Below are positions 1 through 41,030 of a stretch of 41,030 nt of DNA, piece by piece. Source of the DNA: an uncultured Lachnospiraceae bacterium (GTDB taxonomy: Bacteria; Bacillota; Clostridia; Lachnospirales; Lachnospiraceae); assembly GCA_902767015.1 (NCBI GenBank), contig CACXFV010000039.1, forward strand, positions 1-41,030, written 5' to 3'. Positions within the stretch are counted from its first letter, which is position 1. Each line of letters begins with the position of its first letter. Below the pieces are notes generated by a model that was not told where the DNA came from, ran no database searches, and saw only the letters and a program-made list of their open reading frames with translations. A program made the position numbers and the translations under genes.

Positions 1-1258
1 CACGCTGATTCCTGTCGGTTCATGGGTGAGCTCTGTCGATTCAAAGGTGATGACCGGAGAATACTCCGAACGGAATTCACCTAAGAAATTGCCATAATAG
101 AAAGCGTCGTACTGTACAAAGTAATAGCAGCACCTTAACTCAATCTCTGAAAAGCGGTTGATATTCTTGCTCTCCGGCACAGTATCCTTTACTAAGTGGA
201 CGAGTGTTTCCTGCATTTCCCCACTTTTGACATCCGTATCCCCCTGCAGCAGGGTCCATTCCTCCGTCCCCTTGAGTCTGGCGTAGCTTTCGATATAGAA
301 TTGACCGCCGTGAGCCATCACTTCCGTGGCGGTCGTAGCGACTTCATCAGGAACGGTCAGGGTGTAAGAGACGATAGGATAGCCGTTAAAATCCTCATTT
401 GTCATGTGGAAATCCGTGATGACCGGTGCCGGAATGTCTTCCTTTGTATACGGTTCCCATTTCACGGCGTTCTTACCGTAGGCAGCCGGTGTCGACCATT
501 CGGAGTAAAGGTGCTCTATGTGCCAACTCTCTTGTCCGTATTCATCATGGTCAATTACTTGGACCGTTACGATAAAACGGGCTCTGACATAAGCGGTATG
601 TTCATCATAGTTGATAAAGACCTTCTGTTGATCATAGATCTCATCATATTTAAGAAAATACTGTCCTTCCTTAAGCTGATCCCTGAGAGGGGTATACCAA
701 GGACCGCCACCTACCCAGTCTTCATAGTCAACACCAGCCTCAGTGGCAATAACAGGGGAAAATACATAGGCATCATTGACCGTTTTAGACATATCAGGTG
801 ATAGCATTTGGGCATCCCAGATACTTAACATGGGGATGTCTTCGCCGTAAGGGTCTTCGCGACCAATAACATCATTTTCATCGTAATCATAGTACTGGGT
901 ATAATGCCAGTCCTCGGGATCGTCAAGTGCCCAGTCGAGTTGTGCCTCAATCCAGAGATCATCATAGCCGAGCGATTCAAGGGCGGCATGTCTGGCCTGC
1001 TCGGCTTCTTCGGTGTCCGCAAAGTAACTGACAATGCTGTTATTCGCACTGTAGTTAAACAGCAGTTCGCCATCGTTGGCTCCTTCATAGTTATCCCACA
1101 GTCCCAGAGAGGTGTTGGTCGGCGCCGTCAGTTCAAAGGGCAGCGGTAGTGTACCCCCCGCTCTGTTCACTCTCTGTACCCTCTGCGGTATACGGTGTAA
1201 AGGTAAGACCGGTACAAAAAAGCGCTGCAGCGGTGATCACAGAAATTGCTTTTTTCAT
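1..1258 (-). pseudogene. Secreted surface protein, 5' part only, apparent frameshift
   Basis: The gene starts at 1258 and runs off the left edge. The start has an AGGAGG ribosome site (1268-1273) and a candidate -10 box TATAAT (1324-1329, minus). Residues 1-25 form a signal peptide: two lysines, a hydrophobic core, then TPYTA. The first frame stops after 41 residues. The downstream frame is open without a stop from about 1150 to position 1, some 380 residues rich in Asp, Glu, Tyr and Trp (for example LGLWDNYEG near its start). Removing one base from the six-C run at 1154-1159 (GGGGGG in the gene) joins signal peptide and body exactly. The body has no domain I can name; its later part looks like extracellular beta-sandwich repeats. 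It could be a phase-variable surface protein, a recent pseudogene or an assembly error. Confidence 0.75.
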
Positions 1259-1398
1259 AATCGTATTCCTCCTAAAGTGAATAATAATGTTTCGTTTCTG
1301 AAATCATTTAAAATGATAGATTTATTATAGCATATTATGATATGGAAAAAAAGAGTTTTAGTACTGAAATCGTACTCAAATTGATACAAAAAAATCGC

Positions 1399-1427
1399 TT
1401 GTTTTCTTTAGGTAAACGTGTTATATT
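1399..1427 (+). promoter_or_regulatory. Promoter of the antitoxin RNA
   Basis: TTGTTT (1399-1404) and TATATT (1422-1427) are separated by 17 bases, a good housekeeping sigma spacing. The predicted start is near 1434. It reads toward the 3' end of the small membrane peptide gene on the other strand. Confidence 0.6.
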
Positions 1428-1433
1428 ATACAT

Positions 1434-1533
1434 AAAGAAAGCACCCATTCCTATGGTGGATGCCAACTGATAGGTTATTTAGTTCTCAAAAGAGAGTTCG
1501 TCTCTCCTGTGTGCAGACAGGAGAGGCTTTTTA
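1434..1533 (+). ncRNA. Putative antisense antitoxin RNA (par RNAII-like)
   Basis: A transcript of about 100 bases is predicted from the promoter at 1399-1427 to the terminator at 1502-1532. It holds no credible reading frame. Near its 5' end it carries ACCCAT, then GGTGGATGCCAACTGATA. The toxin mRNA on the opposite strand has ACCCAT, then GGTGGCTGCCTCCTGATA, which matches at 15 of 18 positions. Direct repeats in the 5' ends of two convergent RNAs that also overlap at the terminator are the hallmark of the par/fst family, where the two RNAs pair at both ends and block toxin translation. The role is inferred from this architecture. Confidence 0.6.
1502..1532. terminator. Shared bidirectional terminator of the toxin-antitoxin locus
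   Basis: The stem CTCTCCTGT (1502-1510) pairs perfectly with ACAGGAGAG (1517-1525) around a six-base loop. It is followed by five T residues on the plus strand. On the minus strand the same stem lies just after the toxin stop codon and is followed by a CTCTTTT tract, so it can end both RNAs. Confidence 0.7.
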
Positions 1534-1647
1534 CTTGTAATCCTTGTTTCTTTCGAGAAAGGCAAGTAATGTAACAAGAAAACTGCCAAAGGAAATCAGT
1601 AATCCGATTACCCCTATGAATACCAGAATGATATCTGCAGAAGTCAT
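1531..1647 (-). CDS. Holin-like type I toxin peptide, 38 aa
   Basis: A 38-residue peptide begins MTSADIILVFIGVIGLL, has one long hydrophobic helix (about residues 5-31) and ends in a charged tail, LERNKDYK. This is the layout of the putative holin-like / Fst-type toxins of Bacillota, which insert in the membrane when over-produced. The ribosome site GGAGGTG (1654-1660) lies directly against an ATG at 1653, so the ATG at 1647, six bases away, is the better start; using 1653 would add Met-Asp. A promoter (1737-1765) lies about 100 bases upstream, giving the mRNA a leader with repeats and a small hairpin (ACCC/GGGT). The gene is convergent with the antisense RNA at 1434-1533 and shares its terminator. 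Toxicity is inferred from family resemblance and locus design. Confidence 0.7.
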   Translation of the reverse strand: MTSADIILVFIGVIGLLISFGSFLVTLLAFLERNKDYK

Positions 1648-1736
1648 GTCCATCACCTCCCTTCCTATGTATTCCGGAAAGTTCCGGGAATAGTATCAGG
1701 AGGCAGCCACCCTGTCATGGGTACTTTCTGATTAAT

Positions 1737-1765
1737 ATTTTAACATAAAATCATTTGTTAATCAA
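1737..1765 (-). promoter_or_regulatory. Promoter of the toxin mRNA
   Basis: On the minus strand TTGATT (1765-1760) and TAAAAT (1742-1737) are spaced by exactly 17 bases. Transcription would start near 1730. The first transcribed bases include ACCCATGACAGGGT, a small 5' hairpin, followed by the repeat shared with the antisense RNA. Confidence 0.6.
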
Positions 1766-1868
1766 CATATTAATTAAAAGAAATGTATAACAAAGGATCG
1801 CAATAAGCTTGAAAGCAATTTACTATCCATGATAATTCTTAGAAAGGCTGTTAATGATATCATTTTAC

Positions 1869-1897
1869 TTGACAAAACCGGAAAAAGCATTTATGAT
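1869..1897 (+). promoter_or_regulatory. Promoter of the valS T-box leader
   Basis: TTGACA (1869-1874), a 17-base spacer and TATGAT (1892-1897) form a near-consensus housekeeping promoter. The start would be near 1904, just upstream of the T-box leader. A weaker candidate (TTGAAA 1809-1814 and GATAAT 1831-1836) lies further upstream. Confidence 0.7.
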
Positions 1898-1903
1898 TTC
1901 ATT

Positions 1904-2189
1904 ATTATTTATAAATAAATGCAGTGAAGAAGAGGAGTAGAAGCACCAACCCCTTGCAGAGAGAGTGATCCGCCGGCTGAGAGACCATTCAGGGAGCGTG
2001 TTTTGAAGGTAGCTTTGGAGCAGTATTGCCGAACATGGCAGCATAAGGAACGATTCCTTTGTCATTGCCAGGCAGTAACGGAGTCGTCCACGTTATAGGA
2101 TAAGATAAGTTGGTAAAAGGTGGTACCGCTGGGACTTTGCAGTCACAGCCCTTTCACTCTGGTGTGTCAGAGTGAAAGGGCTTTTTTTT
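1904..2189 (+). promoter_or_regulatory. T-box riboswitch (tRNA-Val sensing) controlling valS
   Basis: The leader shows the T-box antiterminator sequence AGGTGGTACCGC (2118-2129). A strong intrinsic terminator follows: AGCCCTTTCACTCT (2147-2160) pairs with AGAGTGAAAGGGCT (2169-2182), with eight T residues. An AGTAGAAG segment near 1935 fits the start of Stem I, and the GTA at 2009-2011 on its 3' side is a plausible valine specifier, though I assigned it by eye. Uncharged tRNA-Val would stabilise the antiterminator and let transcription reach valS, which starts 187 bases after the terminator. The identity as a T-box is well supported; the exact specifier is tentative. Confidence 0.93.
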
Positions 2190-2190
2190 G

Positions 2191-2287
2191 TAACTGTCCA
2201 GCACCTGAGATAATTCACAAAATATCAGGTAGAGAGCTTGCTCTCTGAATGATATTTTATGGATTGACTGTGGGTGTTGGACAGTTA
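2191..2287. repeat. Long imperfect palindrome between T-box terminator and valS
   Basis: TAACTGTCCAGCACC (2191-2205) is inverted as GGTGTTGGACAGTTA (2273-2287). Inside are ACAAAATATCA / TGATATTTTAT and AGAGAGC / GCTCTCT, so the whole stretch can fold into one long hairpin. A related half-site, GGTACTGAACAGTTAC, follows at about 2296-2311. Similar GTTACT..TTCA motifs occur near 10570 and 23350, suggesting a family of interspersed palindromic repeats. It lies in the valS leader beyond the regulatory terminator. Confidence 0.6.
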
Positions 2288-2375
2288 AAATAGCGGGTAC
2301 TGAACAGTTACAATGGTTTAATTTTAACCGTTTTATCAAATCATCATGCACAAATAGGCAGAAAAGAGGTAGATT

Positions 2376-5015
2376 ATGGCAAAGGAATTGGAGAAAAATT
2401 ATGATCCGGAGGCGATTGAAAAGCGTCTCTATGAAAAATGGGAAAAGAACAAATATTTTCACGCGGAGGTGGACAGGGAGAAAAAACCATTTACCATTGT
2501 GATGCCGCCGCCGAACATTACGGGACAGCTTCATATGGGACATGCCCTTGACAACGCCCTGCAGGATATCATTATCCGTACCAAGCGTATGCAGGGATAT
2601 TCTGCTTTGTGGCTTCCGGGAACAGACCATGCTTCCATTGCAACAGAAGCAAAGATCGTGGAGAAGATGCGCGAGGAAGGCATCACAAAGGAGGAGATTG
2701 GCAGAGAGAAGTTCCTTGAGCGTGCATGGGAGTGGAAACGGCAGTACGGCGGCAGGATCGTGGCGCAGCTTAAGAAGATCGGTTCTTCCTGCGATTGGGA
2801 CAGAGAGCGTTTCACAATGGACGAGGGCTGTAATAAGGCAGTCAAAGAGGTGTTTGTCAATCTGTATAAGAAGGGACTGATCTACAGAGGTGAGCGGATC
2901 ATCAACTGGTGTCCGCATTGTCTGACATCCATTTCCGATGCGGAGGTGAATTACGAGGATCAGGCAGGTTATTTCTGGCATTTGCGTTACAAATTGTCTG
3001 ATGGAAGCGGCTATATCAATCTTGCCACCACCAGACCGGAGACGTTGCTTGGTGATACGGCGGTGGCAGTCAATCCGAAGGACGAAAGATATAAGGATTT
3101 TGTCGGCAAGACGGTCATTCTGCCCATCGTGCACCGGGAAATCCCGATTGTGGCCGATGACTATGTAGAGATGGATTTCGGAACCGGCGTGGTAAAGATC
3201 ACACCGGCACATGATCCGAATGACTTTGAGGTAGGTTTGCGGCATCATCTGCCGGTAGTTAATGTGCTGACAGAGGATGCGAAGATCGTAGAGGATTATC
3301 CGCAGTATGCCGGTATGGATCGTTATGAGGCGAGAAAAGCAATCGTAAAGGATTTAGAGGCGGAAGGCGCCCTGATCAAGGTGGAGGATTACAGCCACAA
3401 TGTAGGAACCTGCTACCGCTGTAAGACAACAGTGGAGCCTCGTGTTTCAAAACAGTGGTTTGTGAAAATGGAGGATTTGGCGAAACCGGCCATTGAAGCG
3501 GTTCGTAAGGGCGATACAAAATTTATCCCGCCGCATTTTGACAAGACCTATTATCACTGGTTAGAGAATATCCGTGACTGGTGTATTTCAAGACAGCTCT
3601 GGTGGGGACACAGAATACCTGCCTTCTACTGTGATGACTGTGGAGAAATGGTGGTAACAAAGGAGGAAACCTGCCGGTGTCCGAAGTGTCAGAAAGAGAT
3701 GCGTCAGGATCCGGATACGCTAGATACATGGTTTTCTTCGGCACTTTGGCCGTTCTCAACCCTTGGCTGGCCGGAGCAGACGGAGGAGTTAAAATATTTC
3801 TATCCGACGAACGTACTGGTGACCGGCTATGATATCATTTTCTTCTGGGTGATCCGAATGATGTTCTCCGGCCTTGAGCATGTAGGAGAGGTGCCGTTTA
3901 AGAATGTATTTATTCACGGTCTTGTCAGGGATTCACAGGGAAGAAAAATGAGTAAATCCCTTGGCAACGGTATCGATCCGTTGGAGGTGATCGAGAAGTA
4001 CGGTGCGGATGCGCTTCGGTTTACGCTGATCACCGGAAATGCACCGGGCAACGATATGCGTTTTTACTATGAGAGAGTAGAAGCCAGCAGAAATTTTGCG
4101 AATAAAGTATGGAATGCGTCAAGGTTTATCATGATGAATATGCCGGAGGATGGCATTTCCGAGGTAGAAAAAGAGGCATTGACGGCAGCCGACCGTTGGA
4201 TTTTGTCTAAGGCGAATAAGCTGGTAAAGGATGTCACGGACAATATTGAAAAATACGAGATCGGCGTGGCAGCGGATAAGTTGTACAGCTTTATCTGGGA
4301 AGAATTCTGCGATTGGTATATTGAGATGGTAAAACCGCGCCTGTACAGTGAAGATAACACCACGAAGGCGGCAGCACTTTATACGCTGAAGACGGTGTTG
4401 GAGATTTCGCTGAAGCTGCTGCACCCATATATGCCGTTTGTGACGGAGGAGATTTACTGTACCCTGAATGAGGATGCAGACACGATCATGACGAAGCAGT
4501 GGCCGGTATATACCGAGGAGTGGAATTTTGCCGTCGAGGAGGAGGCAGTGGAGATCATTAAGGAAGCTGTCAGGGGAATCCGTAATGTGCGTGCCGGAAT
4601 GAACGTGCCGCCGTCGAAGAAGGCACAGGTTTATGTGGTGACGCAGAGTGAAAAGTTTGCGAAGATTTTTGAAGACAGCAGGGTATTCTTCCAGACACTT
4701 TCCTATGCGGGAGAAGTGCTGATCCAGAGCGATAAGACAGGTATTGACGATGATGCGGTTTCAGCAGTGATCGAGAATGCGACTATTTATATGCCGTTTG
4801 CGGAGTTAGTGGAGATAGACAAGGAGATAGAAAGGCTGAAAAAGGAAGAAGAACGTCTGAAAGGAGAGCTTGCCAGGGTAGATAAGATGTTGTCCAATGA
4901 GAAGTTCATAGCCAAGGCACCTCAGGCGAAGATTGACGAGGAGAAAGAGAAGCAGGCCAAGTATGCGCAGATGATGAAGCAGGTGCAGGAGCAGCTGGCG
5001 CATTTGCAGAAGTAG
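2376..5015 (+). CDS. valS: Valine-tRNA ligase
   Basis: An 879-residue class Ia synthetase of normal length that attaches valine to tRNA-Val in the cytoplasm. The HIGH motif appears as HMGH within PPPNITGQLHMGH (about residues 47-59) and the KMSKS motif as GRKMSKSLGNGIDP (about 524-537). Between them is the CP1 editing domain, with TTRPETLLGDT and a DPNDFEVG segment. CxxC pairs near residues 425-440 (CDDC, CRCPKC) suggest a zinc site. The anticodon-binding domain follows, and the last 65 residues are a charged coiled coil typical of ValRS. The start at 2376 follows an AAAGAGG ribosome site. Expression is controlled by the T-box upstream, and a terminator follows at 5107-5170. Confidence 0.98.
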   Translation: MAKELEKNYDPEAIEKRLYEKWEKNKYFHAEVDREKKPFTIVMPPPNITGQLHMGHALDNALQDIIIRTKRMQGYSALWLPGTDHASIATEAKIVEKMREEGITKEEIGREKFLERAWEWKRQYGGRIVAQLKKIGSSCDWDRERFTMDEGCNKAVKEVFVNLYKKGLIYRGERIINWCPHCLTSISDAEVNYEDQAGYFWHLRYKLSDGSGYINLATTRPETLLGDTAVAVNPKDERYKDFVGKTVILPIVHREIPIVADDYVEMDFGTGVVKITPAHDPNDFEVGLRHHLPVVNVLTEDAKIVEDYPQYAGMDRYEARKAIVKDLEAEGALIKVEDYSHNVGTCYRCKTTVEPRVSKQWFVKMEDLAKPAIEAVRKGDTKFIPPHFDKTYYHWLENIRDWCISRQLWWGHRIPAFYCDDCGEMVVTKEETCRCPKCQKEMRQDPDTLDTWFSSALWPFSTLGWPEQTEELKYFYPTNVLVTGYDIIFFWVIRMMFSGLEHVGEVPFKNVFIHGLVRDSQGRKMSKSLGNGIDPLEVIEKYGADALRFTLITGNAPGNDMRFYYERVEASRNFANKVWNASRFIMMNMPEDGISEVEKEALTAADRWILSKANKLVKDVTDNIEKYEIGVAADKLYSFIWEEFCDWYIEMVKPRLYSEDNTTKAAALYTLKTVLEISLKLLHPYMPFVTEEIYCTLNEDADTIMTKQWPVYTEEWNFAVEEEAVEIIKEAVRGIRNVRAGMNVPPSKKAQVYVVTQSEKFAKIFEDSRVFFQTLSYAGEVLIQSDKTGIDDDAVSAVIENATIYMPFAELVEIDKEIERLKKEEERLKGELARVDKMLSNEKFIAKAPQAKIDEEKEKQAKYAQMMKQVQEQLAHLQK

Positions 5016-5106
5016 AAACGCCTTTCAACGATGCGGATTACGTTTATATCTAAGCATTTCAAATCGAAAATAGTTAAGAATAATTAAATACAGTTGCCAA
5101 GAGAAG

Positions 5107-5170
5107 AGAGATTTAAAGTGTTATAAGAAAACAATGATAATTGTTACCGGTCACACTTTAATCTCTTTTC
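5107..5170 (+). terminator. Terminator after valS
   Basis: AGAGATTTAAAGTGT (5107-5121) pairs with ACACTTTAATCTCT (5153-5166) with one bulged base, and a smaller AACAAT/ATTGTT hairpin sits in the loop. TTTTCTT follows. The rest of the gap up to 5355 shows no convincing promoter or RNA element. Confidence 0.65.
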
Positions 5171-5355
5171 TTATATGATAAAATAAAGATAATGCAGAAG
5201 CGATTCACCGTCGGTTCTGTGAGCAGTACTTATTGTAAATGAATTTTTGAAGTAATCGTTTACGATAAATAAGTGGATGCACATTGTTGGTATAGGAGTG
5301 GCACATTCCGTGCTTCACAATCGGTGCAAGACCCCACTTGGGAAGGAGAAAGGAC

Positions 5356-7492
5356 ATGAAAAAAAAGCATGCAGAAATGCAAAATGCGTCAATGCAGAAT
5401 ACGCCAATGCAGCAGCAGGCGCAGATGCAACAACAGGCACAGATGCAACAACAGGCACAGATGCAACAACAGGCGCGAATGCAACAAGCATTAATGTCAC
5501 AGCAGGCAGCAAATCGACAGCAAGCTGCAGCAAATCAACAGCAAGCAGGCAGCAAATCAACAGCAAGCTGTTGATTTACAGAATCCTAAAAAGAATAAGA
5601 AAAAGGAGAAAAATAAGAATAAGCAGGATTCAAACACGAACAGGAGTGTCATTCAAAATCCGAATGCCAATCCTAATATGAATCCGAATTCAAATGAGGC
5701 GCCACCATTTGTTAAGCCGCTTGGCACTGCCATGAAGATTGTGCTGTTTTTTACGGTATTTACCATGATCGCCGGCAACTATCTGCTTTGTGCGATGAAG
5801 ATGGCAGGAAAGAAAGGCTTTTTGACGGAAAAGTCAGTGGCGGGAACAGAGAATTTCGTAGGTTTTCTGATCGTGCTGTTAGTGATCCTGATGGGATTTT
5901 TCATGAGCAGAAAAGAAGAGACAAGGAAGCTTCGCTGGTTAAAGGCACTGATGGCATGGCTGCCATTGTGGCTGGTGATGGAAATTCTTCTCATGTTCTA
6001 TCCGAAGCTGCTTGTGATGAAGGGCGTAACTTCCGTCAAGAGTTGGATTACCGGACGTCTGATCGGGATTGTTGTGGCATTTTTGTTAGTTACCATCGCC
6101 CTGTTTTCCGGTGTCTATAATATCGCTTCACAGTCAAAGAAAAAAGGATTTGGAGGCGCACTGCTTCGTCTGCTCACACATCCGCTGCAATTACTGCTCT
6201 TTTGGCTGTTAACGATAGTGGCATTTTGTATGTCGGGCAGCTTGCATATGGCGCTCATCTTTATTCCGATCACGGGAGTTGATTTTTCATTTACAGTCAA
6301 CATGGCATTATATCTTGTGGAAAGCCTTTTCACGGCGGGAGTGGTCTATGCACTGCTTGGTTATATGAGAAAAAAGGTGCTCTTGTGGGACAGCAAAAAG
6401 AATAACGGAGTGGTATTTAAAAAATTTTCGCCGTTGCAGCTTATTCTGGCGGGTGTGCTGCTGGTTGTGGATCTGGGAATGCTGGTGCCGGTATTGATGA
6501 CAGACAGAAGACTGCCGCGTCAGGATATCCAGAGAAGCATAGACATTTCCGTTTCGCTGAGTGAAACACAGCTTTTACTGGGAGATTTAAACAATGCCTG
6601 TGTGTACATGAATCAGGTGCAGGACAAGCTGGCAGCAGTGCATGCTTTTGCGGAAGAAGACGATTATGCGCTGTCCCAGATTTTAGACAGGAACAAGGAA
6701 GATGTCCTTATCTGGGAAATGTATCTTTCCCTTACGGGTTCGGCTGAAAAGCTGGAGCAGTATGTGATAATGGTAAATCCGTATCAGGACGAGCTGAAAA
6801 TGCTGCTCTTTGACTGGTACAGCCACCAGAAAAGCAAGGATCTTACGAAGCAGCAAAAGGGCTATGCAAAGGAGCTGTTGAAAGAATGTATTACTACCCA
6901 GAGTTTTACCGCAGAATTTCCGAAGCTGGTGAAATCTAAAAAGGAAAAAGACAAGCTGGTGAAAAAATTGGACGATCGTTATGGTTTTGCAGCACCGTAT
7001 ACAGAGAGTCTGGAGTACCTGATCGATGTGGGTAAGAATGGTTCTGTGAACAATGTGGGTACGATGATCGACATCGCAAACAAATATCCGGAGGTTATTA
7101 CAGTCCAATATCTGGCAGGAGTAATCTGCGCTGCCGGTGTTACGGATTCCAGCGGATATTTAGAGGATGCAAGAGCAATCGTCAACCGGTTTATAGAATT
7201 GTCCGAGAAGGATAAGAAGATTGCAAAGAATGAGTTGCACCAGCGCAAAATGAAAGCAGTGGAGCTTCTCATTAAGCTGAAGGACTATGAGGAAGCAGAC
7301 AGTCTGATTAAGGAGATTGATGTTTCTAAGAATCCGGCACTGGAGGAGCAGTTGGGAATTTTGAGGCTGTTCTGTGCCGACAGGAGCGGAGACGCCGATG
7401 CCTGCTATGATACGGCGGAGGAACTGATCGAGGACGGTATGGAAAATGTGCAGGTATACTATTTCTACTTATACATACAATTATTATGTTGA
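5356..7492 (+). CDS. Membrane protein with Gln-rich N-terminus and TPR-like C-terminus; apparent frameshift
   Basis: Translation plausibly starts at 5356, after a GGAAGGAG ribosome site, with MKKKHAEMQ. Four 18-base units (5407-5478) encode MQQQAQ repeats, and three 21-base units (5506-5569) encode AANQQQA. One extra G at 5548, between units two and three, shifts the frame: read literally, translation stops at 5574. The next frame continues the same repeat, then a Lys/Asn-rich linker, and stays open to 7492. The internal ATG at 5678 has no ribosome site. Beyond it come about six hydrophobic helices (roughly 5720-6490) and a helical, TPR-like region, including a YLEDARAIVNRF segment. First gene of a four-gene operon. 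The function is not recognised; it looks like a membrane scaffold. The C-terminus may be cut by a second frameshift near 7465. Confidence 0.7.
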
Positions 7493-7931
7493 CATGGAGG
7501 AAGGGGAGAAGGAGAAGCTTAGTGATTTCCTGTACGATTATCTGGAGGCACTCAATGCTTATTATGGCAGCCGGGACTATGAATATGCACTGGAGAAGAT
7601 TGATGATGTGTTAGAGGAGCGGGAAGATCTATCCTTCGCATGGTATCTGCGAGGTGTTATTCTGTTTAACAGTGAGAAATTTGAGGAATCCCGGGAGAGC
7701 TACGAAAGAGCCATCGAGTTGAATGAGGATAATCCGATCTTTCTGTATGCGCTTGCCAACACACTGGAGGCCAACGAAGATTACAAGGAAGCCTATCGTG
7801 TCAGCGGAAAGGTCAAGGAACTGGTGCCATTGATCAATCATGAGCAGGATTGGTACGGACTGGGTGTCCACAATAATAATCTGTATGGCTGGCTTGCCGG
7901 TCAGCAGGAGCAGGACGGAGGTGAAGAATAA
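7446..7931 (+). CDS. TPR protein, probably the frameshifted C-terminus of the preceding gene
   Basis: The frame encodes a soluble tetratricopeptide solenoid. One clear repeat reads AWYLRGVILFNSEKFEESRESYERAIELNEDNP when taken in two halves, FAWYLRGVILFNSEKFEES and RESYERAIELNEDN. The ATG at 7446 lies inside the previous frame, and the ATG at 7494, just after the previous stop (TGACATG), has no ribosome site. Deleting one T in the CTTATAC stretch near 7465 would fuse this frame smoothly to the TPR region upstream. I therefore think it is the tail of one longer protein, though translational coupling at TGACATG cannot be excluded. It overlaps the next gene by one base (TAATG). Role unknown; TPR solenoids usually bind proteins. 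Confidence 0.6.
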   Translation: MCRYTISTYTYNYYVDMEEGEKEKLSDFLYDYLEALNAYYGSRDYEYALEKIDDVLEEREDLSFAWYLRGVILFNSEKFEESRESYERAIELNEDNPIFLYALANTLEANEDYKEAYRVSGKVKELVPLINHEQDWYGLGVHNNNLYGWLAGQQEQDGGEE

Positions 7932-8563
7932 TGTTCATTGCATTAATGATGCTCATGCTGCTGCTTTCCATGATTGGAATGACAGTCATGCATTATAGTG
8001 TCTTGTGGGGCATACTGGTATGCCTCTGTGCAGGCGTTCTGACGGTGTTGTATCTGGTATTGCTTAAAAAATTGCCGTCTGTTTTGAAAAATGGTATTAT
8101 GTGGGGAGGTTTTCTGCTCTGTCTGGTGTTCTTTGTGATGATGAAGCCACAGACCTCAGGGTATCAGCTTACCGGCTATATGGAGGATATGATCAAGGTG
8201 GAAAAAATAATCAACAGAGGAGATAAAAAGGCGGAGAAGACGCTAGATAAGATGAAGGATAAATATGGCGAGACGGATGCCATCAAGGGACTGTATGCCA
8301 GTCTCTGCCTTTCTGACGAAGATCTGGAGGGTGCCTATGGTTATATGAACCGTTATTCCGACCGGTCATCGAGAGAGTATTATCTGTTAAGTGCCATCGC
8401 ACTGGATGATCAGGATGAAATGGCATACTACTATCTGGGTGCCGTGTATTTTGAAAAAGGTCATTTTGATGACTGTAAAAAGTATTTCTATAAGGCATTG
8501 GAGTGCGGTGTGAGTGATGAGGTAAAGTCGTGGATCGCATGGTATGTAGAAAGGATGGAGTAG
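7931..8563 (+). CDS. Small membrane protein with TPR domain
   Basis: A 210-residue protein with three hydrophobic helices in the first 75 residues, ending in LVFFVMMKP. A soluble TPR-like region follows, with units such as AYYYLGAVYFEKGHFDDC and KKYFYKALECG. The ATG overlaps the previous stop (TAATG) and is preceded by GGAGGTGAAG. The following gene starts two bases after its stop, so the genes are surely co-transcribed. It shares the helices-plus-TPR plan of the first gene of the operon, which suggests membrane subunits of one assembly. No specific function is recognised. Confidence 0.75.
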   Translation: MFIALMMLMLLLSMIGMTVMHYSVLWGILVCLCAGVLTVLYLVLLKKLPSVLKNGIMWGGFLLCLVFFVMMKPQTSGYQLTGYMEDMIKVEKIINRGDKKAEKTLDKMKDKYGETDAIKGLYASLCLSDEDLEGAYGYMNRYSDRSSREYYLLSAIALDDQDEMAYYYLGAVYFEKGHFDDCKKYFYKALECGVSDEVKSWIAWYVERME

Positions 8564-8564
8564 C

Positions 8565-10565
8565 GTGAGAAAAAGAGATCAACTGAACAGATGGTTCAAA
8601 AGAGGAATCGGATTGTTGATGGCAGGAATCCTTGTCAGCATACAGCCGGCAGGAGCACTCGCAGCCACTTCCGGACAGAAGCATGCGAGGGCGGCAAAAA
8701 AATCAGGTATAGAAAAGCCGTCAGGTCTGTTAAGCTTAGCAGGTCTGACAGGAACAATGGGAACAATAGAATTATCAGGAACAGCAGAAGCGGCGAATGT
8801 GGAAAATAGTCTGTTTGCCAGCCTGAATGACGATTCCGTAGTGTCAAAATTGCTGGAAGGATACACTTCAACGGCGAACTACGGAAAGACAATGAATTAC
8901 GATGAAGCATTGCACGACGCAGTGGCGAGCGGCTATGATACAGCGGTGAACTACGGCACAAAGAACGAAGATACACTCAAATCAAAGGGAAGCAATTCCA
9001 GAAAGAAAAAGCAGCAACAGCAGAAAAGCACTACCGTGAAGACGAATCCGGACGGCACGATAAAGACAGATATTTCCTTTGACGATTACTTTGATAATTT
9101 CCAGCAGCAACATGTCAAATCGGAAACGCCGATGCTGATTATTTACGATATGGGCATTGATGATAATCGAAAAATAGAGGATCTGAAAAAAAGTCTGTTG
9201 CAGACAGGTACCATCGCCAAGATGGTCGACAGTCTGGATAAGGGTGTCAATGGCATGGGTAAGGTCGTAGGAGACGTGGCTTTATTGGAAAAGAATTGTC
9301 TGCAAAATGAGATACAGGCTATCCAACGCTATTATTTCATGCCGGACGGTGTGACCTTCCAGCCGGGAAGAACGCAGGAAGGTTTTATGAAGGCTGTTAC
9401 CGAGGCAAAAGGAAGGTACGGAGGATCTTCTGCCAAGGCGGCGAATGTGTACGGAAAAGCAGCACCTGTTCTGGCAGTAGCCAGTGTGGCGTTGAATGGA
9501 TATGTGGTCTACAACGACGTAAAGGATCTGGCAACGGGCAATCTGAAAAACCGGACAACCACCGGAAAGGTGATGGAATGTACGGGATTAGTGGCAAATG
9601 CGGGTGTTGCCCTATGGGGAATCGTGGTCACAACGGGTGCCGTGCTCGGTGTGACAGTCACAGGTGTTCCACTGGTAGTCGGTGTGGCAGTCGGTTTAAC
9701 GGCAGGGGCGATTCATTCGGACTGGTTTGCGGACTGGTTTGATGAATACGGGCAGAAAATCGATAATACTGTATCGGAAGGAATCACTATTGTAAAGGAA
9801 TCATGGAATATCGTGTCGGAGACGGCCGCGGATAATGCAGAGGTTTTACTTGATTATCTCAAGGATTTGCTTGGAATCCGAACCACAGTGCCAAACAGCG
9901 TAAACTGCTATAAGCCGAATATCTATATTTACACAGATGAGCCAAAGCAAGTGACGGTGACCTTTGCAAGACCGGATCTGTTGACAAAAACCATTCCTGT
10001 TTATGAGGATGGCTGGCGAGTCAAGGCTGACAGGAGCGGTTTGCTGACACCGGCGGTACCGACTGGCAGAAACGGTATGACAGACGCATTACCGACTGGC
10101 AGAAATGGTATGACAGATGCATTACCGGCAGACAGAAACCAATCGACGATGACACTACCGGCAGATAACAGGGAATCTTATGTCTATCTGTTCTATGAGT
10201 CGAAGACGCAGATGCATTTCTTCCAGAAAGAAGAAGCATGGCTGATCAAGTCGGACACGAGAAAGGAACAGTATGAGCAGATTTTGAAGGAATATGGCTT
10301 CAATGAGCAGGAAATTGCAGATTTTGTGGAATTCTGGACAGAAAAGCTGCCACAGGGTACAGATTATCTGATGTATCCGCAGAATACAGCCATTGTTAAC
10401 AGAGCAATGCCGATACAGATCCTGCCAAAACCGGATAGTATGGAAAGAATGTGGTTCGTCTTTGTTACAGACGATGGCAGAAGCGTGAAAGAACCGAAGA
10501 CAGAGGCAATCAAGAGAAACGCTTATGCTGTTGTGGAATGGGGCGGTATCATCGCAGATGAATAA
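8565..10565 (+). CDS. Large secreted protein with signal peptide and Pro/Gly tandem repeat
   Basis: A 666-residue protein starting with GTG one base after the previous stop, with GGATGGAG as ribosome site. Residues 1-33 are a signal peptide (RKRDQ, hydrophobic core, GALAATS). A charged, low-complexity section near residue 145 (SRKKKQQQQKS) precedes a helical region. A glycine/valine-rich hydrophobic stretch (about 345-385, with GVPLVVGVAVGLTAGA) then leads to WFADWFDEYG, a layout I associate with the mid-regions of secreted toxin-like proteins. The C-terminal part starts CYKPNIYIY and includes YEDGW; it resembles a domain seen in other clostridial secreted proteins with a KP-IYLYP motif, recalled from memory. 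A 33-base tandem repeat interrupts this domain. Likely an exported product of the operon; role unknown. Confidence 0.75.
   Translation: MRKRDQLNRWFKRGIGLLMAGILVSIQPAGALAATSGQKHARAAKKSGIEKPSGLLSLAGLTGTMGTIELSGTAEAANVENSLFASLNDDSVVSKLLEGYTSTANYGKTMNYDEALHDAVASGYDTAVNYGTKNEDTLKSKGSNSRKKKQQQQKSTTVKTNPDGTIKTDISFDDYFDNFQQQHVKSETPMLIIYDMGIDDNRKIEDLKKSLLQTGTIAKMVDSLDKGVNGMGKVVGDVALLEKNCLQNEIQAIQRYYFMPDGVTFQPGRTQEGFMKAVTEAKGRYGGSSAKAANVYGKAAPVLAVASVALNGYVVYNDVKDLATGNLKNRTTTGKVMECTGLVANAGVALWGIVVTTGAVLGVTVTGVPLVVGVAVGLTAGAIHSDWFADWFDEYGQKIDNTVSEGITIVKESWNIVSETAADNAEVLLDYLKDLLGIRTTVPNSVNCYKPNIYIYTDEPKQVTVTFARPDLLTKTIPVYEDGWRVKADRSGLLTPAVPTGRNGMTDALPTGRNGMTDALPADRNQSTMTLPADNRESYVYLFYESKTQMHFFQKEEAWLIKSDTRKEQYEQILKEYGFNEQEIADFVEFWTEKLPQGTDYLMYPQNTAIVNRAMPIQILPKPDSMERMWFVFVTDDGRSVKEPKTEAIKRNAYAVVEWGGIIADE
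10059..10124 (+). repeat. 33-base tandem repeat inside the secreted protein gene
   Basis: Two nearly identical 33-base units (10059-10091 and 10092-10124) each encode PTGRNGMTDAL, followed by a degenerate third (PADRNQSTMTL). The unit length keeps the frame, so copy number can vary without breaking the gene. Confidence 0.8.
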
Positions 10566-10567
10566 TA

Positions 10568-10677
10568 GGTACTATTCACAGCCAACTTCACAGGTTGATT
10601 AGAAATTAGCAATCAGCCTCTTACGTGCAAGCACGAAGAGTCAGATTACTAATTTCTAATCGGCTGTGAATGGGTAC
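10568..10677. repeat. 110-base palindromic element, possible terminator
   Basis: Nested inverted repeats: GGTAC at both ends, ATTCACAGCC (10574-10583) with GGCTGTGAAT (10662-10671), GATTAGAAATTAG (10597-10609) with CTAATTTCTAATC (10649-10661), and a central CTCTTACGTGC / GCACGAAGAG. Five T residues follow on the plus strand (10678-10682), so it could end the upstream operon. Its outer motif resembles the palindromes near 2191-2311 and 23350, so it is probably an interspersed element reused as a terminator. Confidence 0.7.
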
Positions 10678-10707
10678 TTTTTGTAGAAAAATGTTGATAA
10701 CTTGTGC

Positions 10708-10736
10708 TTGCATTATTTTGCAATGCTTTCTATAAT
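10708..10736 (+). promoter_or_regulatory. Promoter of folC
   Basis: TTGCAT (10708-10713), a 17-base spacer and TATAAT (10731-10736) place the start near 10743, about 28 bases before the folC start codon. Confidence 0.65.
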
Positions 10737-10770
10737 CAAATAGTACGATTTACTTTGAGAGGTCAGACAG

Positions 10771-12081
10771 GTGAGTGGAGAAGTCTTTGATTATGCGAAA
10801 GCAGTGAAATATATAGAAGAAATACCGAAATTTACAAAAAAACACTCTCTGGCTCACACGGCAGCCTTTTTAAAGGCATTGTCTGTGGACGAGGAGAGAT
10901 TTAAGATCATTCATGTGGCGGGTACGAACGGAAAAGGTTCTGTGTGTGCCATGTTAGCGGAACTTCTGGCAGGTGCAGGAAAGCAGGTGGGGCTGTTTAC
11001 TTCGCCCCACCTTATTTGTATCAGGGAGAGGATTCAGATCAACCGTGTATCTGTCAGTGAAGAAGGCTTTTTGGAGGCGTTTTTAAAGGTGAAGGAGGTC
11101 GTGAATGAGATGGCAGAAAAGGAATATACCCATCCGTCTTATTTCGAGTTCCTGTTTTTGATGGCGATGACAGTTTTTGACAGGGAAGCACCGGAATATC
11201 TTATATTGGAGACAGGACTGGGCGGCAGACTTGATGCGACAAACTGTATCACATCGCCGTTAGTGACGATCCTTACACAGATTGGTTTTGATCATATGGA
11301 GTATCTGGGGACGAGCATCGAAGAGATTGCCGGAGAAAAAGCCGGGATCATCAAGCAGGGCATTCCGGTCATTTACTGGGCAGAGGAAGAAGCCGTAAGG
11401 CAGACTGTTGGTCAACGAGCGCAGCAGATGGAGGCAGAACAATGGCCGGTTACGGCAGCGGATTATAAAATTCTGGCAAAAACAGATAAAGGTATTGATT
11501 TTTTTGTAAAGAATGGTTATTATTCTAATGACAGCTTTACGGTACCGTTCATCAGTGAATATCAGGTAAAGAATGCAATACTTACATTGACGGCACTTCC
11601 TATGCTATTGGAAGCACAGGAATGTCAGTGGAAAACAGTAAAAGAAAGTCTTTTGCGGGTAAGCTGGGCAGGCAGAATGGAAGCTGTAGCGTCCGGAATT
11701 ATATTGGATGGTGCCCATAACGGACCGGGAATTGATGAATTTATTAAGACATTTCACGAATATAAGTGCAACGGAAGAAAGCTTTTGTTATTTTCCGTTG
11801 TTAAGGATAAAGATTATGATTATATGGTGAAAAAGCTGTCACAGACAGAGGTATCAAGAATATATGTTACACAGCTTGCCACGGACAGAGGTCTGCAGGC
11901 AGACAGGATTGAAGCGGATTTTTTAAAGAACGACTGCAGGGCTGAGATTTGTGTGATTGAGAATGTAGCAGTTGCCTTTAAGCAGGCTGTACAGGATAAG
12001 GGAGAAGAAGATGTGCTGTTTTGTGTAGGTTCTCTCTATCTGATTGGTGAATTAAAGAAATATATATTGAAGAAAGAATAA
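10771..12081 (+). CDS. folC: Folylpolyglutamate synthase / dihydrofolate synthase
   Basis: A 436-residue Mur-ligase-family enzyme of the usual length that adds glutamate to dihydropteroate or reduced folates using ATP. The P-loop region is HVAGTNGKGSVCAML (about residues 49-63), followed by the family segment LFTSPHL. ETGLGGRLDATN and a central TILTQIGFDHMEYLG match the folate-binding and omega-loop regions, and LDGAHNGPGI (about 312-321) is the usual GAHN motif. Translation starts at GTG 10771, seven bases after GAGAGGT; the next in-frame candidates would remove conserved N-terminal sequence. A dedicated promoter lies just upstream. A single enzyme may do both synthase steps; the sequence does not decide. 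Confidence 0.95.
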   Translation: MSGEVFDYAKAVKYIEEIPKFTKKHSLAHTAAFLKALSVDEERFKIIHVAGTNGKGSVCAMLAELLAGAGKQVGLFTSPHLICIRERIQINRVSVSEEGFLEAFLKVKEVVNEMAEKEYTHPSYFEFLFLMAMTVFDREAPEYLILETGLGGRLDATNCITSPLVTILTQIGFDHMEYLGTSIEEIAGEKAGIIKQGIPVIYWAEEEAVRQTVGQRAQQMEAEQWPVTAADYKILAKTDKGIDFFVKNGYYSNDSFTVPFISEYQVKNAILTLTALPMLLEAQECQWKTVKESLLRVSWAGRMEAVASGIILDGAHNGPGIDEFIKTFHEYKCNGRKLLLFSVVKDKDYDYMVKKLSQTEVSRIYVTQLATDRGLQADRIEADFLKNDCRAEICVIENVAVAFKQAVQDKGEEDVLFCVGSLYLIGELKKYILKKE

Positions 12082-12139
12082 GCTTCTATATGATTTAGAA
12101 AGGAAGACGGTCAATACAGTATGACCGTTGTGATAGATT

Positions 12140-12283
12140 ATGATAAATTATGATGAGGAAATTAAGAAGTTTAGTCCGAGTCTTGAAGTGGACGAGACGG
12201 AGGATGCAATATATAACAGTAATATAAAGGATATAACGGATGTTGTTCTTGAGATGTTAAAGGAAGTCAAGGGCAATGATTAA
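12140..12283 (+). CDS. Conserved-looking 47-aa acidic protein
   Basis: A 47-residue acidic protein beginning MINYDEEIKKFSPSLEVDE and ending MLKEVKGND. I recall similar short proteins with the SLEVDE core from Lachnospiraceae, without known function. Two in-frame stop codons lie directly upstream, so the start is fixed at 12140 or later. There is no ribosome site at normal distance: AAAGGAAG (12099-12106) lies 33 bases upstream, with a perfect 7-bp hairpin (12107-12113 with 12122-12128) between. Folding would shorten the spacing to about 11 bases. It sits 58 bases after folC and is probably on the same transcript. Confidence 0.65.
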   Translation: MINYDEEIKKFSPSLEVDETEDAIYNSNIKDITDVVLEMLKEVKGND

Positions 12284-12411
12284 CACTGCGCTATTATCAG
12301 ATGATTATATGTAACAGTTCGGTTATGGGACAATTCACAGTGATAAGGAAAGTGACTTTTTTAGATTTGTGGATTGTGTTTCATTATGCTTGGAACGATT
12401 GGAGATAGAAA

Positions 12412-13929
12412 ATGAGATGCTATAAATGTGATAGTGTCCTCTCTAACAATGATTTCTGTAATAGTTGTGGAGCGGATGTTAAAGTATATAAAAAAGTAGT
12501 GAGATTGTCAAACGCTTACTACAATATGGGACTTGCAAAGGCACAGATCAGAGATTTGACAGGTGCCTGCGAGTTGCTGAGAAGAAGTGTGCGGTTTGAT
12601 AAGAAAAATATTGATGCAAGGAATCTGCTGGGACTCGTATATTTTGAGATGGGAGAGGCTGTACAGGCATTTTCCGAATGGGTTATCAGTAAGAACATTC
12701 AGCCGGACAAGAATCTGGCAGGAGATTATATCAGGCAGTTACAGTCGAATCCGGTGAGAATGGATACGATTAACCAGACGATTAAGAAATATAATGTTGC
12801 ATTGAGTTATGCCAAGCAGGGAAGTGATGATTTAGCGGTTATACAGCTAAAAAAGGTGCTTAATTCCAATCCTAATTTAATTAAGGGACATTTGCTTTTG
12901 GCACTGCTGTACATGAAAAAGGGCGATTATGTAAAGGCAAAAAAGCCGATTATGAAGACCCTCAAGATAGATTCCAATAATCCTCTTGCAAAGAAGTATT
13001 TAGAGGAGATTGCAGAGAATACAGATGGAAATATAAAAGAGACTGAGACTAAAAAGAGCGGGGCAAGAAAGGTAGAGGACAGGCGTGACATTTACGATTA
13101 TGAAAAAGAACAGGTGGAAAGAGAAATCAGAGCAGGGTATGATATCGCTATTCCTAAGAGAAAAAATGTATATCGTGAATCAAATGCGGGGCTGATTACG
13201 GTCATCAATGTTGTCATAGGTATTATACTGGGAGTGGCAATGACATTTTTTTTGCTGATTCCTGCTAAGGAAAAGTCACTTAATGATGCACATAATAAAG
13301 AAGTGCTAAAGCTTAATTCACAGATAGATACGATTAATACAGAGAAAAGAACATTGCAGAATACCGTAGAAGCTTTAGAAGGTGAGAAGACCAGTCTTCA
13401 AGGGCAACTGGATACTAAGGGAAGTGAGAATGATCAGATTTTGGCAGATTATGAAAAAATCCTGTCAGCAGCAAGAGCTTATGTGACGGCTGATTTTGTG
13501 GGTTGTGCGGAAACCTTGAAGCAGATGGGGGATGCTTCACGCTCAGAGACAATGAATAGCCTATATGTCGCGATACAGCCGGAGGCATTCAAGCAGGCAG
13601 CACAAGTCTGCTACAATAATGGAAAAAATGCACTTCCGGCTGCTAATACACTGGAAGCCTATGATGCCGTCATTGCGGAATTGAATAAGTGTTTTGGGTA
13701 TGATTATATGCAGGTGGATTATTCGGATGCGGCGGAAAAGCTGGGTGATGCATATGAGAAGCAGTACAAGCTTGCGCTTGGGACAAGTATAGAAATGGCT
13801 GCTTCTTATAAAGAAAAAGCACTGAAGGAGATGACGGACATGGTTAATATGTTAAGTGCCAATCCGAATGCAGACAGAAAGGCAGCAGAAAGAATACAGG
13901 TTCATATTAATAATATTATGGCGAGCTGA
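12412..13929 (+). CDS. Zinc-ribbon, TPR and coiled-coil membrane protein
   Basis: A 505-residue protein. It starts with a short zinc ribbon (MRCYKCDSVLSNNDFCNSCG, two CxxC pairs in residues 3-19). TPR repeats follow to about residue 205, including ARNLLGLVYFEMGEA and LLLALLYMKKGDYVKAKK. A charged linker leads to one transmembrane helix near residues 262-285 (INVVIGIILGVAMTFFLL). Next is a coiled coil (about 290-350) and a second helical domain outside the membrane, ending HINNIMAS. The orientation implied is N-terminal half in the cytoplasm and C-terminal half outside. GGAGA precedes the start by about seven bases. A terminator follows at 13960-13991. Likely a scaffold or envelope-sensing protein; function not recognised. 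Confidence 0.8.
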   Translation: MRCYKCDSVLSNNDFCNSCGADVKVYKKVVRLSNAYYNMGLAKAQIRDLTGACELLRRSVRFDKKNIDARNLLGLVYFEMGEAVQAFSEWVISKNIQPDKNLAGDYIRQLQSNPVRMDTINQTIKKYNVALSYAKQGSDDLAVIQLKKVLNSNPNLIKGHLLLALLYMKKGDYVKAKKPIMKTLKIDSNNPLAKKYLEEIAENTDGNIKETETKKSGARKVEDRRDIYDYEKEQVEREIRAGYDIAIPKRKNVYRESNAGLITVINVVIGIILGVAMTFFLLIPAKEKSLNDAHNKEVLKLNSQIDTINTEKRTLQNTVEALEGEKTSLQGQLDTKGSENDQILADYEKILSAARAYVTADFVGCAETLKQMGDASRSETMNSLYVAIQPEAFKQAAQVCYNNGKNALPAANTLEAYDAVIAELNKCFGYDYMQVDYSDAAEKLGDAYEKQYKLALGTSIEMAASYKEKALKEMTDMVNMLSANPNADRKAAERIQVHINNIMAS

Positions 13930-13959
13930 AAATGAAATAAGATAAGAGATACGAAAGAA

Positions 13960-13991
13960 AAGATAACTGTAGTAGTACGGTTATCTTTTTT
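13960..13991 (+). terminator. Terminator after the zinc-ribbon/TPR gene
   Basis: AAGATAAC (13960-13967) pairs with GTTATCTT (13980-13987), followed by a run of T residues to 13991. Confidence 0.75.
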
Positions 13992-14033
13992 GCGTGCTTA
14001 AGAGAAAAGCAGCATAATAGTCTGTTATTGGTG

Positions 14034-14064
14034 GCAGTATCGCAAGCTGTGCTTGCGATACTGC
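14034..14064. repeat. Perfect 14-bp inverted repeat upstream of spoIIAA
   Basis: GCAGTATCGCAAGC (14034-14047) and GCTTGCGATACTGC (14051-14064) are perfect inverted repeats around a 3-base loop. No T run follows on either strand, so it is not an ordinary terminator. It lies 39 bases before spoIIAA and may be a mobile palindrome, an mRNA-stability hairpin or a binding site. No clear sigma-H promoter was recognised between here and spoIIAA. Confidence 0.7.
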
Positions 14065-14102
14065 ATGGATATAAAAACGGTGGTAAGAAAGGGGAGTCGT
14101 AA

Positions 14103-14492
14103 ATGACAGCAGGTACAAATTATTTGCAAACAGCAGAAAATATGAACAGTACAAAATTTGATTTGATGGATAATGTGCTGGTCATTCATGTGAATGGAGA
14201 ATTAGACCATCACAATTCCGTAGTAATCAGAGAAAGGGCAGATGAGATTATCTGCACACGGGGTGTCATCAATATTTTGTTTGATTTTGAGAAGACAGAG
14301 TTTATGGACAGCTCCGGAATAGGCGTCATTATGGGAAGATATAAAAAAGTAAAGGACTTTGGAGGAATCGTAGGAGTTGTGAATGTCGGTAAAAATGTGG
14401 AGAAAATATTATTGTTTTCCGGGCTGAATAAGATTATCAGATATTATGACAGTGCAGAATCGGCAGTAAGGCTGATAAGAGGAGGTAATTAA
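14103..14492 (+). CDS. spoIIAA: Anti-sigma-F factor antagonist SpoIIAA
   Basis: A 129-residue STAS-domain protein. When unphosphorylated it binds SpoIIAB and frees sigma-F in the forespore. The signature phosphorylation site is MDSSGIGVIMGRYK (about residues 68-81), with the serine at 70 or 71. The N-terminus is about 13 residues longer than usual; a second ATG at residue 14 is possible, but GGGGAG seven bases before 14103 supports the longer form. It is followed at once by spoIIAB and sigF, the standard three-gene operon. Confidence 0.93.
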   Translation: MTAGTNYLQTAENMNSTKFDLMDNVLVIHVNGELDHHNSVVIRERADEIICTRGVINILFDFEKTEFMDSSGIGVIMGRYKKVKDFGGIVGVVNVGKNVEKILLFSGLNKIIRYYDSAESAVRLIRGGN

Positions 14493-14493
14493 T

Positions 14494-14916
14494 TTGGACA
14501 ACAGAATGTATGTAGAATTTGACAGTATTTCAAGTAATGAATCGCTTGCCAGAGTTATGGCGGCAGCATTTTTGACAAAACTGGATCCGACGCTGGAGGA
14601 GGTCGATGATGTAAAGACGGCTGTGTCGGAGGCAGTGACAAATGCGATTATCCATGGATACGAAAATGGCGAGGGCACGGTAAGTATGGAGTGCCTGATA
14701 CATAATAACGAGTTTACGGTTATTGTAAGCGATAAAGGGGTGGGAATTGAGGATATTGAAAAAGCAAAGGAGCCTCTGTATACTACCAGAGAGGAGGAGG
14801 AACGCTCAGGAATGGGTTTTTCCTTTATGGAAATATTCATGGACAGTCTTTTGGTGGAGTCGGAGCCTTTTAAGGGGACAAAAGTAACGATGAAAAAGAA
14901 GATAGGGAGACTGTAA
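14494..14916 (+). CDS. spoIIAB: Anti-sigma-F factor and SpoIIAA kinase SpoIIAB
   Basis: A 140-residue GHKL-fold kinase that holds sigma-F inactive and phosphorylates SpoIIAA. The ATP-binding boxes are visible: EAVTNAIIHGYENG (N box), DKGVGIED (G1 box) and RSGMGFSFME (G2 box). The start is TTG at 14494, one base after the spoIIAA stop, with AGAGGAGG about eight bases upstream. The first ATG (residue 5) would trim only four residues. Middle gene of the operon. Confidence 0.94.
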   Translation: MDNRMYVEFDSISSNESLARVMAAAFLTKLDPTLEEVDDVKTAVSEAVTNAIIHGYENGEGTVSMECLIHNNEFTVIVSDKGVGIEDIEKAKEPLYTTREEEERSGMGFSFMEIFMDSLLVESEPFKGTKVTMKKKIGRL

Positions 14917-14933
14917 TTTTAAGGGAGTGTCAT

Positions 14934-15656
14934 ATGGATAATAAGGAGTTACTTTTGCTGGCAAAAAAGGGTGATAAAGCCGCAAGAGACAGACTGGTGC
15001 AGGATAATACGGGACTTGTGTGGAGTATTGTGAGGAGATTTGCAGGCAGAGGCTTTGAACAGGAGGATTTGTTTCAGATAGGCTGCATTGGACTGATTAA
15101 AGCAGTGGATAAGTTTGATCATTCCTTTCAAGTACAGTTTTCCACCTATGCTGTTCCACTGATTATGGGAGAGATTAAGCGGTTTATAAGAGATGATGGT
15201 ATGGTAAAGGTATCGAGAACCGTGAAGGAAAATGGATGGAAGGTAAAAAAGGCAGCGCAATTGCTCGGGCAAAAGATGGGGAGAGAGCCCACGATAGACG
15301 AGCTTGTAAGAGAAACAGGACTTTGGGCAGAGGATATCACACTGGCACTGGAGGCGGCAGGAGAGGTTGAGAGTATCTACAAACCAATCTATCAGAAGGA
15401 TGGAAGCGAGATGTATCTGATAGACCAGATTTCTGATGATGCGGAAACAGGGGGACATATAGAAAAATTATTTAACAATATTGTATTGGAACAAATATTA
15501 GGAGAACTCAGTGATATGGAAAAAAATATTATTGTAATGAGATATTTTCAAGAGCAGACTCAGACAGAGATTGCAAAGAAGCTGGGAATCAGTCAGGTAC
15601 AGGTATCACGCATGGAGAAAAAGATATTGGTCAATCTGAGGAAAAAGATTTTGTAA
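14934..15656 (+). CDS. sigF: RNA polymerase sigma-F factor
   Basis: A 240-residue sigma-70-family factor for early forespore transcription. Region 2 is clear (GLVWSIVRRFAGRGFEQEDL, then FQIGCIGLIKAVDKFD and FSTYAVPLIMGEIKRFIRDD), as is region 4 (QTQTEIAKKLGISQVQVSRMEK). The genes directly upstream are its own regulators. It probably ends in a TGTTAC/GTAACA hairpin at about 15660-15690, close to the next gene's promoter region. A matching promoter candidate lies upstream of spoVAA (19331-19360). Confidence 0.95.
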   Translation: MDNKELLLLAKKGDKAARDRLVQDNTGLVWSIVRRFAGRGFEQEDLFQIGCIGLIKAVDKFDHSFQVQFSTYAVPLIMGEIKRFIRDDGMVKVSRTVKENGWKVKKAAQLLGQKMGREPTIDELVRETGLWAEDITLALEAAGEVESIYKPIYQKDGSEMYLIDQISDDAETGGHIEKLFNNIVLEQILGELSDMEKNIIVMRYFQEQTQTEIAKKLGISQVQVSRMEKKILVNLRKKIL

Positions 15657-15763
15657 TGCTGTTACAAATAAATTTGTTAATATGTAACAAAAAGACTAGC
15701 GGTTTTTTTTATAGTATTGTATAATGAGAATATAGTACCCAGAAAGTAGGTGAAACAGCAGGT

Positions 15764-18700
15764 ATGAACATAGATGATAAAGTTTCTGACTCTTCTGATA
15801 GAGATAGTACTGCACCGGATGCACAGATGGAATTGGAAATGTTAGAGGACGTAATCTCCGGTAATAAGGCTGACAATAAAAAGTCCTTGTTTGGGAGAAA
15901 AGATAAAAAATCCGGCAGCAAGAGGCCGAAGAAGGATAAGCAGGCGGCAAAGACCGAATCAGCAGAGGAAAGTGCAGGGCAGGATGAAGCACCGGAAGAT
16001 GACAGTGAAGCGGAGTCAGGGACTGTTAAGACGAAGAAAGCTAAAAAGGTAAGACCGGCAAAGAATAAGAAAGCGAAGAAGTCAAAACAGACGGCAGTAC
16101 AAGAAGAGCAGGGCACGAAGGAGCCTGACGAGGAAGTCTCAGGTAATGAATCGGACAGCAAATGGAACAGTGAATATGAGGAGGCTTCGAAACAGGATAT
16201 AGATGAGGAGACGGAGACAGAGGATAATGCGGCTGAATCGCCGGATGGTAAGAAAGCAGGTATCTTTAAGAACTCAAAAGAAAAAAAGACAAGAGAAAAG
16301 AGGATACGAGGCAGGAAGCAAAGGCATGGCAGCAAAAACGTGGAGCAGGATTCTGACAGTACAGATGACGATGCCGTGCTAGAAAGTCTCCTGGCAACAG
16401 TTTCAGACATAGAAGATAGCAAGGAATTGTCAGATGCGCAGAATGTATCCGATGAGATGTCCTATGAGGAGGCGTACGCAGATAGAGAAGATACTTCAGA
16501 CGGTATGGGATATGGACAGGAAGCTTTAGAAAATCTGTCTGAACCATCAGCGTGGGAAGACGAGATGTCAGCCATGGAAGGCATGCCGGAAGAAATGTCG
16601 GCGGTAGAAACCACTGAATATGAGATGTCAGCGACGGGGGACATACTGGAAGAAATGTCGGAGCCGGAAGCCACAGAGGAATATATACCTTGGACGGAAG
16701 GTACATCAGGTAATGGGCTAGAATCACCGGATGGTTTTATGTCAGCGATGGATGGCATACCGGAAGAGATAGAATACGAAGAGGATATGTCTTATGATAT
16801 GGATGTTCCGGAGAGTCTGAATGATGATATGTTAAGCGGGGCAGAAATGTCAGACAATAGAGAGACGCCGGCGGATGGAGAGGTATCTGCCAAGGGAGAT
16901 ACTCCGGCGGATGAAGAGGCGTTGGCAGCTTCCGTATTTGGTGAAGAGGGACAACAGAGTGATGAAAGCACAGCTAAAGGAAAAACTCAAAAAGCACGCC
17001 GTGTGCGCAAACCGCGAAAGCCGCGGAAGTCAATTTTTATTGGAATAAGAGTGAAGCTTATCGGAACGTTTTTGCTTCCGGTAGCATTGTTTGTTATTGT
17101 TGGTGTTATTATCTATTCCAAGTCGGAACAGGGCTTACGGGATAACGCAGAGACGCTTACCTTTACCAGTGTGGGCATGTTGAATGAATATTTTGATCTT
17201 GGTTTTGAGAGTATCGAGCTGACTGCCACCCGTATTGGTGTAAATAGTAATGTGAGTTCACATTTTGGTGGAAAGTATGATTCAGACTATGAGATTGCAG
17301 CAAAAGGTGTCGTAGTAAATGAAGCAGTTGCCGACAGATATATTCAGGCGATTGTTGCATTCAGTAAGAATCAGGGGAATGCTATTTCCAATACAGGTGT
17401 GGTAAAGAAGAAGGATTTATACAATGCCTTTGTCAATTCCAGTGCCGGTCAGTATGTGGCAGAGCAGTTAGAGGGCACAAAGGGCGGTGTGTGTTGGATT
17501 ACAAGCCATCCGGAGATTGATGAACTGATGGATTATAAGGCAGAAGATTATGCTCTTACCTATGTGAGAGAGATACTTGACAGTGCTAATAAGCCGACGG
17601 GATATATGCTGATTGACGTTAAGACCTCTTTTATTAAGGATATTCTTGATAACGCAAAGATAGGAAGAAACAGTATACTGGGATTTGTTACCAATGATGC
17701 AACAGAAGTAATCAGTGGAACAGAAAGTGATTTCACATTCAGTGATAAGAAGTTTTTCCAAAATATCAAGGAAGAGAGCGGATATAAGTATGTGACATAT
17801 AAAGGCGAATCGTATCTTTTCCTGTATGAGAAGAGTACAAAAGGAACCGGAACTGTATGTGCCATGGTGCCAAGAAGTGTTATTATTGAAAAGGCAAATG
17901 AAATCAGGGTATATACGATTTTCACCATTATTATCTGCTGTATTATAGCCATAGTCGGCGGTTCAATTCTTGCGACAGGTATTGCCAAGGCACTTAAGAA
18001 GATTAACGAGATTATGAAGCAGATGGCAGAAGGTGACCTTACAAGAACCGTTCATTTGAGAAGAAATGATGAATTTAGAATTTTGTCGGGCAATATAGGC
18101 AATACAATCGCCAGTATTAAGAAACTGATTATGAAGTTGACACATGTGAGTGAACAGGTGCAGGATTCTGCGGATAAGGTAAATGACAACTCAGAAGTAC
18201 TATTTAAAGCAACTGAGGATATTACGCAGTCCATTGAAGATATTGAGCAGGGTCTGATACAGCAGTCTTCCGATACGGAGCACTGTTTGCAGCAGATGTC
18301 AGATTTGGCGAATAAGATTGGTGTGGTAAGTGACAGAACAAACGAGATTGAAAAGATTGCCGGCAGTACGCAGGAAGCTGTCAACAGCGGTGTGGTTTCT
18401 GTGGCAGAACTTGGAGAAAAGGTAAAAGATACCACAATGATTACCAAAGATATTATTAATAATATTACTGAACTGGGTAGAGAGTCGAAGGCAATTAACA
18501 GTATCATCCGCACAATCAACGAAATTGCTGACGAGACGAACCTGTTGGCACTGAATGCAAGTATAGAGGCAGCGAGAGCAGGCGAAGTCGGAAGAGGCTT
18601 TGTAGTGGTAGCAGATGAGGTCAGAAAACTGGCAGAGCAGTCCGGTAAGGCTGCGCAGCAGGTAGCAAAGATTATCAAGCGTATTCAGAAGCGTGTAGCG

Positions 18701-19153
18701 ATTACCATGAGTACAGCGGAGAATGCAGAAGTAATTATCGCCGACCAGGAGGAAGCACTTGGCATTACCGTACAGGTATTTGAGGATATCAGAGGACATA
18801 TTCTTGAGCTTGCGAATGATCTTGATACGATTTCGTCAAATATCTATGGTATTGAAGAAGCTAAGAACAGTACTTTGGAGGCAGTAGCAAGTATTTCTGC
18901 CACTTCTAATGAGACCGAGGCAGCTTCGGCAGAACTTACGAAGGCAGCAGAGCGCCAGATGAAGGCAGTTGAGATATTGTATGATGAAGTTAAGATTTTG
19001 AAGAAGGATTCAGTTGACCTCGATGAATCAGTAAGCGTATTCAAGATAGTGGAGGATGATGCAGACAGTTCACAAGAGCCGTTTGATGAGGACATCTCCA
19101 ATGTAACCGGGGATAGTGAGAATGATTTTGGAAACGATGGAACAGAATTTTAA
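15764..19153 (+). CDS. Methyl-accepting chemotaxis protein with a ~420-aa disordered N-terminal extension
   Basis: A 1129-residue chemoreceptor. The C-terminal half is standard: transmembrane helix 1 (about 432-451), an outer Cache-like sensor region (about 452-712), helix 2 (about 714-736, [16 protein letters not shown]), a HAMP linker, and the signalling tip [20 protein letters not shown] with [18 protein letters not shown] near residues 920-965. The first 420 residues are highly unusual for an MCP. A Lys/Glu-rich section comes first, then an acidic section with repeated EEMSA- and EMSATGD-like units, then a basic patch ([12 protein letters not shown]) just before the membrane. Standard receptors have only a short cytoplasmic N-terminus. 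TATAAT at 15720-15725 is a possible -10 box. It lies between sigF and spoVA, normally not separated by a receptor. Ligand unknown. Confidence 0.92.
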
Positions 19154-19283
19154 ACAGACATTTTGGTAAATTATAGTATATTTTAGTAAATAAGGAAATA
19201 GCGGCTTTTGCATAGTAAAAAATTTTGCATTGGCGATATGCAGGGTATAAAACTGTGTGAATTTCCTGGAGGCAGGATTGTTA

Positions 19284-19331
19284 AAAACGATATCAACGTC
19301 AATTGTTAAATTGCGTTGATATCGTTTTTTG
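19284..19331 (+). terminator. Terminator after the chemoreceptor gene
   Basis: AAAACGATATCAACG (19284-19298) pairs with CGTTGATATCGTTTT (19314-19328), a perfect 15-bp stem ending in six T residues. It insulates the spoVA operon from the receptor gene. Confidence 0.85.
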
Positions 19332-19360
19332 TATAATAATCAAATTTTTCTGCAAAATAA
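19331..19360 (+). promoter_or_regulatory. Candidate sigma-F/sigma-G promoter of the spoVA operon
   Basis: GTATA (19331-19335), a 15-base spacer and TGCAAAATAA (19351-19360) agree well with the forespore consensus (GYATA, then GGnRAnAnTR). The site lies just after the terminator and 35 bases before the spoVAA start, where a forespore promoter is expected. Assigned by eye. Confidence 0.5.
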
Positions 19361-19395
19361 GATAATGAAAACATAAGTGGATAAGGAGGAATATT

Positions 19396-19737
19396 ATGAA
19401 GGAAACTATAAAAACAATCGCAGTTTCGGCCATTGTTTTTTTTGGAACTGCATTTGCAATCATGTCATTTAATGAGGATGTGGCTGTGAGAGATTTATTT
19501 CAAAAATTATATGTGATAATTACCGGAAGTGAACATGAGGGCTTAGGAATTCTTGAGATATCCTATGGATTGGGAATTGCATTGGGAATTACTTTATTTT
19601 ACAATAGGCTGGTTAATAAAAAGAATGGGGATAATGAACCCACACCGATAGAAATCAAAATGAAGCAATATGCAGATGATGTAAATGATTATCTTGAATA
19701 TAGGGGAGAACAGAAAAACCGGGAAGTAAAAGGATAG
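19396..19737 (+). CDS. spoVAA: SpoVAA, membrane domain only
   Basis: A 113-residue protein matching, from memory, the C-terminal half of SpoVAA. It has a first helix, a MSFNEDVAVRDLFQKLY segment, then ITGSEHEGLGILEISYGLGI, a second helix, and PTPIEIKMKQY. Family members are about 200 residues and have a soluble N-terminal domain first; that domain is absent here. The 240 bases upstream hold a terminator and no open frame that could supply it, and the start has a perfect AAGGAGG site (19383-19389). This is therefore a genuine short form, not a wrong start. SpoVA proteins form the forespore channel that moves dipicolinic acid with calcium. First gene of the operon. Confidence 0.72.
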   Translation: MKETIKTIAVSAIVFFGTAFAIMSFNEDVAVRDLFQKLYVIITGSEHEGLGILEISYGLGIALGITLFYNRLVNKKNGDNEPTPIEIKMKQYADDVNDYLEYRGEQKNREVKG

Positions 19738-19748
19738 GAAACGCAGTT

Positions 19749-20207
19749 TTGAAAAGACAAAGTGGCAACAGTGCCGGGATGGGAGGGATGAAATTGAATA
19801 ATCTGGTGGGCATTTTGATAGGAATCAGTGCCGGTATACTCGTGGCGTGTGGTTTGTGTGCTCTCATTACAACAGTAGGAATTATAACGAGAATTGCATG
19901 GAGAACAAAAACTGTTGACAGAATTACCATCTATGAAAACAGTATGATACTGGGGGCGGTGACAGCTGTATTTGTATATCTTTCCATGCCTGATTTTTAC
20001 ATTAATGATGTAATATCAGCAATCATACTGGCGATTACGGGGCTATTTACCGGGGTGTTTGTGGGATGTCTTGCAATGTCACTTACAGAAGCATTGGATG
20101 CCTCGGCAATACTGTTCAGGAGGATAAAGTTTACAGGAGATACAAGGTATGTTTTAATAGCAGCAGCCTTGGGAAAATTTGTAGGGAATCTGGTATATTT
20201 TCGTTAG
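19749..20207 (+). CDS. spoVAB: Stage V sporulation protein AB
   Basis: A 152-residue membrane protein with four to five hydrophobic helices, recognised as SpoVAB by segments such as GLCALITTVGIITRIA and VGCLAMSLTEALDASAILFR, and by its place between spoVAA and spoVAC. The start is uncertain. TTG at 19749 has AGGATAGG nine to ten bases upstream, while ATG codons at about 19779 and 19788 lie in a GGGATGGGAGGGATG context and would give a length nearer the family norm. It probably helps assemble the dipicolinate channel in the inner forespore membrane. Confidence 0.85.
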   Translation: MKRQSGNSAGMGGMKLNNLVGILIGISAGILVACGLCALITTVGIITRIAWRTKTVDRITIYENSMILGAVTAVFVYLSMPDFYINDVISAIILAITGLFTGVFVGCLAMSLTEALDASAILFRRIKFTGDTRYVLIAAALGKFVGNLVYFR

Positions 20208-20284
20208 TCTGTTATGGATTTTCGGAGATAAATAACAGGATATAAAGAATAGGATATAAAGAATAGGAAAGGAGTTGGATTAAC

Positions 20285-20755
20285 ATGCAGGTAAAGGATG
20301 ATAAGGAGCTTTCAAAAAAGTATAACGATTATGTAAAAAAAGTAACCAAAACGACAAGTCTGCCAAAGAATATGTTTCATGCATTTCTCACAGGCGGAAT
20401 TATTTGTACAATCGGTCAGATTATTATGAATATACTAAGCGACTACGGTGTTGAAAAAGAACATGCCAATTCTGTGACGATATTGATTTTAATTGCTGCG
20501 TCAGCCTATCTGACGGGAATGAATATCTATGCAAAGATTGGAAAATACGGTGGTGCAGGTTCCCTTGTTCCCATCACCGGATTTGCTAATTCCATCGCAT
20601 GTTCAGCGACAGAATACAAGGCGGAGGGAATGGTTATGGGACTGGGCTGCAAAATATTTACAATTGCCGGACCGGTAATTTTATATGGTCTTATCAGCAG
20701 TTCAGTACTTGGAATACTATATTATCTGTTGGGAGGTATCAATCTGTGGGGATAG
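20285..20755 (+). CDS. spoVAC: Stage V sporulation protein AC
   Basis: A 156-residue channel protein with about five membrane helices. Recognisable segments are MFHAFLTGGIICTIGQ, YGGAGSLVPITGFANS and MGLGCKIFTIAGPVILYG. In Bacillus SpoVAC acts as a mechanosensitive channel for dipicolinate release during germination. The start at 20285 follows AAAGGAG. Its last ten bases overlap spoVAD, so the two are translationally linked. Confidence 0.95.
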   Translation: MQVKDDKELSKKYNDYVKKVTKTTSLPKNMFHAFLTGGIICTIGQIIMNILSDYGVEKEHANSVTILILIAASAYLTGMNIYAKIGKYGGAGSLVPITGFANSIACSATEYKAEGMVMGLGCKIFTIAGPVILYGLISSSVLGILYYLLGGINLWG

Positions 20756-21804
20756 AGAATCAAACTAACAAAATCAAAGGTGCCCAGAGTGTGGAATATG
20801 GGAATCCGCCCTATATCTTAGAGTATGCGAGTATATGTGGCAAAAAGGAGGGACAAGGTCCCCTGAAAGAGGAATTTGACGAGCGCAGTGAGGATGATAT
20901 GTTTGGAGCCGATACATGGGAGAAGGCAGAGAGTGCCCTTCAGGAAAAAACAGTGAGATTACTCCTTCAAAAGTCAGGATATCAAAATACAGATATCCGA
21001 TATATGTTTGCGGGGGATTTACTGGGACAGTTGATTGCTTCTACTTTTGGACTTCTTAATTTTGAGATTCCGTTTTTCGGACTATATGGGGCATGTTCTA
21101 CAATGGGAGAATCACTGAGTCTTGGCTCAATGACAATAGCAGGAGGCTATGCGGATAAGGTAATCACTCTTGCCTCCAGTCACTTTGCCAGTGCTGAAAA
21201 GACATTCCGTTTTCCTCTTGAGTATGGCAACCAGAGACCTTATTCGGCCACATGGACTGTCACAGGCTGTGGTGCTGTAGTGCTTGGAAGTGGCAGCAGT
21301 GCGGAAAATAAGAAGAAGGCGAAAGCAAAAATAAGGGGAATTACGACAGGTAAAATCGTAGATTTTGGTGTGAAGGATTCTATGAATATGGGTGCCTGTA
21401 TGGCACCGGCAGCAGCAGATGTGATTCAGAAAAATCTGTCGGATTTTGGATATACGGTGGACGAGTATGATAAGATTATCACGGGAGACTTGGGCTATAT
21501 CGGCCAGACAATACTGATTGACCTGTTAAGGGCAGTGGACATTGATATCAGTGAAAAGCATATGGATTGCGGAATAGAAATATTTGATTCCGAAAAGCAG
21601 GATACACACGCAGGAGGCAGCGGCTGCGGATGTTCTGCGACAGTGCTGTGTGGATATATTCTCGGGAAAATACAGCGGGGAGAATGGAAAAAGGTACTGT
21701 TTGTGCCGACAGGAGCAATGCTGTCTCCCATAAGCTTTAATGAGGGGCAATCAGTTCCGGGAATTGCCCATGCTGTGATTATTGAAAATAGGGAGGTGCA
21801 GTAA
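20746..21804 (+). CDS. spoVAD: Stage V sporulation protein AD
   Basis: A 352-residue thiolase-fold protein that binds dipicolinic acid. Family segments visible are FGLYGACSTMGESLSLG, ASSHFASAEKTFRFPLEYGN and THAGGSGCGCSATVLCGY. The frame is open further upstream, but GTG at 20746, eight bases after GGGAGGT (20731-20737), gives the correct N-terminus (MGIENQ). The stop overlaps the spoVAE start by one base (TAATG). Length is close to the roughly 340 residues of Bacillus SpoVAD. Confidence 0.95.
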   Translation: MGIENQTNKIKGAQSVEYGNPPYILEYASICGKKEGQGPLKEEFDERSEDDMFGADTWEKAESALQEKTVRLLLQKSGYQNTDIRYMFAGDLLGQLIASTFGLLNFEIPFFGLYGACSTMGESLSLGSMTIAGGYADKVITLASSHFASAEKTFRFPLEYGNQRPYSATWTVTGCGAVVLGSGSSAENKKKAKAKIRGITTGKIVDFGVKDSMNMGACMAPAAADVIQKNLSDFGYTVDEYDKIITGDLGYIGQTILIDLLRAVDIDISEKHMDCGIEIFDSEKQDTHAGGSGCGCSATVLCGYILGKIQRGEWKKVLFVPTGAMLSPISFNEGQSVPGIAHAVIIENREVQ

Positions 21805-22160
21805 TGGATTATCTGAAAGCATTTTTGGCAGGCGGCATCTTATGTGCCGTTGTTCAGATTTTCATCGACAAGACAAAGCTGATGCCGGGAAGAATCATGG
21901 TAGGGCTGGTGGTACTTGGCAGTATCTTAGGATTTTTGGGGGTATATCAGCCATTTATTGATTTTGCGGGAGCGGGAGCCAGTGTGCCGTTAGTTGGTTT
22001 TGGCAATACGCTTTTTAAGGGCGTCAAGGAAGCTGTGGATAGCGATGGTTTTCTGGGAATTTTCATGGGAGGTTTAAAGGCGAGTGCTGTTGGTATCACC
22101 GGTGCACTGATATTCGGATTTATTGGTTCACTTTTTTTTAAATCAAAAATGAAAGGTTAG
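21804..22160 (+). CDS. spoVAE: Stage V sporulation protein AE
   Basis: A 118-residue hydrophobic protein homologous to SpoVAC-type channel subunits (the SpoVAEb type). It begins MDYLKAFLAGGILCAVVQ and includes GAGASVPLVGFGNTL and IFMGGLKASAVGITGAL. It overlaps spoVAD by one base, and GGGAGGTGC gives the ribosome site. Membrane subunit of the dipicolinate channel. Confidence 0.94.
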   Translation: MDYLKAFLAGGILCAVVQIFIDKTKLMPGRIMVGLVVLGSILGFLGVYQPFIDFAGAGASVPLVGFGNTLFKGVKEAVDSDGFLGIFMGGLKASAVGITGALIFGFIGSLFFKSKMKG

Positions 22161-22167
22161 GGTGTGT

Positions 22168-22506
22168 ATGGCAAAGGAATATTTTGACCTGATACCAGTG
22201 ATAAATGAAGAAAATTCATGGAGAATGGATGTCAATAAAAATATTATCATACAAACTAAAAGGCAGGGAATCATCAGCAGAATCGCATCAAAATATTTTA
22301 ACAGACCGAAGAATAAAGAAATTGAGCTGGACGGATATGGCAGTATTGTTTGGCAAAAAATTAACGGAAAAAGCACTATTGGAGATATTGTGGAAGAAAT
22401 CATCGGCGAATTGGGAGAGGAAAAAACGCTTGCCTGTAAGAGGGCTGCAATGTTTTTTGAAATGCTTCGGTTTCATGGACTGATTCGGTTTGCCGGTTAC
22501 ACTTAG
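22168..22506 (+). CDS. PqqD-like protein (RiPP recognition element fold)
   Basis: A small protein of about 112 residues beginning MAKEYFDLIPVINEENSW. It ends in a winged-helix-like pattern typical of PqqD family proteins: ELDGYGSIVWQKINGKSTIG, then EEKTLACKRAAMFFEMLRFH. PqqD domains bind peptide precursors for radical SAM enzymes, but many orphan copies exist, and I recall similar ones in Lachnospiraceae of unknown role. GTG at 22162 is in frame but ATG at 22168 is preferred, with AAAGGT upstream. It directly follows spoVAE, eight bases from its stop, so it is probably the last gene of the spoVA transcript. No peptide gene lies beside it. Confidence 0.75.
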   Translation: MAKEYFDLIPVINEENSWRMDVNKNIIIQTKRQGIISRIASKYFNRPKNKEIELDGYGSIVWQKINGKSTIGDIVEEIIGELGEEKTLACKRAAMFFEMLRFHGLIRFAGYT

Positions 22507-22522
22507 AATGTAACAGCTCAAC

Positions 22523-22585
22523 CCATGGATATAAATCCGCAAAAAAGCCTGTAAGCAGGCTTTTTGTGTGAATCTATATCCATGG
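22523..22585 (+). terminator. Terminator inside a larger palindrome after the spoVA operon
   Basis: AAAAAGCCTG (22542-22551) pairs with CAGGCTTTTT (22556-22565) around TAAG, a classic intrinsic terminator that also works on the other strand. It is framed by a perfect outer repeat, CCATGGATATA (22523-22533) and TATATCCATGG (22575-22585). Confidence 0.85.
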
Positions 22586-22670
22586 CCGGACTGTTGCTTT
22601 ATGATAAACGGCACTGTCAAAGTAAGGCATCATAGAGAGGAAGAAGATTATTTGCATAATAAAAAGGTAT

Positions 22671-23219
22671 TTATGGTTTTAATGCCTTTGACAGTGCCTG
22701 TGTTACGGCGTCAATAAGTATCAGGTAGGTGTACTTGCAATCCTCCGGATATGTAATATTGTTAAGGGACTGGGAACGGATGACCTGATGTTCTAAGTCC
22801 TTCACAGAATTTTCGATAAGAGGATACATAGTCTTCACCGCTTCATCCATATTTTTGATTGAGACAGAAGTAATCTGCTCAGGTGATACACATACTTCAA
22901 TTTCCAACGTGCTATTATTTAACAGTAGAGAAGAAGTGTATACTCCGGCGGAATATTTCTTATCCGTATCATTCTGAATCGTATTTTCTGAAGTATGGGT
23001 TTCTTCCACCGATGGGATATTTGAAACCGAATAGCCGGTACCTAAGCTGCTGGTGGAAATACTGCTTTCCGGTATGACTGATGCGGCGGTATCTTTCGAT
23101 TTACCGGAACGGAACATCCACACAAATAATATGATTAGTAATATACCAAGCAGGATAAATATGCCTGTGTATATTAATTCTTTCAGCTTGAATACCACGA
23201 TTTTTGGATTTTTATTCAT
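22671..23219 (-). CDS. Membrane-anchored FMN-bind-like protein
   Basis: A 182-residue protein with one membrane helix (about residues 15-37), a Ser/Thr-rich stalk outside, and a C-terminal domain from YSAGVYTSSLLLNNSTLEIE onward. That domain follows the FMN-bind pattern: a beta hairpin, VSIKNMDEA, a helical end, and AVTQALSKAL at the terminus. The Ser-Gly-Ala-Thr motif that carries covalent FMN in RnfG/NqrC is not present, so flavin attachment is doubtful. ATG 23219 has GGAG nine bases upstream and is preferred over the TTG at 23234. It is the only minus-strand gene in this part of the window. The stretch GGCACTGTCAAAG (22611-22623) mirrors the 3' end of the gene (22686-22699) and could fold with it. 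Confidence 0.65.
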   Translation of the reverse strand: MNKNPKIVVFKLKELIYTGIFILLGILLIILFVWMFRSGKSKDTAASVIPESSISTSSLGTGYSVSNIPSVEETHTSENTIQNDTDKKYSAGVYTSSLLLNNSTLEIEVCVSPEQITSVSIKNMDEAVKTMYPLIENSVKDLEHQVIRSQSLNNITYPEDCKYTYLILIDAVTQALSKALKP

Positions 23220-23391
23220 TTTGCCCTGCTCCAATCTTATAATTATAATTATATATATGATAACGAAAAGTGAAATATGACTATCGTTTTCAGGTAACAG
23301 TGGTACTGTGCATAGAATGGAATATTCTGCGAATGGCGGTTAAGGTACCTGTGAATAGTAACTTTTAGAGGAAAGCAACACTTCCGAAAGG

Positions 23392-23420
23392 TTGCAAAAA
23401 AGTACCCGATATGCTATAAT
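23392..23420 (+). promoter_or_regulatory. Promoter of the diguanylate cyclase gene
   Basis: TTGCAA (23392-23397), a 17-base spacer and TATAAT (23415-23420) with TGC just before it form a strong housekeeping promoter. The start is near 23427. A degenerate copy of the interspersed palindrome motif (GGTACCTGTGAATAGTAAC) lies just upstream at about 23345-23363. Confidence 0.75.
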
Positions 23421-23449
23421 GAAGCTATTCTTGTTAGGGAGGTACACGC

Positions 23450-25099
23450 ATGAAGTCCGTAAAAAATAATGCACGATGGATATGGGCTGATGTGGTTTCA
23501 CTGATTGTGATTGCGACGATAATCATAATCGTTTTATTTTGTTATCCCGCACAGTACAAGCATTATTCTGATGCGGTGACTGATATGATGTCAGGATGGC
23601 AGACAAAGGAGGGTGCTCTTCTTTCTCTTGACAATCTGCCAAAAGGAGATTGTACACTTAAATATTCTGTTGCGGGATTGGATTTTGTGAATAAGCGGTT
23701 GTGTATGAGAAGTTCGGATACATTTCTCAGAGTATATGCTGACGGCGTACTGACTTATGTCTATGAACCGGAGCAATTGAGAGTGATAGGAGATTCTTAC
23801 GGAATATATATCCATATGATATTGATTCCGCCCGGAACAAAGGAAATTACACTCAAGCTGCATCCGATTTTTCCGGATATATCGCCCTATTTGAAAAATG
23901 CAGCTATTGAGGATGCCGGGATGTTTATCGGAGATGTTTTTGCAACAGGACTTCCCGGGTTTTGTATCTGCATGTTAATGATTATTTATGGTTTGTTGAT
24001 GTTGTATATGGGTATCACAAGTAAGCAGCCGGGGGAGAACGGAACGCTGAATTTCCTGTCATTGGGAACGTTTTCTGCTCTGGTTGGTCTGTGGTCTGCC
24101 AATGATACCTGTATTTTACAGGTATTAACGCAATGTCCGGAGATTATAAAACTGCTTACCTATGTATGTTTGATTTTTATTGCTTATCTTCCCGTTTCAT
24201 TTATAGCCAGTGCGACTAATCAGAATAATACGAAATTGTTACCGGTGTTGATGGTGTTGATTACCGTTAATTTTGTGCTCACCTTTGTGTTAACCTATTT
24301 AGATATCAGTGATTTACACTATATGCTGCGTCTGTCACATGTCATTATCGTCATTGCAATGATAATGACCATATATCTTATCTGTCGTGCTGCTGTGAGA
24401 AAAACAGTGGAAAAGGATTTTATCATGAGAATAGTTATTGGTCTGTGCGCTGCCATTATCGGTGTGTCCACAGATTTGCTCCGTTATAAAATCAATCATA
24501 ACAGTATTACCAGTGCCAGTGTATTTACCAGGATAGGGGTTCTAGTATTTATTGCCATGGTGGGTGTTCATCTGATAAAGGAGCGCAATAAGCTTGCTGT
24601 TGAGAAAGGACAGGCAGAGCTGATGGCAAAAATGGCATACACCGATGGATTGACAGAATTACATAATCGGGCAGCTTTTCATGAAAAGGAGCATACTATC
24701 CGCAATGAAAGAATCCCCTGTATCATTGTTCAACTTGACATTAATAATCTAAAGACAGTCAATGATGTCTATGGTCATGCAGAGGGTGACAGGCATATCA
24801 TCACGGCGGCGAATATCATAAGAGACAGCTTTGAAAACATCGGAACATGTTATCGTACCGGCGGTGATGAGTTCATTGTTGTTGTTGACAGGGGAGAAAT
24901 ACCACAGACGGAGATGGCAATCGGACAAATGCAGCGAAGTACCGATGCTTATAATGAAACAAAGCATCCGCATGTATCTTTACAGATTGCTTATGGTTAT
25001 GCAGCATATACCCCGCAGGGGGATCAGCTGGAAGTAGCAGAACAGCTGGCAGATCAGCGTATGTATGAAAAAAAGCGGAAAATGAAGGAAAGTAAATAA
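23450..25099 (+). CDS. Membrane diguanylate cyclase (GGDEF), 7TM sensor type
   Basis: A 549-residue protein with an N-terminal helix, an extracellular domain (about 35-165), about seven membrane helices (about 170-385), a short signalling helix, and a GGDEF domain starting AYTDGLTELHNRAAF. The catalytic loop is intact (RTGGDEFIVVV, GGDEF at 471-475), and LDINNLKTVNDVYGH carries the metal- and substrate-binding residues. It should make cyclic di-GMP from GTP. The RxxD inhibitory site expected five residues before GGDEF is not seen, so product inhibition at that site is unlikely. The layout resembles 7TM-DISM sensors. AGGGAGG (23436-23442) precedes the ATG. The ligand is unknown. Confidence 0.92.
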   Translation: MKSVKNNARWIWADVVSLIVIATIIIIVLFCYPAQYKHYSDAVTDMMSGWQTKEGALLSLDNLPKGDCTLKYSVAGLDFVNKRLCMRSSDTFLRVYADGVLTYVYEPEQLRVIGDSYGIYIHMILIPPGTKEITLKLHPIFPDISPYLKNAAIEDAGMFIGDVFATGLPGFCICMLMIIYGLLMLYMGITSKQPGENGTLNFLSLGTFSALVGLWSANDTCILQVLTQCPEIIKLLTYVCLIFIAYLPVSFIASATNQNNTKLLPVLMVLITVNFVLTFVLTYLDISDLHYMLRLSHVIIVIAMIMTIYLICRAAVRKTVEKDFIMRIVIGLCAAIIGVSTDLLRYKINHNSITSASVFTRIGVLVFIAMVGVHLIKERNKLAVEKGQAELMAKMAYTDGLTELHNRAAFHEKEHTIRNERIPCIIVQLDINNLKTVNDVYGHAEGDRHIITAANIIRDSFENIGTCYRTGGDEFIVVVDRGEIPQTEMAIGQMQRSTDAYNETKHPHVSLQIAYGYAAYTPQGDQLEVAEQLADQRMYEKKRKMKESK

Positions 25100-25119
25100 T
25101 AAATCGGAAGATGAATTTT

Positions 25120-25151
25120 ACAGTGAGGTTAAATGGTAATCTCACTGTTTT
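25120..25151 (+). terminator. Terminator between the GGDEF gene and addB
   Basis: ACAGTGAG (25120-25127) pairs with CTCACTGT (25141-25148), with T residues following. It lies only 45 bases before addB, for which no separate promoter was recognised, so partial read-through is possible. Confidence 0.65.
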
Positions 25152-25195
25152 TCAAATTGAAGCGTATATACGATTGTGCAATGGAAGGAGAATAT

Positions 25196-28100
25196 ATGGG
25201 ATTACAGCTGATAATAGGCGGCAGTGGAACCGGTAAGACAACACTTATGTATCAAAAATTGATTGCTCACAGCATGGCAGACCGGCATCCGGCATGTTAT
25301 GCGGTTGTGCCTGAACAGTTTACCATGGAGACACAGAAAAATATTGTGGAGCTGTCAGGCAGGCAAGGCACCATGGCGATTGATATTGTGAGCTTTCAGA
25401 GGCTTGCAAAACGCATTTTTGACGAGGCAGGTTTTAACAGACTCAAGGTATTGGATGATACAGGGAAATGCTTTATTTTAAGGAAAATTATAGAAGAGAA
25501 TAAAAATCAATTCACAGTATTTGGTGCCAAGGCAGGAATGGCAGGTTTCATTGAAGAAATGAAATCAATGATCAGCGAATTTTACCAATATGGTATTGTG
25601 GGAGACAAGTTTGATGATATGCTCAAAACTGCTGCAAAGCGTCCGCTTTTGCATGCAAAGCTAAAGGATGTAAAGCTCTGTATGGAAAAACTCAATGAAT
25701 TTCTTGGTGACCGCTTTACGATGAATGAGGAATTACTGTCAAGAGCCTGCGGTTTTATAGAGAAGTCGGAAATCATACGGGACAGTTATATTACCTTTGA
25801 TGAATATACCGGTTTTTCTCCTGTCCAGTACCGGATGATCAGGGAACTGCTGAAATATGCGAAGGATGTGTGCGTGGCAGTGACATTGAGAGAGGCAGGG
25901 AAAATAGATTATGGGAAAGAAAATGAGGCTGATATTTTCCGGTTAAGTATGAAGACAATCAATAAGTTGAAAATAATGGCAAAGGAAGAAAATGTAGAAA
26001 TCTACAGTGATGTGATTCTGACGGAGAATTATCGTCTGCAGAACAAGGGAGCACTTTTGTATCTGGAAAAAAATATCTTTAGGTATGGTGTAAAACCATA
26101 TGATAAAAGGACAGTTAATAGTGTAGAGAACGGGGCACAGGAGGATAGTGAGATTAGTCTTCATATTTGTGACAATACTGCCGCAGAGGCAGAGTATGTG
26201 GCATACACCATTAACAGTCTTGTCAGACAGGGAAGATACAGGTATAAAGATATCGCAGTCGTAACGACAGACATAGAAAGTGATAACCGATACATAGAAG
26301 AAAAATTCAGAAAGCATTCAGTGCCATGCTTTGTGGATTGTAAAAGAAGTGTTATGGCTAATCCCATGGTGGAGACCATCAGAGCAGTGCTTAATATTAT
26401 CTCGGATAATTTTTCTTATGAGAGTGTGTTTGGATATTTGAAGTCCGGCATGTCCGGGCTTAACAGGACAGAGATAGATTTGCTGGAAAATTATGTGATT
26501 ACCCATGGCATTAGGGGAAGAAAAAAATGGATGACGCCAATTGAAGATGAGAGAGAGGAATATGAAGCGGCAAGGAGGAAAGTGTTAGAGGATATTCTGG
26601 ATTTTTATGATACCTTTAAGTCAAGCAGGAAAATCACGGTTTGTTCAGCTGTGACAGCCCTGCACAATTTGGTATTGCGGCTTCAGATGGAAGAAAAACT
26701 GGAGGATATTACGCAGAAACTGATAGGGTATGGCGACCTGTCAAGAGCAAAGGAGTTAAAGCAGACCTATGGCATCATCACAGAATTATTTGATAAGCTT
26801 GTGTTCCTGGTCGGGGATGAAATGGTAAATGCGAGAGAGCTGCTTGCCATGCTGGAATCCGGATTTGAGGATATTAAGGTATCGATTGTGCCGCCGACAC
26901 TTGACAGAGTGGTGGTGGGAGACATTGAGAGAACAAGGTTAAATAAAGTAAAGGTATTGTTTTTAATCGGAGTTAATGATGGTCTGATTCCAAAGGCGGG
27001 GAAAAATGTGGGAGTGATGACAAGGGAGGAAAGAAATTTCTTATATGAAAATGGTATCGAATTGTCACCCACGATGAGAGAAAATGCATTTATTCAAAAG
27101 TTTTATCTGTATCTTATGTTGACAAAAATGTCAGACAGGCTTTACCTTTCCTTTAAGCGAAGTGGAAGTGACGGGGGCTCCAAGCGCCCTTCTTATCTTG
27201 TCAATCTGATTGTAGGGATGATACGGTCTGTTCATGTAACCGATGAGACATTGCATGAGGAAGGAGAGCTTCCGAAAAAGATTACGAATCTGAAGGCGGC
27301 TTATTCTTATGTAGCAGAAAATATGCACAAATTTATTGCATTAAAGCTTACTAACGAAGAAGAAAGGATTTTTGCACAGCTTTATATTACCTGTGCTAAA
27401 AACGGAATGGATATGGAAAAGCTTTTGTCGGCATCCACAGTAGCCGTGAAGCCAACCCATATTGACCGTGCTGTGGCGCGGGTACTTTATGGAGAGAATA
27501 TGCATAATTCCGTATCAAGGCTGGAAACCTTTGCAGAATGTGCTTATCGTCATTTTATCACCTATGGATTAAGTCTTAATGACAGACGGGAGTATGATGT
27601 TTTGAAAACAGATATTGGTGTCGTCTATCATAGGGTTATGGAATTATTCTTTGAAAAGGCAATGAAAAGAAATCTTTCATTTGATAAGATTGACAATGCT
27701 ATGAGAAATCTGATGGTAGGAGAATGTGTCAGTGAGATAGCAGGTAGTGAATTGGGGAAGGTATTTGAGGATACCGGAAGAAATCAGTATATGCTGGACA
27801 AGATTCAGAAGGTTTCAGATAAGACAATCTGGATTTTACAGCAGCAGATTAATGCAGGTGATTTCATTCCGTCAGAGTTTGAATTTCATTTTTCTTCTGA
27901 CAGAGGACTGGACAGGCTGAAGTATCTCTATGATGACGGTTCACAGATGGGACTTAGAGGTGTGATTGACAGAATTGATTATTACAAAGACGGCGATGAC
28001 ATTTATGTAAAAATTATTGATTATAAGTCCGGCAGTAAGAAGTTTGAGATTAATGATGTGTACAATGGACTTCAATTGCAATTGGTAATCTATATGGAGG

Positions 28101-28702
28101 CAGCATTGGCTCATGCCGGGAAGAAATACCCGGGAAAGAACATTATACCTGCAGGAATGTTTTATTACAATATCGACAATCCTGCCATTAAAGAAGAGGA
28201 GCTTACAGATACAGGTGATGAAGAAAAAAACAGGGAATATCTTGACCGGCTCGTGTTAAGTAAGCAGAAAATCAATGGAGTTGTCAGCGATGAGGAGAAA
28301 GTCCTTCGTGCCTTTGACAATGATATTGACAAGATACAGGAAGGTGGAGATACTTCTTTGTATGTACCGGTATCATACAATAAAAAAGGTGGTTTTAAGA
28401 GTAATTCCAGTCAGATTGACCGGTTATCCATGGACTGCATGTTGTCCTATGTTCACAATAAGGTGGGAAAATTCGGACAAGAAATATTAGAGGGAGAAAT
28501 ATCAGTCAATCCCTATTATCAGCTAAAGGGAAAAGGAACTGCCTGTGATTACTGTGAATATTATGCCATATGTGGATTTGATAAAAATCTGAATGGGGCA
28601 AGATACAGATTGTTGAATAAAGAGAAAGCAGAAGAAATATGGAACGCAATCAGGAGGGAAGCACAACATGGCATGGACAAGCGCACAGAAGAAAGTAATT
28701 GA
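25196..28702 (+). CDS. addB: AddB, helicase-like/nuclease subunit of the AddAB repair complex
   Basis: A 1168-residue protein, equal to Bacillus AddB in length. With AddA it resects DNA ends for recombination. It has an N-terminal Walker A (IIGGSGTGKTTLMYQ, residues 6-20) and a C-terminal RecB-family nuclease motif (VKIIDYKSGSKKFEI, with the DYK catalytic core). The four iron-sulfur cysteines are present: one in AECAYRHFITYG and three in CDYCEYYAICGF. The frame opens earlier, but ATG 25196 with GAAGGAG at 25184-25190 gives the family N-terminus. It overlaps addA by 35 bases, implying coupled translation. Confidence 0.96.
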   Translation: MGLQLIIGGSGTGKTTLMYQKLIAHSMADRHPACYAVVPEQFTMETQKNIVELSGRQGTMAIDIVSFQRLAKRIFDEAGFNRLKVLDDTGKCFILRKIIEENKNQFTVFGAKAGMAGFIEEMKSMISEFYQYGIVGDKFDDMLKTAAKRPLLHAKLKDVKLCMEKLNEFLGDRFTMNEELLSRACGFIEKSEIIRDSYITFDEYTGFSPVQYRMIRELLKYAKDVCVAVTLREAGKIDYGKENEADIFRLSMKTINKLKIMAKEENVEIYSDVILTENYRLQNKGALLYLEKNIFRYGVKPYDKRTVNSVENGAQEDSEISLHICDNTAAEAEYVAYTINSLVRQGRYRYKDIAVVTTDIESDNRYIEEKFRKHSVPCFVDCKRSVMANPMVETIRAVLNIISDNFSYESVFGYLKSGMSGLNRTEIDLLENYVITHGIRGRKKWMTPIEDEREEYEAARRKVLEDILDFYDTFKSSRKITVCSAVTALHNLVLRLQMEEKLEDITQKLIGYGDLSRAKELKQTYGIITELFDKLVFLVGDEMVNARELLAMLESGFEDIKVSIVPPTLDRVVVGDIERTRLNKVKVLFLIGVNDGLIPKAGKNVGVMTREERNFLYENGIELSPTMRENAFIQKFYLYLMLTKMSDRLYLSFKRSGSDGGSKRPSYLVNLIVGMIRSVHVTDETLHEEGELPKKITNLKAAYSYVAENMHKFIALKLTNEEERIFAQLYITCAKNGMDMEKLLSASTVAVKPTHIDRAVARVLYGENMHNSVSRLETFAECAYRHFITYGLSLNDRREYDVLKTDIGVVYHRVMELFFEKAMKRNLSFDKIDNAMRNLMVGECVSEIAGSELGKVFEDTGRNQYMLDKIQKVSDKTIWILQQQINAGDFIPSEFEFHFSSDRGLDRLKYLYDDGSQMGLRGVIDRIDYYKDGDDIYVKIIDYKSGSKKFEINDVYNGLQLQLVIYMEAALAHAGKKYPGKNIIPAGMFYYNIDNPAIKEEELTDTGDEEKNREYLDRLVLSKQKINGVVSDEEKVLRAFDNDIDKIQEGGDTSLYVPVSYNKKGGFKSNSSQIDRLSMDCMLSYVHNKVGKFGQEILEGEISVNPYYQLKGKGTACDYCEYYAICGFDKNLNGARYRLLNKEKAEEIWNAIRREAQHGMDKRTEESN

Positions 28703-31700
28703 GACAAGAGATAAAAACATTCTTGTATCAGCGGCAGCCGGTTCCGGTAAGACAGCGGTGTTAGTTGAGAGAATTATACAAAGAGTACTGGATCAGGAGC
28801 ATCCGATTGATATTGATAAAATCATGGTGGTCACCTTTACCAATGCGGCGGCAGGAGAGATGCGGGAGAGAGTACTAAAAGCCATAGAGGAAGAGCTTGC
28901 AGTGAATCCGGATAATGCCCATCTGCAAAAACAGCAGGCATATATTCATAATGCCTATATTACCACCATGCACAGTTTTTGTCTGAATCTGGTCAGGGAG
29001 CATTTCAATGATATTGATCTGGATCCGGCAGTGAGAGTGGCAGACGCCGGCGAGATAGAGCTTTTGAAATCAGACACCGTTAAGGAGGTATTAGAGGAAT
29101 ACTATTCCTCTAAGGAGCCGGAAGAAAAAGAGAATTTTTTCCGATTTGTGAGTCAGTTTGAGGGAAAGACCGGTGATGAGGAAATTGAGAGTATGGTGCT
29201 TTCACTTTATCATACAGCCATGGGATATCCCTATCCGAAAGAGTGGCTGCTTCAATGCGTAAAAAAGTATGAGTATGCGGATGTGGAAGAATTAAAGCAT
29301 AGCCCCTATATCAGTCTTCTAAACCGCTATGCAGGGGGAGTACTGTCAGAAATGCTCAAAAGCTATGATACCATGCTGTCTCTCTGTGAAAATGGGGGGC
29401 CTGACAAATACATACCAATTCTTGAGGAGGAGAGATCGGGGATTGCGGAAATATTGAATGAACAGGATTACGATAAGCGGAGAGTAAAGCTAAACAGGCA
29501 GTTCTTAACTCTTCCAAGATGTAAAAAGGAGGAATGTGATCCTGACATTAAGGATATGGTAACCGGTATCAGAAATAAAGTGAAGGAAAATTTTCAAAAG
29601 CTGAGAGACAGAACCTATCACCAGAGTATAGAGGAGGGACTTAAGGAGATTAAAAAATGTCACGATATTATCAAAACATATACAGAGGTAACCTGCCGTT
29701 TTATAGACAGATTTCAGGCGAAAAAGAAAGAAAAAAATATTCTTGATTTTGATGATTTTGAACATTATGCCATTGATATTTTGACCACCGGTGAAAACGG
29801 AGAGCATATACCATCTAAGACCGCTGATGAAATTGCGGGAGATTTTGAAGAGATTATGGTGGATGAATATCAGGACAGTAACATGGTGCAGGAGACAATA
29901 TTATCTGCCCTGTGCAGGGAGCGTTTTGGCGGCCACAACCGGTTTATGGTTGGAGATGTCAAGCAGAGCATCTATGGATTTCGTGGTGCCAATCCGGATA
30001 TTTTTGTGGAAAAATATCACACCTACAGTGCCGGTGAAGAAAGCAGTGATTACAAGATTATTCTGGATAAAAATTTCCGCAGCAGGAAAGGTGTGATTGA
30101 TACCACAAACTTTTTGTTTTATCAGGTGATGAACAGTGAACTTGGCGGGATTGATTATGATGAGGAAAACAGGTTAAATCCGGGACTTGTGCCAGAGGAG
30201 CCGGCACCTGAAATGGCAGAAAGAATTGATGACAGGACAGAGCTTTTACTGATCAATACCAAAGAGAATATTGGGGACAGAGAGGATATCCTGAAAGAAG
30301 CGGGAAAAGTAATGGATACGCAGGAGCCGAAGGAGACACCGCGGGTAAACGATACTGAACAGAATGAAGAGGAAGAGGAGCTGTCAGTTACTGCCCTGGA
30401 GGCAGAGGCAAAGGTTATTGCGCACCGAATCTGTGAATTAACCGACATCAAGACGGGCATGGTGATATATGATAAGAATGAGAAAAAATACCGGACACTG
30501 CGCTATTCGGACATTGTCATACTGTTAAGAAGTATCGGACAGAATGCTGACTGCATCAGTGAGGAGCTTATGAAAGTGGGAATTCCAGTGTATATGGAGT
30601 CAAGAACCGGCTACTTTAAAACCAGCGAAATCAGTACCATTGTCAATTATCTGAAAATTATTGATAACCCTATGCTGGATATTCCGATGGCAGCGGTTCT
30701 GAAATCCCCGATTGTGGGAATTAGTGATGAAAATCTGGCTGTGCTTAGAGCAGTGGGAGGGAAGAATATCAGTCTGTATGAGGATATAGAGGTATATCTT
30801 CAATTGGCGGAGCAAAAGCTTAAGAGTCCGCAGATGGATGGAAGGGAAGAGGAAGAGATTATCGGGACAAGTCAGATGGATCAGGAGCTTTGGGAGAAGA
30901 TGTGTGATATTGCACCTGACGAAAAACTGGTGAAGCATTTAAAAGCATTTATGGCACAGCTCACCGGCTTTCGGGATAAGGTGATATACCTGTCCATCTA
31001 TCAGTTGGTGTCAGAGCTCATTGAAGCTACCGGTTATTACGATTATGTGTCTGCCATGCCGGCGGGAGAAAAAAGAATTGCCAATATTGAGATGTTAAAG
31101 ACGAAGGCAGCAGATTATGAAAAAGGAAGCTATAAAGGATTGTTTAATTTTATCAGATATATTGATAAAATGAATAAGTACAATGTGGATTTAGGGGAGG
31201 CCTCCATTGCCAACGAAAATGACAATACGGTCAGGATTATGACAATTCATAAGAGTAAGGGGCTAGAATTTCCGGTTGTATTTATTGCCAACATTCATAA
31301 GCGGTTTAATTTCATGGACGCCCAAAGTAAATGTGTGATTCACGCCAAGTTGGGAATCGGCATTGACCATATTGACGAACAGAGCAGAATTATCCATAGA
31401 AATATCATAAAGGCGGCGATTAACCGACAGATTCGTCTGGAGGTGATAGAAGAAGAATTAAGATTGTTTTATGTGGCATGTACAAGAGCCAGAGATAAAG
31501 TAATCTTTTCAGGAAGCGGTGTAGACAAAAACAGAATGATGAAGATGATTTCCCAACAGAGCAATCAGGAAGAATATCTGGGGTATGGTGTTGTCAGCCA
31601 GTTTGTCAGCTATATGGATTTTATTACCATACCACTTGCCAGAAATAAGGCTTTTGAAAAAATATATACAGAGATTCTTATGCTGGAGCCGCCTGCCGGC

Positions 31701-32642
31701 AACAGGCTTTATCAACGCTCCGGCAATATTGGGGTGCGATATCTCAGACTGGATGATATATTTGAGAATGTGATAGAAGAAAAGTATGTGGAGGGAGTTA
31801 GTGCCGATACAGTCAGAAAACTAAGCACAGAACAGGTATATTCACAAACAGCAGAGGATAAGCTGAAACAGATTCTCCTGTTTGATTATCCCTACCGGAA
31901 ACAGACAGAAACCCATGCGAAAATGAGTGTGTCAGAAATTAAGAAAGAAAGTTTTATGCATCCTTCAGAAGATTACTTAAATGGTGAAGCAATGCAGATT
32001 GATTTCATGAAGCCGTATATCGACAGCAGAGAAGAGAAAAGTGACAGCTCTTTTCTGTCCGGAGCAGAGAGAGGAACGGTATATCATACAGTTTTCGAAA
32101 AATTTGATTATGACAGGGAGCCGACATATCGGCAGCTTGAAGAGATGATTGCCGCACTACAAGAAAAGGGAATACTGACGGAAGAAGAGAGAAAGGCAGT
32201 CAGGATTAATGATTTTCTGACATTTACAAAGACAAAGTTGTACGGGAGAATGAGAGCAGCGTACAAACGGGGAGAGCTCTATAGAGAGGTACAGTTTGTC
32301 GCAGGTTTTTATGAGAGTGAGATAGAGGAATTTAAAAGAATGGCGCAGATGATTGGTAAGACAGGTGAGAGAATCACGATTGACAACATCGAAAAAAATG
32401 GAGACATGGTCTTGATTCAGGGAATCATAGATGCCTATTTTGTGGAGAATGGAAGAATTATCATCGTAGACTATAAGACAGACAATATCAAAGATGGTGA
32501 GGAATTGATAAGACATTACGCCATTCAGCTTGAACTATATCGTAAGGCGGTAGAACAGATTTTGCAGCTTCCGGTGGCTGAGAAAATATTGTATTCTACA
32601 AAGCTGGGGAGAGAACTCAGCCTGTCAGCGGTGGAGGAGTGA
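28668..32642 (+). CDS. addA: AddA, helicase-nuclease subunit of the AddAB repair complex
   Basis: A 1324-residue UvrD-family helicase with a C-terminal nuclease. Walker A is SAAAGSGKTAVLVERI (about residues 21-36), Walker B is VDEYQDSN, and later helicase motifs include VGDVKQSIYGFRGANPD, MTIHKSKGLEFPVVF and RLFYVACTRARDKV. The nuclease domain ends with RIIIVDYKTDNI, carrying the DYK catalytic residues. It is about 90 residues longer than Bacillus AddA; an acidic insert near residues 535-575 (EPKETPRVNDTEQNEEEEE) accounts for some of this. The ATG at 28668 follows AGGAGGG and lies inside the end of addB. Works with AddB on double-strand breaks. Confidence 0.97.
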   Translation: MAWTSAQKKVIETRDKNILVSAAAGSGKTAVLVERIIQRVLDQEHPIDIDKIMVVTFTNAAAGEMRERVLKAIEEELAVNPDNAHLQKQQAYIHNAYITTMHSFCLNLVREHFNDIDLDPAVRVADAGEIELLKSDTVKEVLEEYYSSKEPEEKENFFRFVSQFEGKTGDEEIESMVLSLYHTAMGYPYPKEWLLQCVKKYEYADVEELKHSPYISLLNRYAGGVLSEMLKSYDTMLSLCENGGPDKYIPILEEERSGIAEILNEQDYDKRRVKLNRQFLTLPRCKKEECDPDIKDMVTGIRNKVKENFQKLRDRTYHQSIEEGLKEIKKCHDIIKTYTEVTCRFIDRFQAKKKEKNILDFDDFEHYAIDILTTGENGEHIPSKTADEIAGDFEEIMVDEYQDSNMVQETILSALCRERFGGHNRFMVGDVKQSIYGFRGANPDIFVEKYHTYSAGEESSDYKIILDKNFRSRKGVIDTTNFLFYQVMNSELGGIDYDEENRLNPGLVPEEPAPEMAERIDDRTELLLINTKENIGDREDILKEAGKVMDTQEPKETPRVNDTEQNEEEEELSVTALEAEAKVIAHRICELTDIKTGMVIYDKNEKKYRTLRYSDIVILLRSIGQNADCISEELMKVGIPVYMESRTGYFKTSEISTIVNYLKIIDNPMLDIPMAAVLKSPIVGISDENLAVLRAVGGKNISLYEDIEVYLQLAEQKLKSPQMDGREEEEIIGTSQMDQELWEKMCDIAPDEKLVKHLKAFMAQLTGFRDKVIYLSIYQLVSELIEATGYYDYVSAMPAGEKRIANIEMLKTKAADYEKGSYKGLFNFIRYIDKMNKYNVDLGEASIANENDNTVRIMTIHKSKGLEFPVVFIANIHKRFNFMDAQSKCVIHAKLGIGIDHIDEQSRIIHRNIIKAAINRQIRLEVIEEELRLFYVACTRARDKVIFSGSGVDKNRMMKMISQQSNQEEYLGYGVVSQFVSYMDFITIPLARNKAFEKIYTEILMLEPPAGNRLYQRSGNIGVRYLRLDDIFENVIEEKYVEGVSADTVRKLSTEQVYSQTAEDKLKQILLFDYPYRKQTETHAKMSVSEIKKESFMHPSEDYLNGEAMQIDFMKPYIDSREEKSDSSFLSGAERGTVYHTVFEKFDYDREPTYRQLEEMIAALQEKGILTEEERKAVRINDFLTFTKTKLYGRMRAAYKRGELYREVQFVAGFYESEIEEFKRMAQMIGKTGERITIDNIEKNGDMVLIQGIIDAYFVENGRIIIVDYKTDNIKDGEELIRHYAIQLELYRKAVEQILQLPVAEKILYSTKLGRELSLSAVEE

Positions 32643-32674
32643 GGCAATACTCAGAATAAGGAGAGGGTGTAGAA

Positions 32675-32743
32675 ATGTTCACAAAACCGTGGTATAATTA
32701 TTTATCTGATTTGTATGAGCTTAATCATTGTTCTCAATTTTAG
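32675..32743 (+). CDS. 22-codon frame, probable gene remnant
   Basis: A strong ribosome site (AAGGAGAGGG, 32658-32667) precedes ATG 32675, which opens MFTKPWYNYLSDLYELNHCS and stops after 22 codons. The start looks genuine, but the frame runs straight into the DUF3990-like fragment in another frame. I read it as the 5' end of a lost gene joined to the 3' end of another by a deletion. It could also be a real tiny peptide. Confidence 0.35.
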   Translation: MFTKPWYNYLSDLYELNHCSQF

Positions 32744-32847
32744 AGGAATGGCTTGAGTTTGTTGTCGATGGCCGTAGAGGTAAGGAACATAATTATGACA
32801 TTGTAGAAGGTCCTATGGCGGATGAGAAGACTTTGATAAGTGAATGA
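32725..32847 (+). pseudogene. 3' remnant of a DUF3990-like gene
   Basis: Frame from just after a stop at 32722 to TGA at 32845. It encodes EEWLEFVVDGRRGKEHNYD followed by IVEGPMADEKTL. This closely matches my memory of the core of DUF3990 proteins (EWL-FV--NR-GK...YDI--GP-ADD). The family is normally about 150 residues or more; only about 40 remain and there is no start. Such genes are often paired with DUF3791 genes, none of which is present. Evidence of a deletion at the border between addA and the accessory region. Confidence 0.5.
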
Positions 32848-32853
32848 AGTTAC

Positions 32854-32900
32854 AAGGCAGGGATAGCAGAAATTATTTAGCTGTTCCCTGCCTTTTGTTT
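32854..32900. terminator. Terminator between addA side and the XRE repressor gene
   Basis: AAGGCAGGGA (32854-32863) pairs with TCCCTGCCTT (32885-32894), followed by TTGTTTTATT on the plus strand. It sits between convergent genes and could serve both. Confidence 0.6.
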
Positions 32901-32914
32901 TATTACAAAAAGTT

Positions 32915-33244
32915 TTATTCTTCACTGTTGTCCATGGAATGTCGGACGTGATTAATGGCTCTGTTTAATTCTTGCATATCTTTGACAAGTTCCTGAATAT
33001 GAGCAATTTGTTTTGGAGTTAAATCATCCGTTTCAATAATATTCAATTTTGAATCAATTTCTAAAAGATAGTCAGCAGAGCAGGAAAAAAATCTACTGAT
33101 CATACATAGCAAATCCAGTGAAGGAGTAATATTATTATTTTCCCAATTGCTAATGGTCTGTTTGCTCACAGAAAGTTGCTTAGCCAGTTCTACCTGACTT
33201 AAATTATGGGAAAGTCTAAGGGTTTTTAAGCGTTCACCAAACAT
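32915..33244 (-). CDS. XRE-family HTH repressor
   Basis: A 109-residue protein. Residues 1-65 are a Cro/CI-type helix-turn-helix: RLKTLRLSHNLSQVELAKQL, SVSKQTISNWENNNITPS, then ADYLLEID. The last 40 residues form a helix that may dimerise. It is divergent from the operon at 33419. Its own promoter (33278-33306, minus) overlaps the forward promoter and contains the inverted repeat at 33270-33297, so it probably represses both itself and the forward operon. The ribosome site is AAAGGATG, about seven bases before the start. Confidence 0.85.
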   Translation of the reverse strand: MFGERLKTLRLSHNLSQVELAKQLSVSKQTISNWENNNITPSLDLLCMISRFFSCSADYLLEIDSKLNIIETDDLTPKQIAHIQELVKDMQELNRAINHVRHSMDNSEE

Positions 33245-33269
33245 TCATTCACATCCTTTAAATATAGTT

Positions 33270-33297
33270 TATATCACATTATATATATTGTGATATA
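33270..33297. promoter_or_regulatory. Palindromic operator between divergent genes
   Basis: TATATCACA (33270-33278) and TGTGATATA (33289-33297) are perfect 9-bp arms around a 10-base AT spacer. The site covers the minus-strand -10 box and ends three bases before the plus-strand -35 box. That is ideal for a dimeric XRE repressor controlling both directions. Confidence 0.7.
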
Positions 33298-33306
33298 TAT
33301 TGACAA
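33278..33306 (-). promoter_or_regulatory. Promoter of the XRE repressor gene
   Basis: On the minus strand TTGTCA (33306-33301), 17 bases, then TATAAT (33283-33278). Its -35 box overlaps the -35 box of the opposing promoter by five bases, so polymerase can probably occupy only one at a time. Confidence 0.65.
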
Positions 33307-33329
33307 AAATACTTTGGTATTGCTATAAT
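33300..33329 (+). promoter_or_regulatory. Promoter of the HTH/kinase/peptide/radical SAM unit
   Basis: Consensus TTGACA (33300-33305) and TATAAT (33324-33329) are separated by 18 bases. This is one of the strongest promoters in the window and is placed against the operator at 33270-33297, so it is likely tightly repressed. It reads into the gene at 33419. Confidence 0.75.
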
Positions 33330-33418
33330 GGACGAAAAGATGATTTTTATGTTAGTGAGTTTATTACTATTGCAAATATAAAAAATAGAATCAGAAACTT
33401 TTACGGAATGGAGAGAAC

Positions 33419-34489
33419 ATGAATATTTTTGCAAATTACTTATCTGGCTATTTGGAAGAAAAAAAGTATTCAAAGAGAAAAGCTGCGGAGATGATTCGCA
33501 TTGATAGAACTCAATTAAGACGGTATATAGCAGGAGAGCGATTGCCGAAAGATGAGAAAATAGTGGAATATATTGCGACAGGATTACGTATGACTGGGGA
33601 AGAGCAGTCAGTATTGATGAGTTACTATAAAAGAAGTTTGATGGGAGAGCAAAAATATGCATGGTATAGAACTATCAACACGGTTGTGAAAGGGAAAATT
33701 GCAGAATTTCTTCGAGAAAAAATTGAAACAGATGGCATGATTTATCATAGTGACAAGAGTTGTGATTGTATTCACCATACAGATGAACCGGATACTCTTC
33801 AATCATTTTATGAAATAATAAGGAAAATAAGGGAAATATGTACAGAAGCAGTTTATATAAAGGGTGTATTGATAACACAGTTTTATGATTACTATCAGAC
33901 AATCGAGGATAGTGTCAGAGATAACGATACTCTTGAGATACAGCTTTTGATTCACTTGAATAGTTTGTATGATGTCCAAGATATTTCTGATATCAGAGCA
34001 TTTCAAAATGTTTATCAGGTCATGGAAAAAGGAAAAAATTGTGAAATATACTATGCATATCATTCCGTAGAACTGACAGTTGATTATAATTTTGTAATGA
34101 CAAATAAGGGAATAGTGGTTTTTTCTTCTTTTTCCAAAGATAGGAAAAATGCAATGGGTTTTTATACTCGGAAGAAGGAAATACATAGTTACTTTTTAAA
34201 TAAGTATAAAAGAATGTTGGTAAACAGCAAACTGTATGGTTGTAGCGGAAATAAATTTGTAACTCTACATCAGAGTGATCAGCAAGAAGATAAGAAAAAG
34301 TTTTTATTTAAAGATGAATTAGAAGTGTATGAGAAAAATGGAATTAGAGGAATACATTTTTATAAACAGGATTTTGGACGGGATGTATATATTGAAGAAT
34401 ACCATCTTGTCGCGGTATTTGAAGACTTTTTCAACCAATATGGAATAGTCAACAATAACGAGTTTCAGATTAAAAACATGGAATGTTAA
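33419..34489 (+). CDS. HTH-domain protein with unknown C-terminal domain (copy 1)
   Basis: A 356-residue protein. The first 60 residues look like an XRE-type helix-turn-helix: LEEKKYSKRKAAEMIRIDR, then TQLRRYIAGERLPKDE. A conserved extension, SYYKRSLMGEQKYAWYRTI, follows. The remaining 270 residues are a mixed alpha/beta domain with no motif I recognise and no membrane helix. The next gene shares the same plan: HTH, then AYAVMIMGRKYDNYKNIRN at the equivalent place. GGAGAG precedes the ATG. First gene after the regulated promoter at 33300. Likely a DNA-binding sensor for the downstream peptide genes. Base composition is clearly AT-rich. Confidence 0.65.
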   Translation: MNIFANYLSGYLEEKKYSKRKAAEMIRIDRTQLRRYIAGERLPKDEKIVEYIATGLRMTGEEQSVLMSYYKRSLMGEQKYAWYRTINTVVKGKIAEFLREKIETDGMIYHSDKSCDCIHHTDEPDTLQSFYEIIRKIREICTEAVYIKGVLITQFYDYYQTIEDSVRDNDTLEIQLLIHLNSLYDVQDISDIRAFQNVYQVMEKGKNCEIYYAYHSVELTVDYNFVMTNKGIVVFSSFSKDRKNAMGFYTRKKEIHSYFLNKYKRMLVNSKLYGCSGNKFVTLHQSDQQEDKKKFLFKDELEVYEKNGIRGIHFYKQDFGRDVYIEEYHLVAVFEDFFNQYGIVNNNEFQIKNMEC

Positions 34490-34533
34490 TGTACTGAGAA
34501 TGGAGAAACAATGATTGATGAAGGAGAAAGCTA

Positions 34534-35880
34534 ATGACGCTGTTTTCGGAATGTTTGACAAGGATTAAGGACAAGAGAAATATGAGTGCTGTCGAAATGG
34601 CAGAGATTTGTAACATGGATGTTTCAGTGATTTTTTCATGGCTTAATGGAAAAAGAACACCTAATGATATCAGTAAAGTCAGGCAGATGAGTATTCGCAT
34701 GAGATTAACAAAAAATGAGGCAATGGAATTAGAGAACGCTTATGCTGTTATGATTATGGGAAGGAAATATGATAACTATAAAAATATACGCAATCTGCTC
34801 ATTACATTGAGCAATAAATGCAGAGAATCAGAAAAATATTCTTTTAACTCGGCGCGAAATCTCAAAATATTATACAAAACTACCTCGGGATTTGTATCTT
34901 TGAAAGGAAGGGTTGAAATACTGGGAGCTTTATTGGAAATAATCAATACATATGAGAATATGAACAATTTATATATTGTAAGCAGAAATCAGCCAAAGGA
35001 AATAGATGAAATTATCAGACTATATGGAAGAAACAAAAAAATATATATTGAACAGATAGTATGTAAAGAAGTGGATAAAAATAATGATACGGCATTGTTA
35101 ATGGATATTTTACCGTGTATTTTTTATGAAAAAAATATTAATATTTTCTTTGTGGAAATGAATGAAATAGGGGAAGAAAGTTATCTTCTGTGTGATCAGT
35201 TTTATTTCCAGTATAATGCTCGTTTGACAGAGGGATTGTTTACTACTTATGAGGCATGGATTAAAATGCAAAGGGAAATGTATATGCAATTAAAAAAACA
35301 AAGCAGAAAAATATGCAAAATGGATACTGATGATATGAATATGTTTAATACGGAGAGAGTTATGAATTCTGTGATTCGTTCCGTAGGATTTCAACCTTAT
35401 GTTGTGGGAATATCCAATGAAAAAGTACTGAAAAAATATTCTATAAAATCTTTTTTTAGCAGGGAAGGGCTAAGGAGATTTTTAGAGACTGGGATTTTGG
35501 ATGTTGTCTGTCATACATCGAATATGACGTTCACAAGAAGAGAGAGATGTTCCTTTATTAGAAAATACGTTCCATTGTCAAGAGAGATGAAGAATGAACA
35601 ATTTATGATTAGAGAGGAACAAGGACTCTCTCTTTTGGGGGTTCATATGCAGATGGTCTCAGAAAATAAAAAAAAATCAGTCAGAATTGATACATTATTA
35701 GAAAATGGTAAGATAGAACATTTGGTGATAACTGACAGAAATATGATAGATGGAATTGAAGAATTTTATCAGTGTTTGGAAGAAAATATGATTACGTACT
35801 CTAAAGAGGAAACAGAACAGTATATGCTCGATCTGGTGGAAGAATATGAGAATAAGTGGCAGGTAAAAGGTGATAAATGA
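34534..35880 (+). CDS. HTH-domain protein with unknown C-terminal domain (copy 2)
   Basis: A 448-residue protein, a distant paralogue of the preceding one. Its N-terminal HTH-like region reads NMSAVEMAEICNMDVSVIFS then WLNGKRTPNDISKV, followed by the shared AYAVMIMGRKYDNYKN block. The long C-terminal region has no recognised motif, is rich in Lys, Glu and Ile, and has no membrane helix. GAAGGAG lies a few bases before the ATG. Its stop codon overlaps (ATGA) a 19-codon frame. Two unlike copies in tandem suggest a heteromeric regulator or two sensors; the function is unknown. Confidence 0.6.
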   Translation: MTLFSECLTRIKDKRNMSAVEMAEICNMDVSVIFSWLNGKRTPNDISKVRQMSIRMRLTKNEAMELENAYAVMIMGRKYDNYKNIRNLLITLSNKCRESEKYSFNSARNLKILYKTTSGFVSLKGRVEILGALLEIINTYENMNNLYIVSRNQPKEIDEIIRLYGRNKKIYIEQIVCKEVDKNNDTALLMDILPCIFYEKNINIFFVEMNEIGEESYLLCDQFYFQYNARLTEGLFTTYEAWIKMQREMYMQLKKQSRKICKMDTDDMNMFNTERVMNSVIRSVGFQPYVVGISNEKVLKKYSIKSFFSREGLRRFLETGILDVVCHTSNMTFTRRERCSFIRKYVPLSREMKNEQFMIREEQGLSLLGVHMQMVSENKKKSVRIDTLLENGKIEHLVITDRNMIDGIEEFYQCLEENMITYSKEETEQYMLDLVEEYENKWQVKGDK

Positions 35881-35936
35881 TAATAATGGAACAATATACT
35901 GTCAAATTAACCGGCTCATGGTTTTGGAATGGTTAG
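35877..35936 (+). CDS. Candidate 19-aa aromatic peptide overlapping the HTH gene stop
   Basis: The frame MIIMEQYTVKLTGSWFWNG starts in an ATGA overlap with the stop of the preceding gene. AAAGG lies six bases upstream, the usual sign of coupled translation. The C-terminus is aromatic (SWFWNG), like some Gram-positive signalling peptides, and the genes before it encode regulators. No export signal is obvious. So short a frame can arise by chance, so this is only a candidate. Confidence 0.3.
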   Translation: MIIMEQYTVKLTGSWFWNG

Positions 35937-35993
35937 TTAGATGATAAAATAGAAGAGTGATGAATTGAGAAATGATGGTTAGTTGAATAAATA

Positions 35994-36743
35994 TTGAAAA
36001 AAGTCATGGGAAACGATGAGAGAGAACCAATAAAAAAAAATGTAGTACTGGCGAATTCGTATATTATTGAACACTTGATTGGAAGGGGAGGTAACAGCCT
36101 TGTTTATATGGCATTGGACATTGTTACTGATCAACGGGTAGTCATTAAGGAACTATTTCCATATATGAACGCGTACAGAGAAAAAAATACGAATTTAAGC
36201 CAGAAAATATGTTTTTTAAAGCAGGATAAAACAAAAATTATTTGTTTTGAAAATGAAGCAATAGTATTGAAAAAAATTATTTCTCTAGAGGGGCTTGCGA
36301 AATTTAAAACATTTTTTTATCAAAACAATACTGCTTATATGGTAATGGAATATGTAAAAGGTGTTAATTTGGAAGAATGGATACAGATTAGTGGAATGAT
36401 TTCAATAGAACAAACGGAAAAATTATTTGCTCCTTTCATTAAAAATGTAAAATTGATGCATAATAAGAATGTCATTCATAGAGACATTTGTCCTGAAAAT
36501 ATTATTGTAAATAAAAATAATCAATTGATTTTAATTGATTTTGGTTCAGCACTCATTGTGAATCAGGACAACAGCGAAATAGTATCATCTGTTACATATC
36601 GTAGAGATTACAGTCCGAGAGAGCAAATAGAAGGCAAATGTATAGATGAAAATTGGATGGATATGTATGCGATTGAAGCAACGATTAGACAGTGTATGGA
36701 AATAAAAGGAAAAACAAAGATGGAATGTGTCATGAAATGGTGA
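35994..36743 (+). CDS. Ser/Thr protein-kinase-like protein, short C-lobe
   Basis: A 249-residue Hanks-type kinase fold. Counted from the TTG at 35994: glycine loop LIGRGGNSLVYMA (G30-G33), VIKE lysine K52, a helix-C glutamate near 86-88, catalytic loop IHRDICPEN (D164, N169), metal-binding IDFGSA (D182), and activation segment YSPREQ (206-211). All key catalytic residues are present. The chain ends about 35 residues after YSPREQ (MDMYAIEATIRQC, then the terminus), so the last C-lobe helices are missing; normal domains run about 40 residues further. No continuing frame was found. Neither TTG 35994 nor ATG 36006 has a good ribosome site. A 7-bp hairpin (36757-36774) follows. It lies just upstream of the six-cysteine peptide. 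Possible roles are phosphorylating the HTH proteins or modifying the peptide. Confidence 0.75.
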   Translation: MKKVMGNDEREPIKKNVVLANSYIIEHLIGRGGNSLVYMALDIVTDQRVVIKELFPYMNAYREKNTNLSQKICFLKQDKTKIICFENEAIVLKKIISLEGLAKFKTFFYQNNTAYMVMEYVKGVNLEEWIQISGMISIEQTEKLFAPFIKNVKLMHNKNVIHRDICPENIIVNKNNQLILIDFGSALIVNQDNSEIVSSVTYRRDYSPREQIEGKCIDENWMDMYAIEATIRQCMEIKGKTKMECVMKW

Positions 36744-36809
36744 ACGTATTTATATATCAGCCCAAATGGCTGATTAATAAATAAAAAATAAGGAATTGGA
36801 GGTGATGAT

Positions 36810-36983
36810 ATGAAATTTGATGAAAAAGAAAAAATGGCACTAAACGAAATGTTAACCAAATGCAACGAAAAATTTGGTGAGTATGTGTGTTCAGGAAATG
36901 TGGATGCTCATGGATGTGATAGTTGCACAGGAAGTTGTATGGGACATGGTATATCTGTTTGGACGGCATGTGACATTAAATAA
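36810..36983 (+). CDS. Candidate RiPP precursor, 57 aa with six cysteines
   Basis: A 57-residue peptide. Residues 1-26 are charged and helical (MKFDEKEKMALNEMLTKC), like a leader. The C-terminal half is rich in Cys, Gly, Ser and His, with the segment CDSCTGSCMGHG and a tail ISVWTACDIK. Cysteines are at 18, 27, 36, 39, 43 and 54. The ribosome site GGAGGTGAT (36798-36806) is nearly perfect, implying high expression. A strong terminator and then a radical SAM/SPASM gene follow. Small Cys-rich peptides beside such enzymes are usually precursors that gain thioether or other cross-links (the SCIFF, ranthipeptide and sactipeptide classes). The sequence does not match a class I can name. Confidence 0.7.
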   Translation: MKFDEKEKMALNEMLTKCNEKFGEYVCSGNVDAHGCDSCTGSCMGHGISVWTACDIK

Positions 36984-36998
36984 TGTGTGATAAGACAA

Positions 36999-37049
36999 TG
37001 CAGAGAAGGTTTGTATGTGTGGACAGAACCTTTTCTGCATTTATTTTTT
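36999..37049 (+). terminator. Terminator/attenuator between precursor and radical SAM gene
   Basis: TGCAGAGAAGGTT (36999-37011) pairs with AACCTTTTCTGCA (37027-37039) with one G-U pair, followed by TTTATTTTTT. It would stop most transcripts after the peptide gene and let some continue, giving far more precursor than enzyme, a common design in RiPP operons. Confidence 0.8.
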
Positions 37050-37094
37050 GTGCAGATAATTTGGGATGAGGAATCGAATGAGTGAGGTGTAAAA

Positions 37095-38177
37095 ATGAAG
37101 AAAGAAATCATGTTGATATTAACCGAAAAATGTAATTTGTCATGTACCTATTGCTTTGAGCATCACAAATCAATTAAGAAAATGAATTTTGAGACAGCAA
37201 GAATCATAATCGATAAGGAGATGAATGTAAAAGACGATATAGAAGAATATCAAATTACATTGTTTGGCGGAGAGCCTTTTTTAGAGATGGAATTGATTAA
37301 GAAAATTTATTACTATGTAGAAGAAAATATTGGTCGATGGAACAAAAAGGTTAATATTTTTGTAAATACAAATGGTACACTTTTGGATGATGATGTAAAA
37401 GAATGGTTGAGAAAAAGAAGGAAATATATCTATTGTGGATTGAGTTTAGATGGAACGAGAGAAATGCATAATATAAATCGTTCAAACTCATTTGACAGAA
37501 TTGATTTGGATTTTTTTAGGGAGTGTTGGCCAAATCAGATTATTAAAATGACAATTTCAAAGGAAACATTGCCTAAATTGGCAGAGGGTGTCATTTTTAT
37601 TCATGAAAAGGGGTTTGACTGTGGTTGTACATTTGCTTACGGGTTGGAGTGGAGCAAAGAATTAGTCAATATATTAAAGGAACAGCTTTGTATATTAGAA
37701 AAATTCTATATAGAACATATAAATTATCCATTATGTCAAATATTGAATATTAATATTTCAGTGCTTTTAAAAGATAAAAAGGATAGATATAAAAGATGCG
37801 GAGCAGGAGAAAATATGATGGCCTATGATACAGAAGGAAAAAAGTATCCATGCCATTCTTTCAGCACAGTTTCGCTGGGAGAAAGTGCAAAATTATTTGA
37901 GAACTATACATTGCCGATTGAAGATATTATTGATGAAGAAAGATGCATAAAATGTCAGTATTATCTGATTTGTCCGACTTGTTATGGTGTCAATTATAGT
38001 TATACCGGTAATATAGGTAAAAGAAACAGATGGCTATGTGATTTTTTTAAACTATGTGTTTCCAGCTCTGTTCGTATTCAGTTTTACCGATTGAGAAGTA
38101 AAAAAATGGAAGAATTGGATAAAAAGGATTATGAAACTTTAATGGCAATTAATAAGTGGATAACTACAAATAACTGA
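37095..38177 (+). CDS. Radical SAM/SPASM peptide-modifying enzyme
   Basis: A 360-residue radical SAM protein. The SAM-cluster motif CNLSCTYC supplies C13, C17 and C20, GGEP (58-61) binds SAM, and NTNGTLL and LSLDGT are typical barrel strands. The C-terminal part is SPASM-like: C235 and C253 in CGAGENMMAYDTE...YPCH, then C284, C287, C293 and C296, with C315 and C321, enough for auxiliary iron-sulfur clusters. Such enzymes install cross-links in ribosomal peptides or act as anSME-type maturases. No N-terminal recognition (RRE) domain is present. GAGGTG at 37084-37089 precedes the ATG. The natural substrate is the peptide at 36810, inferred from adjacency. Confidence 0.88.
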   Translation: MKKEIMLILTEKCNLSCTYCFEHHKSIKKMNFETARIIIDKEMNVKDDIEEYQITLFGGEPFLEMELIKKIYYYVEENIGRWNKKVNIFVNTNGTLLDDDVKEWLRKRRKYIYCGLSLDGTREMHNINRSNSFDRIDLDFFRECWPNQIIKMTISKETLPKLAEGVIFIHEKGFDCGCTFAYGLEWSKELVNILKEQLCILEKFYIEHINYPLCQILNINISVLLKDKKDRYKRCGAGENMMAYDTEGKKYPCHSFSTVSLGESAKLFENYTLPIEDIIDEERCIKCQYYLICPTCYGVNYSYTGNIGKRNRWLCDFFKLCVSSSVRIQFYRLRSKKMEELDKKDYETLMAINKWITTNN

Positions 38178-38296
38178 TTAAAAGTGTCAGATTTTTCGGC
38201 TCATTCTAAAAAATATGTCAAATTTTGTTACAATAACAGTGTACATATATGAAATTGGCATTTGAAAATCATTGTAAAAAGGAAGGAGTATTGATC

Positions 38297-38821
38297 ATGT
38301 CAGAAGAAATAAAATCATTTAAAGTACATCCGGATTATGAAAGTGAGGAAATTAATTACAGGCAACGATTTGGTTGGGAATTTGTAAGCACGCAGGAGAT
38401 ATATAATAAGGACACACATTTGGAAAGAGGAATATCGGACATTATTTTAGATACTACGACAAGTGTTACGGAAACAACACACTATGTTAAATTGACATTC
38501 AAAAGAGACAGATCAAAGATTAATCCACGTTTGGTAGAAATAGAGGAAGAACTTGAACACCTTTCTCCTCCGGTAAGGTCATCCTATGGTTGTGACTGGG
38601 TTGCCGGTCTGGTGGGAGCAGGTGGTTTTCTTTTATGCGGAATCATTGCGGCTGCATTGAATAACAGCGCAATTTATGCAATGGGATGGGTAGCAGTATT
38701 GATTGGGGTATTTATCCGGAGAAAAAAGAGAACTTCAGATATTGAATCAGAATACTATGAGGCAAAAAAGGCATATGATGAAAAATTAGAACAACTTATG
38801 CGTGAACTAGATAGTATCTAG
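38297..38821 (+). CDS. Small membrane protein with N-terminal soluble domain (copy 1)
   Basis: A 174-residue protein starting at ATG 38297, nine bases after AAAGGAAGGAG; the open frame runs further upstream but without a better start. Residues 1-80 are a soluble domain (IKSFKVHPDYESEEINYRQ, FGWEFVSTQEIYNKDTHLE), almost identical to that of the next gene. Two hydrophobic helices follow (about 105-145), then a basic patch (RRKKR) and a coiled tail. I recall similar unannotated proteins in Bacillota. The neighbours suggest a membrane-stress or protein-quality role, but function is unknown. A weak promoter may lie at 38225-38253. Confidence 0.7.
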   Translation: MSEEIKSFKVHPDYESEEINYRQRFGWEFVSTQEIYNKDTHLERGISDIILDTTTSVTETTHYVKLTFKRDRSKINPRLVEIEEELEHLSPPVRSSYGCDWVAGLVGAGGFLLCGIIAAALNNSAIYAMGWVAVLIGVFIRRKKRTSDIESEYYEAKKAYDEKLEQLMRELDSI

Positions 38822-38859
38822 AAAGACATTTTGAGATAAGAGAAAGAGGAGGGTAACAT

Positions 38860-39312
38860 ATGGCAAATGAAATAAAATCATTCAAGATACATCCGGATTA
38901 TGAAAGTGAAGAGATATCTTTTAGACAAAAATTCGGTTGGAAATTTGTCAGCACGCAGGAAGTTTATAATAAAGACACACATATAGAACGTGGATTTTCA
39001 GATATTATTTTGGACACCAGTACAAGTGTTACCGAAACTGTACATTATGTTAAGCTGACATTTCAAAGAGACAGAACCAGTGTTAATCCGAGGTTATTGG
39101 AGCTGGAGAATAAAATAGACAGATTAAATCCTCCTGCGGCACCGCACCAATGGGGGGAGTTAGCAATGTTGGGAGGATGTCTGTTCTGCTTTCCGTCTTA
39201 TTTTGTTATGAAGAGTGGAAATAAAAAAAGAATGAAGAAATATAGCCAAGATTACCAAAGATACGAAAATGAGTTAAATAGCCTGATGGCAGAGGTAGAC
39301 GCGTTACAGTAA
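38860..39312 (+). CDS. Small membrane protein with N-terminal soluble domain (copy 2)
   Basis: A 150-residue tandem paralogue of the preceding protein. The N-terminal 75 residues match it closely (IKSFKIHPDYESEEISFRQ; FVSTQEVYNKDTHIERG; SVTETVHYVKLTF). The C-terminal half has diverged and carries only one hydrophobic helix (LAMLGGCLFCFPSYFVM) before a basic, coiled tail. GAGGAGG lies upstream of the ATG. Origin by duplication is clear; the changed membrane part may give it a different partner. Confidence 0.7.
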   Translation: MANEIKSFKIHPDYESEEISFRQKFGWKFVSTQEVYNKDTHIERGFSDIILDTSTSVTETVHYVKLTFQRDRTSVNPRLLELENKIDRLNPPAAPHQWGELAMLGGCLFCFPSYFVMKSGNKKRMKKYSQDYQRYENELNSLMAEVDALQ

Positions 39313-39329
39313 GCGAAAGGAATTTCAAT

Positions 39330-39533
39330 ATGAAAAAAAGAATGATAAGCATGGTCAGATGGTATCAGAAGCATAAGCCAAGAGCAACCATAGGCGTGTG
39401 CCGTTACAAGCCGACGTGTTCTGAATACATGATTTTAGCAATAGAAAAATATGGGTGTATTAAAGGGGGATGGAAAGGCATCAAAAGAATCTTCAGATGC
39501 CGCCCTCCGTATGGAGGGATTGATTATCCGTAA
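39330..39533 (+). CDS. yidD: Membrane protein insertion efficiency factor YidD
   Basis: A 67-residue YidD/UPF0161 protein. The family pattern is clear: VCRYKPTCSEYMILAIEKYG, then GGWKGIKRIFRCRPP and GGIDYP. YidD sits at the inner face of the membrane near YidC and helps insertion. It is normally encoded in the rpmH-rnpA-yidC cluster; here it stands alone, 17 bases after two membrane-protein genes. The ending lacks the usual Asp-Pro-x-Pro. It could be a second, specialised copy. Confidence 0.9.
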   Translation: MKKRMISMVRWYQKHKPRATIGVCRYKPTCSEYMILAIEKYGCIKGGWKGIKRIFRCRPPYGGIDYP

Positions 39534-39604
39534 AGACATTAGCATAGTGACATAATACAAATAAAGACGAGGATTTAATAATCGCAGAATAGTAAGGAAA
39601 GACC

Positions 39605-40612
39605 ATGGAACAGGATTACATAAAAAAATATCTTACACAGAGAGAATTAGCAGATTATAAAAATATATCAGATTCCATACAAAAAAGAAGACATAAGATT
39701 ATGGTATCGCCAAATACAGACTTAAAAAAGATAATGACTTTGGTGTATGATAATTTTCCAGAATTATTTTATGTTTCCAGAAAATATCATATTATCACCG
39801 GAATAGGAAAAAAGTGGATAGAAATTAACTATATCTATTCGGATTCACAGATTACTCTTTTGAGAAACAAAATAAAAGAAGAAACTGGCAGATTTATTCA
39901 AAATCATATTGAACAATCCTATACGGAGTATGATAAGGAAAAAGCTGTTTATGATTATTTGAAGAATACAGTGAAATATGATTTTCAGGAAGCGTTTGGA
40001 ACAAAGCTTCAAGAATGTGAGAATGCACATAATCTTGTTGGGGCGATGATTGATAAAAAATGTGTATGTGATGGCTTTGCAGCTGCCATGAAGTATTTGT
40101 GTAACCGGATCGGTGTGTCATGTATCTGCGTTACGGGGAATGCTAAAAACCAGTTTATGTCAGGACCACACGCATGGAATATTGTGTGTATTCATGGAGT
40201 TTATCAACATGTGGATGTGACGTGGGATAATCAAAATCTCATAAATAGTGATATTGATAATTATGTGTATTTTAATGTAGATGATCAGTATATGGGCAGA
40301 GAACATCGTTGGAATAGAGAGTGTTATCCGTCATGTGAAAGTGCGCCATATAATTATTTTAAGGTAAATGATGCGATTATCAGTTCTGAAAGGCATCTGC
40401 TTAAATTCATTCAAGAGCACTTGGACAATGGAGAAGAAACAATATTATTCAGAATTGGTGACGAACGTAGGGAAGCAGACTATTTATTTGATCATTTGCA
40501 AAACATCATTCAAAAGGCACTATCACTTACCAGGTATGCAAAGGTAAAAGCTTTTCAATATTCTTATTATGAAGAGCATAAAATTATATCTATAAAGCCC
40601 GAGTATCGGTAA
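39605..40612 (+). CDS. Transglutaminase-like cysteine protease family protein
   Basis: A 335-residue protein with a transglutaminase-like core: catalytic Cys155 in CVCDGFAAAMKYLCNRIG, His189 in GPHAWNIV, and Asp204 in HVDVTWDNQ. A helical region with YDKEKAVYDYLKNTVKYD precedes the core, as usual for this family. No signal peptide or membrane helix is seen, so it probably acts in the cytoplasm, which is unusual because many bacterial members are exported. Both ends carry extra domains without known motifs. It lies between YidD and a GrpE-like protein. Confidence 0.8.
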   Translation: MEQDYIKKYLTQRELADYKNISDSIQKRRHKIMVSPNTDLKKIMTLVYDNFPELFYVSRKYHIITGIGKKWIEINYIYSDSQITLLRNKIKEETGRFIQNHIEQSYTEYDKEKAVYDYLKNTVKYDFQEAFGTKLQECENAHNLVGAMIDKKCVCDGFAAAMKYLCNRIGVSCICVTGNAKNQFMSGPHAWNIVCIHGVYQHVDVTWDNQNLINSDIDNYVYFNVDDQYMGREHRWNRECYPSCESAPYNYFKVNDAIISSERHLLKFIQEHLDNGEETILFRIGDERREADYLFDHLQNIIQKALSLTRYAKVKAFQYSYYEEHKIISIKPEYR

Positions 40613-40668
40613 GAATAAGAGTATTGTTTTGTTACATTTAATAAAATAGTGATTGGAGGGATAATCAA

Positions 40669-41030
40669 ATGGATATTAATGATACAACTGAAGAGAGAGA
40701 GGATGATATTCAGAAAGATGATATTTTTGAAGAAAGGAAGGGAATAGAAGGAGTACAGGAGGATGTTTATATAAAAGTTCTTCAATTAGAGAAACTTTTA
40801 AATGATCTGAATCACAAGTTTGATCAGAAAATAGCAGTCGATGAATATAAAAACCAGCTGTTTGATAACTTGCATAAGGAACTTGTAGGCTATCAAAATG
40901 ATAATGTGGATAAGCTGTTAAATACAATCTGTCTGGAGTTGATTCAGTTAGTGGATTATGTAAAAAAAGTGCAAAATCGGTTCCAAAATGAAGAAATGAC
41001 AGAAGATAATTACAAAAAGCTTCTTAAAAA
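40669..41030 (+). CDS. GrpE-like protein, 5' part only
   Basis: The gene starts at 40669 after TTGGAGGG (40653-40660) and runs off the right edge; 120 codons are visible. An acidic N-terminus (MDINDTTEEREDD) leads to a long helix and then KIAVDEYKNQLFDNLHKELV and LLNTICLELIQLVDYVKK. This pattern resembles short GrpE-type nucleotide exchange factors that accompany Hsp70-like proteins in Clostridia. The fold is inferred from helix layout and the DEYKNQLFDNLHKEL stretch. An Hsp70-like gene just beyond the edge would confirm it. Confidence 0.5.
   Translation, partial: MDINDTTEEREDDIQKDDIFEERKGIEGVQEDVYIKVLQLEKLLNDLNHKFDQKIAVDEYKNQLFDNLHKELVGYQNDNVDKLLNTICLELIQLVDYVKKVQNRFQNEEMTEDNYKKLLK

Follow-up and report, generated by a model that had tools for sequence, protein, structure and literature searches.

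A candidate two-gene RiPP system with an enzyme from an apparently unnamed radical SAM/SPASM clade in an uncultured Lachnospiraceae bacterium

In a 41,030-nt stretch of DNA from an uncultured Lachnospiraceae bacterium (contig CACXFV010000039.1, hereafter the window), a gene for a small Cys-containing peptide is followed at once by a gene for a radical SAM/SPASM enzyme on the same strand. We hold it highly probable that the two genes are a RiPP precursor-maturase pair, because a peptide partner recurs at 17 of the 18 relatives of the enzyme that we found. Our main reading, to which we give a probability of about 0.72, is that they form a two-gene RiPP core in which the enzyme would bind a leader on the peptide and close thioethers in its Cys core. 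Systems in which a SPASM maturase acts on a Cys-rich peptide are already well known; judged by sequence comparison, this pair apparently belongs to an unnamed subfamily of SPASM peptide maturases that matches none of the curated families tested. A preliminary description of this DNA had proposed a radical-SAM RiPP pair, and it is the pairing that the present analysis bears out.

Results

The peptide gene and the hairpin behind it

The peptide gene (36810..36983, plus strand) is an ORF of 57 aa with Cys at positions 18, 27, 36, 39, 43 and 54, exactly as first described. The near-perfect ribosome site claimed for it is also present: GGAGGTGATG (36798..36807, plus strand) lies 2 bases upstream of the ATG. 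Searches with the peptide found no NCBIfam model at E <=1, nothing in viral contigs and, by tblastn, nothing in plasmids; in its own genome the peptide retrieved itself and a single match at E 0.195.

The gap between the two genes contains a terminator- or attenuator-like hairpin (36998..37049, plus strand). Its 15-bp stem-loop spans 36998-37040 and is followed by TTATTTTTT, and the 121-nt region around it folded with a z-score of -3.56, a value equalled by 1 of 200 shuffles. The hairpin is not among the entries of a consensus terminator scan, probably because its loop exceeds the length that the scan permits. The strong terminator of the preliminary description stands as a hairpin and not as a listed consensus terminator.

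A peptide gene recurs beside relatives of the enzyme

Using the enzyme as bait, we found at least 18 relatives in Bacillota, Bacteroidota, Chlorobiota and Synergistota, about 30-40% identical to the window enzyme where measured; two of them (L057 and L061) are near-copies, so the number of independent lineages is below 18. A single-sequence search gave no match in genome contigs or viral contigs. A tblastn search of plasmids and phages returned a Phocaeicola record (L018, 37.5%) and a gut scaffold (L019, 36.4%), and an alignment-based search added L023. At least 10 loci (L053-L062) came from the genome-contig search at E 3e-49 or better, and among the genome-contig matches listed the next E value rises to 9e-29. 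The family is rare: a whole-genome profile search with a threshold of E 1e-60, in which the best five candidates per genome were scored and the counts are therefore lower bounds, gave at least 2 of 390 other genomes in a draw from the class (G621, G534), at least 2 of 397 in a draw from the phylum (G1020, G704) and at least 1 of 396 in a draw from the family (G1088), three draws that may overlap. In the 8 congeneric genomes searched, no close relative of the enzyme turned up; their best matches, at E 3e-16, mostly cover residues 3-130.

Inspection by eye showed a same-strand small ORF with a Cys-containing C-terminus adjoining the enzyme in 17 of the 18 relatives, including all five that were found last through the enzyme profile alone. 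The exception is L054, with no peptide partner in view, where the enzyme starts 11 bases from the contig end. The peptide lies upstream of the enzyme in the window, L023, L056, L058, L059, L060, G621, G534, G1020 and G704, and downstream of it in L018, L019, L053, L055, L057, L061, L062 and G1088; L056 is ambiguous, with two Cys-rich candidate ORFs and a second radical SAM gene nearby. Co-occurrence had been proposed as a check of the pair, with absence of the peptide beside homologues counting as a refutation, and the partner was found at this high rate. At locus L141, two tandem copies of a 118-aa precursor gene (2578-2934 and 3019-3375, minus strand) lie upstream of the enzyme; in each, the Cys lie within a repeat in the middle, and a long tail follows.

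The partners vary widely in Cys content, from 2 (G621) and 3 (L018) up to 16 (L059). Six Cys is therefore no signature of the class, and this range suits one fixed product poorly. A frequent core element in the family is CxGxC, which reads CTGSC in the window. We counted adjoining ORFs that are 40-140 aa long and carry CxGxC in their tail, a criterion set after the peptides had been seen. With the window counted in, 12 of 19 family enzymes had such a neighbour; among other genes of at least 250 aa in the fetched loci the figure was 10 of 286 (Fisher p ~2e-11 for the family against these genes), and among radical SAM genes outside the family it was 4 of 84. The test missed L054, L058, L060, L062, L138, L144 and L145, all of which except L054 have a partner by eye. 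An earlier test that combined a ribosome site with 3 Cys, likewise set after the peptides had been seen, was passed by 9 of 16 family loci (three of the 19 entered the CxGxC test only), by 30 of the 286 other genes and by 29 of 83 radical SAM genes outside the family. This last figure counts against the RiPP reading, since by this looser test a small Cys-rich ORF is often present beside radical SAM genes of other kinds too; the 29 are probably in part SCIFF pairs. The demand for a ribosome site is overly strict at some family loci, yet SCIFF-like peptides pass the test.

Leader and core

As a rule, RiPP leaders precede their cores. In the window peptide, we place the leader at residues 1-35 (36810..36914, plus strand), from its alignment with the leader of L057, and the core at residues 36-57, CDSCTGSCMGHGISVWTACDIK (36915..36980, plus strand), from a local pairwise alignment with the same peptide; the boundary between them is putative. 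An alignment of its first 23 residues to the Chlorobi leaders L057 and L061 has a score of 40. For L057, the best among 12 leaders compared with that of the window, this score was matched by 19 of 50000 shuffles and by none of 1370 other ORF N-termini. When whole peptides were aligned locally, CDSCTGSC of the window was set on CTSCAGYC of L057, a placement of the core that differs from those given by multiple and global alignments; a multiple alignment of 14 precursors was poor, with a mean column identity of 19%. The L057 and L061 peptides are identical in their first 28 residues and in all eight Cys and differ in other core residues. Because of the window-L057 alignments of leader and core and of this L057/L061 pattern, Cys18 and Cys27 probably fall within the leader. 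The preliminary description listed Cys18 and Cys27 with the Cys/Gly/Ser-rich half; going by the local alignment, they would belong to the leader.

The window leader also resembles that of G1020 (p 0.003), and the window core ends like those of G1020 and G534, with a C-terminal Cys plus 3-4 residues. Leader pairs at p < 0.03 numbered 6 of 78 in one comparison (~2.3 expected) and 8 of 55 in another (~1.7 expected). Most family leaders are not alignable with one another, which counts against the RiPP reading, as does the weak overall constraint on the L057 and L061 peptides (dN 0.061, dS 0.101). The two copies of the duplicated L018 peptide, with dS 1.29 and dN 0.12, count in its favour.

Motifs and predicted fold of the enzyme

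The enzyme gene (37095..38177, plus strand) encodes 360 aa, and its product matches Pfam Radical_SAM at E 5.3e-13, in agreement with the radical SAM enzyme first described directly after the peptide. Residues 13-20 carry the CX3CX2C motif as CNLSCTYC (C13, C17, C20; 37131..37154, plus strand), invariant in a 14-row alignment of the family. From residue 235 onward there are Cys at 235, 253, 284, 287, 293, 296, 315 and 321. All eight of the SPASM-region Cys initially counted are thus present; only the first seven, C235 to C315, are invariant or nearly so in the alignment. These seven form the SPASM region CX12GX4C ... CX2CX5CX2C ... C (37797..38039, plus strand), and together with CX3CX2C they place the enzyme among the SPASM proteins. 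The canonical SPASM motif is CX2CX5CX3C; the window enzyme has CX2CX5CX2C. By analogy with the ligand layout of anSME, C235, C253 and C296 would bind a first auxiliary cluster, one of whose sites would stay open, and the remaining four Cys would bind a second.

An AlphaFold2 model of the enzyme has a mean pLDDT of 91.4. Its first strand occupies residues 2-10, ahead of the radical SAM motif, and therefore leaves no space for an N-terminal RRE, a domain that the enzyme is predicted to lack. Foldseek ranked the SCIFF maturase CteB (5WGG) first, with a TM-score of 0.75 by query length and E 2.4e-19, making it the closest solved fold. Like the window enzyme, CteB has seven SPASM Cys, a number stated for CteB and QhpD in an excerpt of PMC10352776. 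The second group of matches was anSME (TM 0.72), followed lower down by TigE (E 5.9e-13), SuiB (4e-10) and EpeE (1.3e-7).

The recurring pairing, the clade described below, the predicted fold and the motifs are computational observations, and around them we propose the following route. The N-terminal part of the precursor, about residues 1-35, would act as the leader and the Cys/Gly/Ser stretch 36-57 as the core, and the enzyme would bind the leader directly, without an RRE domain. SAM would be cleaved at a [4Fe-4S] cluster held by C13, C17 and C20, and the deoxyadenosyl radical would take a hydrogen from an acceptor residue. A core Cys thiolate, held by the open-site auxiliary cluster, would then close a thioether with a loss of 2 Da each time, and up to four such bonds might form, at C36, C39, C43 and C54. 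The intergenic hairpin may serve to give more precursor than enzyme. Finally, the leader would be removed and the product exported as a competition or signalling peptide.

The pairing, the leader similarity, the CteB fold, the seven-Cys SPASM region and a branch with ClpP-like and ABC transporter genes (see below) all count for this main reading. Supposing that the genes are a pair, thioether cross-linking is our best guess for the chemistry, one that we think probable. The same pair might instead carry out another radical change, such as epimerisation, a C-alpha sactionine, a carbon-carbon link or a cyclopropane, with the Cys binding metal or forming disulfides. SPASM enzymes of varied chemistry, namely TigE, SuiB and EpeE, do match the fold, and the HMM matches of the enzyme are scattered across many maturase families. 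However, the cores have Cys as their sole constant, often spaced as CxGxC or CxxC, and of the fold matches it is the thioether-forming CteB that ranks first, ahead of those three. We regard a different chemistry as the strongest competitor, with something under one chance in five.

Genomic neighbourhood

The pair lies in a low-GC stretch after addA (33400-39320; 0.324 against 0.423 for 1-33000), and the GC content of the enzyme gene, 0.302, is below that of the lowest 1083-nt segment stepped through 1-33000 (0.358). In 7 congeners, the regions fetched around addA showed none of the genes that run in the window from 33419 to the DUF-like pair. Because of its low GC and of this absence, the stretch with the pair was probably acquired. 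Two tandem paralogues (38294-38821 and 38860-39312), which score 162.7 bits to each other, follow the enzyme gene.

Directly upstream of the pair lies a Ser/Thr protein-kinase-like gene (35994..36743, plus strand; Pfam Pkinase 2.7e-28). Its C-lobe looks truncated, because the Pfam match ends at profile position 187 of 263. The enzyme is followed by a Ser/Thr kinase gene in G621, by an APH-type kinase gene in G534 and, directly downstream in L054 (1133-2659), by a gene for a TIR plus STAND-type NTPase. These neighbours, the upstream kinase within the same low-GC stretch and the failure to find an exporter near the window pair would agree with a different role, in which peptide, enzyme and kinase work together inside the cell, as a module for signalling or defence, and not as a system for export. 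Nevertheless, the kinase-type and TIR-STAND-type genes, two Pkinase-type and one APH-type among them, have no mutual match at E 1e-4, and a kinase is present at just 3 of 19 loci, on differing sides, an adjacency that chance may explain. We consider this module improbable. Slightly less probable still is its more specific form, in which the modified peptide of the Bacillota branch would stay in the cell, its partner there being either a protein kinase or a protein of the TIR-STAND type, and its leader would be recognised by the radical SAM domain free of any RRE. We think export, whether for competition or for signalling, likelier than a role inside the cell.

A ClpP-like protease gene lies beside the pair in L019, L055 and L061, and an ABC transporter gene together with a second enzyme of the clade in L019, L057 and L061. 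From this gene content, the L019/L055/L057/L061 branch reads as a fuller RiPP cluster. L019 (615-5923, a gut scaffold) and L061 (165-5682, from a bin very near the Chlorobi one) each hold two clade enzymes, the ClpP-like protease and the ABC transporter. No exporter and no protease were found in the surroundings of the window pair, which counts against the RiPP reading.

A small PqqD-like protein with the RRE fold is encoded at 22162-22506, beside spoVA, and is the sole PqqD match in the genome. We rejected it as a dedicated RRE partner given its spoVA neighbour and the position of a homologue (54%) in congener G305, where it adjoins spoVAD in a genome that lacks any close relative of the enzyme; the window enzyme may make shared use of the PqqD-like protein.

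Alternatively, the peptide might be a small protein of the zinc-ribbon type that binds a metal or an Fe-S cluster, and its proximity to the enzyme would be meaningless. The best Pfam match of the window peptide is a weak zinc-finger match (E 0.028, all others being worse), and in L058 (4587-4931) the N-terminal part of the precursor is a double zinc ribbon. That ribbon comes before a separate Cys tail, however, while the partner recurs at nearly all relatives and the leaders and cores vary as those of precursors do; we judge this reading very unlikely.

A separate clade, compared with known systems

The 19 family enzymes and two second copies formed one clade (support 96/90; 95% of 200 bootstrap trees), in which the G1020 enzyme is the sister of the window enzyme (94/92). 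The clade stands apart from a CXXX-repeat group (100/100) and from a group of PapB-like, SCIFF, nif11 and PeaB rows (100/98). This fuller tree has 35 rows and no anSME row, and our claim is limited to a separate clade because the tree leaves the root and the nearest group unfixed. In a quick first tree of 34 rows, built without the enzymes of L061, G1020, G704 and G1088, the clade adjoined the CXXX maturases. Row names such as SCIFF and PeaB are our own labels; NCBIfam scans bear out the CXXX label of L003 and L020 and the nif11 label of L114, and PapB is the best model of the rows named after it, with scores below its cut-off.

Among the best 25 of 72 NCBIfam models at E <=1, the window enzyme lies far below the cut-off of each. 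The best-scoring named model is NF047865, for PapB, the maturase of the ranthipeptide PapA (147.3 bits of a cut-off of 340, E 6.1e-43). No E value among 14 family members is lower than this one of the window (147 of 340 bits), and therefore none of them resembles a curated family. Ranthipeptides carry a thioether that runs from a Cys S to a non-alpha carbon. PapB-like rows, themselves below the cut-off, fall in another clade. PapB joins Cys to Asp in CX3D, according to an excerpt of PMC9413430; the window precursor has no CX3D or CX3E, that is, no Asp or Glu four residues past any Cys.

The CXXX-repeat system (maturase TIGR04115, precursor TIGR04114, partner TIGR04119) is alike in its N-terminal-proximal radical SAM motif and its Cys/Gly-rich cores, and its member L020 also has CX2CX5CX2C. 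Weak matches, listed to E 10, link 5 of 14 family precursors to TIGR04114 (best E 0.0015) and 4 of 14 to TIGR04117 (0.00054). In contrast, the window enzyme scores 115.7 bits against a cut-off of 350, where members L003 and L020 reach 470 and 630; the window precursor matches neither TIGR04114 nor TIGR04117, and the window genome (96.7% complete) has no TIGR04119 match. Among the top hits of literature searches with most subscription journals outside their reach, none appears, by title and abstract opening, to deal with the enzyme clade, which may have been described in other papers; no paper in the library searched mentions TIGR04115, TIGR04114 or 'CXXX repeat'.

That the enzyme is an anaerobic sulfatase maturase or a SCIFF maturase can be dismissed with near certainty: although anSME is the second fold group and anSMEcpe (4K37) is similar in length, the enzyme reaches 60.8 of 349 bits for TIGR03942 and 85.6 of 425 for SCIFF TIGR03974, the SCIFF rows group elsewhere, the enzyme differs from CteB in its predicted lack of an RRE, the precursor matches no SCIFF model, and the window proteins scanned include no sulfatase near the pair. 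We rejected the SCIFF maturase on score and trees and the sulfatase maturase on score. This upholds the preliminary description, which had set the pair apart from SCIFF and named a sulfatase maturase with a sulfatase partner as grounds for abandoning it; the two sulfatase matches of the genome lie on other contigs (C116 and C158).

Discussion

The pair described here brings to light a clade of radical SAM/SPASM peptide maturases with small precursors that is apparently unnamed, present in several phyla and yet rare. If the idea of an intracellular role in the Bacillota branch were true, a radical-SAM-modified peptide would act within a switch for signalling or defence and would not be an exported bacteriocin. 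The pair is small enough for testing in E. coli, where RRE-free leader recognition would be directly testable, and the precursors with 2 (G621), 3 (L018) and 16 (L059) Cys offer a natural series for working out the rules that match donor to acceptor.
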